64,000 nt of DNA. Source: Tetmemena sp. SeJ-2015 (taxonomy: Eukaryota; Ciliophora; Spirotrichea; Sporadotrichida; Oxytrichidae). The position numbers and the translations under genes were made by a program. Under the pieces are notes generated by a model. The model was not told the origin of the DNA. It worked only from the letters and a program-made list of their open reading frames with translations, and did no database searches. The stretch lies in NCBI GenBank assembly GCA_027382625.1, contig JAJKFJ010021242.1:27418-91417 (forward strand), written 5' to 3'. Positions 1 to 64,000 of the stretch are shown here, one piece after another. Position 1 is the first letter of the stretch. Every line of letters begins with the position of its first letter.

Positions 1-580
1 AGTTTCTATCTGGATCTTTCAATACTCTCAGACTAGAAACTTGAAGATGATATGCTAATCTTTTGAACAGTTTGAGATTGTAACCTACTACTCTCTTAGA
101 GATTTTTGGATTATTCAGTTTGCATGTATTTTTAATGCAAGTTCTAGTCCGAAAACTATTGCTTATTGTCTGTAGGAGTTTTAGGAGAGAGAATCATTCC
201 CTAGCTTTAGGAAAGATAGTCATCTACGTTGTCAGTATCGATATAGTCAGTCTTGAGAGGGGCTAGCTATTACTAGACTTCTTTCAGTGTTGATTTCCTC
301 GGCTTTTCAGATTCCTCAACTGGTCTCTTGCTGTGCTTGGAGGAATTTTTGGCAGTTTTTGACTTTCTTGAATCACTCCTCTTCGAAGAATTGTCTTCAA
401 AGTGTTCCATCTACCCACCAGCGATGAGCTTATCTGCTCCACTCATAGATTTCTTGACAATCGATCTTTTCTAAACACGGATTACATAATTTGAGAGAGG
501 GGATTCAATAGAAAAGAGATTACCTTGGTTGTAGCAGTGATATCAGTTCTAGTGTTCACTTTCACGCAACAATTCCCCAT
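1..580 (-). CDS. Acylated MGNCC-type hypothetical protein, 5' part
   Basis: Minus-strand ORF starting at the ATG at 580-578 and running off the left edge without a TGA. The N-terminus MGNCCVKV has the Gly2 plus Cys4/Cys5 pattern of an N-myristoylated and palmitoylated protein, so it is probably tethered to a membrane. A 53-nt GT..AG intron occupies 471-523 (GTAATC..TTTAG) and restores the frame. After the intron the protein is polar and low in complexity (Ser, Lys, Gln), with several TAA/TAG codons read as Gln. No domain is recognised. The next gene (GAS2) also begins with an acylation-type N-terminus, but the proteins are otherwise unlike each other. The 3' end is outside the window. Confidence 0.7.
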
Positions 581-774
581 TTCAATCTATCTTTTAAAGC
601 TTAATATCCAGATATAATTTTTAATCAAAATTATAACATTTATCTCTACGGATCAACAACAAAACATCAACAGGATTTTAATTTACTCTTGTTACTTAAA
701 AGATTTTATAAAGATTACAGAAGCTCAACACTTCTTATAAGTTTCTTTGTCATATACTATAGTTATTCAGGTCA

Positions 775-1533
775 TCATTGGGAGAAAAGAGTATTCTCAG
801 TCCTCGCCGACTCCTTCATATCAGAGAGATCTTAAGTAGTGGAATCTCTCTATGATAGTTAAGAGGGAATAGATGCGTCTCTCTGTTTATTCTTGAGCAT
901 CTAGTTAAAAACTAGAAGTTTAATGCTCTTACTGACTTAGTTAAGCACTGCCTGCTCTGCTCCATACTTATTCAGAAGATCGATCAGCACTTGATGATAA
1001 CTCTTCTATCCATCTACCATCAGTCTCTTAATTTTTTCCATCTCAACTTCTTTGTGCTTTATCATATAATCTTCAAGCTTTTCAAAGCCTCCACCAACTC
1101 TCACCATGCAGCTGCTGTTCTTAAGAACAATCATTTTCTGCTCTGTGCCAATTAAATACCTTCCATTCGCTAATCTTATCACAGGAATAGAGTCCAAGTC
1201 CAAATGCAAAAGATTTATGGCTCTCCCTATCGCCTCGTCTACCTAATCTCCTTTCACAGACTGATATTGAGATTATTTTCTAGTCAAGGCAGGGATTAAT
1301 GGAGTACCACCTTTAGAGTCTGAGATTCCACCTTAATTTGCGGCAGTTATTCGCTCTATCTCTTAGAATTAGTTCTCCTAGTCGTTCTCATCTTGATAGT
1401 CTTGTGGGTCGAAGTCATAATCAAGAAGCAATCTGTTTTCTCTGTTTGCTCTTGCTTCTCTCTTTTGCTTTGTGATTTCGTCACCAATGATTGCAGTCTC
1501 AGTCCCTTAAGCTGCACAGCAAATTGCTCCCAT
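775..1533 (-). CDS. GAS2-domain protein with MGAICC N-terminus
   Basis: Uninterrupted ORF of 252 codons ending in TGA at 777-775. It starts MGAICCAAQG, a likely myristoyl/palmitoyl signal, followed by an acidic, Gln-rich linker. Residues about 108-170 match the GAS2-related (GAR) microtubule-binding domain: IPVIRLANGRYLIG, then NSSCMVRVGGGFEKLEDYMIKH, the family signature being M-V-R-V-G-G-G-W/F. In animals this domain binds microtubules, so a cortical microtubule or membrane-microtubule linker is a reasonable inference in a ciliate with a complex cortex. Several TAA/TAG codons are read as Gln. Domain call is strong; the function of the N-terminal half is unknown. Confidence 0.85.
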
Positions 1534-1643
1534 TTATAATGATTTAAGATATAAAAGTGATTTCACAAACTCCTAACTTCAAGTTTTGACTCTCGCAGGC
1601 TAAATATAGAGGTGCAATTTATATCTTATTTAAATTCCAAATC

Positions 1644-4600
1644 ATGGCTTAAGTTAAACAGCCGACGACACTTCCCCAAGTAAATTCCAAATCAAAATAT
1701 TTAAGATACTCATAAACTTCTAGGGCTAAAATTCTAGCAATGGAGAAATCTCCTTTACAATCCTAGAGCAAGTGATAGTGTTTGCAATATCTCCACTCAA
1801 CCTATTTATAGCAGTCATAGTTCTCTACTAGTAGATCTATTTTTTATTTGATCAAAAACAGAAGAGTTACAATGTATAAATGCTTCGGATTCTAATTTAG
1901 CCTATAGGAAAAATTATAGATACTTCTTCCACTTGATCTTGATATTCTTACTGATAAGCACTTTAACTGAGGTGCTGGATGTAGCAATCATGAGATCAAA
2001 TATCGAGTAAGGTTCTATCTCTATATCACAACATACATATTTTCAAAGATATTTTCTCTATGGTGATCTCTAAATTATGTATAGAAAATTCTACCAGTAC
2101 AAGTTCCTTGACTAAAAAGAAGAATCAGGTATGATACAAGAGGACGAGCTTTGTCAAGCAACGGGGGCTATCAATATAATTTCAGAGATTATGGCCTTCT
2201 CCTATTTAGTTTGGTTTTCTTATATTGTGAAACGCATGGTTTCCAGTCCTACAAGCAATTTCCACAGCTTATAGAGAATCACTCACATAGTTACTATACT
2301 GTCCGCTATCTTATTCACTATCGCAATTGGTGTGATTTTCGGATTCGGAATCTCAGTAAGCATTAGGTATTTAATAGGTTTATTAGTCCACTCTCACGTG
2401 CGGCATCTCCCTTCGAAAATACTCAGACTATGCTGACATCATCAGATGTTGGCCTATATTCTTGTTACCCATTTGCATTTACCATTTCTTCTTCCTGCAA
2501 AAGGAAGTTCCCTCACTTATTTAAATTAAAATTCAAAATACTTATTAGATCTAGCGTAAGATTTAGATAGCATGTATATCTTGTTTGTTTGTAGGTTAAG
2601 TACTTCATCTTCCAGTACTCAGTTTATGTTATTTTCTTTGCTGCTTATGTGCTAACTCGAACTGCTCTGATAATAGTTTTTATCGTATACCCTGATGACA
2701 CCTATGATAATTTGTCCAAGAGCACAGGCTATATTGATCTGAGAGCTGTAAGTTAAAAAGGTATGATATCAAACCATTTTTTAGACAGTAGTGTTGTTGA
2801 AGTAACTCTAAGTTAGCTGTCTGATAATAATGACAGCGCTCTCAACAGATTAGATTAAGAAACTTCGTAAGTGCTTCCGAAGAACCAGAACTAGAAACCA
2901 AGATGTAAGCTTCTACTAACTTATCTCTCTTAATGTCTAACTAATTTCAAGATTTAAAAGGATCTACTCAAAAATGATCAAGGGGAGGATAGTGGCTTCG
3001 AAAGCGAAGAATTCTCAGACTTCTCCAATATATTATATTTAAACAGTGATGGAAAGATGTCAGAGAGAAAGTAAACAAGGACTAGTTCAAAGAAGATCAA
3101 CCATAAAATCACGGATAGGGACTTAAAGCCAACTATAGCCCAATTGCGCTGCAGAAGCAATCAACTTTAGTCCTAAAGACGAGTTTTCATCTCATCAACT
3201 ACATTTTGATGGGAATGTGCCAAGTATTCAAAAATATACATGAATAGTCTCAATTAAAAGAAGAGGATTAGCTAGAGAACTTAATGTTGAGAGTAAAGCA
3301 AGCCAAGAATGAAATTTATTTTTTAAATCACAACTCATAAGATAGACACTTAGCAGTTCATGAAAAAGTTTTCAAACTTATGCATCTACGATATCAGTTC
3401 AAATGCATCCTAAATGGAAATCATTGAGTATGCTCCTGAGCTTTTCAAGGCTCTGCGCCAAAAACACGGTATCTCTGAGGACCTTCTTTTCAAATCATTC
3501 GCTCCCATTTACAACATCTAAGCTATTCATAATTTCTTCACAGGTAGTGGGAAATCAGACAGCTTCTTTTTCTTTTCTGATAACAAGACATTTGTGTTAA
3601 AGACATTAAAAGATAGTGAGAAGAATTTACTTCTCGAAAAAGGAGTGCTTGAAAGTTATTTCGATCATATGATGAGTAATGAGGGCTCTTTATTGTCTAG
3701 ATTTTTTGGAGTGTATACAATCAGAGTGAAGAATATGCAAGATATAACTTGCTTCATCATGGATAACTTACTAGGATAGGACTTCATCTATATTTAAAGA
3801 ATTTATGATCTTAAAGGCAGCAAAAAAGGAAGGATAGTCAACTTATCAGAAGAAGAGTAAAACACATAGAGTGGTCTCAAAGTGCTCAAAGACTTAAACT
3901 TACTTCAAATTGGAGAGAAAATAGATTGCCAAAAAGCTCTTAAGGAAAAGCTTTTTGAAGCCATAGAAAAAGATATGGCCTTCCTGAGAAGAAACAAACT
4001 TATGGATTATAGTCTACTGCTAGTAAAGATTAAAAACCAAAAAGAGAATCAGAATCCACTCAAAAGAATGCCTGCACTTATCTATGTCAAGCAAAAGAAT
4101 GGATAAAATTAGTTGCAAATGAAGTAGATAGACGATACTAGGATTCTCAAGAAAGCTACCATGATCCAAAAGAAGTCAGTGACGCCTTCAAACATTGAAT
4201 CTCATTCTGTAGTCAGCTTGAGAAAGACTCAGAACGAAATGACTTATCAGGCACCATTTTTGTAAAAAGGTTATCAAAGCTAGAATGCAGTCAGCCAGTC
4301 TATTAAAATAGAGGATGAGAGTGAAGAGCAAAAGGAATCTTAAAGGACAAAAGAAATAAGTGACGATCAGTATAACGATGATAACTTTTTACTGTATTCT
4401 TCACCAATTCGAGAACCTATCAGGCAGGAGAGTAATGGCGCCTATTTAGATTTAGAGACTGGCATCCAGCCTGGTCAAGCTTTTCATACTAAGATAAAGA
4501 GTGAGATGAAGGTGAAGTTTGGACCACAGACAAACAATACTTCCATGAATAACTTAAACTAAATGAATAGCAACTTGGCGACTGAAAACAAAAGCAACCC

Positions 4601-4931
4601 CTCTTTAAATAAAATCAAGAGCATGCAGAGCTTTATAAACAATATTGAAAACAATAACTCGTAGTTCATCATGGAGAGCTTGCAATCTTACCTCTTCTAG
4701 ACTTGCTTTAATGATAGGAATAATTAAGAAGGGAATATTTTGGATTCTAAAGATGGAAACTTTAGATATAAGTTAGGAATAATTGACTTCTTGACTGAGT
4801 ATAACGCGGCAAAGAAGATTGAAAGGGCATTTAATGATGTTGTTTACTGGAAAGAGAAGCAAGAAGTTTCTTGCCAGGACCCTGACACATACTCTCAAAG
4901 ATTCTTGGAGTTTATGAGAGCTAACCTTTGA
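1644..4931 (+). CDS. GPCR-phosphatidylinositol phosphate kinase fusion (GPCR-PIPK)
   Basis: The N-terminal part encodes about seven membrane segments; the C-terminal part is a phosphatidylinositol-4-phosphate kinase domain. Kinase motifs seen: MEIIEYAPELFKALR, SGKSDSFFFFSDNKTFVLKT, DLKGS (about 3810), MDYSLLL (about 4003) and GIIDFLTEYNAAKK near the end. Introns that keep the frame: 1680-1723, 1866-1900, about 2356-2386, about 2507-2594, about 2748-2784, about 2893-2939, one of 68 nt near 3070-3140 and one near 3293-3341; a few may be IESs instead. An unusually long polar insert lies between MDYSLL and the last kinase motif. Seven-helix/PIPK fusions are known in Dictyostelium (RpkA), oomycetes and ciliates, and would couple an external signal directly to phosphoinositide synthesis at the membrane. 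Ends at TGA 4929-4931. Confidence 0.85.
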
Positions 4932-5331
4932 AACTTATGTTTCTTATTCCGAAGTATAGAATAAGCCGAATTTATATTTTACTAACTGATTACAATATTT
5001 GGTTATGAAGAGATGGATGGTTAAGTTTAGGAGGCTAATAAATCAGGGAACTCAAAGAGGTAAGATCTGAGTTAGTAAATACTTGAGGGCGATGAATTAA
5101 CTATTTATTATAACTCATCTTCCTTTGGAAAATTACTTAGGATTAAATTTTATATTCTTGAGTATGATGTTATGAATTTTATTTTATCAATTTCATTTTT
5201 ACTCACAAAATTAATTAAACTCTGTTGATCAATATCTATCCTAAAAAATTAAGATTGAATCCATTTAATTAAATTTGATCTTTGAATTAAGTCTGTGAGT
5301 ATTAATTAATATAAAAGAAGATATATCAAAT

Positions 5332-6062
5332 ATGAGAACCATTGTAGTTGAAGAGTGGGTTCACATTCCCGACAATGGTACGCCCATGGTTCCTTTGTTC
5401 ATGCCAATTTAGTTACCTTGACTGTGAAGACCAGAAGAGTGAAGGTTAAGGGCCCCAAGGGCGAGATCAACAAAGACTTCAGACACATGCCCGTTGAGCT
5501 CCAACTCGTGAAGCAATAAACTAAGAATAGAAAGGGTCTCTACCTCAACATCAAGATGTGGTTCGGAGGCTCCAAGCAGTCTTGCTCCGTCGCCACCCTC
5601 AAGTCACTCATCCGCAACATGATCAGTGGTGTTACCGAGGTAAGAACTCTTCACATGGCTCTCATATTCCCGCTAGATGGTCAAAAGATCGTCAACTTTC
5701 TCTGCTTTTCCCAGCCACTTTTCTTTAATATTTATAATTAATAATGATGAATATAGGGTTACAGATATAAGATGAGACTAGTCCACGCTCATTTCCCCAT
5801 CAACGTCGTCATTCCCAAGGATGGTGCTTCCGTTGAGGTCAAGAACTTCCTCGGTGGAAAGCAGGCCAAGAAGATCCAAATGCTTCCAGGCTGCACCGTC
5901 AAGCTCAACCCCGATCTTAAGGATGAGCTCATCTTCGAAGGTATCGACAACCAGAACGTCTCCCTTGTCTGCGCCCAAGTCTCCCAGGTCTGCAAGATCG
6001 GAGATAAGGATAACAGAAAGTTCCTCGACGGTATCTACGTCTCTGAGAGAGGCAAGCAGTGA
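5332..6062 (+). CDS. RPL9: 60S ribosomal protein L9 (uL6)
   Basis: Structural protein of the large ribosomal subunit. Begins MRTIVVEEWVHIPDN; introns at 5378-5412 (35 nt) and 5640-5756 (117 nt) restore a continuous uL6 sequence including VKGPKGEINKDF, GYRYKMRLVHAHFPINVV and the C-terminal KDNRKFLDGIYVSERGKQ before TGA. About 190 residues, normal for eukaryotic L9. The exons are GC-richer and use C-ending codons, as expected of a highly expressed gene. A TAA codon in VKQQTKNRK is read as Gln, direct evidence for the altered code. The second intron is long for this window; a track-like plus-strand ORF crossing it is not real. Confidence 0.96.
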
Positions 6063-6317
6063 GCACCCACAGCCACCTGCAGCTCAATGCTGCGCAACAC
6101 AATCTCATATCTCCTGGTTATTGTGGAGGTCAACTCTCCCACTAGATATCGCAAGTTACTTCACGATAATCATTTCTCCAAACTCCTCCTATTTTATCTC
6201 CATTTTCTTTTATTTCTCGCCCATTATTATACTCGACAAATGTTGAATTTAAATGCCCAAAAACTCTAATGAACTCTTAAATACATTTATTATTGACCAA
6301 ATGTTATATTTACACAG

Positions 6318-8211
6318 TCAAACTCTATTGGTTGCAGTTGCATTTATCTTGTGGTGCCTGACTTTGTTATAGCTTTAATTATCATTCTCAACAAGCTTCC
6401 GAGAGTCCTCATTTGCAGGTTCATCATCCTCATTCTCATCATCTACTGGCTCTTCATTTATGCTCTGCCTCCCAGGTACTTGCTCTAGCGACTTAATTGC
6501 GTTCTTTAGAGTACTAATTTGCTATAGTTTGCTTTCCAAGGCTTTGCCGCTTTTCAAATAACCTCTCAGTATATCGTCAATGCTCTCACTACCTGTATAC
6601 ATATTTCTATTCTGATTGCCTGAGTAAAATTAAATAAAATGAGTTAAGATGAACACTAGACAAAGCGTCCTCGAGCTCATCAGTGCAACCATATTTGAAC
6701 TTTTGTTCCTAGTCTCCAGAAGAAACATCCTGCAGTCCTAAGAAATTATCTGGTCTGCCATCCCCTCTCACGAACTCTATTTTCCCTTCCTCTTCTTCAA
6801 GTTTCAAAGACTCTCCCCTTCTAGATTTTTCATTCTCTGGTCCTGCATTCCTCGGATTTTAGGAGCTTATCTTCTATTTTCTGCTCCCATTTAAGGCATC
6901 TTAATCGTTTGCGTTATTATTAACAGTATCAATAACCTCCTCATTTTGATTTTTCTCATCATATTTCACAAACCGAGGAGAGTTAAAGCATATTCTCAAA
7001 GCTAAAGCAGTTACAAAGATAACTATTAGGAAAAAGCCAAGAATTGCATAGCCAGCATAGTGGATAGGCAGGTAAAATTCTATCAGGTTATCTGACTATT
7101 TAGAGTAGATGTCTATATAAGAACTGTCATCTGCTCTTTTCAAAATTTTGTTGAACACTATATTCCTTTAGTTTAGCAGTTGCAAATTCTAAACTACTTG
7201 CTAATAAGTTGATAATTGAAAGAAGACCAGTCCTTTAGTCTCTTACTCGGAGAAAATCTAGATCGAATAATCATTTAAATCAATATTTTGGTGATCATAG
7301 CTAAAAGAGAATGCTTTTGTAAGGACTATATCATAATCGGTGTTGTCTAAGCAACTAGCTAAATCAGCTTTTATTTAAACCTGTTCTTGTCTAATAAAGT
7401 AATTTCTCGATAGTAATCCCTCCACTCTGGAATCAAGGCAGATCTTAGTATGGTCTTTCTAACTTTCATAGCCAAGTGAGCTGAGGTTGCTAGATTTTGA
7501 ATTGAGAGTAGCAACTTTCAAAACGTCAAAAGATACTAGCATTATCAGATAAACAAAGCAGAAAAAAGTAGTCGCTTACCAAAATAAACCCAAAATTGGA
7601 AGTTTATCAGTCATTTTAAAATCTGTGAGTGATAGAAAAACTGAAGAAAATCTTTTTAAGAAAGCTGAGTATGACTTCGATTGTTCTTAATTTTTCTCTT
7701 AAATAAGAGTATTCTTAAAGTATTTCGCGGGAATAAAAAGTGAGATCATAGTTAGAAGTGCGATGATTGGTAAGTAGATACCGAATAACCATTGGATTGA
7801 ATTAATAATGATGACACTTTGAATTTACTTGTAAATTTTGGGTCTTATTCCTATCACCGGCTCAGATAAAGCCTGAAGGTAGAATATTCTAGAGCCGTCA
7901 TTCGTAGTTAGTGTTTGATTGTCTACTATTGCAGTGCATTAGTTTTGCTATAGGCATTTTTGGACGCCCTTGTAATCTTAGAATTTGAGAAGGTTGATTT
8001 GCGTAAAGGGAACAGCAGTGACATTCAAAGATTGTTTTGGCATTTGAATATAATCATTAATGTATTGTTAGATGAATGCGTTAGTGAAGTTGTTTTCTGG
8101 GATATCTATTATCCCCAAAGTAAAGTTGGTTTAAGCTCTAGCTATCCAGTAGAAAGTGAAAGAGTATAAAGAGAGAAAAGTTTTAAAAGTTAAGTTAATA
8201 ATGCTTTTCAT
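6318..8211 (-). CDS. Ionotropic-receptor-like ligand-gated channel
   Basis: Minus-strand gene from ATG 8211 to TGA 6320-6318 with one 37-nt intron at 6620-6656; otherwise open, with TAA/TAG as Gln. Order: signal-peptide-like start, about 130-residue extracellular part, a membrane helix (SVIIINSIQWLFGIYLPIIA), a short hydrophobic loop, a second helix (LFWQATTFFCFVYLIMLV), about 150 extracellular residues with two conserved Cys, a third helix (YAGYAILGFFLIVIFVTALA), and a long acidic, probably cytosolic tail. This S1-M1-P-M3-S2-M4 order is that of glutamate-receptor-type channels lacking the amino-terminal domain. The primary sequence is too divergent to be sure, and no SYTANL motif is visible. 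The head-to-head neighbour is the P5A ATPase. Confidence 0.55.
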
Positions 8212-8272
8212 ATTTTGATTGCGTTTATAAATTCTTTTATTCAAAAAATATCATCTTCATCATAATATCACT

Positions 8273-10472
8273 TTCCTACTATCGCCTATGGCTATTATCA
8301 CATTTATGGAGAATAGCTTTACGACTAGGAGCACATCGCAGCTTCAGTAGCTTTAATCGGAGCAAATTATATAAATGTTCTCTTGTTTCTGCTTAACTTT
8401 TGGTCTGTGAATGCGAATGTGATTATTTAATACTCTTCCCTAAAGAATACTCAAATAGCAAATTGCACTCATGTAAAAGTTAAACTCGTAAACAATAAAT
8501 CGCATACTATCAAGAGAAGCATAGTCCCAATCATTCATAACTCTATTCAAACCGCAGCAGAAATTTATATTCGTTTTTGAAGGCACAGTAGTCATGCAAA
8601 GCAAAATATAGATTAAATGAGATAGAAGCCATCTGAAATCAGAGTTCATAGATTCGGAAAGTGGAAAATTTTAAATGATGAGCTTTATCCTGGTGATATT
8701 GTTCTCATGAAAAAGAATAAGGAGGATAAGAAATCTCTTGTCCCATGCGATCTATTGGTCTTATCCGGCTCCGCAGTAGTGAACGAATCAATTCTTACAG
8801 GAGAGAGCTAGCCTCTAGTTAAAGAAAGCATTGCTTAGCTTGACGAAGGTGAGGAAACTCTGGACATCAAAGTCTTATAAAGTTCATATTTTGAATGGAG
8901 GCACTGAAATTCTCTAGTATATCCCTAACGAAAACCTGAATGAGCTTAGTTATTGTCTTTTTTCTTCATAATATCTTTTGATTCTTTTATGCTTCGCTCT
9001 TGTTGCAAGTAATTACGTTTTAACTGAAGGCTTGAAAGATCCTACCAGAAGCTGTAAATTTATTGAGATGTGTGCTAATTATTACAAATGTTGTGCCTCC
9101 TGAACTTCCCATGCAACTCTCAATGGCTGTAAATTATTCGATATTAGTTTTCAAGAAAGCTATATTCTGCACAGAGCCTTTTAGAATTCCATTTGCAGGC
9201 AAGATTGACATTTGCTGTTTCGACAAAACAGGAACCCTCACCTAAAATGACTTGATCATAGCTATGAAATCTGAGTGATGCTCATCTGTAAGATAGAAAT
9301 GCTCTGATATGTAATTAATGCGGATAATGTACTTGTTGGTGATCCTATTGAGAAATAGATTTAAGTAGAATTTAGAGCCAGAGATTGTAAGATAATTCTT
9401 GAAAGAAGTTCCTCAGAATTATGACCAAGGATTCTTAAAGTATGTTAAGAACGGTGCAAGAGTTTTAGCTCTGGCATATAAAAATCTTCCCAAACAATCT
9501 TCAGATTAATACTTGCATGTCAAAATATTAATAAATACAATGCCTAGTATTTTGCGGATTTCTAATTTCTGACTGTCCTCTGAAGCCTTATAATTATGTG
9601 AATATATTTAATTTATTAAGTTTGAAAAGGATTCTATCTAGTGGACTAAAAATTTGAAGCATCAACAACTAAAGTCGAAGAAGTGGCGAAGCTCTCATAG
9701 GACTACATGCTTTGCATAAATGGAGATATTCTAGAGCAGATTTCAACCTTGCCTTTAGCAGTTTTTAGCAATCTAAACAAAGAAGGTTATATTACAATGA
9801 TAGGAAAAAATATTGAGATCAAATGTAGGACTGGCTATCATAATAAAACTCTCAAAAGAAGATAAGAAAAAGAGGAAAACTATGTCAATGTTTTTGAAAC
9901 CCTAAGATCTTGAAGGACTTACTCAAGAGTAAAAAATGGAAAAGCAAAAGAAGCATAAATCAAATCCAAGATAGTGGTCATATTTTAAGATTATAAATAG
10001 TTTATGGAGGAATATATGAAGACTATGCAAAACTAAATATATATGACTCTGGAATGCCAGAATTAGGAGATGCTTGTATTGCTGCACCATTCACCTTTAA
10101 ATTCTCATCTTTACTAAGTGCTAAAAAGCTCACAATTTTTATTTTTTGAAGAACTTTTTAGATGTACAAGATTCTATCATTGAACTCTCTAGTATCTGCA
10201 AATTTCGAATAAGAGTTAAAATGGGAGACTCTTAAGCTACTTGCATGGGTATAGGTATAAGTATTCTCTATCATGAAAATGAAGAGACTAGAGAAGGAGA
10301 GACCTCCCTCATCAATATTCCATTGGTATACATTTAGAGCCTCATATTGACAGAGTTGGGGACTAATCTTTGGTTCCCGATGGAGATTTCTAACCAAATG
10401 TCAAAAACAGCGTGCTTTTATGGATTTTCAACAAAAAAAAGTGAAGAGAGTATCTTGAGCTTGTTCCTTTCC
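8273..10472 (+). other. Even-numbered MDS block of the scrambled P5A ATPase
   Basis: Twenty segments in ascending order, same orientation: MDS2 8273-8562, 4 8568-8601, 6 8616-8872, 8 8879-8950, 10 8972-9052, 12 9061-9259, 14 9323-9358, 16 9378-9525, 18 9547-9588, 20 9617-9649, 22 9658-9753, 24 9765-9801, 26 9815-9839, 28 9851-10038 (with an internal IES), 30 10044-10132, 32 10152-10199, 34 10213-10269, 36 10280-10326, 38 10337-10416, 40 10445-10472. Coordinates include the pointer at each end. Spacers are only about 5-60 bp and must be eliminated. Internal ORFs in this block are fragments, not genes. Confidence 0.92.
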
Positions 10473-12878
10473 ATATAATTAGGGAGCATTATAAGATATG
10501 CGATTACGAAAATAATTGATAAATAATGGCAGAATCATTTCAGAGTGGCTAGTACAAAACACTTTCCTTCAAGCTTCTCAAAAAGAAACCAAATTTCTTA
10601 AGGCTTGACATACTTGGCGTTCCTACTATCGGCAATTATTATAGATCAGAGCAATTACCTTGATATGTCTCTTGTTTAAAATTAGCAGAAGAAAAGGTCA
10701 GTAAGACCTATTAAATAGAAGTGGCCAAGAAGAAATTGCTATATAGCAACGATAAAAAAGCTTTCTAGTACATTCCATTCCCTATAAAGGAAAGCATATC
10801 TTTCTATCAAAATGCAGAGGGCATAGTTCAATAAGAAGAAGAAAGGAAAGCTGCTTTAGTATGGGGATAAAACAAGATCAGTATTCCTATTCCTTAGTTC
10901 TTTGACGTGTACTAAGAACATCTAGTTGCTCCTTTCTTTGTTTTCCAATTGTTTTGCAGTGCACTATGGTTGCTAGATGAGTATTGGTACTACAGTCTGT
11001 TTACACTAATGATGCTATTCGTTTTTGATTTCTTACTAGCATGCAAAGATTGTAGAATTTGAAAAGGCTGAGAGGAATGAGATAGGGCTTATTAAAGTGG
11101 CAGAAGATTATGAGTGATGAGCTCAATTTTTCTTCAAAGGCATTCACAAAGTTCAAGTTTGTAAATTAAGCTTAGTCATTTAGAGAAACCACCCGTAGAA
11201 GGTATTGTATGTTATGTTCTCAAAAACGGTTTCGAAACAAAGCAAGGAAAACTCATGAGGACAATTTTGTTTTCCACTGATAGAGTTACAGTTGAAAGTA
11301 AGGAGACTTACTTTTATCTTTTGAGAAATTAAATGACTGATAAACAGAAGCAGACAAAAGCTGCTATTGAGATGAAGGGAATTTAAGATTTTATTCGATC
11401 ATTTAGCTGATCAAGAAATAAATAAGCTTGATCATTAAAGGTGTAACTGGATTTAACTTGAGTAATGTTGATGAAAAGTTGATAACTCTGAGTTAGCATT
11501 AGTTTACAGCTCTGTTAGTCCTCGGAGGGTGCCACACTCTAGCTATGGCAGATATTATTATTGAGAAATAGGCTTTCGAGGGAATTCAGTGGAAGCATGA
11601 TGGAAAGAAAACTTCATATCCTACAAGCGGCAATGGCCCTAAAATATCACTAATCAAAAGATACCTTTTCGAATCTTCTCTCAAAAGAATGTCAGTAATT
11701 TCTCTTATTGAAGATCCCAAGTCTATCTAATCAACTGAGTACAAGGTTTTAACTAAGGGAGCTCCAGAGATATAAAAAAATAAAGATATGCTCCTAATCA
11801 AAAGAGAAGAAGCTGAAAAAGACCTTGTATTTTTGAATAATATGCTAAGCCTGATACAAAGAGAGTAATAGCAGAACTCAAGAGTTCAAGTCATGAAGTC
11901 AAAATGATTACTGGAGATAATTAACTTACTGCTGCTTTTATTGGTAAAGAACTTGGATTTGGGAATACCTCTGAGTCTCTCTTTGCCTCTAAGTTTGAAT
12001 ATATTTTATTTTGACTAACATTGATGACAAGCTAGTAGCATCAAGTTTTAAAATGTATCATACTTGCCAATAATTGCTTAGATAATCAGACATACACAAA
12101 TCTTCTCAAGAACATCACCTAATCAAAAAGACTTCATAGTTAGCAATATAAAAACTCTCTGTTTATCAATGATGTGCGGAGATGGAACAAATGATGTTGG
12201 ATCATTGAAGAGATCAACAAATTCAATAAGCTATCGTAAACAATAGAGACCCCTCAAAAGAATGTAGATAAAACTAAATGGGAGGACCTGACTCTGGAAA
12301 ATAATAATTCAAGCTCATCTAGCAAGGAAGATCTACTCTTTCTACAACTTTTTAATGCAATCATCTGCCTATACTATGAGTGCTCTGTACTTAGACGGAG
12401 TTAATGAAATATTCTCTTCCTGATGATTTCTTTCTCTCAGCCACTGAAGAGAATCGATAATTATTCCATTGGAGTCTAGTGATTTCTGTTCTACTTTAAT
12501 TTGCAGTTCACCTTTCAGTTCTCGTTTATTTGGTGAATCTATGTGAGCCTGATATATAATATATCACTGACCTGTGCTCTTCCTTTATCAATGGTGGCTG
12601 CAATGCACTGTAATCTTTGTTAATTATAGTGGAAGACCTTTCATGCAAGACTTACAAGAGAACAAAAAGCTTTTCAGATACATCATAATTATGTTTTTAG
12701 TTGCACTAGCAGGTATTCTTGACTGGTCGGATGTAGTTAGAGAGTATCTTGAATTAATTATCCTTTCCCTAATGAAGAATTTCAAATGACTGTCATTGCT
12801 CTGTTGTGTGCCGATTTTGGAATTTGCTATTTCATTGAGAGGAATATAAAAGCAGCATATCTCAGAACTTTCAAATGA
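8273..12878 (+). CDS. ATP13A1: P5A-type P-type ATPase (ATP13A1/Spf1 family), scrambled germline gene
   Basis: ER transmembrane-helix dislocase family. The gene cannot be read linearly: its 41 MDSs are split between an even block (8273-10472) and an odd block (10526-12878), joined by 40 shared pointers. Assembled length is 3,498 nt (1,165 aa plus TGA at 12876-12878), close to animal and yeast P5A proteins of about 1,200 aa. Motifs in assembled order: [20 protein letters not shown] (MDS3), ILTGES actuator motif (MDS6), [15 protein letters not shown], the P5A transmembrane signature, and [16 protein letters not shown] with the phosphorylated Asp (MDS12), LVGDPIEK (MDS14), GARVLALAY (MDS16), ITGDN (MDS19), [15 protein letters not shown] spanning the MDS24/25 junction, [10 protein letters not shown] (MDS30), and the C-terminal [12 protein letters not shown] (MDS39). 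Many motifs are completed only across pointers, which confirms the joins. Confidence 0.95.
9955..9992. other. Conventional 38-bp IES inside MDS28
   Basis: The direct repeat ATAAAT occurs at 9955-9960 and 9993-9998. Removing one copy plus the intervening sequence (38 nt) restores the reading frame between KMEKQKKHK and QFMEEYMKT in the cytosolic loop of the P5A ATPase. Without the removal the frame is broken. This is the only non-scrambled IES needed in the gene. Confidence 0.75.
10526..12878 (+). other. Odd-numbered MDS block of the scrambled P5A ATPase
   Basis: Twenty-one segments in ascending order: MDS1 10526-10631 (contains the ATG), 3 10684-11028, 5 11040-11085, 7 11134-11155, 9 11169-11324, 11 11345-11374, 13 11427-11554, 15 11559-11771, 17 11798-11833, 19 11847-11999, 21 12013-12044, 23 12063-12147, 25 12167-12217, 27 12230-12262, 29 12270-12299, 31 12311-12354, 33 12363-12404, 35 12410-12452, 37 12462-12550, 39 12574-12752, 41 12761-12878 (contains TGA). 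The block begins 53 bp after the even block ends. Example pointers: MDS1/2 TTCCTACTATCG, MDS14/15 TATTGAGAAATAG, MDS39/40 AGAGAGTATCTTGA. Confidence 0.92.
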
Positions 12879-13149
12879 AAGCAAAGACAAACAACTACTA
12901 GCTAATTCAAATTGATTTTATAATTTTTAAAAGATATCTTGATCAATAAGCAAACTCAATACTAAAAAGAGACATTCAAATGAAATTTAAAGATAAAAAT
13001 TGGGTGGAAAATGATGTCACAGCTATCTCGAATTAACTTATATGTGTTCTTGAAAATTGTTTATTCTATTTGCATTGAATCCATGAGCTTAAGTGAAATC
13101 ATACTTCATTGAAGCCTGCTGATTCTTAGGAGAATGTTTTTAAGACTGT

Positions 13150-15720
13150 GATTCCCTTTTTTTAAGCACAGGCAAATGTATCCTGCTATCTATACTGATA
13201 TCTTAATATTGCTGCTGTTGCTGTTGTTAGTTAAGTTAATTGTTTTAGGTTTATATTTAAGGATAGTTAATATTTTTACTCTAGCCAACTGACTTATTTA
13301 GGCCTCCTTGGCTTCCATTTTATGCAAGATTGGTCTGATTTTTTATTTTAAGATTCTTAACATAACCTGCTGCGGTTGAATTTATTGTGAGCTTTTCATG
13401 TGCTACCTTTACAGGAGAGTTAGCGTTAGCATAGCTCGTAAATAGTTTGCTTGCAGTTATATTTGGAGTTATATTTGGTGAGACTCCCACAGATCTATTT
13501 TAAGCACCCTACCCCAAACCTTAAATCGAAGATTACTGTTTCTATAAAATACTTTGCACTTTATTCTGTAAACTACCTTGTTTTCCTAATATATTCCCCT
13601 AATATGTAATAAACTAGCTCTACTTAGGAGAAATTTGAGCTGATTAAGCTTAGGTTTAAGAATTTGTTTAGAAGGCAGTATTTGGTTGGTTGTCTTAACT
13701 TTGCCTCAAAACTTCAATTAATTTTTATTTCTAAGACTGGTCTTGTCTCTTTGGCTTAATTTATAAATTGGGTTGAGAGGAATTAGCCGATGATAGTTCC
13801 AGGATAGATTCCTTTTTAAGCATGATTTTACTCTGTCTAAATTTCTAAGGCTAGTTGTAGCTTATATTTTGTGAAGAAGTGCCAGCAAGCGAGCCTTGAC
13901 CGCTGAACTGATAATCCTAGACAACTATCTTATCTACTGGAACAATGAACTTTTTATTCTGCTAAAGTTAATTATAGTCAGGGCGGCTTTAAAGATATTT
14001 TTTTTATTAATTAAAATCCCACTTTAAATTAATTTAATATTTAAACGTTAAGTAAAAGCTTTACACAAGAAGGACATTATTTATAGGGACTTGAAACCAG
14101 ATAACTCAACTGTCACTGATTTGCTTCCTATTTATTTTACTTTCTACTATCTTCTATTTTCCATTAAATTCCGACCTATACCTTTTTACATATCTTAGGG
14201 AAATTACTATCTTTGCTTTGTGGGGTTATTACCCTTACTTCCCATATTTATTGATTCCAAAGGCTGAGATAATCCTTCAAAAGAGTTTGAAGAAAGGTAT
14301 TTATGATTCAAATTATTAGAAGTATAGGAGCCTTTTACTCCCTCGTTTACTCTATTAGATAGGGGAGAAAAGATATCCCCTATTTCTCTAATTTTTTTAA
14401 GGTCAGATTGCTCTCTAATATCATTATATTATATATGCTAGATATGGAATACTTGTTTTTAGGGAGCATTTGAATTCGCTTATCTGGCTCTTTAATGATC
14501 GAACGTATTGAGAATCTAAGTCTTAGATTCCTCTATCTAATCTATGACCTTTTTAAGTTTCTGTAGTCTACTGTCATTTTGCGGTTTCCTCATAGATTGA
14601 GATTGCATGGAAAAAGAAGTATTTTAGTCGTCTTGAGTGCTTTTCCTTTCAACATTCGAATCTAAGGCTCATGGGAATGTGTAATTTTTGTTCATATGTG
14701 ACTGGCTGAATCTGTTCTCAATGATTATCTTGTGTTTGTAGAGCTCCTACTCTATAATCGGATTTATTCGGGTCCAAGTAGTCTTAAACCTGTCATCATC
14801 TTTAGGATAAATACTTGCCCCTTCTTTTTCGAGTTATTCAATTATGCAACTGTTGGAAGAAGAAATTGTAACACTTCGATCGTATTTGTGTAGAGTATGG
14901 TTGTTCAGCTTCGACTCAACTGATTGCTTAAGACCTGAAATAACTTATCTGTTTTAAGACGGAAGGTAGTTAAGAATCTCCATTTATCATGGAGAAACTT
15001 TTTGAGAAACATCTCTCTAGGGCTTGCTAAGGATTCTAGTAAGCCTACTCTTTATTTCTTGCTTTTAACTCAACTAAGATTTTTTATTGATAATAGCTTG
15101 AGATTAGTTTTGTATTGCAAAGGATTATGGGTGAACGAAGGCAGACATTTGAACTGAGTTTATGGTAATTTAGTTTCCGATCTAAGGATGCTTAAAAAAA
15201 GAGAGAAATATCAAGAAGCTGGTAGGCAAAGTTTTTATTGAGAGGATAAAAAGGTGAATCCTATTTTTGTATTACATTCGAATTTGATTTTTTGTGCCTG
15301 GGCATCCCCTCCAAGATAGATGGATTATTAGTACGATTATATTATCCGTTGGCATTTTAATTGTGGCCTTCTTGTTGGATATTAACTTGAGACGCATTTT
15401 GAGGATGAAGGTTTTGATTGGTGGAAGTCTTTTCAATCATTTTGAGTTGGGATGAAATAAATAAAATATTTCTTCCTCTTCTTTGGCTTCCCCCTTCAGT
15501 CTATTGCTACTCTATTCTATATGATTGTGAGAATTATGAATGATTTGATTACCTGTTTCTATTCTGATTTGGCTATGAAGAATCGTTTGTATTTGAGAAT
15601 GAGTTGCTGAAGACCTGAGATTAAGTGATGTTAGTTTTGCTTGTTTGCAGATTAACAGGAGTTTTGTGAGCAGGAATGTTGCTATAACTCATCACAGACA
15701 TTCTTAATATAATTTATCAA
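13150..15720. other. Mosaic of short coding islands on both strands, possible scrambled locus
   Basis: No gene can be read through this stretch, but several islands look coding under the TGA-only code. Plus strand: 13391-13825 is open for 145 codons (contains EKFELIKLRFKNLFRRQ); hydrophobic helices near 13195-13285 and 15310-15460; another membrane-like segment at 15470-15625. Minus strand: an ORF starting at about 14999 with a reasonable composition (KEGASIYPKDDDRFKTTW), and another at about 14300-14590. The islands change strand and frame every 100-400 bp, as expected for scrambled and partly inverted MDSs, although decayed coding DNA is equally possible. I could not find the matching pointers. 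Confidence 0.4.
14030..14105 (+). pseudogene. Protein kinase catalytic-loop fragment
   Basis: One plus-strand frame encodes QVKALHKKDIIYRDLKPDN. The YRDLKPDN element is the subdomain VIb catalytic loop of Ser/Thr kinases (Asp as proton acceptor), and KALHKKDII fits the helix before it, as in AGC kinases. No glycine loop, DFG or APE motif is found next to it in frame. It is therefore either an isolated MDS of a scrambled kinase gene, whose other segments may lie inside or outside the window, or a relic. Confidence 0.6.
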
Positions 15721-15920
15721 GATAATTTCATGCATCCTTTTCTCCCAAGATATTAAACTGTCAGAAAATCAAGCAAAGAATTCTTGGATAAGATCAGAAA
15801 TAATTAACTACCAAATTTTGAATACCATAGAGAAGAACAAGAAAGCAAGCTCATAAAGTAATAATTACCTTAATTTATTGAGGAGAGTCAGAAAGTTAAT
15901 TTCAATAATATTAATAACAG

Positions 15921-17182
15921 ATGAAAGGCTTAATCCTTAAAACTATGGTAGCATTAGCTACATTGTTATGTTACATTAACCTAGCCTCTGCATATAACAA
16001 AGATCTAAACTAAGCACTCTAAAGACTAGACAAAGATCTATAAGAAAGCAATTAAATGCCTTTTTTATAAGCAACTAACACTTCCACAAACACAACCACA
16101 AATATAACTAAAGTAAACACAACTTAATGGTATCAGTACAACAAGACTTGCATGGGCTGCACTATCAATGGCTATAAGTTTTGTGTCACAGCTTCCATTT
16201 GTATTAGAACAAACGAATCTTGCCCTTCAAATAGCTTGAGTTTTTACAATAGAACAACTGGATGCCCAGTTTCAGGCTTCTGTAATATTGGGCTAAATGG
16301 AATGATATTTGTAATTGATGATACAAAGACAAAACTAACTTCATAGAACAGATAAGAACTCTAATCAATCTCTAAATTTGATCCTGTCTTTGATACTTTG
16401 GAAAAAGTTTTCAATGAGCAGACGATATTTGGAATTAAAATTTCAGATATAAAAAACTATTACTACTCTCTCAAAGGTGGTTCAAAATAACTGATGAATT
16501 AAGAAACTCTAAATAGAGAGGATTTGCAAAAAACTCTGGAATTGAGTTAAGAAAGCTAGCCACCACACTTCTTTTTAGAGTAAACATCGAATAATAACTA
16601 AAATATATCCTACTACACTTCAGGACTAGCACCAACGGCAGCCTCTGTACCTCTAAAATTATGCGCTTAATTTACATTCAAATTTGAATTATAACAGTCC
16701 CTGCAAACCGTCCATGCTTAATCGGATTTGTAAATTACTAAGCATAATCACTTGCTCTGAGCTTTAATAACTCTAACGTATCTGCTTACACTTATGCTAT
16801 CAGCTATCCTAAGACCTCTACATTTTCTAACTTAACAGCTAAGTCAATCCTAAGCGTAAATTCATCAGTAGATTTAATGTACGTCTATATTGGATCTATC
16901 AATATTTATTAAGTAAGAAACTTTTCAAAAATTAATTTAAAGCATTTAATATGCTCAGAAATAATCATATTTAAAATTCAAATTTAATATTTTTAATGAA
17001 AATCATAGTAATTATATTTTGATAATAACTAAAGCGCAAATACGACATTTGGTTGGGGCAGAAAAGCAACTTATAACCCGTATCCAGCAACTCCAGCAAG
17101 TGGAGGTTCTTTCTCTCATCTAATAAATTATAGCATGTTCTCTTTACTAGCCTTTGGTGCTTCACTTATCATAATAGCTTGA
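15921..17182 (+). CDS. Secreted, probably GPI-anchored glycoprotein
   Basis: Starts MKGLILKTMVALATLLCYINLASA, a clear signal peptide. The mature part has many N-glycosylation sequons (NTSTNTTTNITK and others) and a Cys-rich stretch (CMGCTINGYKFCVTASIC, then CPSNS.., CPVSGFC). It ends in a spacer and a C-terminal hydrophobic tail (NYSMFSLLAFGASLIIIA) directly before TGA at 17180-17182, typical of a GPI-anchor signal. Frame changes near 16685 and between about 16913 and 17038 imply an intron or IES at each place; the second stretch is AT-rich. No known domain. Surface antigens and adhesins of ciliates often have this layout. Confidence 0.7.
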
Positions 17183-17255
17183 AGTGACTAATTTTATTTC
17201 AAGATATATTATTACTTGTTTCTTAACGCTAATTTTTAAGAAGGAAGTAAATTGC

Positions 17256-18889
17256 TCAAAATATAATACATTTATCGTTACAGCAAGACTTTTATTAAGT
17301 TTATATCCTCATTATTTTGTTCCTGTCAGATTGGTTATCAGTTGAATTATGTCTCCCAGTTGAGAGATTTTGCATGTACTCCAAACCATTCTATTGATAT
17401 ATTTGCTACTTCTTCTAATCGAATTCTAGTTACTCCAATTAGCTGTAAGTGAGAGTTGGCTCAATTTGTGAATTTGAGTTGCTTCCATTCATGTTTTCTC
17501 CTCTTCCCATTTTAGGAGGTCTTTACTTTTGTCCTTACCTCGGCTATATCGGATTCAATTTCTTCAAGTAATCCTTCATTTACTATTCAAATATAAACTA
17601 TTCATCTTTCATCTTGACTGCAAGTTCCTCTTGTTATTCTTGCACATCAAATTATCTAAAGTTATTGATCAATATTTGGACTTAATATTACAGATCCTCA
17701 ATGACTTAGCGTAGTTCATTTATCTCTATTTGAATAGCAGCTCTTTCCTCCTTCTTTTTGTCTATTCTCTCTAGAGTCCTTTAATTAATCCTCTGCACTT
17801 TCTCCAACTTATCTGATCTGTCTTCTTTCTTCCTTTGGAGTCTTTCTAACTTGTCTCTAAAGTCTTGAGTCTCAACTCTTTGTCCTATTCTTTCTTACTC
17901 CATCATGAATCCAAATTCCGAGTGCTGCTCTTGTAGTCCAAAAATAGCTTTCTAAACTTCCTCTTATTTCCTTTCCTTCTGTACAATTCCTTGGAAAATT
18001 ACATTCATAGTCTAAAATTCACTTATTAAAGAATAATTACCTATTGGATGTATATCTTGGTCTCGCACTATTTACAAATCCTTCCTCTTAGTTTTGAGTT
18101 CTGTGGATAAGGGAATTTTTTATAAATGCAGTCCTTGCATCCTATTAATGTGCAAAAATCGCATTGTCTAATTCGCTTTTTCTCTTTGAGCACTTTCTGA
18201 CAACTAAAGCATTATCTTCCTTTCATCTCTTTAAACATCGCCTTTTAGTTTTGGTTGGGATCTATTCGAGACTCTTTTAAGCCAAACAATGGATCATCTT
18301 ATTTAAATTCAATTTCTGTACCGTAAGAATTAATTTTCTGTTGCATCCCTAGTAAATTTATTAACACAAATATTTATAAGCACATATTATAAGTTATTTT
18401 ATTTTCTATTGATCTGCTCTCTTAAATTCCTCGATAGTTTTTTGCAGTTCTTTTTCAAGGAGTAAATTGGTTCTTCTCTGCTCATTCTCCCTTTGTCTTT
18501 CCACTTCTTCATCGATCACTCCAGCTAATACAATTTTAATACTTCTAAAGACACTTACACATCCTTCTCCCTAAAGAGATGGGTTCAGCTTGAACAATTG
18601 TAGAGTTTCGATTGTTTGATTATTTTATGGATTTTTTCTAGTTAGTAGGACTGAAATCCATTTTACCATCTCCAAATCCTACTGCCCTTACTTCTTTTTC
18701 ATTTTTACCTCCCAACACTCCAGTGAACGGATCATTCCTTTGAGACTGAGGAGACTGAATCAGCATTGACAGGTGATTCCCCTGACTTGACGTTTTCTTA
18801 AGTACTTTATTTGTTTATTTAGGGCTGAAGAAACTGCCGCTTAGAGAAGTTTTCAATCCTTTACTTTTGGCATTCGTGTCCTTATTCAT
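17256..18889 (-). CDS. FYVE-like zinc-finger and coiled-coil protein
   Basis: From ATG 18889 to TGA 17258-17256, with three frame-restoring GT..AG introns: 18525-18558, 18349-18383 and 18012-18040 (34, 35 and 29 nt). The N-terminal third is polar and disordered. The middle holds a zinc finger, CFSCQKVLKEKKRIRQC then DFCTLIGCKDC and, 20 residues on, CKQC: four CxxC-type pairs spaced like a FYVE/FYVE-related finger. The RR/KHHCR basic patch of PI3P-binding FYVE domains is not seen, so lipid binding is uncertain. The C-terminal half is a long, highly charged coiled coil. A scaffold in endosomal or cytoskeletal traffic is a guess. It ends 74 bp from the 3' end of the convergent glycoprotein gene. 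Confidence 0.72.
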
Positions 18890-18968
18890 TTTATAATTAT
18901 TTGACTAAAAATATACTAATTTTCTTTTCTCTTGACAACATTCTTTGAATTTAAGAAATCAAATATAC

Positions 18969-19937
18969 TCATTTAGATTTAAACAAGGAACTAGGAAGAT
19001 CATTAGCTTATTAATTCGTGAATTTAGTTTTGTATCCTAGGACTCCAAAATCCTTTTTGGGTTTGTTTTACTCAGAAACTTTATGCTCTGCCTCTTATAC
19101 TGAAGTAGGCATTACATATTTCATTCTCTCGTTTTACAAAGATTTTTATCTCTAATGAAGATTCCTGGGAGGTGAAACTATACCTTTTCTAATCTTTTGC
19201 TTTTAGATTGAAGATTTTCTTTTGTTGAATATAGTTTGAATAGCAGCTTCTTGAATTTTATCAGTGTAGTCAATGAATTTCTTAGCAGCCAGTTTAATTC
19301 CATACTTATCGTTACTTTCCATCTTCTTTTTGAAATTCATATCTCCATCTACATCATGCTCATTGTGAGAGGGGCTTTTGCCACTTACCAATAGACTACT
19401 TTGTGCATTAAGCTAATATGAGAGGTCTTGATTTAATTTGGCACGAAATCTGTTCTAAGTCTTTCTCATGGCAGCCTCTGAAGAATTATCGTCAAACACT
19501 ATCGGAGGAGAGAAGTCTCTCTTTTCTCTTCCTGAGACACTGGATTAAGGAGTAGCTATAGCCTCTTTAACTCTGATATCGACAACAGGAGTCTCTATAT
19601 TTTGAGGCCTCTCATTTTGCTAAGTTGACTTCCTACTAATCATAGTTTGATAATTAGCGGGAATAATTTGTCCCTAGTTTTCCAGCATTATCTTATTATT
19701 TTACAGTTGTTCATTCAAGCTTGAAGTTCTGTGCTTTTGGCTTAGATTCACTTTTTGATTCAAGCATTAGCAATAAAGCACACTCAACTTACAATTATCA
19801 CAAATCTCTATTCCTTGATTAGTTCTTGACGAGAAAGCTCTAGCTAAATTGTTTTAAAGATAATAAAGATAATCATTTGGAGATTACAATAAATCTTTAA
19901 ATGGAAACAATTACTTTATAGGTAATTCAAATATCAT
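18969..19937 (-). CDS. Hypothetical polar protein, 322 aa
   Basis: Single open frame from ATG 19937 to TGA 18971-18969, no introns needed, many TAA/TAG codons as Gln. A short Cys cluster near residue 45 (CDNCKLSVLYCQC) could bind a metal ion. The rest is rich in Ser, Lys, Gln and Asn, with a more ordered patch around YGIKLAAKKFIDYTDKI. No family recognised. It lies 79 bp upstream of the FYVE-like gene on the same strand. Confidence 0.7.
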
Positions 19938-20130
19938 ATCTCTGGAGCTTATGGAAATTTATATTAATTACATATAAAATGACTCTTTACTAAATAGATT
20001 CCTTTAATGAAAAATAATAATCAATAGGATTGCTAAATAAACTAAACTTATCATATATTAAAATATTTAAAATTGAGTACTATCTTTGTTTAAAAATATA
20101 TATTTTTAAGATAAATTTACTTTCACTAAT

Positions 20131-23100
20131 TCATTTTATCTATGATTTTTAACTTTAGGAGATCTTACTATCATTTAAGCCAAATCTTTGCTGATTTAAT
20201 CTATCTCTTACGGTTGATTTTGAAGTTTGAGGCTTAGACATGTCAAATTTCTTGTACTTAATTCCAAAAGTTAAAATTTAAGAGGCATTTGGAGAGAGCT
20301 GAACATAAATAAATACATTAGACTTCTTTTGATCTGCATTATAAGTGGTGATTGTTGACTCAAATCCACCTCCAAATCTCTCGTCTATTTGCTTCAATTG
20401 AGGATCATTTAGGTTTTAGAAATTAACATTCTCTTTCACTTGCATTTAAAAGCTAGAAATAAATAATACAAATTCCACTTTTTGACTATAGTAGGAATTT
20501 AAATAAAATCAGTGGTTGGTTTAAATAATAAATGGAGAGTAGCAAGTTCGTGTCAGTTGAAATCATAGATTCACCTCCTTATTTGCAGTTTGTTAGATTG
20601 ATAATCTAAAATTAATATGAGTTTCTTCTTTCATCATTGCCTTAGCACTCCAGTAGTGAGAGATGTCGCACGCACTCCTCTTCATCTTCATGAACTTGTG
20701 TCGCTTTAAACTCTTTACTAAACACTTCCATATAAAAGTTGTAAGGATAAAATGTTCTTAGAATTTCATGCTAAATCGAATGGTGTATTTATTATTCATA
20801 TTGGACACGCTTCAACTGTCATTGATTTGTTCCATTATAATTTAATATCTAATTTAATTCTCTTTGAAATTAAATCTCAGCTATATTAGTCTCTCTAGTT
20901 GCTCTTCTAGTATCTATTCCTAAGGAAATTAATTTTATTCTTGTTTCTTTCATTATCGTGGATAGGATAAATAAATATATAGCAGAGATTTTAGTTCCTC
21001 CTCTTTACCTCTGCACTAATTTTGTTATTTCTAATAACTTTTTTGTCAAGCTGCGATTGTAAATGTGGTGAATGGTCAGTAATCATGTTATCGTTAGTGT
21101 TTCTAAAAGTGCTAATGTCTTATCTGGTTGCCTTTTCCTCATTAGATTCTACAGAGGGATACTATGATATGCTTAAAAATGGAGTTACCATTTGTTAATT
21201 TTGTAATATCATCTACTCTAGATCAAGTTAATTTTGTGAAATTATCTATCCGTTTCTATTTTCTAAGTTTAAATTGCTTTAAGGCTTATTGCTCTTTAAA
21301 GGAATCTTGAGGTTTCTCTTGTTACCTGAAACTATAGCATAGTCAGAGCTAAATGTAAACTATTTCTTTGAAAGGACAACTCTACTGGGACTAGGCTATT
21401 AGCTTTCTCTTTCGCTATTTCTTTAGTTTATTTACACTTTTATCAAATCTTCCTTAGGTTGTAAATCTGGCTCCTAGAAATTTTAGAGGTTAATATTTAC
21501 TCTAGACTAAATCAACTCCTTTTCTTCGTTAGTCAAGATACTCTTAGCAGTTTAGTCTAACATATTTCCTCTGAGAGCTTCATCAGATGCATTTTGGATG
21601 AAAGCCATGGTGTGAGTTTCTAAGAAAGATTCTGCCGAGTCTTCTTTTATTCTCTCTAAGTTTGCATTTTATTGCGCTTAGGCTGACTTGAGATTATCTT
21701 GCATAGAATCATGAATGATGGACACATTTTAAATTTCGGTAACTTGAAACTCTTTTGAAATTGGTTATTGAGTGGTATTGTAAACCTATCGCTTCTCAAC
21801 ACTCTCAAGTTACATTTAATCAGAATGAAGATCTACATTGTTTGAACTATTTTAACTGAGCACAGCTTGCTATTCTGCGTTAATCTAATCTTAACCATAA
21901 TTCGTCTAGTAGAGTCGTTGATTTCACTCATGTATTAGCTTCCTAAAGACATCGAATTTGAATTCTTTACCATTTCTAATTGCTCTTGCAAAATTGATTC
22001 AAAGCCTTTTGAATACTTCTTTTGCACTTTTAACTTCATTATGTTTACGTTAGGGTTTACTTTTATCTAGAATGAGTTTCTAAATTGCTCAGGCTGCTTC
22101 CTACCCTCTGATTTCCCTCGCTGACTATCTAGATAATTCATTTTAAGCTCTGATGTGTTACAAATAAATGTACAATCAATCATTCTAAATGTAATAATTA
22201 TAATCTATATGTTAAGCCTTTCTTTAATTATGCGCTCACTATCTTTAGTAGCCTGACGGCTATTGATTATCTTTGTAAGCTCATCAATGCCTCTGAACTA
22301 ATCTCCATGAGATAACCTTACAACTATTTTAAGTTTAATACAAACTTCACTAAAAAAATAATTGAATTTTATTGAGGACATAATTTGCTCTGCGCTGTCT
22401 TGTAATTCATTACCTTGGACTTGGCCTTCTTGTTTACTACAAAAAGAGGCTTTTCCTCTTCAACTTTCCTATTCTTAATTGTGTCCATAATCATTTCCTA
22501 CATCTTATTTTAGGAAAGGCTTTATCTGTCTGATTGTAAACTTTCAAAATCAAACTTCTAAGAAGCAATATGTATCGTATTGTCTCTTTATTTCCTTCTC
22601 GAAGAACGAACTGACTGCATATTGCTTTAGATATGCTGATCATATCTGCTCTCAGACTTTTCATTGGTATATTCCTCCTTAATCTACCTGTATGACCTTA
22701 TTTCGTTTCTAGTTTCTTCATAATGAATCTACTTCTTGTTTGAGAAGATCTTAGACTGGGAGTATTTCTGATTCAGAAAGCCTCCCTCTTCAATTGATCT
22801 GAGACCTGGACTACACTAACTCAAATGATCTCTGCTTGAATAGTTTACACTATCCTTCCCATCAAGTTTGATCTCTCTGAATCTCTTGGAATTCTACCGA
22901 TTCTTAATGCTCAGAATCAGATTTTGATTAAAGGTTTAGTTGATGAAGCTATCACTCTACTCCTGGAAAGATATGGTCATTGTTTTAGCCTTTTAAGCAT
23001 GTGATTCCGTTTCATCTTCTGCCTTTAAAAATAAATTCATGTTGCTATTGATCTCTTTAACTTCCAAATCTAGAATTACATCTTGATGTTCTTGAGGTAA

Positions 23101-24215
23101 TTTAGAAGACAATTAATTCTACTTCATATTATTTTGGTGTCTGATTAGTGCAAGCTATTCATCGACGTACTCTTGCATTTTCTTTTATTGTCGATGTTGT
23201 TCCTACTTTCTGAGCTTAGAAAACAAATAATTCCCATTGGCAGGTCTAACATTAGAGTGTAGCTTGCCAAAGTTGTTGTTATTTAGCTTATAAGCCTTAT
23301 TAATTTTAATCTTCTAAGAGGATATTTACTCCAGATCCCCAAATCCACTCATTTACTCAATAGCTTCTTTATATCGATGAGAGAGATTAGTGGAGTATAT
23401 GGTTCTATTCATTTGGGATGTGCGCTGCCCATTCTAATTGTTAGCTCCTTAGCTGACAAGGAGTTTCTTAGACTTCCAGGTTCAAAGCGAAACTTATCTC
23501 CGGTGTTCCTTCCAATACTACTGTAGGGACTAATTGCTTTGTTGTTTGGAGAGGTTGACATTACAAACCTCCTGTATCTATCATTTTGGGGCATTTATAT
23601 ATCGATCTAGCTGTTCTGGAGAGATACAAAATAAAATGTGTTCAAAGCTTTGTAAGTAATTGCTCCTTCTTGCAAGTACAACTTCTCTTAAAATTAATTC
23701 AGATAATAATTTATGCATAAATATTATAAGCAGCTAGTGAATTGTAATCCTGAGACATGGCCATGTACTATCTCTTAGCCTTTGAGATATTTTATCTGCT
23801 ATGAATTGAGGGATACTCTGCTGACTAACCTGACTAAGGGATGTCAATGACGTTCTTGTTTTGATGAATCTACTGAATTAGGACATCTAAAAATATCTAT
23901 GTGCTTGTTTTTGAAAATGCCTCTTGCCTTCATGAGCGGAGGGAGTTGCTCTTGATTTTGATGCACGCTGTTATTAGTCTGCTCTAAAGTGGGATGAATG
24001 AACTCTTTAGATGAGTTTTTCATCTCCTAAATTGTGGAGTGATGAGGTTTTGAAGCATTTGTGTTGTTGAACTCAACTGATAAGGTGTCTTAGCTTGTTC
24101 TGTTTGAAGTCGTGTTTTTCACATGGATTTCCTTCACTAGTTAGTAGTATTCTAGCTGATTAGCTGCTGGCTATCCCCCAGAACTTGAAACCACTTTTTT
24201 AATTTCTCTATTCAT
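20131..24215 (-). CDS. Large disordered low-complexity protein (one or two genes)
   Basis: Almost the whole interval is open on the minus strand, in segments of 150-500 bp, when TAA/TAG are read as Gln. Likely start MNREIKKVVSSSGGQPAA at 24215; likely last stop TGA 20133-20131. Translations are rich in Ser, Asn, Gln and Lys (for example RRFVMSTSPNNKAISPYSS near 23550) and contain no domain that I recognise. Frame changes at several places (about 23760, 20990, 20460) need introns or IESs that I could not all place. A second plausible start, MEVFSKEFKATQVHEDEEE near 20730, means the last 600 bp could be a separate gene. Confidence 0.5.
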
Positions 24216-24539
24216 ATTTCTTACAATTAATTTACCAAACTCATTGTATAATTACAATCAATACTCTAAGATAATTTAATTTTGAAAGCCATATACCCAG
24301 CACAGTTCCAATAGAATTTTCATAGAGCAGAGTAAAGGATAAAGATGAGCCAAGGTTTGATTTAGAAATTCCAATAGGGTACACTATCATTAAAATTATT
24401 TAAATATGATGATTTTGATAACAGCTTATTTCATGATATTTCTCAGAATCAGACCTCTGAAAATTGTATTAAAACTAATTATATTTATAATAAAAAACGA
24501 TTATGATGACACTTGATTTATAAACGCTCTTCATAAATT

Positions 24540-26086
24540 CTGTTGAACTTCATGAGTAGGATATTTTATGCTATAGCTTGCCAGATGACGATGTCATTTA
24601 TTATAATAAAGTGATAACCACGAGATAGATGATAATGAAAATAGTGTCTCTTATAGTGAATTGATATAAAAGGCACCTTGAATGATGAATGAATAAAAAG
24701 CGGCCTATTAGCAGATAGTAGAGATGCCAATATCTGATACTCCAAAGAAGATAGAGTTCATGATGATGAAGGACTCAGCAGCAGAGTTAGTCATAGCCAG
24801 CAAAGTTGCATTCATTGAGTCAGAAGATAACTATATAATTTAGTATCATCGAGTGAGATACTTACCACATTCTTCTTCTTGATAATATCGATTGATGGGT
24901 TTATATAGTTTTAGGTCACCAATGAAATCCCCAAAAAGCAGTACATTATTCCTAACATGTTTAAATAAAAACATCCTTACCAAACAAATAGCAATAATAT
25001 GTAACTGAATAAGTCAGTAGGGTAGCTCGCCTCTACTCTTGTAGTAGTCGTCTTAGTTAAACTGACTGTCCCATCATCGTCACTAGTACTAGTCTAGGCA
25101 AGGGTGATCTCAAAACAAAGCAGCAGCAAAGTGAGTAGCAAAGGCACTTTCATTTAAATTTTCTATTTAAAGTAATTTCTTTTTTTCAAATATCCTGCTA
25201 TTAAATTTTGAATGCATTCAAATGAAAAAGAAAGTTAAGTGCAAAATAAGAATTATCTTTAGCTTTGATGTAATCATGCAGTACCCATCATTTCATTCTT
25301 GTAATCTATAAGCACTGCAATAATCAAGAAAGCCATTCTAAATTATCTAAAATGCAGTTCCAATAGAAGAGGTTCTTCTTGGTCTTAAATTTATTGATGG
25401 CTAAGGAAACATACTTAATGATAACCACTCCCAAAAGCATAGGCATTTAGTACTTTATGCTTTCATTGTAGAAGGAATAAATTTAAAGTTAGACCAGAGA
25501 AAATATCAAAAGCCAAGCTATTCCAACCAGGCCTGTGATCTAAAAGATAGGGCCTGAGTAAGTTTCAGCCAAAGAGATCTCTTAGTCATCTCTCTCTTCC
25601 TTAAATACCTTTATGGTCTTTCTAAAATCATGGAACTTCTTGTTATCTCTGATTGAAATTCCATAATTATTAATCACTATCATGGGAATGATAGAGTAAT
25701 GAAGTTAGAAGGCTTCAGTGATTGAGTATGTAAACCAAACTATTAGGTAAGAGTAGAACCAAATCCAGATGATGCTGCAGAACAGAGTCAAGGGATAGAA
25801 GTTTTGCTTTCCCTTGGTCATAGGGTTGGGGATAGAGTAGTACTGCATATGAGTGAGAATATATACTAATCATAGCAATATAAGCAGCTCTTGCATTTCT
25901 CGTCTTAGGGAATCCAATATGGAAAGCGTCCTTATTGATAGTCTCGTGTATCAAGTCATAAATGGAGCTTTGAGCAACAGTCTTTGATTAATTACTTGAG
26001 TCATCTTCCTAGTTGAATGTCCTCTTGCTTTAAAACTCACTTCTTCTACCTTCACTCATCTCTGAAGCTCCATCACTATTCCTGTT
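24540..26086 (-). CDS. Na+/K+/Ca2+-exchanger-like (CaCA family) gene, halves in swapped order
   Basis: The segment 25153-24540 encodes the N-terminal half: signal peptide MKVPLLLTLLLLCFE, membrane helices, an alpha-1-repeat-like stretch (NATLLAMTNSAAESFIIMNS, cf. GATFMAAGSSTPELF) and IVIWQAIAQNILLMKFN, the segment before the exchanger cytosolic loop. The C-terminal half (TLFCSIIWIWFYSYLIVW, SITEAFQLHYSIIPM, final helix AFLIIAVLIDYKNE, TGA 25276-25274) lies upstream on the same strand, 26086-25274. The pentamer AACAG occurs at the end of the N-half (24540-24544) and start of the C-half (26082-26086); joining there gives MKFNRNSDGASEMSEGRR in frame. Smaller frame breaks inside each half (near 24650 and 25850) imply further IESs or MDSs. 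The usual GTSIPD motif reads GISIRD, so transport activity is uncertain. Confidence 0.6.
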
Positions 26087-26360
26087 ATTGCTTAAGAATA
26101 TTTAAAAGAATTAAAAAAAAATTAAAAATAGTATTACACAATCAATATTCTGGCTTTCATCAGGGTCTCTCTGCGAGCCCTTTCCCTTTTTAAATAGTGC
26201 TGATTTATCTCCTCTATTAATTACTGATTATGTATATTATAATAATAATAATAATAACAACGCATTTTAGACGATCTGGCGTCTTGCGTGTTATATGTTA
26301 AACTTAGGGAAGCTATACAGCCACTCCCGTGTTAATAAGAAAAACTAATCACTCAAGCAT

Positions 26361-27773
26361 TCACTTTCTGTAGTTTCTCTTTTGTCTTCCTTGTTGTCTG
26401 GGTCTTCTCTGCTTGTTTCTGGGTCCGTAGGATCTTGGTCTTCTTCCAGAGTTTCTTTTTCCATTTCTTCTGGGTTTGTTAGAGACAAGTATTTCTCCAT
26501 CTTTGTTTTCCCCAACCTTGTTGAGGAATTTGTTAGATTATATTCTAGTTCTGTATTTAAGCAGGCCCGCTTGGGCTCCTGTGGAGAAGTTTTTGTGGAG
26601 ATCCTTATTGATCAGTTATAGTATTCTGAATCCAAAGCCATCCGCTACTCTTAGTGAGGCTTGGATTGTCATGGTGTGGTCATCTTATCTGAAGAATTTG
26701 CCTTTAAAGGCCTTATCATCCCAGATGTCAACTGTCTGTTTCGCTTTGTTACATATTTGGATGAGGTTACTGTTCAGGGTGCCACCTTGTCTAGTGGCAT
26801 CATCGTATGATGTGGAGTTTCCGAATTTAAATTCGACGTGGATTACATCTTCCACTTAGACTAAGTATCTTTCCCAGTCACTTCTGGGCATTGCTCTTCC
26901 TCTTGGGGGTTCTTTCATCTTAACATCCATTCTTTGTTGTTGTCTTTTGGGTTGGTGGATTTGTTTGGTTTATTATTAATTATTATTATTCCCCTTAGGT
27001 TTGGATCCTTAATTTTATACTTAGATATTAATATTTAATTACTAAGGTTTAGTTGGATCCACTTTAATAAGATTTTAATTTTGTCGTGTTTTTTGTTATT
27101 ACCTAGGGGGGGGTACTACCTATGAGGATGAGGTCCTATTTGATAATGGAGGTTTAGGGTCAGGTTTCTTTGCGGAAGCATTCTGTTTTGCTCTTCGCCT
27201 GATCCATTCATCGTATTCCGTTTAGGTTTAGGTTTCTCTCATGGTAGGTTGAGGTGCTATGATTGGGTTACCTTTGGATTAGATTGTGGTGGATGGGTCC
27301 GCCTCTCTAATGGTTTGGATTTTGTCCCGTTCGTGGAATTTCAGGCTAATATTAGTCACTATGGCGATTTTCCAGATAGCACCCATAAAGAACGATTAGG
27401 CTTCGTTTTCAATGATGTATTCATCTACGAATGTCCTATCCTCCGAGATGATCATTAGCATTGCTGCTAACTCGGGAATGGGTTCCTTAATTAGGGAGTT
27501 CCAGGTTTCCTAGTATATTGTTTCTAGGATTTGGTATTTAATGGGGAGTCTGTAGTTTCTCTCCGATTGGATGTGCTCAATCATTTTGTCAAGTCTCTGA
27601 AGAAGGTTTCTCAGAGTATGTTCAGCTTTCCATCTGATAGTTTTTGTTTAGTTCCTTGACAGGCCGTGTTAGCTGCCTTTCTGGGAACTGTAAACTGAAT
27701 TATTGATGGAGCTGTTGTTCTAGCTGGAGAATGAATCGTCCAGGTTATGGTTTGAAGCACTGTGGGAACTCAT
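26361..27773 (-). CDS. Uninterrupted 470-aa ORF, possibly germline-limited
   Basis: Open from ATG 27773 to TGA 26363-26361 (1,413 nt) without intron or IES. The N-terminal half looks folded and helical (KYQILETIYQETWNSLIKEP, EAQSFFMGAIWKIAIVTN); a Gln/Asn/Pro-rich linker follows; then a second folded part (VEDVIHVEFKFGNSTSYDD, LRVADGFGFRILQLINKD) and a strongly basic Arg/Gln tail. Such a tail suggests nucleic-acid binding. Composition is GC-richer and codon use differs from the neighbours, and AT-rich DNA with a (TAA)n stretch (26233-26258) flanks it. Capsid-like or transposon-associated proteins and a germline-limited cellular gene are all possible; I recognise no family. Its ATG overlaps the stop of the upstream ORF. 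Confidence 0.6.
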
Positions 27774-28399
27774 AGCGAGATAAACTCAATCGCAATATTT
27801 TTTAATTAAAGAATATGTATATTATATTTCTAATATAATTTGAATTTTGGAATAGTTTGATTACCACCTCTGACTGAGAGGGTGTCATCTGCTCTTCTCT
27901 TAGAAACATTATCGTTATCTGAGTAACCTGAACTATCTGAGTCATTATTTTGGTTTTTTAGGTAAGGGAGAATTCTCTCTAAGGGTACTGCGCTTCTTGC
28001 ATTTCTCTTCATTTTCTCAAACTATTTGTATGCCTGAATCATAATGATGATTTTATGATGGAATTGACCTCTGTTGTCCATTAAGTGAGGAGGGATTCCA
28101 CCATCTTTGAATTTGACGCAATTAATTGGCTTGATCTTCTTTCTAACATAGTTGTCAAAGATGATGTAACTGCCCTCCACCTTGCAACTCACAGTCTTAA
28201 TCATTTCTATGGTGATGGCTCTTGAATTAAGGTTCTAATGGAAGTGAGAGATGTCCGTATCAGCAATCTTATTCAACTCTCTGATTTCCAGAGTCCTCGC
28301 CACTGACTTCTTTATAGCCACTTCATAAATATAAATGATGCAAGGATATGAACGAAGTAAAGTATAATTAGAATTATAGCTATATAAAGCGGATGTCAT
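27770..28399 (-). CDS. Hypothetical protein, 209 aa, overlapping the next ORF by ATGA
   Basis: Open from MTSALYSYNSNYTLLRSYP at 28399 to TGA 27772-27770. Middle part is ordered (AIKKSVARTLEIRELNKIAD, GSYIIFDNYVRKKIKP, DGGIPPHLMDNRGQFHHK); the C-terminal quarter is Ser/Asp/Asn-rich. The last 25 codons lie in AT-rich DNA and may be an extension past a true end. The stop codon shares two bases with the ATG of the 470-aa ORF on the same strand. No family recognised. Confidence 0.5.
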
Positions 28400-28627
28400 T
28401 GGCGCTCAAGAATATAGTGATATAACTTGTCTCTTGTTATAATCCACCAATCTATTCTTGTTCCTTGCTCAGCGTATAAGTAAAATGCACATAGAATACT
28501 TAATTTACTACTTAACAAACAAATATAGCAGAAAACCTCCATGACTAATTTAAGTGTAACTGAATATGTTAGTTATTGTAATTGCATAAATAAGCTAATG
28601 GAAATCATGAGGAATAATAAATATAAA

Positions 28628-29149
28628 ATGGACGCAAATTTGCAAAACTCTTTGGAATAACTTCCCTTTATCAAGACAAATGCTGGCCCTCTCGATGGGG
28701 AGCAATGGCTTGAAAGACTCAAGGAAGAATACACAGTTCTGATAGAATATATTCAAAAGAACAAAGATGAGGACCATGACTGGTTTGAAATTGAGTCAAA
28801 CGAGGATGGAACTAAGTAAGAATTTTTAAATACTTAAACATTGGATAGGTGGAGTGGAAAATGTTGGTACATGCACAACTTCGTGAGGTTTGAATATGAT
28901 TTGCAATTTGAAATACCTGCAACTTATCCTGCAACTCCTATAGAGCTTGAACTGCCAGAGCTAGATGGAAAGACTCACAAAATGTATAGAGGTGGCAAGA
29001 TTTGCCTGGATATTCACTTCTCGCCTTTATGGTAGAAGTATCAGCCTAAACTAGGAATCGCTCATGCACTTGCAGCAGCTCTGGGGCCTTGGCTAGCTGC
29101 TGAAATACCAGTCCTAGCCGACTAAGGAATCATCAAACCAACATCATGA
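28628..29149 (+). CDS. UFC1: Ufm1-conjugating enzyme 1 (E2 of UFMylation)
   Basis: Transfers the ubiquitin-like modifier UFM1 from the E1 UBA5 to target proteins, acting largely at the ER. Starts [20 protein letters not shown], matching the family start (L..P.LKTNAGP). One 33-nt intron at 28816-28848. Diagnostic motifs: [39 protein letters not shown], and [14 protein letters not shown] with the catalytic Cys; then [18 protein letters not shown]. Length of about 162 aa is normal (human 167). Stop TGA 29147-29149. An upstream in-frame ATG at about 28598 exists, but family alignment favours 28628. Confidence 0.95.
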
Positions 29150-29210
29150 ACTTAAATGAACAGTTTTAAAAAGTCTTAAATATAATTCACACTCATCAAT
29201 TACTTCACAT

Positions 29211-29798
29211 TCAGTTCTGTTCATCTATAACAAATGATGCCATATGAATTTCATCAAACCCAAACTCTTCTAACATCTCCCTAATTTTATTATAGAAGGG
29301 AGATCAATTAATGTTAGATTAACAATAAAATAATCATTTGCAAGCTCTAAATGCATTTTATTTGTAAAATAATTAGAAATACAAAACTTTAACTAAAGCG
29401 AATTAAATTCTTTCTAAATGAATATAAATTATTTTTTAATGAATTCTGAGGTATAGTCTTCTTTATTGATTGCTTACTGTTAAGTTAGTTTATGTTATCC
29501 TTCAACCACATCTAGATAGAAACCACTCTCGTTTGGAAGTAGATTTTGAGTATGGTACAATGCCATTCCAGTGTATATTTCTTCTTATTTATTGAAGTAT
29601 GTCTCTTTATCCACAATTTCTACTGTCTCTTAAGCAACATTAATCCTTACTTAAAATAAGCATCTTGTTTTCCTCATAAGAATAAACTCTCCCCAGAACT
29701 TCCTCTCCAAAGCAAGTTTTTAGTTTGATTAGCACTCCTAGAACCATTGCTTATATTGAACTTGCACTTCCTTCTTTCTATTCTCGAGCCATAGCCAT
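29211..29798 (-). CDS. LSm12-like protein
   Basis: Begins MAMAREQKEGSASSI near 29798 (the first of two close ATGs). The fragment GVLIKLKTCFGEEVLGRVYSYEENKMLIL resembles the Sm-fold half of LSm12 (V.C.TC...L.GEV..FD...KML.L). A 22-nt intron (GTAAGGATT..TTAAG, about 29633-29654) restores the frame into KTVEIVDKETYFN. The C-terminal part (SPFYNKIREMLEEFGFDE) before TGA 29213-29211 would be the anticodon-binding-like half; another intron or IES in the AT-rich 29310-29450 stretch is needed to join it. LSm12 proteins act in RNA regulation. Moderate confidence because the match is short. Confidence 0.5.
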
Positions 29799-29909
29799 CA
29801 ATTTGTCTACAAATACTATACAATCAAAATATTTTGAAAATTAAGAAAACAGGGTATTTAATGCAATATAATTATATGATGAGAATAATTTAGTAATTAG
29901 AAGATTATA

Positions 29910-31070
29910 ATGAGATCAGAAGCTATTTTTACATATGGATCTCGAGTATTGACTTTGATCTTTGTGTTGGAAACAGTTCTGTGTCGTTTCTAGGTGAACA
30001 CATAAGACGACTGCATAAATTGCATAGATGTTTTGAAGTCCCTCTATTGCTAATCTGATGCTGCTTCCTATGCTGGCATGTGCTGTAATGAAACTCTGTT
30101 TGATCCTTGGAGTCCGAACTGCTAGCCTGCAATGCGAGTCTGTTCCACAGAGATCACATCAAACTACTATCTGAAGTATATGATTTGCCCTTTCAGCACC
30201 ACTGCATGCCCTGGAGGACCAAATATACTCATCAACACATCATATCCATAGACATACACCGTTAATCCTCTCGGTTATACTTAGTATTGCTACTATAAAA
30301 TTAAAACTAATTCCTCAACATATACAAACTTCTCTTAAGCCATCAAAATCAATATTGCAACCTAAACCTTTGCGAATGTGACCGTCTTCGTAAATTAAAC
30401 TTCAATCATAACTACTACAAATATAAAACCAATATCCACTTCTGCTGGAAGCACCTACTAATTCAATCTTAGAGATGAAGTTCTCCTGATAATTAAGTCA
30501 TCCAGCACGACATAGGATGGATTCATAGATTTCGCGCAAGCTAGCTTCAAGGTATATATTGATACTTACTCTTCCTCAGCTGATTTGAGTGGGAAGTCAT
30601 CTGGTTCAAGCAGCTCTAATTCTACTGATGAATCAAGCAGTAGTGATAGCTCGTCAGGTACAAGCATCTTTGATACCTACAGTGTTTACTTCAATTAGGA
30701 AAGCTATTGAGTGACAATGATAGTGATTGCTTACTCAATTGTAATATTAGTATGGATGTGCTTACTTCTTGGGTTGGGCTGCTTTTACAGACACTTTTTG
30801 GAAAAGAGACTTTACCCAGTCGACTATCGAGCAAGGATAGAGGCTCGTGACCGAAGAAAGCAAAGATAAGAGGAAGATGATCTAATTCTCAAGAAAATGC
30901 AACATGAAGAGCATGAACTTCATGGTAGCCACGCAAAAATCACGAGACTAAAGACCATAGCGCAGTCGATGATCATCTCTCATAGACTAATACATTCCTT
31001 AATTATTGCAATAGTTAGATAAATCAAATGTTAATTCAAGTAGAGAGAGTTTTTAATAGGAGACAAAGAA
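29910..31070 (+). CDS. Cys-rich ectodomain, single-pass membrane protein (paralogue A)
   Basis: Starts MRSEAIFTYGSRVLTLIFVLE (signal peptide), then a Cys-rich part (CINCIDVLKSLYC..MCCNETLFDPWSPNC) and Thr/Ser-rich ectodomain with sequons and a poly-Ser region. An in-frame TGA near 30710 lies just before the helix TMIVIAYSIVILVWMCLLL; a 54-nt intron (GTACAAGC..CTATTGAG, about 30659-30712) would remove it in frame. The cytosolic tail is basic. No TGA follows for a long way: the frame runs into the homopolymer-rich DNA from about 31070, so the true 3' end is not visible. Related to the proteins at 38971-40329 and 40975-41885. Confidence 0.65.
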
Positions 31071-34050
31071 TAAAAATTTTAAAAGGGAAAAAAAGGATTA
31101 AAAATTTAATTTACCCCCCTTAAAAACCTTCAAAGATAAAGAAATTTAGACCTGAGAAAATTTTGGGGCTACACCCCAAAAACCCTACCTTTATCAAAAG
31201 CCCCTTTCAGAAAAATTTAAACCTGAGTTTTAAAAACCCCAAAAAATAAACTGAAACTCAATCTCCCCTTTTAAAAACCCCCAAATTTAAAACCCAAAGG
31301 GTGAGGGGATTAAATTTAAAGGGTATGAAAATGTCCCAGTTTTAATTTTACACTAAAAAAATATAAATAGAGCCCGTTTGCCCCTGATCCCTCTATCCAA
31401 GCCAGATCTAAAAATGGGCGAGCTCCACTCTGAGGGAAAACCATTGACCCCCAATCTTATCTCATATGTTCTCTCTGCTTTCTCGCTCTTCGCCATCGCC
31501 AATTGCTGTTTAGCTCTCAATTTCTATCGTCAGGTCCCGCATTGACAAAACCGACGGGGCTCCTCCCGATGTGAAGTAGTTGATGCATCCCCAACGAATA
31601 GCATTTTTGGTTTGTGAATGACGATACCAAATTTTTTGCCGAGCCCCCCCTTAAAATTTTAAAACTTAAAATTTAAATAAATTTTAAATTAAAACGGGTT
31701 GGAAATGAAAGCAGAGAAAAGATATATAAGAATGCAAATATGGTTTCCATCTTAAAAAAGCTCGACCCACCCCAAAACCCTTGGTATTTCCGAATAGAGA
31801 AGTTTCAGGGCCAAAGGAACCCCCTTAAAATTGGTTTTTTTTTCTTTTCCAACTCATAAACCCCTCCACCCATGAGACCGCCGTTTTCCCCCAAGACATA
31901 AAGGCACTCCCCACTAGCAAGGACAGGGCCCCAGTCCCCCCCCTCAGTTTATCTCCCTCCTAAAAAGACAGAAAATCCGCGACCCCTCCTCACAAGTCCC
32001 CGACCCCCATTTCCGCTAAACAGGGCCATGGGGAAATCTCGCCAGACTTCCCAAAAATGCCCTCCCCCCCCTAAACAACCCCGGGCCGCTTCAATCTCAG
32101 TGCTGTATGAAGGACTCCTCCCCAAGACATTCCTCCACCCTTCCCGAGCACCTCCGGCTCGCCAAGCGCGTGATTGGGTAACACCATGGCGCGGCACTTC
32201 CCCTAGGCCCTCCTTCTAACGGGGTTTGGGTTAGTCCGGCTACCTTTTCTCCCCCATTTTCCCCGGACTAGCTCCAGTGACCCGGGTATAGGCGACCCCC
32301 TGCCAATCACAGCTTTAAGAATCCTTGCCTTTGAGATGAGCCGGAATTTTTTTTCCAGCGAAATCTTGCTGAAGCAAAACCCCTTTGCCATCCAGTATAG
32401 GGGGGAAAATTTCCTGGGGGATTGATATTCAAGCTATCCCCCTTTGAAAAGGAAATAAAAAAACCCTTGATTAAATAAACCCCCCCCCGGGCTAAACCAA
32501 AATTTTGGAAAGGCTTTGCTCTAGCCGCCATGAGTTGACGCAACTCAACCAGCTCAACAAAGAGACCTATGCGGGGGGATCCCAAGCTTGGGGCTTTTCG
32601 AATCTCCCCCTCCTTCAAGGGGGCTACATGCCAAAAAAAATTAAAATGGTGGGGAAAATCCCCTTTGGGCCTTTCCCCCCAACTCGACCACCCCCGTCCT
32701 CTTCGGGGCGCGATAAGTTCAATTAATTTTCCCAAGGGTTTTGGGGAATAACGGGGCAAATTACTGGCTCACGCCGAAGGCCACCTATTTTCCCGAGCTT
32801 CGGGGAAATTAAAAGCTTTCTGAACTAAAGGCTCCCGGGCCAATCGTGCTCCTTGTTCCCACCCCTTAAAAAAAAATGGCCCCCAGGTTTTAGGGAAATT
32901 TAAAAAGCCCCAGCGGGAGGGGAAGGGGGGGTAGCCCCAAAATTTTCCTTGTAAACCCCAAAGGCCATCCCCTAGGGGGGGGAGCCCCCGGGTCCCCAAA
33001 AACCCCCCAAAAGGGCTTCCCCCTTTCCCCAAACACCCCCAAAATTTCCCCAAAAACCTTGGGCAGTTGAGAGCCTTTATAAAGGCCCCACCCCCCCCTT
33101 TCTCGCAAAAAATAAACTCCTAATCAAGCGGGGCCCGTTAAAAAGCCTAAAACCTTGTAAAGACGTTTCATTTCACCCCCCGCCCGCTCCAGCCCATGGG
33201 AAAACCCTCGCCATCGACAAAGAAAAAACCCGTCCATGTGGGAAGCAAGGGGCAGGATGGGTGGGGGGCATACAGCCCCCCCTCCTTGGCCCAGTCATAA
33301 AAACCCCCCGCGGGTCCCCCCCGGGTTTTTTTGGGGAAAAGGGGTTTTAGGGCTTTTGGGAAACTTAGCCCTTGGGCGGAAAAATCAAAGTCCAAATAAA
33401 ACCCACCCACAAAAGCCGAAAACCCCAATGACAAGGGGGTTAAAAATCCCCACCTCCCTTGTTTCGGGGGGATGTAGGGCGTCGCCCCGCTGGTTTGAGT
33501 AATACCCTTAAAGTTGGTCAAGAGGGGAATTTTATTTCCAGTTTCCCACCATCAAGTAAAAGGGGAGCCCCCGAAATAAAATTAATAATTAACGGATATT
33601 TGGGTTTAATTAAGGAAAAATTAAAACGTTCACCCATAAAAATCAATCTACTTTTGGGAAATCTGCGATTACTGGGGTTTTTCCCAATGTCGATCCCCGC
33701 CACCTTCTAAAAAGATCAAAAAACCAGCTGTTTGTAATTCATGAGGTCGCCCTATTTGCCCTCTCACCCAGTGCAAACCCAAATTTTTCACCCCAAATAA
33801 TTGTCATGGGAGGAAATTTTGGGGCTTTTCTTTCTCCCCCGAAAAAACGTTTAAAACCCTTTAACCCCCTCCGTGGCTTGACTAACTTTCCCTTGGCTAA
33901 ATTGCTTCCCATCAGGTATGCTAAATTTTCCCCCTTTCAAACCCTAAAAATTTAAAATTTTTAAACTTTGTTTTTAATTTTAATTGACAATTTTTGGTGG
34001 CAAATTCAGGCTTCATTTTAACGATCATATTGTTCGATTGGTCAAAACGC
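31070..34050. other. Homopolymer-inflated, non-coding germline-type DNA
   Basis: Dense runs of C, G, A and T of 4-10 bases (for example near 31645, 32040, 32480, 33080) and a sharp GC shift compared with both sides. ORFs here are short, on both strands, and their translations are low-complexity or alike in several frames, so none is supported. CCCCAAAA-like strings occur (for example 31175-31186) but without the regular G4T4/C4A4 array of a telomere. The sequence may be a decayed transposon flank, or a low-coverage long-read segment with homopolymer errors. Confidence 0.5.
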
Positions 34051-34084
34051 TCCCTTCGCTTTTGCTTCGGGGCCTATATCATCT

Positions 34085-34432
34085 AGTTTATGCCTGCGGT
34101 GTCTAACGAGAGGAGCACGTCAACTATCCATTTCTTGTCAAGATGCACCCAAATCGCACTAATCTGGGAAGTAGCAAAAAAGTGATGGCTTTCCCTCTGC
34201 ATACTCCAGGAAGTCATCAGCAGTCAATCCTTCAATTTGCGGAACAGCCGCAACTATGACATCGGTTCTCCTTAAGAACTGAAAAGTTCATCATGCAAGC
34301 TATTTACCTCCTTCTTGCCGTCGAGGATGCTTCTGAAGAAGTATATGTTCGTGCAATTCATCTTCGGGAGATATGCTCCACAATCCTGAGTGAGGAAATC
34401 GTAAAGCTCCTTTTTGCTCCCGACTTTCTCTC
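34085..34432 (-). pseudogene. Fragment of a TBE-type transposon accessory ORF
   Basis: The minus strand encodes, with frame breaks, KKELYDFLTQDCGAYLPKMN and SILDGKKEV, then VIVAAVPQIEGLTADDFLEY and GKPSLFCYFPDQCDLGA. This resembles, from memory, the small accessory ORF of telomere-bearing (TBE) transposons of oxytrichid germlines (pattern YDxLxxxxGxYLPP, GKK, V..PQIEGL, YLPD). It sits about 1 kb from the transposase fragment and on the opposite strand, compatible with the TBE layout. Two frame changes show that it is broken or badly sequenced. Confidence 0.45.
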
Positions 34433-35219
34433 TAAAACTTTAATTTATTCCCTTAAAATTTTTTCCCCCGTGGGTTAAACTTTTAAAATTAATTTAAAAA
34501 AAAGAATCCCAAGATTTAAATAGGGGAATAAAAAAGGTAAAAAAAATTTCAATAAAAATCCAAATTTTAACTTATTTTATTAAATTTAAAATTACTCTAT
34601 AAAAAATTAAAAATTTTTAAAACGAATATTTTCCCGGAAACCCGGGAAAATAAATGGAAAAACCCCAGGAGATACTCGCAACCCGATAGCCCTAAATCTC
34701 AAAAACACTTTTTGGGCCCTGACCCGGGAAAATTGAAAAAACCCCGCTCAAGACCTAAATTTAAGATCATAAGACCCAGAGGATGAATTTGGGCCCAAGA
34801 AGACGGGGTTGGCAGCTGGAGCTTCTTTTGAAACCCCAAATCATTGCGAACATCTAAACCCCCTCCGAAGAATTCGGGCCAAAAAACCCCCTAACCGGCC
34901 TCATTGCTAAGGAAAGAAAGGCTAAAACCTTAACAACTGTGGGGAAAAGAAAATTACCCAGGGTCATCTTAGACCCCAAAGAAAAATTTCCAAAGGGACC
35001 CTTTTTTAACTCTGGCTTCATAAGTGATATTTTGGCCCTCCGCGAAGTTCTTAGAGACCCCTCTAAAAAAAGCAAATGAAAATCCCCCAAGAAAACTCAA
35101 TCAAAAAAAACTGGGAAAGAAAACCCCAGAGAAAAGAATCGAGAGCCCAGCTTAAAAGTGGGGTTTCGTTTCATTACTGGGAAAGGGAGCTCGGGGGTAA
35201 ATACTTATACGAATTGAAA

Positions 35220-35940
35220 ATATGGGGCAAACTGTGAACTCGGAGAACGGAGAAACGATTAGTCAGCCAATGAGGGAAGAAGGCCTATGATAAACACAGA
35301 CTCTGGTAGAGTGGCCAGTATCCCCAACTACTTTGTCAGAGCGAAGTCTTGCTCAAAGAAAATTATCATGGGGCGTCTCAATCTATCCAGGAAAAAACTA
35401 AAAGCAATTTTAGAAAGGGGATGGGGCCGAAGGTCTGGCGGGCCCCTTGATGGGGCAAAAGGTTTTCCCAATCGGGCCCAAAATTTTCTTACAAAAGGGG
35501 GATTTGTCCAGAAAAAGATAAAGGAAAGCACTCGATTCCCCTTTAAAAAAAAAGCTTCCCGATAAGGTCCGAGAAACTCTGGGTCTTTCCCCATTTCCCC
35601 TCTCTGTTCTGAAAGAGTGGGAAAGGAGCGTTTTTAACGAGCTATAAAAAAAATATATTCGATCGCTCAGAGGACTAATTGTGAGGAGGCTGTCATTGGG
35701 CGCCACCTCGCAGCAGTTGAGTTCATAAATATCCTCAGCGAAGGAAAATAAATTATCAACATCGATGAAAGCAGCATCAATGTGATAAATGATTCGAAGA
35801 GATTGGTCTTACAAAGGGGGAAAAGTACTACAGCGACAAATCTCAGAGGCTTTACTAAGTCAATATTATCGCAGGTGTATCGAGCGATGGGCGAGTCTTC
35901 TTCTCGCTCCTCGAGGGTTCCCAACAAAAAGCAAAAAAGT
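35220..35940 (+). pseudogene. TBE/Tc1-mariner-type transposase fragments
   Basis: The core at about 35641-35840 reads AIKKIYSIAQRTNCEEAVIG, then LAAVEFINILSEGKQ and IINIDESSINVIND, with TAA as Gln. This fits the central part of the DDE transposase of TBE/Tec elements, in which the INxDE motif carries the second catalytic acidic residue. After a frame change, VNIIAGVSSDGRVFFSLLEG (about 35843-35920) matches the next conserved block. An upstream piece (35230-35390; TLVEWPVSPTTLSERSLAQRK) may be the N-terminal region. The ORF is broken by several frameshifts, many in homopolymer runs, so it is inactive or mis-sequenced. These elements act in germline DNA of spirotrichs. Confidence 0.6.
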
Positions 35941-37800
35941 ATACGCCCCTTTTTTTCCCTTAAATTGTCTCTGCTCTTAGAAAGGCCCGAAGGGGTTGGG
36001 GGGACAAAGCCCTTCTTCAAGCTCGACAAAAGCAACATATCACAGAATTTAGTTTCTCACGCGGGAACCTTTAGGCTTTTACCAAACAAGCAAAACTATA
36101 CTTGGGGGCCCTTTCCCTTTTAAAAAGGCTCCGGAAAAAAAGTTTTTTGCCCCCATCAAAGAGGAAAAATCGGAACCCCCACGCCCGGCAAACCCCCAAA
36201 GCAAAGGATGCCCATTCCCCACCCACTCTAAAGAAACACTTTAAATTACTTTGGTTTTGGGTTGCTGACTCTTTCGATGAAGCCCTCTGCAAAAGGCCCC
36301 TAAAGTATTTAACTTCTAAACAAAATGAGTATAGAAATGGGCTTTGCTCTGCATAAACAGCAAAACCCTCCCTTTAAAACAATTTCCCATTCAAAAATTT
36401 TTCATCCAGGGCCCATCTAGGGCCCAAAACCTTAAAAAATGAAAAAAACCCCCCCTGCCCCCAAAATAACATCCCCGTCTACGATTCGCCCGCTTTTCAT
36501 AAATGGAGAATAAGAAAAATTTTTTATCAGAATGAACTAAAGAATTCCCCAAATTTGGCTTTAAAATTGGGGGAAATTTGCTCATGTTGTTTCAGCATTT
36601 TTTACTCCCAATATTCAACTAACAAAAAAAAACCCCAAAACCAAAATCCCAAAAAACTTTCAGTCCCCCTATAAGATCAAAGGGAAACAGAAAAAACCCA
36701 AAATTTTGGGATGCCCACACTGGGGGCTAAAGCTTTGAGAAGTCAAGCTCCCGGAAAAGTCCCCACGGAAATCGAGCCCAATCTGTCCCTCGGGGACATT
36801 AGGTTTGGGTCCCCGAGAACACAAAATAAGCACTTTTTTGCTTTTCATGCGAGAATAAAATTCACTAAAAATACAGAAAAGCAAGGACACCCAAAAAAAG
36901 TGCAAAAAGGGGGGGCACAGCTGAGAAAACCCCCGGAGAACCCAAACCCGCTTAAATTAGAAAATATGGGGGAAAAACAGAAATTCGAAAGATTAGAGAA
37001 GGCAAAGTGGGGAAAGGCCCTTTGGACTCAAGGCAGCTTTAAAAAGCCCTTCATATCCTACGTGTCAGCCAAGCCTAAAAGCCCCAAACCCCCCCCTTCG
37101 CTCCTACAAATTTTTAGCGCGCCCCTTGGCTCGTTCTCCTTTGAGATTGAGAGCAGATGTGGAAAAAAAGATCATTTCTGGGAGAACTTGATGAAGATAG
37201 TGCATCGGACTATTAAATGCTATTCCAAGTCATAGTGATAGACCCAGCTTTAAAAATAATTTTTCCCCAAAATATCTCTCTAAAGCTGCGATAAGGGGAA
37301 TTCCAAAAATCGAGCTTTCTTACAATGGGAACCCCATATTTTAAATGGGGGCTCCCCCCAAATAAAAGAGGAATTTTGGCAAGCCCCAAATTTTTGGGGG
37401 AAGTGGGTACAACTTGAGAAAAAACATTGAAATGGGCAAGCTCCAAAATCTCAGGGGAATCTAATAAATTCGAAGCAACCCTAAAATTTAAAGGAGCATT
37501 GCTTATGGCTCCAAGGGCTCAATTGATAAATAGGTTCTTGAAAAAACCGCCTTCAGAAATCACTCACAAAATGAGGGGCCATTCTAGAAGCCCGAGGGGG
37601 CTCTGGGAAAAGGGTTGAAAAAGTAAATGTCGGGGTTTAAATGAGGTTGGAAATATTCGCCCGCCCCTTTATGCATTTAGAAAATTTTCAGTGCATGTGG
37701 GAAAAAGAAATTGGGAAAAAGGGTTTAAATATGAAATTGAATGAAATAGCAAAACAAGAGAGGGAATTTTCTTAAAAATAATTAGTAAAATAAAATTTGA
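35941..37800. other. Continuation of the decayed transposon-like region
   Basis: Homopolymer-rich DNA like 31-34 kb. Short ORFs on both strands have no supported product; some plus-strand pieces (for example LLWFWVADSFDEALCKRPLK near 36240-36300) could be 3' transposase remnants. Terminal inverted repeats were not found by eye. From about 37720 the base composition returns to the usual AT-rich type. Confidence 0.35.
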
Positions 37801-37989
37801 TTAAAACTTAAAAATCATGTTCATGCCCTTATACTATATTCGAATCTTATCATTGAAATATTTTAAAAAAATCCTTTTCTTGTGTCATTCAAAAATTTAA
37901 ATAATTAAAAAATAAATATTAAAAAAACGTTACAAATATCAAAAATGCATTATAATTTAACTTCTACTTCAAATCTTTATCTTTATTTA

Positions 37990-38909
37990 TTTATTTATTT
38001 AATAGAACTTAAAAAGCAAGTGCCACTAAACACTAAGAGCCCATTATTTCTCCTTAGAATAAGCAGCATGCCTTGGACTAATTGGAATCAAGTGCTCTAC
38101 CTATTTTTGGAGTTCAAATTTTCAATTCCTCTTACTCTAAATTTGATGATCCAGACGTTGAGGATATCTAAATTCTCAAGAATCCTCCTCCTAAGAAGAA
38201 GATTAAACAAAAACGACTCAAGCATAAATCCAGTCAGGAATTTGAATAAGAAATGAACTAAAACCATCAGAATTCAAATAATTCCTTAGACTTAGATGCA
38301 CATAAATAGCATCAAGAAGAGTAAAGCAGGAGATATGAGTAAGAGCTAAAGGTAGGAATGCAGAAAAAGAGGAAAGTTATAAATCCTATCATTGCTGACA
38401 TCATAATAGAAGCAGACGATAATCCTCAAGATGAACAGTAAAGTAGTCACGACTACACTAAGATTTCTTATTTTATGATTAGTCTTGAAAAGATCTCAGA
38501 GGAGTCTAAGAGTATATAATCTTCTGCTTATAAATCATCTCAATTGAAGAGGAAGAAGAATAAGAGACATACTGACAACAGCTTCAAAACTAACAATGCT
38601 AAGGATACTCTTTCAGTGAAATAGGTTTCTAAAACGGACTCTCAAAGGCAAATCATTTCACAAATGGAAAATCTTAATGTCCCAGATTAAAAATCATAGA
38701 ATGATGATGAATTCAATCAAATAGAGATTGAGGACCAAGACAATCTTGGGGATCCAAATTTACAAATATAATCTCCATAAAGTCTAAAATCACAGAAGCA
38801 AAAATAATTCGATTATAAGGATGGAGAATTGATTAACAATAAATAGAGAATAAATCATAGAAGAACCGGCGATAAATTTAAGGAAGTAAAAGTAGTCCCT
38901 TTATTATGA
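37990..38909 (+). CDS. Hypothetical Lys/Gln/Ser-rich protein, 3' part
   Basis: Open in one plus-strand frame from about 38003 to TGA 38907-38909 with frequent TAA/TAG as Gln. Translation is highly polar: KNPPPKKKIKQKRLKHKSSQ, then acidic patches (DDEFNQIEIEDQDNLGDPN). No domain. The start is not clear: the frame enters through an AT-rich stretch with TTTAATAG at about 38001, which looks like an intron acceptor, so a 5' exon may be missing, perhaps replaced by the transposon-like DNA on the left. Converges with the gene at 38971. Confidence 0.5.
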
Positions 38910-38970
38910 AATTATTTTCTCAGATTATTGGCATTTGTTTTATTTATCGAGAAAATTGGTATCGAAGTTT

Positions 38971-40329
38971 TCAATATAGATTAAATTGGGCATTGTTCTT
39001 CTTGAATTAAAATAAATAGAAGCCATCATTTAAAGGATCATCCCATGGTTTAACTTAGCCAAAGCCAACTGCTGGTTTAGCAAAATCTCTTAATCCAAAT
39101 CTAGTTTCAGGTATGTTAGTATTCTAATGAGAGTTGTTATCAAGGTCCTCAACAGGGCCAATCTTTTATAACTCCATTTATTTGTTAGCATTATCTACTA
39201 GATGCTTCATTTCAACTGCCACAGTCTGCCATGTGACTTGGCTCTTTTTTATGGTTATTTGCACCACAAATCTAACTGTGAGAAGCACGAGTAGAGCCGC
39301 TAAGATTATGAAAACACCCACAGAAACTGAGAAGATTATTGATATTTGCTGGAAGCTGATTCTGTCAACTAGCTGGTAAGTAAAATACATGGAAGCTCCC
39401 GCTACTGATCCTTGAACTACTATGAAAACATTTGAGTCCGCATCAAACTCATACTAAGTTCCTGTAACGCAAGTGACCTCGTTTGAGGTGGACTTGATGC
39501 TTGAGCCTGAGTTGATAAAGCAATTGGTCTAATAAATTGAGTCAACAGTTACTCTTATGTATTTGTTCTGAGTGTATTAAGTATCAGCTATTAGCCTCCA
39601 ACTGCAAATATCGTTTTAGCCGAACTCTAAAGTAGTCCCTCCCACTTGCTGTCCTTGATCTCCTACGTATAAAATCTTTGAGTAGCTATTTTAATCAAAG
39701 TCGAGAGTGGTTGAGGTTTGGAAGCACTTAGCAGTAGTAGTCGGGCAGAGGTAAAGCTTCATGGAGGTGGATTTGACTGTATCAGAGCATAAATATCTCC
39801 CTGTCTCAGAGCAATAATCAGCAGTGTTTGAAGTGTCACAGCAATATAATTAAAAGATATCCAGTCGACGCATCTTCATAAGGTACACAATACTGATGCA
39901 AACTTGTCCAGGATCTTAGACATTCTAAATTAATTTGGCTACAAAAGATGGTCAAAATTAAATCTAATATTCAATACTTTTTCTACCCTTGCTTATTAAA
40001 AAATTATTTTTTTTCATCAAAATTTCTGCAGAGGTTTTTATAAGCAAGATCTGAGCAACTCATTCTATTTTTTATTAATGATATCCAAATGTATATATAT
40101 TTTTGAGTTAAATATCGAAGTAGAGATATCTCACTGAGAGCTGTTTAGCTAATAAATAGCTATAAATTAATAGAGATTTAATTACTCTCTTAATAAATAC
40201 TTTACTATATTTGTTAGGAGTGGCCGAGGATGCCAAACATGAATAGCATGCTGAAGTTATAGTGTAGGAGAGAGTATTTTTGGAAAGTAAAGAAAAGCAA
40301 ATTATTAACAAATTATTGAGTTTTACCAT
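38971..40329 (-). CDS. Cys-rich ectodomain, single-pass membrane protein (paralogue B)
   Basis: First exon begins MVKLNNLLIICFSLLSKNTL (signal peptide) followed by SACYSCLASSATPNK; after an AT-rich intron region the ectodomain continues CVPYEDASTGYCCDTSNTAD, YCSETGRYLCSDTV, TNCFINSGSSIKSTSNEV. Then a helix (ISIIFSVSVGVFIILAALLV) and a tail of about 100 residues to TGA 38973-38971. Clearly homologous in order and Cys pattern to 40975-41885 and more distantly to 29910. The frame around GYCCD requires removing 13 nt flanked by ATAT (39844-39856). A surface receptor or adhesin role is plausible but unproven. Confidence 0.7.
39844..39856. other. 13-nt IES-like insertion flanked by ATAT
   Basis: ATAT occurs at 39844-39847 and 39857-39860. 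Deleting one copy plus the intervening 9 nt joins STGY to CCDTSNTAD in frame; the same position in the paralogue at 40975-41885 reads PTGKCCITGSSDG without insertion. The insertion is AT-only apart from one G/C pair and has no GT..AG borders, so it is not an intron. Could also be a small polymorphic insertion. Confidence 0.55.
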
Positions 40330-40434
40330 TAAAATATTCTATTTTTAATTCAAATAATCGTTCCTATTAAATCTGCAAAATAATGTCTTATTTATTTAAA
40401 TGCTATTTGTTTATTTTAATAGGTTTATTATCTA

Positions 40435-40734
40435 TCATTCAAAATCAAACTTATAAGGTCTAATCGTAATCTTAGGCTTGTGATTGACTTCACCATAAGG
40501 AGCAGTAGTTGGGGCTGTAGGAGGGAGCTAAGTAATTGCAGTTCTTGCACTGACAAGTCTTTCCACTTCTGTGTTCATTCTGGCTTGGTGATCAGCTTCT
40601 CCTGGAAGTTCGAGAGAGTTCAATTTTTCATCTTTATTCATCTTGCTGAAATATTCTTTCAAGCCTATCTATGGCACAGACAGGTAATCTGGTACGTGCG
40701 AGTTCTGCTTGCTTTGATGTCTTGGCATCGTCAT
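40435..40734 (-). CDS. Small hypothetical protein, 99 aa
   Basis: Clean open frame MTMPRHQSKQNSHVPDYLSV to ITIRPYKFDFE, TGA 40437-40435, no introns; one TAG and one TAG/TAA codon read as Gln. It is polar, with a Pro/Thr-rich centre (LPPTAPTTAPYGEV). Small proteins of this style are common among ciliary and cortical microtubule-associated proteins, but I recognise no family. Opposite-strand ORFs in the same place are shadows. It lies between the two Cys-rich paralogues. Confidence 0.6.
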
Positions 40735-40974
40735 GTATTATACAAATATTTTTAAAATAGGAGCGAAAGTTTTTACTTTCCAAAAGGAATTTGATAACTC
40801 TTAAATAAATATTGTTAGAAAGATTTCAAGATAAATCTCATTTATTGAAATGTGAAAATTTCAGTATTTATCTAGTGAAAAACAATTTTTACACATACAT
40901 ATAAATTCCTTAATTTATTTTAGCAATTTTTTTCAGTTATTACCTCTCAAACGATAATGGCCATAATAATTGAG

Positions 40975-41885
40975 TCAATCAATTTATTGCTCTATAATAT
41001 TTTCACAACGATTTAAAGCAGATAACTCATTCAAATGATCTTAATTTATAAATATTGGATGACTTTCTTTTTAAGGAAGTAAACTATATTAGGACTTTAC
41101 ATCTCTCGTAGTCTCTTCAAAGTCAATTTCCTAGCAAGCCAAACTATTAGTCCAAGCAAAATAATTTTAAATCAACAAGAGGAAAAATCCAAAACTAGAT
41201 CCAATGATTATTCCCATCCAGGCAGGGTCTGAAATTATTTGTACATTTTGATATGAAAACTAAGCAACTGGGTTTGTAAAGGTACCTTGAATAACTATAA
41301 ATGCAACTTGAGAGGTGTCTAACGTTACAGAACCCCCAGCAGACATTTTAGTTTAAGAGGTAATTGCGTCAATACTTGATCCCGACAGGATGTATACGTT
41401 AGCATTGGTGAGTTAGTCAACAGTGATCTTAACTTGTGTGTTGAAGGGTAAATTTGTGTCAGAAGTAAGAATGTAGGGGCAGATGTCGTTGGAGCTGAAT
41501 TCTAGGCCAGAGGTTACGCTTTGCTGAGTATTCCTAGACTTGAGGTTTCGTTAGGTCGTTCCGCAAATGGTTGAGTTGAAAGAGCAGAATAAGTATTTGT
41601 GGTAAGTAAAGCTTGTTGAAACTTTATTTGAGCAAAAGAACTAGTCATTAAGACAACCATCTGAAGATCCAGTGATGCAGCACTTCCCTGTCGGCTTGTC
41701 AAATGATAGCATGCAATTCTAAATATGTATTGCATGTATCAATATTGAACAAATAAAAATTAATACTTGGAGGCTGAGGAGCTTTGAAAGCAAAGTTGGC
41801 ATTAGGTATTTACATCAGCTATAGAGTAGCCTATTAATAACTCTTCAATGAAAAGCCAAAATATAATTGAAGCAAATTTTCTCAT
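40975..41885 (-). CDS. Cys-rich ectodomain, single-pass membrane protein (paralogue C)
   Basis: Starts MRKFASIIFWLFIEELLIG (signal peptide), then DVNTQCQLCFQSSSASKYQF; a 33-nt intron (GTTCAATATT..TATTTAG, near 41715-41747) leads into NCMLSFDKPTGKCCITGSSD, CLNDQFFCSNKV, TICGTTQRN and a Thr/Ser-rich part. One helix (WMGIIIGSSFGFFLLLIQ) and a short tail, TGA 40977-40975. Same domain order and Cys spacing as paralogue B (CC, then Y/F-C, then L/F-C), so the pair probably arose by duplication. Function unknown; extracellular recognition is likely. Confidence 0.72.
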
Positions 41886-41923
41886 TTTAAAGTTTAAAAT
41901 TAATTTATAATATCATTTAGTAA

Positions 41924-44900
41924 ATGAGCTTTCAAAAATAAGGCACTCTTAATGAGAGCAGTATCCAAAAAGATCTCAAGCCTCTCGATCATGAAAAGGT
42001 AAGATATTTTCATACTAAATTATTCCTAGATATACAGAGCAAAAGATTTACTGTTAGAGCTGCATCCACTCTCGTAAACTGAATTAGGAGGGGCACTACC
42101 TTTTATGAGGCCGATTCTAAGGTTTTTGTGTTTCAAAAAACAAACAGAGGGAATTACTGATGACTAAATATCTGAAGCATTACTTGAAAGAGAAATCACT
42201 ACAGATGAAACTTTATTAAAGATGCCTTCCCTCAAAAAGAAGAGAACTTATGTACTTTCAGCATTATTTCAAATTTATTTATGTTGACAAGTTAAAAGAG
42301 AATCTTAGGGTGTCTGGATATCATAGAAAAGGAGCAAAAAATTTCCAAGATCCGTTTATTAAGTATGGATACGGAGTGGTGGCCTTCTTTGATTTAATGA
42401 AGGCATTGATTCTCTTATTTGCTGTTCTCTCACTCCTCGCTCTTCCCACTATAATCTCTTTCAAAAAGCATTCTGCTATTTCCTCTTACTTTGGACTTGC
42501 ACAAACCACTATGGGCAACCTTGGTTCCTCAAGAGCTTTGTGTATACAGGCACCTCTTTAGCATGACAAGCTAGAAATTACTTGCAACAATTAGTATATC
42601 AAGAGAATTGTCTCAACAGGAATTATTTTTATTCTTCCTTCTGATGCAATTGAGAAAGATAGAAGAAAGTGCTAATTCAATAATCAGCCAACCGATGATT
42701 AATGCTACAAGTACTATGGCGAAAGTTTACTAGAGCAAGTATTTATTTTATTTATCATCTACATGTCTCAATAAAGATAAATGCGTAGTATCTGACTTTA
42801 GAAAAACGTTGCTCGACCTCGGAAGCAGTCCTTGCATTGAAGATGAGTCTTTGTTCTATGTTCAGATAGTTTGTGAAACTAAGGCAGATGAGCTTTCTGA
42901 AATAAGAAATATTGGATTGATGGGAGTATGTCTTGGAATGTTTATGTGTTTCCTGTATGTATTTGTGATATAATACAAATATCATACGAACGAACTAGAC
43001 TTCATAATTTGGGATTTAGAGACAGTCACCATTAATGATTACACAGTCGACTTAGAGCTGAATCAGAAATTATATTAAGAATACGACAATTTCCGACAAG
43101 ACAATCCTTTGCAAGAAGGTTAAACTCTGCACTAACATGTTAGCTAATTCCTCAAACAGCTAATTATTTATTTTGAATTGAAGAAAACATTTGCGAATAT
43201 GCTCTTAAGTAAAACAAAGAGGATTTAGTCAAAGGAGATAAGCTCAAAATAATGATGATGGAATTCGACTTCCAAAGAGGGGGACTTATTAAGCTAATGA
43301 TTGATAGAGGAACTTAAATCAAAAAGCTAAATTTTACATTTTATATTTCAAGAATAGAAGGAATGTTGAAGCCAAAATCAATAAGTTCAAATTGAGAAAT
43401 ACTAAAGAGCTCGAAAACCCTTGTAGAGTTTTTGTCACCTTTGAGTATACTGAGGGTCATAATCTCTTCATTCAAATGCTGAATGATCAAACTATTGAAG
43501 ATACCAAGCCTTACAAAGGATTGAATGCAGATTATTTTTTAGAGTCTGCTCCAATTCCCACAAATATTATTTGGCAATAAAGGAATCAAACCAAAGTTTA
43601 ATGGCTATCAAAACGCCTCTTCTCAATCTTGTTCATCTTTATAATTCTTGGCGGTACTATGTTTGGAGTTTTCTTCATCAGAAGATGGGGCTCTCGAGGA
43701 GTTGAACCATTCAAGAATTAGAATTGCTCGTGGGTTTGGAATTAGTATGGAGATACTCTTCCTAAATATGCTATGAAAGCTTATTCAGAGGAGATGGCAT
43801 ACTTTGAAAGTTTAAAAAATAAAAAGTGTTTTTACCCAGAACATTGAGTAAGAAGATCTGAATCTGATCACTTGCTTCTGCATTTAACACGATCCAAGCA
43901 TATTTTACTCCAGATTTAGGAACAGATTCAATCTTAAAGTAAATGAGACCATCCAAAATTTAGATCCTGATCAAGATCAAATGTGCTAGAAGTTTGAAGT
44001 TAATTACTTAACTGCAGAGGATATATTTATTTTAAAGGTCATTATTGCCGTTGAAATTAAAAATTTGGAATGAATGATTAAAAAATAATTTGTAATAACT
44101 ACTTTAGCAGCTAGACTATAGTGATGCTCAACTTTGTGCTAAGATATGTAGTAATTTTTGTTGTCAAGTTTATCGGATATGACACAGAAAGCAAGCAAAC
44201 ACTAAGGATTATGGTGTTTGTGTTTATAATCCAGTTTATCAATACGGATCTAATAATCCTACTGATGAACGCAGACCTCTCTCAATCAGGGTGGCCTTGG
44301 TTCCTTTCATTTATTTTAATTTAACAAGGGAAGACATCCTGACTTTACAGTATTTTGGTACAAAGATATTGGGCTTACTCTAATCAATGCCATGATTTTC
44401 AACATCTACTGGCCAGTGCTTGAATTTATAGGATTCTATTGCTTAAGATTTATACTGAGACAACTTGACAGAGGTCTCTCATTCAATAGCTGGAAAACTA
44501 GAGCGAGAACAATTTAGCAGTATGTGGATATATACTCAGGTCCAGAGTATATGATCCATTATAAGTACTCTGCAGTGCTCAACATCACTTTTATTACTTT
44601 CATGTTTGGAGCTGGAATGCCAATTTTATTCCCTATCGCTTTTCTGTCTTTCATTACTCTCTATGTTGTAGAAAGATTGATGGTAGCATACTCATATCTG
44701 CAGCCTCCAATGTTCGATGAGAGCCTAAATAGATTGACTATCAGAATCCTAATGTTCGCTCCACTGCTCTACACTACTGTGGGCTACTGGATGTTTAATA
44801 ACATTCAAATATTCTCAACTGAGGTTTTCACATTTAAAACTCTAAACTAAAACATCCAAACAGGCCATACTATCCTCTCAGCTTTCAAGTTCAATTTTGC

Positions 44901-45492
44901 AAGCCCTCTTCTGCTAATGACAGTCATTTTCTTAGCTTTGGCAGTGACTAGAAGATGGACTCTGCATTACATCAACAAAATGATTGGACTTGATATCGAG
45001 ATCTATAAGTATAAGCCAGAGGAGCAAGTTGGTTTTATTCATGCACTTAATAAGGAGCAGCGAGTTTGGATCATCAAGGAAGAAATGAAAGCGAGAGAGA
45101 AGTTTGGAATTAGCAAGCTCTCGGACGAGATCATAGAAAAGCTAGAGACTACTCCTTACAATAAGAACACTGAACTATTAGGAGTGATGACCTATCAAAT
45201 TCTTGACAATCCTATTTACTAGAAAATGTTCTAATACGTTCCAGAGGTACTCGACAACAGAGACAAGTACATCTTTGATGACTGGCAACTTAACTCACTC
45301 GGCTAATCCGATTACGTTAAAAAGAATCTCAACTCTTTCTAAACCTGTGCATAAATTTTTAATATCATTCATTTCATTATAAATTTTACATATCAAATTA
45401 AATCGCAAAATAGTCCTGACTTCTCAAAATTTATTTACTATTTAATTTATATTTCCTCCTAAATGCAAATTCAGTTTTTTATTGTAAAATGA
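41924..45492 (+). CDS. OSCA/TMEM63-like (CSC1-type) multi-pass membrane channel
   Basis: Starts MSFQKQGTLNESSIQKDL directly after a short divergent promoter region. Multiple exons encode about ten membrane helices. A cytosolic part with CRVFVTFEYTEGHNLF and, later, SAPIPTNIIWQ before a helix is like the RNA-recognition-like loop and P-x-D-I-x-W element of OSCA/TMEM63 proteins. The C-terminal part includes LIILLMNADLSQSGWP, YSGPEYMIHYKYSAVLN, FMFGAGMPILFPIAFLS and VERLMVAYSYLQPP. These proteins are mechanosensitive or osmosensitive cation channels in plants and animals. Introns are short; at least ten frame changes occur and were not all placed. The last exon ends at TGA 45490-45492. Confidence 0.6.
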
Positions 45493-45501
45493 AATTATAA
45501 A

Positions 45502-46136
45502 ATGGGAAATTGTATTAAAAATCTTTTGGATAGACTATTCCCAAGACCTAAACTCATACTAAACTGTTAATATTATTATGATAAAAATTTTATATTGTAT
45601 TAAGTTTAGTATTAGGTGAATTTGGAAGTGGGAAGTCTACTCTGCTTAAGTTAGTAAGTGGAGAACAATACAATATTGAGAAGATTGAGATGCCTCAGTC
45701 TGGGTTAGAAATGGAGCAGCTAAATTACAGAGATGACGTGCAGTTAGTGAGTTGGGACAATAACACGGATTGGATTAACAAGAACCTGCAACATTTATTC
45801 TACTAAGACGCTCTCGCTTTAGTATATGTGATTGATGGCTCTTAGCCTGAGAATGATTCAGAAAGGAAACAGCAAAGGGAATCATTCAAAAGAATTGTAG
45901 ATTAAAACTTTGACCTTAACCAGCCACTGCTCTTCATAGTTACAAAGCAAGATTTACCTGCAGAGGCAAAGGTCTCACTTGAAGAAGCTGACAAGTATTA
46001 CGGCCTAAGCAAATATAAGAAAAAGACACAGTGCAGATATGTAAGCTTAAGCCAAGATGAACCCTAAAAATGCATAGAGGCTTTTGAATGGATTGTTAAT
46101 TAAGTGCTATAAGATCATAATGTACCAAATTAATGA
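45502..46136 (+). CDS. Divergent ARF-like small GTPase
   Basis: MGNCIKNLLDRLFPRPKLIL with Gly2 for myristoylation, a 44-nt intron (45566-45609), then the P-loop LLGEFGSGKSTLLK. The G3 position reads LVSWDNNTDWINKN instead of WDxGGQ, so the catalytic Gln is missing and hydrolysis is probably weak. G4 is FIVTKQDLPAE (N/TKxD). G5 is not clear. Length of about 180 aa is normal for ARF/ARL. Starts only 10 bp after the stop of the channel gene on the same strand. Membrane traffic or ciliary cargo release are typical ARL roles; no more specific assignment. Confidence 0.75.
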
Positions 46137-46190
46137 AAATACTTCTCTTTTACTCCAAATCTAATCTTATGAATCAAAATATTATTAGAA

Positions 46191-47085
46191 ATGAATGGGT
46201 TTTCAATTTTCAAGCAAAAGGTAAATTCTCAAATCCCATTTAAGATGCTAGTTTGCAGAAATGATGGACAAGAACAAGAAAACAACTGATGAAGTTCTGG
46301 AGCGGAAAATAGCATTGATAGCTGAACTTGAGGGCCAGCTGAGAAACTACTACAAAAGTGTGGATTTGTTTGGAACTAATTTTTTTTAATGCCCAAGGTA
46401 AATCTAGAAGGTTAAATGACTGATTTAGTGATAATTGACAGCAATATGGAATATGCAAAGACCTTAAAAATGCTGTACTAAGGATCAGAGTACGACGAAA
46501 TCATCTAAGATCTTGGCTTTGTGATGGAAAAGTCAAACACACTAACTGAAGATATTTTCCAAATAGATAAATCTCTGCACTCACTCTGTTCAAGACTATT
46601 TAAGTAAATAAAGAAACTAAAGGCATAGCAGGATCTGAGAGAGGATGCTAGAGTTGGCTACGATCACTACAGAAACAAATTGGCAAAGCTGGAGAAGTCG
46701 CATGCTAACTCGAAAGATACAAAGAAGCAAGAAATGTATCAGAGGAATGTTTATTTTATGTTGAAAAGTTCAACAAGGCAAAGGCAGAGTTCGACACTCA
46801 CAATTCAAAGCTAGACAAAATGATTGAAAATATTATGGCTGGTGGGGAGTATATTTGTTTATTTGTATATCATGGATCAAATATGTCTTAGGTTCTCAAC
46901 AGAAGTATAATATTAATTTATTACTCAGTTATTAAGTAGAATGCAGATTTTATACTCACATGGATTAACTTTTCTTGCAAATGGAGCAGTACGAGAAAGA
47001 ATTATAAGCGATTATTGCTTCTAAGATGCCAAATTAAGATAATTCAGAATAGGATCAAGAGCAATAACCTTAGAGTTTACAGTGA
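46191..47085 (+). CDS. BAR-domain-like coiled-coil protein
   Basis: MNGFSIFKQK, an intron (GTAAATTC..GATGCTAG, about 46221-46251), then FAEMMDKNKKTTDEVLERK, AELEGQLRNYYKSVDLF, and three helices (LHSLCSRLFKQIKKLKAQQD, EDARVGYDHYRNKLAKLEKS, FNKAKAEFDTHNSKLDKMIE) spaced like an N-BAR/amphiphysin domain that bends membranes. Two small frame problems: one in an 8-T run (46380-46387) and one at a TTTATTTTAT repeat near 46760. The second is repaired by deleting one TTTAT. An AT-rich intron precedes the last exon ending QMEQYEKELQAIIASKMPNQ..; TGA 47083-47085. Confidence 0.55.
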
Positions 47086-47434
47086 ATTATAATTTCATTT
47101 ATTTCTTAAATATGTAGAAGGAGACGTTGAGACCATCACTTAATTTTAATGAGTGAGAGGAATCATAGCAATTATAAAATCATAGATAATTTCAATTAAA
47201 ATCTTAAAATTAACACATTAACAATAGATTTTATTTAAGGTTGTTTTAATTTTTGTGTGTTGAGAAAAGCGACAATATCCTAAATAAAATACACATTTAG
47301 ATATATAAATTTCTTGAGAAGATAATGGTTGCTTGAAATTTATAAGAGAATATAATCGATGATGCTTGCAGATATATTTCGACTTGATAATATTGCCATG
47401 AGTTTAGCTTAATTGGATGTGGCTATAGGCATGT

Positions 47435-47936
47435 TCAAGTAATTTTTTAAGTGGCCTGTTCCTCTTCCTCCTCGATGTTTTTGTTTGCTCCGATTCTGAT
47501 GCAACCAATGCAAATGAAAATGAACACAATTTGTAATCCAGTTATTTTATTATAGTTAGATTTACTTAATGTGTTAATGTTCATCTATATATGATGTTAG
47601 AGGTTGTTTAATAAAAAGATAAAGTTGTGGGTGACTTACAGCAATAGCAATGGCCATTGAGATGACTCTGTTTTGGACCTTTGCATCTGCTTGATCCTGA
47701 ATTCCGTCTTTCTCTTCGTATATATAGAATGATTTATCTTCCTTCACCTCATATTCAAACTCCTGTAGCTTGTACAGAGTGAATTGGTTCTTTGTCAACT
47801 CAAGGATTATGGTCACGATGAAGAAGAACACTCCAATGAACATAATGAATCAAAACAATCTATTAATCAACCCACATAAGTTCATTATTTTATTGAATGC
47901 GCAGTAGACTCCGCAGCATGTTCTAATTGCTCCCAT
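47435..47936 (-). CDS. Small two-helix membrane protein with MGAIRTCC start
   Basis: MGAIRTCCGVYCAFNKIMN has Gly2 and a double Cys, like the N-termini of tetraspanins and acylated proteins. An in-frame TGA is removed by a 45-nt intron (GTGGGTTG..ATTGGAG, about 47838-47882), after which a helix FFFIVTIILELT follows. A loop of about 55 residues with acidic character is followed by an intron (about 47590-47644) and a second helix (LQIVFIFICIGCIRIG), acidic tail, TGA 47437-47435. Only two helices are seen, so it is not a canonical tetraspanin. Function unknown. Confidence 0.55.
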
Positions 47937-48282
47937 TGTATTAAAATATTTTCTAATATTCTCCAATTCTAATCAAATAATAAACAAATTACATCATTCA
48001 GTCCAAAATTAATGTAGCATATAATAAGAGAATAAATTATAATAAAGTTTTTAGGTGCTTTTAATATTTCTCTATTAATCAAATTATTTTATCCATTTAA
48101 AAACTATCTGAAATCAATAATTGATTAATGATAATTATAGAGATCTATATAAGTAATTATTTACTCTAATTATTGCTGAAATACTAACTTAGAAAAATAA
48201 AGTCTTCCCCAATTATAAATATCTGGCAATAATCTATCTTTCGAGAGTGTAGAAAAGGATTTTAAGAAATAATGAATAGAAA

Positions 48283-49380
48283 TCATAGATCATATCCTTC
48301 ATTGTTTATTTGAGCGCCTTGGTGTAGTTTTGTGTCGTAGAAATTAAGTCTGTCTCTAAGAGCCTACATTACAATCTTAATGAATTATCATAATAGTTTT
48401 GAATATCTAAAAATTATAAAATGCAAGCATGTCTGTAGTTATCCTCATCTAGGGTGTCCATATTTGCAAATGCGCTATCATATGCTTTCTTAGCCAAGCA
48501 GCAAGAATACTCTTCATGGCTCACATCTAATCTGCATTAAATAATATTATGGCTTACTTTGAGTTGAAACTGTAGAGTGGAGTTGCTTCATTTGCTCCTA
48601 ATAAAAGCTAGAGTAATCCAAAGCCAACAAAAGTCGTAAAGGATCCGCAGGCGAAAGATTGTCCTAAGCAATGCAAAGCGCTTCCTCATATTCCTTATTG
48701 CAACTCACCAAAATGTTGTTCTTCCTATTTCATGAGGATCATATAAAGTTCTTACTCTTCATTATTTGTAAACTCTGCCAGAACTTTCATCTATAAGCAC
48801 TTAGTTCTTGTCAATATAATTTTTGAAACAATATCTTCGTTAGAAATCTTTGAGCTCACAAGATCCTAGATAACTTAGTTCATCTGTTACATCAATTCAG
48901 TCATCTCACTCTGTACTTTACCTTTGTATTCAGCCAAAAGGTGAGGACATTTAGAAAACTAGAGGCTTAATTAATTTTAGAAGGTTACTTTGTCCCTTGA
49001 TTGGTCTGAAGAGAGGTTTCTTAGCTTAATTTAGTAATCAATTATCTTGAGTTGATAAGCAATAAATTAATAATTAAGCATCTGCAATCTTCTGAGTTTC
49101 TTCTTTCGACAAAGTTTGGTCCTCCTATTACTCAAATAAATTACAAAAAAGGAATTAATTTTAATATCTTAATCTAATAAGATGATTATGTGAGTGGTGA
49201 TGAATTTACCTGCACTAATTTATTCACAAAAGTAATCATGTCTCCAAATCTGTCCGACTGCTCTGCAAGATTCGTGAAAAATAACAGATCTTTAAATATA
49301 ATCAATCAATCTTCTCTGCTCATTGATCCCTAACTCATTCACAAATTTATTTTTACAATATCAAAGTCTGATTCAGCCAT
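48283..49380 (-). CDS. 14-3-3 family protein
   Basis: Phosphoserine/phosphothreonine-binding adaptor. Fragments in order on the minus strand: MAESDFDIVK start at 49380; DLLFFTNLAEQSDRFGDMI (family: LAEQAERYDDM); CNKEYEEALCIAQDNLSPAD then PLRLLLALDYSSFYQEQM (family: HPIRLGLALNFSVFYYEI); DVSHEEYSCCLAKKAYDSAF, ANMDTLDEDNYRH (family: AFDDAIAELDTLNEDSY); IVMQALRDRLNFYDT near the end; TGA 48285-48283. Several introns or IESs interrupt it (near 49300, 49190, 48540 and 48380). Expected size is about 250 residues. Sequence is diverged from typical 14-3-3 but the helices F-I are clear. Confidence 0.85.
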
Positions 49381-49545
49381 TTTCACACACAATTAAGATC
49401 TTTATTTCTATATTCGGAAAAAGTTTCTAAATAAAATTATTTTAATATATTTTCCCTTAAAGTTACTTAATCAAAATATTAGACAATCTTATCAAGAATA
49501 AATATCTCTTTAATTGAAAAAAAGATTAAAAATTTTATAAATCGA

Positions 49546-50882
49546 ATGGCAAACACTGTCAAAATTTCTTGGTAATCGACTTTCTTATTCATTAAAGAAT
49601 TTAGCTTCGATGTGATTTTGTTGGGAGGCATGATATATCTCATCATAAATTTAGGGAAGGCTTGGAAAAATATGTAAGTCTTTGATATCTATGATAATTT
49701 AAAACAGCACTTGCTCTGAGCCTTTAAAAGAGTGGCTTTTGATGACTTACTTCAATATTTTGCTGGTGCGAGGATTTTTCTTTTTCTTTGAGCTGAATGC
49801 GAAATTTATGAAGTGCTCTGCTACTGTGATTCTGTTTATCCTGATGCCGTTCCATTCACTGTGGACTTTCTTAGGCACTAACTGGTACCAAAAAATGCTA
49901 AACAGAGATGCATCATGTGTAAATATTAGAGTATTGTGTTAAAGTGCTGTTCAGTATCCAGAGAGTGCGAGTCCATGGCTTTTGATATTTGCTCTGAGTT
50001 TCTCCTACTTCTTGGTGTTTATTTATGTCATAATTATCTGCTCTTTTGGAGTGGAATATGTAAGAAACAGTTAGTGCTTAAAACTATGTAGCTAAAAAAC
50101 TCTAGATTCAAGGTTGTGTTTCAGCAGATGAACTAGGAATAGAGTGATGACTAACTCATCAACAACCTTCTTCATGAAAATTTACTCAACAATTTAGATC
50201 AGGATAGATAAGACCCTGCTATGAGGCCACTTACTGAGAGGGAACTCGCAAAACTCAATTTAGAATAAGCAAAAGACAATACTAACTCATCAACATACTC
50301 TCTTGACCAACCAAACTCAAAGCAAAACAAAAATAATAGTTTGTTCAAGTTCGGTTTCAAAGGTATAACTAATTTTTCTCTCAAAAAGAAAAAGCAACAG
50401 CCAAAAGAACACTCTCTGGAGAAGGTCACTCACAACGATAAGGAGTAGGATGTTTGTTCAATATGTTGCGATGAGATTTTATTAAATATAAATTTCAGGT
50501 GGTGTTAATATCAGAAAAATGCCTCAATGCTTCCACGTATTTCATTAAAGGTACATTCTTTTATTTTATAATGAATTTTAGTTGCATCGATAGCTGGCTT
50601 AAGATGAAACCTACCTGTCCCAACTGTAATAGAAAAGCTTTTTATTTATTTAAGTCAGAGATAAAGTTCATCAATATTAGAGCGTACCAAAATCTATATT
50701 TTAAGGTTTATCATAGATTTCTAATGAAAATAATGAGAACAATGTGGCAATTGCAATTTCATAATTTCAAAAGAAGAAACTAATTTCTTAGTTCGTAACC
50801 ATTAAATGAACCAAAATTATTGAAACAAGAAAATATATCACTAATTAAATCACTTTTAGATGTTGTAGTAATTCATCAATGA
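49546..50882 (+). CDS. Membrane-anchored RING-H2 E3 ubiquitin ligase
   Basis: MANTVKISWQSTFLFIKEF begins a protein with about four membrane helices (VILLGGMIYLIINLG; YFNILLVRGFFFFFEL; VILFILMPFHSLWTFLG; LLIFALSFSYFLVFIYVIII). A 31-33-nt intron starts at about 50058 (GTAAGAAAC..TATGTAG). A polar Asn/Gln/Lys-rich linker leads to a RING-H2 finger: DVCSICCDEI, then QCFHVFHQ, a 31-nt intron (about 50530-50580), SCIDSWLKMKPTCPNC. This gives the C-x2-C..C-x-H-x2-H-x2-C..C-x2-C order. An insertion near 50470-50490 between the first and second zinc pairs needs removal. Probably ubiquitinates membrane or ER proteins. TGA at 50880-50882 by the last open frame. Confidence 0.8.
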
Positions 50883-50959
50883 AGCAACGATGATGTTCGT
50901 TTTGTAGTAATCGCATATTCTATGTCCAAGAGCACTCTACATTCCATTTTTAATCATAG

Positions 50960-51990
50960 TCAAATAATTAGGAGCGCAAGTACGCATGATCTCTATTGAA
51001 GTTATAAAATTTATTTTTTAATTATGTTCAATATAAAAAAATGAAATTATTTACGCTTCTCGTAAGTTGTGCAATCGGAAACTCTGTAGAGTTTGTAGAT
51101 AAATACATCCTTAACGTCGTTGTAGATTACAGTGCATACTTGAATAGGATTTTGAGAGACAACTCCTTGATAAATTATTTTGTTAAGCTCTATTTAATTC
51201 TTCCACTCTGGTCTTAAACCTCTATCTCTGGTCATGATGTCCTCTGTGTCATCCAGTTTATTAGGATTCTTTCTGCCCTTGCTTTTATTTTTCCAGTCGT
51301 CTCTTTACGGTGATGTTTCTTCTCTGCTTTGATCCCTGAGTTAGTTAAACTAGTCTTTATTGTTGATAAGCGATTTAATATCGTAGGTTAGCTTCCTCCT
51401 TCTAACTTCAGTGGATTTTGCCTCATCAGAGAAAACTATCTTATTTGCTAAAAGTGAAGCAGCATCCTTAAGCATGCTGTAATAAAGAAACTTAACAGTT
51501 TCACTGAAGTAATTTTCCTTGGTGAGAATTCTCACAACTTCATTTAAAGACTGAAAATCCTTAATCCACACATTTCTTGTCATACTATAAGCTCGAATAC
51601 CAACTGTATAAAGATGAAATTTGTGCATTTGAGTCGATTGACAATTAGGTTCAAAATACATGAATTATCAGCGTTCTTTATGCTTGCATGTCGTGGTTCA
51701 GTGTGCTTCACTCACTTTGGCTTCATCATTATTTTGAAAGATTGCAGCTTTACTCAGCAAATTCTTTTCTTGCGCATTGAACTCATCACTTGCATCTTTC
51801 TGAGATATCACATTCTGACTTCATACTCATGTAACTGCTAAGATTCTCAGTCTCTTGATGTCATTTTCTCTCTATGTCACTAGAGGAACTCAAATCTTGA
51901 CTTCAATCTTCCTTTGAATTGGCACCTTGCGCTAAGTATTGTAGATGAGTTCACTCCATTAATACTAGCTGAATTTATTATGGAAATGAG
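50960..51990 (-). CDS. Hypothetical protein with 5' part in the inverted repeat
   Basis: Open minus-strand frame at 51661-50960 (FHLYTVGIRAYSMTRNVWIK, EVVRILTKENYFSETVKFLY, RGLRPEWKNQIELNKIIYQG, KDVFIYKLYRVSDCTTYEKR) to TGA 50962-50960. Upstream of 51608 the likely 5' exons (for example KVPIQRKIEV and VPLVTQRENDIKRLRILA, separated by an in-frame TGA) lie inside the left arm of the 430-bp palindrome, so their coding status is unsure. No family recognised. Confidence 0.5.
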
Positions 51991-52037
51991 ATTCTTAAAT
52001 TATTAATAAATCACACCTATCAAATTAATTAAGAATT
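51608..52037 (+). repeat. Left arm of a perfect 430-bp inverted repeat
   Basis: Exact reverse complement of 52161-52590 as far as read, for example the 75-codon ORF at 51614-51841 (+) and 52357-52584 (-) have the same translation. Spacer 52038-52160 is 123 bp of AT-rich sequence. Outer borders: ATAAAGATG at 51608 and its complement ending at 52590. The arm covers the putative 5' part of the gene at 50960-51990. Confidence 0.95.
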
Positions 52038-52160
52038 CTTAAAACACTTAATGTTTTAATGCAAACAGTCTTAATTCACATCTTAAATCATTTCTCTACT
52101 AAAGAATCAGTGTTTCCCTAATCTTAATTCATCTCAAAATAGTCTTAATTAATGTTTGCC

Positions 52161-52590
52161 AATTCTTAATTAATTTGATAGGTGTGATTTATTAATAATT
52201 TAAGAATCTCATTTCCATAATAAATTCAGCTAGTATTAATGGAGTGAACTCATCTACAATACTTAGCGCAAGGTGCCAATTCAAAGGAAGATTGAAGTCA
52301 AGATTTGAGTTCCTCTAGTGACATAGAGAGAAAATGACATCAAGAGACTGAGAATCTTAGCAGTTACATGAGTATGAAGTCAGAATGTGATATCTCAGAA
52401 AGATGCAAGTGATGAGTTCAATGCGCAAGAAAAGAATTTGCTGAGTAAAGCTGCAATCTTTCAAAATAATGATGAAGCCAAAGTGAGTGAAGCACACTGA
52501 ACCACGACATGCAAGCATAAAGAACGCTGATAATTCATGTATTTTGAACCTAATTGTCAATCGACTCAAATGCACAAATTTCATCTTTAT
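52161..52590 (-). repeat. Right arm of the perfect 430-bp inverted repeat
   Basis: Mirror of 51608-52037. It contains the last codons and TGA (52583-52581) of the large minus-strand gene at 52581-56800. The inverted copy thus joins the 5' region of one gene to the 3' end of the next. Confidence 0.95.
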
Positions 52591-55500
52591 TCACTAACTT
52601 CGTCAGTTTCCATGTCAATTGGATAAAAAGAGTGGTACACCTCAGTAACATAGTTGTTCTAGCTCTTTAAAATAACCTCCATGAAGAATATGTCCTCAGC
52701 ATTATCATTATACACATGGTCTTGAAATAGCACTTCTCTTAAAGGCTCTTTGTAGTTGTCCACTAAAAGTAAAATGTCTCCTGAAGGATTCTAAAATAGA
52801 TCTGCTCTTCGTATTAGCTCTACCCATAGGCCAACTGCAGGGTTTAGAGCTTCTGCTATGCTAGAATGATTTAGCAATTCTGGATCCATATGAAATAAGT
52901 CAGATGGATAGAAAGTCACAGTATATGTTCTTTGAGTTTTTATAAAGTATATAGACCACATCCAGCATTCCATGGTAGGATAGAGAGTCACGGTTATTAT
53001 GGAGTATTGAATCACTTTGAAGAAGTTGAATACTTTTGGCATTTGTACTATAATTTCCTAACTCGAAGAAGTTAGCTTAAGAGTCTTGGTGTCCTCTGCT
53101 GAAAAAATTGGCAGCTCTTTTTCAATGATAAGTTTATTTCTCAAACTCAGAGTAGGAGGCTCTCTTGTATTTCTTTTTATTGTTGGGATAAAAATATTTG
53201 ATCGATAAGAATAACACTTAAATCTTGAAATCTGAAGTGATAAAAATTGACAATTTCTAATTTGTCATCAATAATATGGTTTTGCTGTTGTCAAAGTTAT
53301 TATAAGTAGGCATAAATGCTACAAATCATTTATTTATAGTTTCCTTCTTTTATTCATTTTAAATTTTGAATTTGCCTGAATCCTCTATTAAATCAGGAAA
53401 TATCTTCATTTGATCAAGACTAAATGGGAGGGAATTGTTATCTTCATTTTTGTTTTATTCATCAATTCTTTTCTACAGTTTTTAATAAACTTCAAGTCTC
53501 TTCAATTTGTACAATTAATCACTAGAAATTGCAACAACGTTTCCACCTTCGTCTAAAGGTCTAGTGAATTAAGGAAGTTTCCAAAATAACTAATACCCTA
53601 CTTTAGTCCTATAAACAAATAGGTTTCTGATGTAGTCGTGCAAGAATTATACCAAATTAGGCTTTATCATATTCGGATGGTTCTCATAGAACTTAAAAAT
53701 CTCGCTCTAGTAGTATTAAATCAATACATTTTAAAAGTGTATCCTATCAAGTCATCATAAGATATAACTGCTTCATGATTTCTGCTATTATAGATATTGA
53801 AAATGTTAATCTTCCATAGTTTGATTTCTTAAAACCTTTTTCTTTGAGTCTAGCTAAATTTCTTTTAATCTAGTAAGATATGTTTATTACCATGAGATAA
53901 AGATAGTTTTAATTTTAGTTTTAATTCCATTAACTTAAATAAATCTTTACTTGATTATCGTTTTGATTCTTGCTGATTTATTCTACATCTAAGTTAAATT
54001 CAGTAACAGTGACGAGCATTCTTCCTCCTAGGTTGTCGAAGAAAACGATCCCTTAAAACTGCCTATAGTTATTCTTGTAGACCGTTCTCATGAGATTCTC
54101 ATTGCAGATTAGCATGTTGATGTAGTTTTAGTTTAAGTTTATATTCTTGTCCTTCCTGCTGTTGAAGTTTAGTTTCAGGTAAGATCCGTTCAGCTTAAAG
54201 TTGATTGATATCATAGACTAAAGTTGGTTGACAACCATTTTCATTGAGGACTGGTTGCATATTCTAATCACATCTTTTATAGTCTTCTTGTGATACACTT
54301 TCAAGTCGTAAATGTCATAATAGATCGTATTAAACGCCTTAATCTAAAGTGTGGAAGTATAACCCATCACGTAGTAGTCTATTCGAAGGTTGAAAGTGTT
54401 TTTTACTCCATCTTTTCCAGCTATCTGAACCTGCCCTAAGTACAACCCATCAGATTGGGGGAACTTACTCAGAGTCAAGCGAAACATGTTATTTGGATCC
54501 TCCAAGTATAAATAATATTCTCTTGTGTTTTAATCTATAAGCAATTCAGGCTTTCTATTTCCGTCAACAATCTATATTGTAACTGCTTGGCCTTAAGTAT
54601 CTTCGTAGACTGGTTCATAGTTATAGTAAACATTTTCCTTTTCTCTAACTTACTTTTCTTATGATAGTCTAGGATCCTCGTAAAATGGATAAATTGGATA
54701 GTCATAAGAAGCCTCATCAAAATTGGCCTCCAAAAAATCATCATAGTAGAAAGTCATTTTATTTTCCTTTTTTGTTTACTAAATTTAATCCAAGTTTAAG
54801 AAGATTTTCTCAAATTTATAAGCTTTCATATCCAGTTTATCAAGATCTACTTGCACTCTGCAGTCATAAATGAAGAGACACTCTGCGAAAAAATTGTAAA
54901 ACGTGAACCTCTCCTTCATATTGAATCTTCTCCTTGACAGAAATTCATTTGCCTTCCATTTGTAATTAAACTTCTCAAAAAATTACTCCAAAGTTTCCCA
55001 GTTGATATTGAATGAGTCATCCCAATTAGTTGTACTAATCTTAGAGCAAACTTTTATTTCTGCATAAGACTTGAATTCTGTCTTTTTCTTAGTAAATTTT
55101 TCTTGCTCAATATCAAGTCTCTCCATATCCTTAATGTCACTGTGATGCTCAACATCATATGAAAGTACTTAAGGGTGGTATGAGACGTACTCGCAAGGCC
55201 TTGACTTCATTCTATCCAGTTCTTTAATTCTTTCCTCATCACTATCTGCATCTCCCGAAAATCTTTTAATCCTCTCGTCAATTAAAACCCTCATATTTTC
55301 ATAGTTGCTTTCTATCTTCCTGAATATGAGAGTCATTATATAATAGTTTGTCTCTATCTTAATTACTCCTTGCTCTAAAATATCCTACTCTTTTATAAAA
55401 TCCTCAACTTCTTATTTGTTCTTTTGCATATCCATAAGCTTCCCTATAGCGTCTTCTTTCTCTGCAATATTTTCATATCCTTGTAGTTAATTATCTCCAT

Positions 55501-56800
55501 ATAATTTATTGGACTATTGATTTGAGTTTGCTAATTTATTTTGCATATTGAACCCACCTCGAGAAGTGGTTTAAATAGTGTTAAGATTCACCTCTCCATC
55601 CTCTTGAATGTTAAAATTATTTTGCCTGAACTATCTCATCTCATCATCAAGATTAATTCCTGAGTTTTAGTGATCGAACTCTATCATAGCTTCTATCTTT
55701 GTGTCATTTCTAAATTCTTAGACTTTCTTTACACTTTATTGTATCTATATCGCCCTCTCGTTGAAATACTTTGGGTACTAGATGAACATTCCAAACATTT
55801 GCAGTAACTGAGATGAAATTTTATCTTATTTGCAAGCCAATTAAAGGTTCTTTTGCTTTCTAATTTGCCATTCCTTAGCCAATAAAGACTCTTTGACGTC
55901 TCTTGGAACCAAGCACCACCCATTCATATTTCTTTTCATGAAGAGACACTCAACTATAACCTTCAATTTCAGAGCTGCTCTGTCGATGCAGTTGTAATCT
56001 ATCAAAGACATGGGAGGAAGTCCTCTTCTCTTTCTTCGCTCCTCATTCATAATTGCAATCGTATCTTCAATTAGTCCTTGCTTCTTCATCTTCTCAGAGT
56101 AGCTATTGTGCTGCAAATTTTATATCAGTTTATACTATCCTTAGTCTGACCTTGGCAGAGGAACAAAATGCATTTTCAAGAAAAAGTCGAAAGGATTTAC
56201 TTTCTATAAAACTTAAATTCAAAACTATAAATTACCCTTGCATAGACTGGCTCGTACATGTCGTTGGTGAGTATCTTGACTCTCTTAACTTATTTTCCTG
56301 TGTCATTATAAGCAGTGAGGTCCTTTTCATGATCAATCTGTTGCATGAGTTGCTCGTACATGTTGATCTTTTGCTTGTAGCTGTTGAATAGCTTTTCCTT
56401 GTTTTGTTTGAGTTGCTCAATGGGTCTGAGTCTAAGCTCTTACTGTGTTTACCTATCAATAAGCTAGTCTGGGTTATTCTCTTGTTTGTACTTCTCGTAG
56501 TCAAATCTGTCGTCATACTCTATTTCTGATGAGAAATTGAGCATATCATTATACTCTTCTTTGGCTTCTTTTAGATTTGCATCGAACTCCTGCATGTCGT
56601 ACATGTTGTTCTCAGTGTGGGCAAATGTATTCAAATATAAATAAGTTCTTTAGGTCTGGCCTCTGATCTATCAACCCCATCATTCGAACTTAGTGACGCA
56701 CCCAGTTATTGAACAAGTACAAAATGAAAGGCCAAACTGACTCAAACTCAAAGTTCTTGTCTATGTCTTTCGATATCTTGATAGCTACTATGATTAACAT
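52581..56800 (-). CDS. Very large coiled-coil protein, unrecognised
   Basis: Series of long minus-strand exons from MLIIVAIKISKDIDKNFEFE at 56800 to TGA 52583-52581, about 1,300 codons with short introns. N-terminal part: PFILYLFNNWVRHQVRMMGL, then coiled coil (RPIEQLKQNKEKLFNSYKQK). Middle: RRKRRGLPPMSLIDYNCIDR, GWCLVPRDVKESLLAKEW; DADSDEERIKELDRM; WETLEQFFEKFNYKWKANEF. C-terminal part is beta-like: LKLNFNSRKDKNINLNQNYI, YRQFQGIVFFDNLGGRMLVT. A structural ciliary or cortical protein is possible, but I cannot name the family. Frame breaks near 56640 and 56250 look like introns (for example GTAATTTATAG at the latter). The last four codons are within the palindrome. Confidence 0.6.
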
Positions 56801-56836
56801 CCTATAGAAATTCGAATTTAAATCGAATTAAATATA

Positions 56837-58606
56837 ATGAAACGCTAATTTAGTAACTCGGCAAATCAGCCGCAAAGGAAGGCTAACGCAGACCTCAAGT
56901 CAACTTCTTTAGCTGCTAATAAATCAGCTAACAATCTAAGAGCAAATATTTTAAATAGTGTAGGCGATAGGACAACAAGCTAAGGTCTTAATAAATCAGC
57001 CAGCTCTGCTCTTAATATTTCATAAAATGTCCCTTCCAAATAAATACCACCCAAACCCGAAAATAAAAAAGAAAGCGAAATTAATTAGACAGAAGAAAAA
57101 AAGAAACCCATCCCAGAAATGACTCCGACTCCTACCATCAATTCTAATATGACGCCCCTCTCTTATAAATATTCCAGTGATGCTCCAAAAGTTATTAAAG
57201 GAATTTTAAAAAAGCCCAAGCAAGAAACTACGACTCTTAGTTAACAGAGATCTACTTCTAAATCGCAATAGCCATAAAATTAAAGTGAATATCCCTACTA
57301 AAGCTCTTTGCATAAGCCTTCAGATAGCCAAAATATGTAGTCTGTAACCAGCAAGACTTCCCACTCAAGAGAAGCTTCTGATACAACTCCACTAACTATA
57401 GTCTCAGCCTACTAAAACTCTCTTAACCAATAACATTTGGCAACTCAAACAGTAGATTCAGCCTTTGAAGAGTATTTAAAAGTTTAAGAAGAGTTTGCAG
57501 CAAGGGGAGAAATAGAGGAAGCAATTAAAAACTTGCAAGATGGATTGAATGAGCGACTTAACTACTACCCTGCAAAAGACAGAGGAGTATGGCTAATCTC
57601 TAAAATGCTGTCTGAAATAGGAATTAGACTTGCTGTCAGATGTCTTAATTCTGATAAAGCAGAAAAAGCTAATTAATTTTTGAAACTTGCACGGAAACAT
57701 ACTGAGCCACTTCCCAATTCTGATTGGAATGAAAATCCTGAGTGGATGGTTACAAGGAAAAATGTTTTTAAAAACCTTGCTCTATTTTATTAAAGGTAAG
57801 AAATAATATTTGCCCTTAAATATGTGTAGGAAGGAAGACTGGAGTAAGGCTTTTGATTGTTTCAAAGTGGCTCTTAAATTGGAAAAAGATCTGAAAGAAA
57901 ATTATGCAAACACCTCCCTGACATGTGCTGTTATCCTATCAAAGCTGAATAGATACGCGGAGTCAATTGAGTATGCTTAATACTGCATGAACCAAATTGA
58001 GCTGCAAATGAACATAGATAGGAACAAACCATTGTAATATTTTATTGGCTGAGTACAAGTTCTTTGGGATAGATTAAGTTAAAGCTGCTGAGTATGATAA
58101 AGTAATGACTTCTTATGCTATTTCTCTCCACTTGCTGGGAAACAATCTTGCTAACTTGAAATACATTAAGGAAGCTAAAGTATTTTTGTCAAAGGCATCC
58201 TATGTTACAACTAGCATGCTTAACAAGCCAAAGTTCGATTTACAACTAGCTATCACAAATGATCTCAACAATCTACAGAATAGATATTTTAATTAAGAAA
58301 AACTACAAGACATAGTTAGTGGCAAATAAGAAACAGGTAATGGAGGATATTGAGCAGTCACTTCTTACCATCAAAACTAATCTAGCAAATAGTAGTTATA
58401 GTTTGCTTGCTGACTAGCAAGAGTAGAAGGCCTTGGTTGGGACAATAACTAATGGTCCTCCAGTCAAAATGGTGAAGAAAGAGCCACCTAAATCTAAAAA
58501 GAAAATGAAGGAGCAGGAGGATTTAGAAGAGGATGAGGATGATGATAAACTATAACATTACCATTTTAATTTTAAAGCAAAGTCTATTTTATTAAAAAGG
58601 TAATGA
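56837..58606 (+). CDS. TPR-repeat protein with disordered N-terminus
   Basis: Starts MKRQFSNSANQPQRKANADL. About 200 polar residues (Ser, Gln, Pro, Lys) precede helical repeats: AFEEYLKVQEEFAARGEIEE, WLISKMLSEIGIRLAVRC, KEDWSKAFDCFKVALKLEKD, YAESIEYAQYCMNQIELQ, MTSYAISLHLLGNNLANLKY, AKVFLSKASYVTTSM. Their spacing fits TPR-type helix pairs, suggesting a protein-interaction scaffold. Introns near 57796-57829 and 58038. The end is acidic/basic (KEPPKSKKKMKEQEDLEEDE). The frame ends at TGA 58604-58606, which overlaps the next ATG (58603-58605); these two could instead be parts of one gene joined by an intron. Confidence 0.6.
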
Positions 58607-61016
58607 CGTTCGTGCAGAGATTTGCTGAGGAGAAAAAGAGAAAAGAAACTGAGACTCTCGATGAGTACCACAAACGAATTTAGCAAGACTATGATGAAAA
58701 ACAAAAGGATTATGTTTAAAGATAGCAGAAGAGTAAGTTTTCTTAAGAAGGTAAAGAAGAGTTTAAGTAAAAGTATGATCTCTCCGGCCAGTTTAATAAG
58801 GCTGATGGCTAGCGAGCATTCGCCCCTAGTTTATAGACAATTCAACAAATTCAGGATAAAAAGAGAGCGGCTGCTCAAAAGAATAGAGTTAAACTTGCTA
58901 ATGAAGCTAACACTGATGATGAAAGATCCCACCGAATTAAAAAGTTATCAATAAATCCAGCCGCAGAAGGAGCTAAGCTCGACAGAAAAGGAGTAAAATA
59001 CTCTAGTGATAAAGGAACAAAGAATTTCATCTCCAAAAGAAAGCAAAATATTATATTTATCGAGAGGGTTAATGAGAGACATGGGTTTGCGTCTGGGTAG
59101 ATAATTGATGACGAAGATGAAGAAGAGATGACTGAATGGAAAGGTGGGACTACAAAGTAAGATGAAATAAAGAGGTTTGAAGATTTAAAACTGCCACCTA
59201 TCAAAGGATATAAGCTCGATGATCTTGGATTAGGAGCTGCTGGTGAGAGAGCTTTTGCTAAGTATGAAGGTTATTAATCTGATCAAAGTTAAAAGAGCAA
59301 GAATTTGTTCAATAACCAAGACATCTCCACAAGGAAGTTGCTCCAAACAGTTGAGACTAATTATAGAAAGAATTTGCCAAGTAGTCTCAAGCAAATGCAA
59401 GACAAAGCTGTTGATGAAGGTGAGGAGTCAGATGATCTTGAGAGAGATGCTAATCCAGCACTCAATCCTTTCAAAACAGTTACTGGAGAGCTCAAGTAAA
59501 TTCCTGTTTATAATCCACCATAGCAGCAGGTTATAGATTGGAGAAAGGAAGGATAACATAGTTCTAGTGATGATGAGTTGCCTGACACAAAAAAAGTCCT
59601 GGAAAGACTTAACATCAAAAACTAAAATGAAGATCCTAACAAGCTATCAATATATTTTCAGCTTAAAATTTTTCAATAGTGGAGGGAGATCTAACAACTT
59701 ATGATGAAAACCAACTAGACCAAGCTAAAAAGTAATAAAGAGTTATCATATTTAACAAACCTCCAAAGGCTCAAGCTTCTTCTACATCTTTAAGCAAAGC
59801 TATTACTGAAGTTAACAAGGGAGAAGATACTAAGCCAATTGATGTGAAGTAATAGTTAGCAGGGCAAACAGGTAAAAGCCTTGGAATGACTTCGAAAGGT
59901 TCTCCTAGAGGCTAGAGTGTAGACAGTATGTTAAAAGCACAACAAGCTGCAACAGAAACACCATCTTAGGGAACTCCATCACACAAAGGCCCTGCTAGAG
60001 GAACAAGAAGTAAGTTTGGACAGAGCAAAACTCAGCCATCCTAAAACAAGAAGGAAAAGGAGAAGAGTCAATACTTGCCTCCTGGTTAAAGAAAGCGACC
60101 TCTTAGATAAGACCCATGGGGAGGAGAAGATTAAATTTTTTAGATTCAGATGAGAAAAGATAAAAAAGAATAGCTAGCTAGTAAAGATTAACTGAGTTAG
60201 CTCAGCCAAAGCCAAAGAAATATGTCCTCGTCAAGGATGATGAGGAAGAGAAGGAAGAGGATGAAGTTGAAATGAAGACCAAAGCAATCAACTAAAAAGT
60301 AGAGAAGGGAAAAGCCATTAATTTCTCAGACTATGTGGATAGGGATGTGCCCTATTTGAAGAACAACATACATGGTTTAGGCACTGAGTAGAAAGGAAAG
60401 CAAAAGACTTTCGACACTAAGCTCAATTTTATATTATAAATAACAAGACTGGATTATTTAGTAAACTAGGAGCTCAGCAATAGATAGCAGAGGAAGAAGG
60501 TGAACAAAAAGGAGAGAAGACTGTCAAAGGTGCAGCAGGTACTATTAAATATATAAAGGACAAGAAAGCCAAAACTGTCAAGAATGCAAAAAAAGGTGCG
60601 AGATCACCTACTGACTAAAATAACCTTGAAAATAACTAAGGAGATGGGCCTGAGTTCTTACAGCGAAATAATAATTATCATTTATTAATAATCTTGATGG
60701 GATTCAAGGAGGATTCGCATACTTTTTGAAAAAGCAGTAAAGGGCTCTAGCTAATCCTTAAGCCAACAATCAACGAAAGGGAAGGGAGGTAATCAAAAAA
60801 GGTGCAGCCAGTTCTTACGGTTTAACAATTACGGGGGGAAACAATTTAACACTTGGGGAGTTAAGACTTTTGGAAGGAGCAGCAACAACACACATTTCTA
60901 AGATGGTGAAGGGTTACTTTGTTAGGAAATGGTATCTAAACTACTAAATAAGGAAGAGACTTGGTATTCCTTTTTCAGGTTTGGAATTCACTGAAAATGC
61001 CTTCTTAAGATATTGA
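58603..61016 (+). CDS. Large charged protein with C-terminal IQ motif
   Basis: MTFVQRFAEEKKRKETETLD opens a chain of polar, Lys/Glu/Gln-rich exons (RIQQDYDEKQKDYVQRQQ; DDEDEEEMTEWKGGTTKQDE; LKQMQDKAVDEGEESDDLER; KSPR-like repeats later). Near the end, AATTHISKMVKGYFVRKWYL resembles an IQ calmodulin-binding motif (IxxxVxGYxVRxxY), then RLGIPFSGLEFTENAFLRY and TGA 61014-61016. Several frame changes (about 59650, 60135, 60435, 60690, 60830) imply introns or IESs. Neighbouring ORFs in other frames are shadows. Ca2+/calmodulin-linked cytoskeletal role is a guess from the IQ motif. Confidence 0.5.
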
Positions 61017-61196
61017 TAATAAATTTAATAAATTAAAATTAATAGTAATTTTATTGTGTTGATTATACTTTTCAAGGCCTAATTAAAGATTGCATGATAT
61101 GGCTCTGTTAATGGATTTATTATTATTGTATTTTAATATAGTTAATGAATAGGTTTACCTCCCTAATTAGTTGAGGTTGTGAATGAGTAGAGCAAA

Positions 61197-61961
61197 ATGA
61201 GAAACTTGTTAAATAAAACTTACAAGCACCAAGCAAACAAAAAGAAAACAAAGAAGAAGGTGTTGTTTGCTGCTGATAATCAAGAAGATGAAGAGGGCTT
61301 TGGTGCTGACTAGTCTCAAGCAGTTATATCAGAAGAAGAGCCATCTGCGACTAAAAAGCCCTCTCCTGTGAGGAGAATCCCCAAAGGAGCCACTCCTCAG
61401 TAATTACTAGATAACTTGCAAAAGGACTTTGTAGCCAAGGGTTTAGACGCCTATACCCAATTCAAAAAGTATGGAGGAGGCATAGACCACAACGAAAAAG
61501 GAGAAATTTAAGCCAAAGATTAAAAGACACAAGCAAGAGATGATAAGATGGGTCAAGATGAGATCAATGCTTTGGAGTAAAAGATTCCTAAATGGATAGG
61601 AGACTAAATCAACCAAGACAAGTTCCTAAATGTACAAGAGCAAGAAGAATACCTCAAGAAGATTGCAAAAGTTAAAAGCTCAAAGAAAGCTCATGATCCT
61701 GCAGAGCAAGCAGTTCAACTAGATGCACAAGGCAGACCTATTCCTAAACAAGTATTTTCATCCTCTCTTGCCGCTTTTGCTCAAATCCATGGAGTTTTCA
61801 AAAAACCAGAAGAACAGAAAGAAACAATTAAAAACCTAAGAAATGAAGACGAGGACGACTATGGCGAAGAAGATATTCAAGAGCTATTACTATAATAAAT
61901 TATTTTTAAAATTTAAATAAATTAAATAAAGAGATTATAAAAGCTGCTTTTAAAATATTGA
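61197..61961 (+). CDS. Hypothetical charged protein, 254 aa
   Basis: Open frame MRNLLNKTYKHQANKKKTKK to NLRNEDEDDYGEEDIQELLL, continuing through TAA/TAG codons to TGA 61959-61961; the last codons are AT-rich and may not be coding. The frame is also open upstream (EVVNEQSK), so this may be the last exon of the preceding gene, separated by the AT-rich 61017-61180. Sequence is Lys/Glu/Gln-rich with one more ordered part (LQKDFVAKGLDAYTQFKKYG). No domain. Confidence 0.55.
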
Positions 61962-63250
61962 AAAAACGAAGATAGATTGATGAAGATGAAGATTTCTTTC
62001 CCATTGAAAATTTAATTTTAAGTATCAGGAGTTCTCAAGAGAAGCAATAGTCTTTTACAAACGAGTTGGAGATATGATGATTAAGTGGACCATAGTTGTA
62101 GGAGTAGCATTTAAAAAGGACAAGAAATTTTATTTGCCAATCAAGCTATTTATAAAATCTAATTTAAACAACAAATATATTAAATAAATTATAAAATTGA
62201 AAACTAGAATCTGATTAAATTATTGTGCTACACATTCAAACAAATTCCTTAAAAATAACAAATTAAAATCTAACCTCATTTTATATATAGAACTTAATTT
62301 GCTTAACTATTCATAATCAACTAAACACAAAAAAAGTAAAATTCGAATATGAAAGTAGGAATAATAAGAATATACTCCTCTTTTTTTTCCTAATAGACCC
62401 TTAAAATTCTTTAATTTTATTACTAAAATAAAAAAAAAGCTATAAAAGCCAGTGAACACTCTTAAAAATATATTTTATAATGAAGTCTTAATAGTGTGAT
62501 AATAATTTAAAATTATATAATTATATTTATAATGAAAATTGGAACAAAAATATTTGTAATATATTAGGAGAACCATTGAAATCTAGGAATTCTATACTAG
62601 TATATCTTATGAATCTAGAACTTCTCAAGATATTATAAATTGAACATGATTACATGATGAAAGAATGTTTTTTAAATGAAATAAATGCTGATTATAAAGA
62701 CCATGTTTAGGTGATTCAAAGATGTTACTCTTAAAATAAGCAAGCTTCTAATTTATATTAAATATATAAATAATCTACTATATAAAAATAATACTTTATG
62801 CTATTAAAAAATTAAATAAAAAGCGAAGAAGAAAAATTCTGAGGAGAAGTAAGGCATTAATCTCAAATAAAATAAAATCATCTTATAGAAAGATAAAAAT
62901 CTTTAAAAAGAAAGATTTAATTTGAAAATAAAAGTAAAAGAATAAGAAAAAATATTAATATGCGAAAGATTAAACCAATATGACTACAATATCAAATTAG
63001 AGATAATAAAAAAATTTAAAATTTTATTTTAAATAAATGAATTTTAAGAATATTTCACAAAATAAAATTATCTTTATTATAAAATATATTTAAAGAAATA
63101 ATATAGGAAACAATTGTTCAAAAAAAAAATAAAATAAAAATAATAAAATGAACATAAAAAATGTAAATTAAAAATTATGAGATATCTATATGGATCATGT
63201 ATGAAATGCGTTATTGAAAGGGAATCAGCAGATATTTGTGAACTGGATAA
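61962..63250. other. Very AT-rich intergenic or germline-limited DNA
   Basis: Poly-A/T tracts and short A/T words throughout; no open frame with a protein-like translation on either strand beyond what chance and TGA scarcity would give. No tRNA-like or telomeric sequence seen. Confidence 0.6.
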
Positions 63251-63291
63251 TATAATTTATATTATTGGTCAATAAAGAAAAGCTGCACAGC

Positions 63292-64000
63292 GGCCGATTT
63301 TTGATAAAGGTTTTAGTTCGCGAAATATTTGCCCCTCTAATTTCTGGGCTAAAAAGTCAACTTTCCCAAAAAAACAAATTTGGAAAAAAGTGAAACATAA
63401 ATCCTAAAACGAAAACTCGCAGGGATCCGATCTTATCAAAGACAAAATGAGGGGCCACTGCAAATAAGTTGCCTAGGGCCTCTCAATAGCGTTATTTGGC
63501 TTCACCCCGGCCGATTTTTGATAAAGGTTTTAGTTTTGCGAAATTTTGCCTCTCTTTAAATTTTTGGGGTATAGTCAACTTTTCCCCAAAATCAAATTTG
63601 GAAAATGTGATCAAAAAATCCCAATCGAAAAATCGCAGGGATCCGAAACTTTTCAAGACAAAATGAAAAGGCCCCCTCAACCCCCGGGTTTTATTCAGGG
63701 GGGCTGAATGACGGCCCTTTCCCATATTGGCCCTCCGATAAGTTTGTTGCGAGTTTTAGCCCAAAATGAGTCCCCGGGGTTTTTTTTCCAAAAATTTTGA
63801 CTATTTTTTTTTTGATTAGGAATTTTGGGGGCTCCCCAGAGGGACCCAAAAAAGGGTAAAAGGGAGGTTTTTGTACCCTAAAGGGGTGAGTAAAAGCTCC
63901 CCACAAAACCCTCTAACCCCCCGGGGCATTCCAAAAGGGGGCTGAATCGAGCGGGGTTGCCCATATTGGCGTCCGATAAAATCGTTCGCGATTATAGCCA
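63292..64000. repeat. Degenerate tandem repeats at the right edge
   Basis: A unit beginning GGCCGATTTTTGATAAAGG occurs at 63292 and again at 63509 (period about 217 bp), with CGCAGGGATCCGA near the end of each. A second unit beginning GCTGAAT (63703 and 63941, period about 238 bp) shares CCCATATTGG and CCGATAA further on. Copies differ mainly by homopolymer lengths. The array continues off the window. Satellite-like germline repeats are plausible. Confidence 0.7.

Follow-up and report, generated by a model that had tools for sequence, protein, structure and literature searches.

How a single gene is encoded when its even and odd segments lie in two separate blocks is the question raised by positions 8273–12878 (+ strand) of the window, the 64,000-nt stretch of DNA analysed here. 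This locus contained a single P5A (ATP13A1/Spf1-type) ATPase gene arranged in that way. It was read, with a probability of about 95%, as a gene of 47 alternating units woven together via 46 shared pointers of 4–14 bp, with the A+T-rich stretches discarded.

Reconstruction of the Gene

The best reconstruction had 47 alternating units and 46 shared pointers, with a median pointer length of 8 bp (Table 1). Since an ordinary IES split unit 34, the total was 48 MDSs. The assembled gene was 3,513 nt long, corresponding to 1,170 codons and TGA; it contained 36 in-frame TAA/TAG codons, and its single TGA was terminal. An earlier note on this DNA had given the same coordinates, strand and alternating order, with the evens 5′ of the odds, and these were borne out, as were its pointer range and three named pointers. 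Its counts of 41 MDSs and 40 pointers were too low, and its length of 3,498 nt (1,165 codons) was corrected. The even and odd segments formed separate clusters, as in an odd-even permutation. All units of the final list were on one strand, and inversion was unnecessary, as the earlier note had stated.

The segments were separated by 46 short, A+T-rich stretches of 4–52 bp (median 11.5 bp). The G+C content of the skipped stretches (n = 46, one being the conventional IES) was 19.1%, versus 36.7% in the assembled gene; random pieces of the P5A locus had 33.8 ± 1.7%. Base composition played no part in the profile alignment described below. Retaining the conventional IES shifted the frame and lost 321 bits. 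The spacer between the blocks probably represents the 5′ leader of the predicted nanochromosome, together with the region where a telomere would be added.

Table 1. Features of the P5A ATPase locus (positions in the window).
Feature	Position	Strand	Pointer	Remarks
Even block	8273..10472	+		23 even units (24 MDSs), ascending; 2,200 bp, 1,873 MDS
Spacer between blocks	10473..10525	+		53 bp, A+T-rich (from sequence)
Odd block	10526..12878	+		24 odd units, ATG to TGA; 2,353 bp, 2,024 MDS
Conventional non-scrambled IES	9961..9992	+	ATAAAT (9955–9960 and 9993–9998)	32 bp, within even unit 34
Unit 1	10526..10631	+	1, TTCCTACTATCG	
Unit 2	8273..8562	+	2, AGCAGAA	exact junction less certain
Unit 3	10684..11028	+	3, TATTCGTTTTTGA	
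Unit 4	8568..8601	+	4, CATGCAAAG	
Unit 5	11040..11085	+	5, AATGAGATAG	
Unit 6	8616..8664	+	6, AAAGTGG	
Unit 7	11094..11123	+	7, TGATGAGCT	
Unit 8	8676..8872	+	8, TCAAAG	TGES motif
Unit 9	11134..11155	+	9, AAAGTTCA	22 nt with pointers
Unit 10	8879..8950	+	10, AGCTTAGT	
Unit 11	11169..11324	+	11, TATCTTTTGA	
Unit 12	8972..9052	+	12, CAGAAGC	
Unit 13	11345..11374	+	13, TATTGAGATG	
Unit 14	9061..9142	+	14, TTATTCGAT	PPELP motif
Unit 15	11391..11418	+	15, TCAAGAAA	
Unit 16	9151..9259	+	16, CTTGATCAT	DKTGTLT phosphorylation motif
Unit 17	11427..11493	+	17, TCTGAGT	
Unit 18	9270..9306	+	18, GCTCTG	neutral on general profile; closest relative supports
Unit 19	11509..11554	+	19, GATA	alternative ATTA, +12 nt
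Unit 20	9323..9358	+	20, TATTGAGAAATAG	
Unit 21	11559..11771	+	21, CCAGAGAT	
Unit 22	9378..9525	+	22, TCAAAA	
Unit 23	11798..11833	+	23, GTATTTT	
Unit 24	9547..9588	+	24, AAGCCT	CPLKPDT completed across pointer
Unit 25	11847..11999	+	25, TAAGTTTGAA	alternative TGAATATATTT, +24 nt
Unit 26	9617..9649	+	26, GACTAA	
Unit 27	12013..12044	+	27, AGCATCAA	11-residue motif across pointer
Unit 28	9658..9753	+	28, CTTGCC	
Unit 29	12063..12147	+	29, TTAGCAAT	
Unit 30	9765..9801	+	30, CAATGAT	13-residue motif across pointer
Unit 31	12167..12217	+	31, GAGATCAA	GDGTND motif
Unit 32	9815..9839	+	32, GCTATC	25 nt with pointers
Unit 33	12230..12262	+	33, CTCAAAAGAA	
Unit 34, first MDS	9851..9960	+	conventional, ATAAAT	
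Unit 34, second MDS	9993..10038	+	34, AAAACTAAAT	
Unit 35	12270..12299	+	35, TGACTCTGGAA	
Unit 36	10044..10132	+	36, AAGCTCA	
Unit 37	12311..12354	+	37, AACTTTTTA	
Unit 38	10152..10199	+	38, ATCTGC	
Unit 39	12363..12404	+	39, GAGTTAA	
Unit 40	10213..10269	+	40, TATTCTCT	
Unit 41	12410..12452	+	41, TGAAGAGA	
Unit 42	10280..10326	+	42, TATTCCATTGG	
Unit 43	12462..12550	+	43, GAGCCT	
Unit 44	10337..10416	+	44, GTGCT	
Unit 45	12574..12752	+	45, AGAGAGTATCTTGA	
Unit 46	10445..10472	+	46, TCCTTTCC	gives LVPF of ELVPFP
Unit 47	12761..12878	+		terminates at TGA

Identity of the Assembled Protein

The assembled protein shared 508 identities over 834 positions with the nearest relative found (P0002), or 61%; the other listed relatives were 37–46% identical. 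The best matches among solved structures were ER transmembrane-helix translocase chains (5.5e-246). The 6xmp chain, named as a P5A-type ATPase, matched at 6.6e-233, and the best P5B chain at only 4.6e-88. P5A was thus its nearest class, ahead of P5B and other P-type ATPases, in agreement with the identity first proposed. TIGR01657 scored 941.7 bits (cut-off 618.25) over residues 46–1144; its description reads ATP13A2 family, and we take it to cover P5 pumps in general. The motifs TGES, DKTGTLT, GDGTND and PPELP were found, the last presumably a P5A mark. As the earlier note had claimed, some motifs became complete only when units were joined: CPLKPDT at units 24/25, and motifs of 11 and 13 residues at units 27/28 and 30/31, respectively. 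Judged from its sequence, the product would be an ER transmembrane-helix translocase.

Tests of the Segment Order

A P5A profile was aligned with jumps allowed anywhere and on either strand; pointers, order and strand were not required. This pointer-free alignment gave 25 segments, none on the minus strand, and the pieces of the two blocks were interleaved and ascending. By start position, every step ascended in the even block (13/13) and in the odd block (10/10). Seventeen of the 24 junctions crossed between blocks and seven lay within one block; some successive pieces overlapped because short units were passed over. A run of at least 7 nt was shared within 9 nt at 9 of the 17 between-block junctions, compared with 2.15% of 2,000 random site pairs.

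Results varied with the jump cost. At a cost of 11, the odd pieces of the pointer-free run ascended in 12 of 13 steps, and at low cost the alignments broke into noise (242 segments in one run, 70 in another). In both runs of one earlier test (costs 15 and 18), a piece from the N-terminal end fell on the minus strand. Overlapping even-block sequence was read again twice at cost 15 and once at cost 18, and at cost 15 one short piece of the odd block broke the order. Another profile run differed from the final list in the unit 2/3 region and in the unit 34 linker; both were decided by visual comparison with P0002 and P0003.

The free-order profile score was 805 nats with pointer jumps versus 118 for the linear reading. 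The controls scored 14.0–18.8 in all six dinucleotide shuffles and 14.7–18.4 in all three other stretches of the window, which upheld the claim that the order is beyond chance. All 46 scrambled junctions had repeats of 4–14 bp, for which the reconstruction itself selects. The words common to both blocks numbered 172, 55 and 21 for 8, 9 and 10 nt, versus means of 195, 66 and 22 in 40 control pairs. There were nine 11-nt words (control 7.4) and six 12-nt words (control 2.5, maximum 7). These counts were not clearly above control, so the repeats alone are no proof. Order, frame, homology and base composition, taken together, do prove scrambling. The odd-even germline scrambling claimed earlier was supported by independent tests, namely the pointer-free alignment, the profile scores, the unit skips and the G+C contrast.

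The exact number of units is less firm. Some units may be spurious, or some junctions may lie at other repeats, with a true count a few off 47; this refinement is possible but rather unlikely. Codon-only and profile reconstructions differed, and the earlier note had counted 41. Replacing the pointers of junctions 19 and 25 by their alternatives kept the frame and cost just 7.7 and 5.9 bits, and the reconstruction runs disagreed at junction 2. Skipping unit 18 raised the general profile score by 0.9 bits, but lost 12 bits against P0002. Junctions 25, 19 and 2 are uncertain, as is unit 18 when judged by the general profile. Against a different count, 44 of the 45 internal units cost profile score when left out (43 of the 44 skipped singly, and the merged unit 34), and 32 of the 44 single skips shifted the frame or brought in a TGA. 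The refined reconstruction also raised the scores of the relatives over the early one (P0002, 1,100 versus 751 bits).

Copy Number and Host DNA

The assembly comprised 146 Mb in 5,213 contigs and was fragmented. DNA probes, one per block, each matched only their own site in it. P0002 had 32 matches in the assembly, of which 10 in C2321 were 43–78% identical and the remaining 22 were 29–40% identical. No second P5A locus was found in the 146 Mb, which may be incomplete.

These results bear on two other explanations. Two decayed tandem P5A pseudogene copies, with surviving fragments complementary by accident and a working gene elsewhere, would also leave each block in gene order, as observed. 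Such copies are very improbable, given a joined frame of 1,170 codons free of internal TGA, the presence of all seven probed motifs, shared repeats at junctions far above chance, and the failure to find another P5A locus in the possibly incomplete assembly. Even less probable is an artefact in which reads from two alleles, or from germline together with somatic DNA, were wrongly assembled into an interleaved order. The fragmentation of the assembly would allow it, and the locus was judged from the contig sequence. However, 46 switches at short repeats with A+T-rich stretches are, in our judgement, unlike misassembly, and both probes matched once only. A scrambled gene of 47 units is the preferred reading.

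Other P-type ATPase loci (C3019, C3560, C1057 and C1872) had two or three pieces each, in linear order. On this thin evidence, the P5A gene appears to be an exception in its family.

The host DNA is probably germline DNA from a hypotrich ciliate. Hypotrichs read TAA and TAG as Gln and have C4A4 telomeric repeats and many Tc1/mariner-like transposases. The in-frame TAA/TAG codons, the telomeric repeats (90 matches to (CCCCAAAA)2, nine of which lie at a contig's first base) and the DDE_3 matches (150 scored among 921 candidates) were consistent with such a host.

Proposed Mechanism and Origin

Consecutive units would be joined during macronuclear development into a single reading frame, by recombination at the pointers that would leave one pointer copy. 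The product would be a nanochromosome capped by telomeres, with its start in the spacer or close to it. The blocks, their order, the repeats, the open frame read in the ciliate code and the full-length P5A homology are direct results, from which the joined molecule is inferred.

Of the 46 pointers, 17 were non-unique in the locus, with 109 extra copies altogether when both strands were counted. Among 27-nt windows of the assembled gene, 24% were not contiguous in the locus, and units 9 and 32 were shorter than 27 nt including both pointers. Passages of PMC7599177 describe 27-nt small RNAs copied from the old macronucleus in Oxytricha, and long template RNAs of the old macronucleus as guides. 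At those places a 27-nt small RNA could therefore find no full-length germline match, but a long template could. Joining here may likewise be guided by long template RNAs, as those passages describe for Oxytricha. The locus thus supplies numbers on how segment order is specified.

Local duplication followed by complementary decay of both copies is the likely origin, a route that Feng et al. 2022 suggest for loci of this type (PMC9797194). The lengths of MDSs and of the IESs that they replace were weakly correlated (Spearman 0.36, p 0.016, 45 pairs). True MDS/IES pairs had a small score advantage over permuted ones (p 0.02, 38 pairs), for which the length correlation can account; compared with shuffled IESs they showed no excess similarity (mean z 0.02). 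The unit cores totalled 2,969 nt versus 624 nt for the replaced stretches. It can be proposed tentatively, at somewhat less than even odds, that the locus is a complete germline zipper. A tandem whole-gene duplication would have undergone strict complementary decay over the full coding length, leaving no redundant segments. The lost pieces would have shrunk to about one fifth, and the gene would persist only as a 46-switch weave for which pointers alone are insufficient.

Comparison with Known Scrambled Genes

The assembled protein aligned with Spf1/ATP13A1 (6xmp, 9jbm) over most of its length and shared the catalytic motifs; the difference lay in the germline structure of the present gene. 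A description of a scrambled P5A gene was not seen among the papers listed by the literature searches, in which the single paper mentioning P5A deals with the evolution of these pumps, and the word "ATPase" was absent from the main text of PMC9797194. The earlier note had overstated the rarity of the pattern, as passages of PMC9797194 and PMC5940158 report abundant odd-even patterns in Oxytricha, Tetmemena and Euplotes woodruffi. Odd-even scrambling being well documented there for hypotrichs, the P5A locus is a further example of known scrambling. The loci in those passages likewise have separate even and odd MDS clusters and short pointers; P5A is unnamed in them, and here the evens lie 5′ of the odds in one unnested 46-pointer word. 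In the terms used in PMC5940158, we read M2M4...M46 M1M3...M47 as a single plain "repeat word", 1..46 1..46. According to a passage of PMC9797194, the most scrambled genes have 195 (Oxytricha) and 204 (Tetmemena) scrambled junctions, and the 46-pointer P5A gene is therefore no record.

The P5A locus is a long, clean, single-contig, one-strand odd-even case. Because a conserved gene is scrambled from end to end, protein homology allows most of its junctions to be assessed. The scrambled gene for DNA polymerase alpha includes an inversion. According to PMC7599177, this gene (in O. nova, O. trifallax and S. lemnae) has more than 40 MDSs and is heavily scrambled, as is the P5A gene; its two loci are more than 3 kb apart, whereas 53 bp separate the two P5A blocks, which share a strand. 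The stichotrich genes for actin I and TEBP alpha, as presented in passages of PMC2394655, resemble the P5A gene in their 3–19 bp pointers, short IESs and conventional IESs mixed with scrambled junctions. Actin I has 10 MDSs with inverted pieces, whereas the P5A gene has 47 units, all in one orientation.

Structure of the Reconstructed P5A ATPase Gene

The P5A ATPase gene was reconstructed from 47 units (numbered gene segments), which alternated strictly between an odd and an even block in the final junction list. When 8273–12878 was read straight along either block, only fragments of a P-type ATPase were obtained. Successive units were joined at 46 scrambled pointers of 4–14 bp (median 8). The woven sequence was 3,513 nt long, consisting of 1,170 sense codons and TGA; 18 TAA and 18 TAG codons in frame were read as glutamine. 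Unit 34 contained a conventional IES, so the 47 units corresponded to 48 MDSs. An intron in place of this IES did not keep the frame on inspection by eye. The earlier note was right about the layout and coordinates, the pointers it named and the motifs split across junctions, whereas its 41 segments and 3,498 nt were both too low.

Features of the scrambled locus and its surroundings (window positions)
Feature	Position	Strand	Description
Even block	8273–10472		23 units
Odd block	10526–12878		24 units
Conventional IES	9961–9992		32 bp, within even unit 34; pointer ATAAAT
Junction 25 candidate pointers	11990–12006 and 9599–9626		TAAGTTTGAA and TGAATATATTT, order swapped between blocks, both in frame
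Open frame	778–1578	-	GAS2 domain
Phosphatidylinositol-4-phosphate 5-kinase-like gene	3291–4928	+	one linear frame (ciliate code), a few kb from scrambled locus
Open frame	6589–8250	-	554 codons; 5' side about 22 bp from even block
G+C-rich region	32001–36000, especially 32600–33400		G+C up to 49% vs 28–39% in most of window
Near matches to CCCCAAAACCCC	31174–37093		7 vs 0.1 expected in window
Dispersed G+C-rich repeat family	32600–33400		42 other matches across assembly, 67–78% identical

Protein Identity

The assembled protein was 46% identical to the relative P0001 and shared 508 of 834 residues with P0002, the nearest relative found. The top solved structures were chains named ER transmembrane-helix translocase (5.5e-246); 6xmp, named P5A-type ATPase, gave 6.6e-233, and the best P5B structure gave 4.6e-88. 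At E up to 1e-200, the final protein retrieved 1,547 proteins. Among the best 120 of these, many of them nameless, no hypotrich name was found. The refined assembly scored 1,100 bits against P0002 and 988 bits against P0003, a further relative, compared with 751 and 715 bits for the early assembly.

Reconstruction of the Segment Order

The locus was woven by codon usage, relatives were searched with the early woven product, and a profile built from 120 relatives listed in that search, which were P5A ATPases, was aligned to the DNA with jumps allowed. Codon usage alone gave 135 segments at a low jump cost and 45 and 19 segments at higher costs. It missed stretches that homology later supported, and profile alignment took its place. 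Free-order profile alignment at a low jump cost gave 242 segments, mostly noise; with banding, the runs produced 48 and 70. The noise arising at low jump costs in both codon-usage and profile runs counts against the reconstruction. Free-order alignment on both strands gave 40 segments at cost 15 and 32 at cost 18, mostly in the woven order. Each of these two runs placed one N-terminal piece on the minus strand; overlapping re-reads within the even block occurred twice at cost 15 and once at cost 18, and one piece was out of order at cost 15. P0002 and P0003 served as guides for setting the final junctions by eye, after which the repeats were checked for exactness and the list for frame and order.

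Tests against Chance

Three tests were performed that were independent of the final junction list or based on features outside it. In the first, profile alignment allowed jumps anywhere on either strand and did not require repeats. All 25 segments that it gave lay on the plus strand. Judged by start position, every step was ascending, both among the even-block pieces (13 of 13) and among the odd-block pieces (10 of 10). Seventeen of the 24 junctions lay between blocks; at the 7 within one block, short units were skipped over and some pieces overlapped. A shared run of at least 7 nt within 9 nt was found at 9 of the 17 between-block junctions, compared with 2.15% of 2,000 random pairs. A cheaper jump gave 29 segments; ascent held for 12 of 13 steps among the odd pieces, and a shared run of at least 7 nt was present at 11 of the 20 junctions between blocks.

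In the second test, the profile score was 805 nats with pointer jumps and 118 nats for the linear reading. Controls for the pointer-using alignment scored 14–19 nats (all six shuffles and all three other window stretches). In the third test, the 46 skipped stretches (4–52 bp, median 11.5), of which 45 lay between units and one was the conventional IES, had a G+C content of 19.1%, compared with 36.7% in the assembled gene and 33.8 ± 1.7% in random pieces of the same locus. The profile alignment made no use of base composition. Shared-word counts between the blocks were not clearly above the control, and whole-block repeats did not separate the locus from background.

Support for Single Units and Junctions

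The profile score fell in 43 of 44 cases when a single unit was skipped by straight read-through, and also for merged unit 34; 32 of the 44 skips introduced a frame shift or TGA. The profile was neutral towards unit 18 (+0.9 bits if skipped), and P0002 favoured it, with 12 bits lost without it. P0002 begins at residue 342 of the assembled protein, and its comparison excludes units 2, 6 and 7. The placement of junction 2 differed from run to run. The limits at junctions 19 and 25 are tentative, since alternative pointers were in frame at a small cost (7.7 and 5.9 bits, respectively). The two-pointer arrangement at junction 25 is possibly alternative processing or a pointer shift under way.

Probable Joining of the Units

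What the locus itself shows of the mechanism is its woven order, its repeats and its open frame. As passages of PMC7599177 on Oxytricha suggest, recombination would take place at the pointers in the developing macronucleus, and the old macronucleus would supply the long template RNAs that direct joining. In actin I and TEBP alpha, removal of conventional IESs is reported to come first (passage of PMC2394655). Within the locus, 29 of 46 pointers had exactly two copies, on this strand only. The other 17 had a total of 109 extra copies there, on either strand, which argues that pointers alone cannot suffice. Of 3,487 windows of 27 nt in the assembled gene, 2,654 (76%) were contiguous in the locus and the rest spanned junctions; units 9 and 32 were shorter than 27 nt even with both pointers.

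Origin of the Locus

Odd-even loci have been proposed to arise from local duplication and decay, and MDS and IES lengths are weakly positively correlated in Oxytricha and Tetmemena (passages of Feng et al. 2022, PMC9797194). At this locus, the correlation was 0.36 over 45 pairs (p 0.016). For 38 pairs, the true MDS/IES combinations scored slightly higher than permuted ones (p 0.02), a difference that lengths can account for, and MDS/IES similarity showed no excess over shuffled IESs (mean z 0.02). The unit cores totalled 2,969 nt, of which 38 nt in unit 34 belong to the conventional IES plus a single copy of its pointer, compared with 624 nt for the stretches replaced. These totals are consistent with an old locus, short of proof.

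Genome Context

The window is part of contig C2321 in an assembly of 146,216,379 bp and 5,213 contigs. P0002 had 32 matches in the assembly: 10 in C2321 at 43–78% identity and 22 elsewhere at 29–40%. The P-type loci on contigs C3019, C3560, C1057 and C1872, in two or three pieces each, matched in linear order. One DNA probe per block matched itself alone in the assembly; therefore, no near-identical macronuclear copy of the probed stretches was found. (CCCCAAAA)n repeats occurred in the genome, and nine matches began at base 1 of a contig. The CCCCAAAA arrays were both internal (G000:C2828:3809-4156) and at contig ends (contig starts, e.g., C298, C586 and C672). The contig-end arrays possibly represent telomeres of the germline or else stray chromosomes of the macronucleus. 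Many DDE_3 transposases were also present, and together with the CCCCAAAA repeats they fit a hypotrich germline. Of 20 open frames in the window scanned with Pfam, 2 had a match; the frame at 6589–8250 had none.

Comparison with Known Scrambled Genes

Among the papers listed in the literature search, supplements aside, none was seen to describe a P5A gene in scrambled form. According to passages of PMC5940158, the first odd-even gene dates to 1992, and 96% of the scrambled chromosomes of O. trifallax can be accounted for by combinations of odd-even patterns. Passages of PMC9797194 already describe genes that have about 200 scrambled junctions. The P5A locus is a further case, long, pure and well resolved, of known odd-even scrambling.
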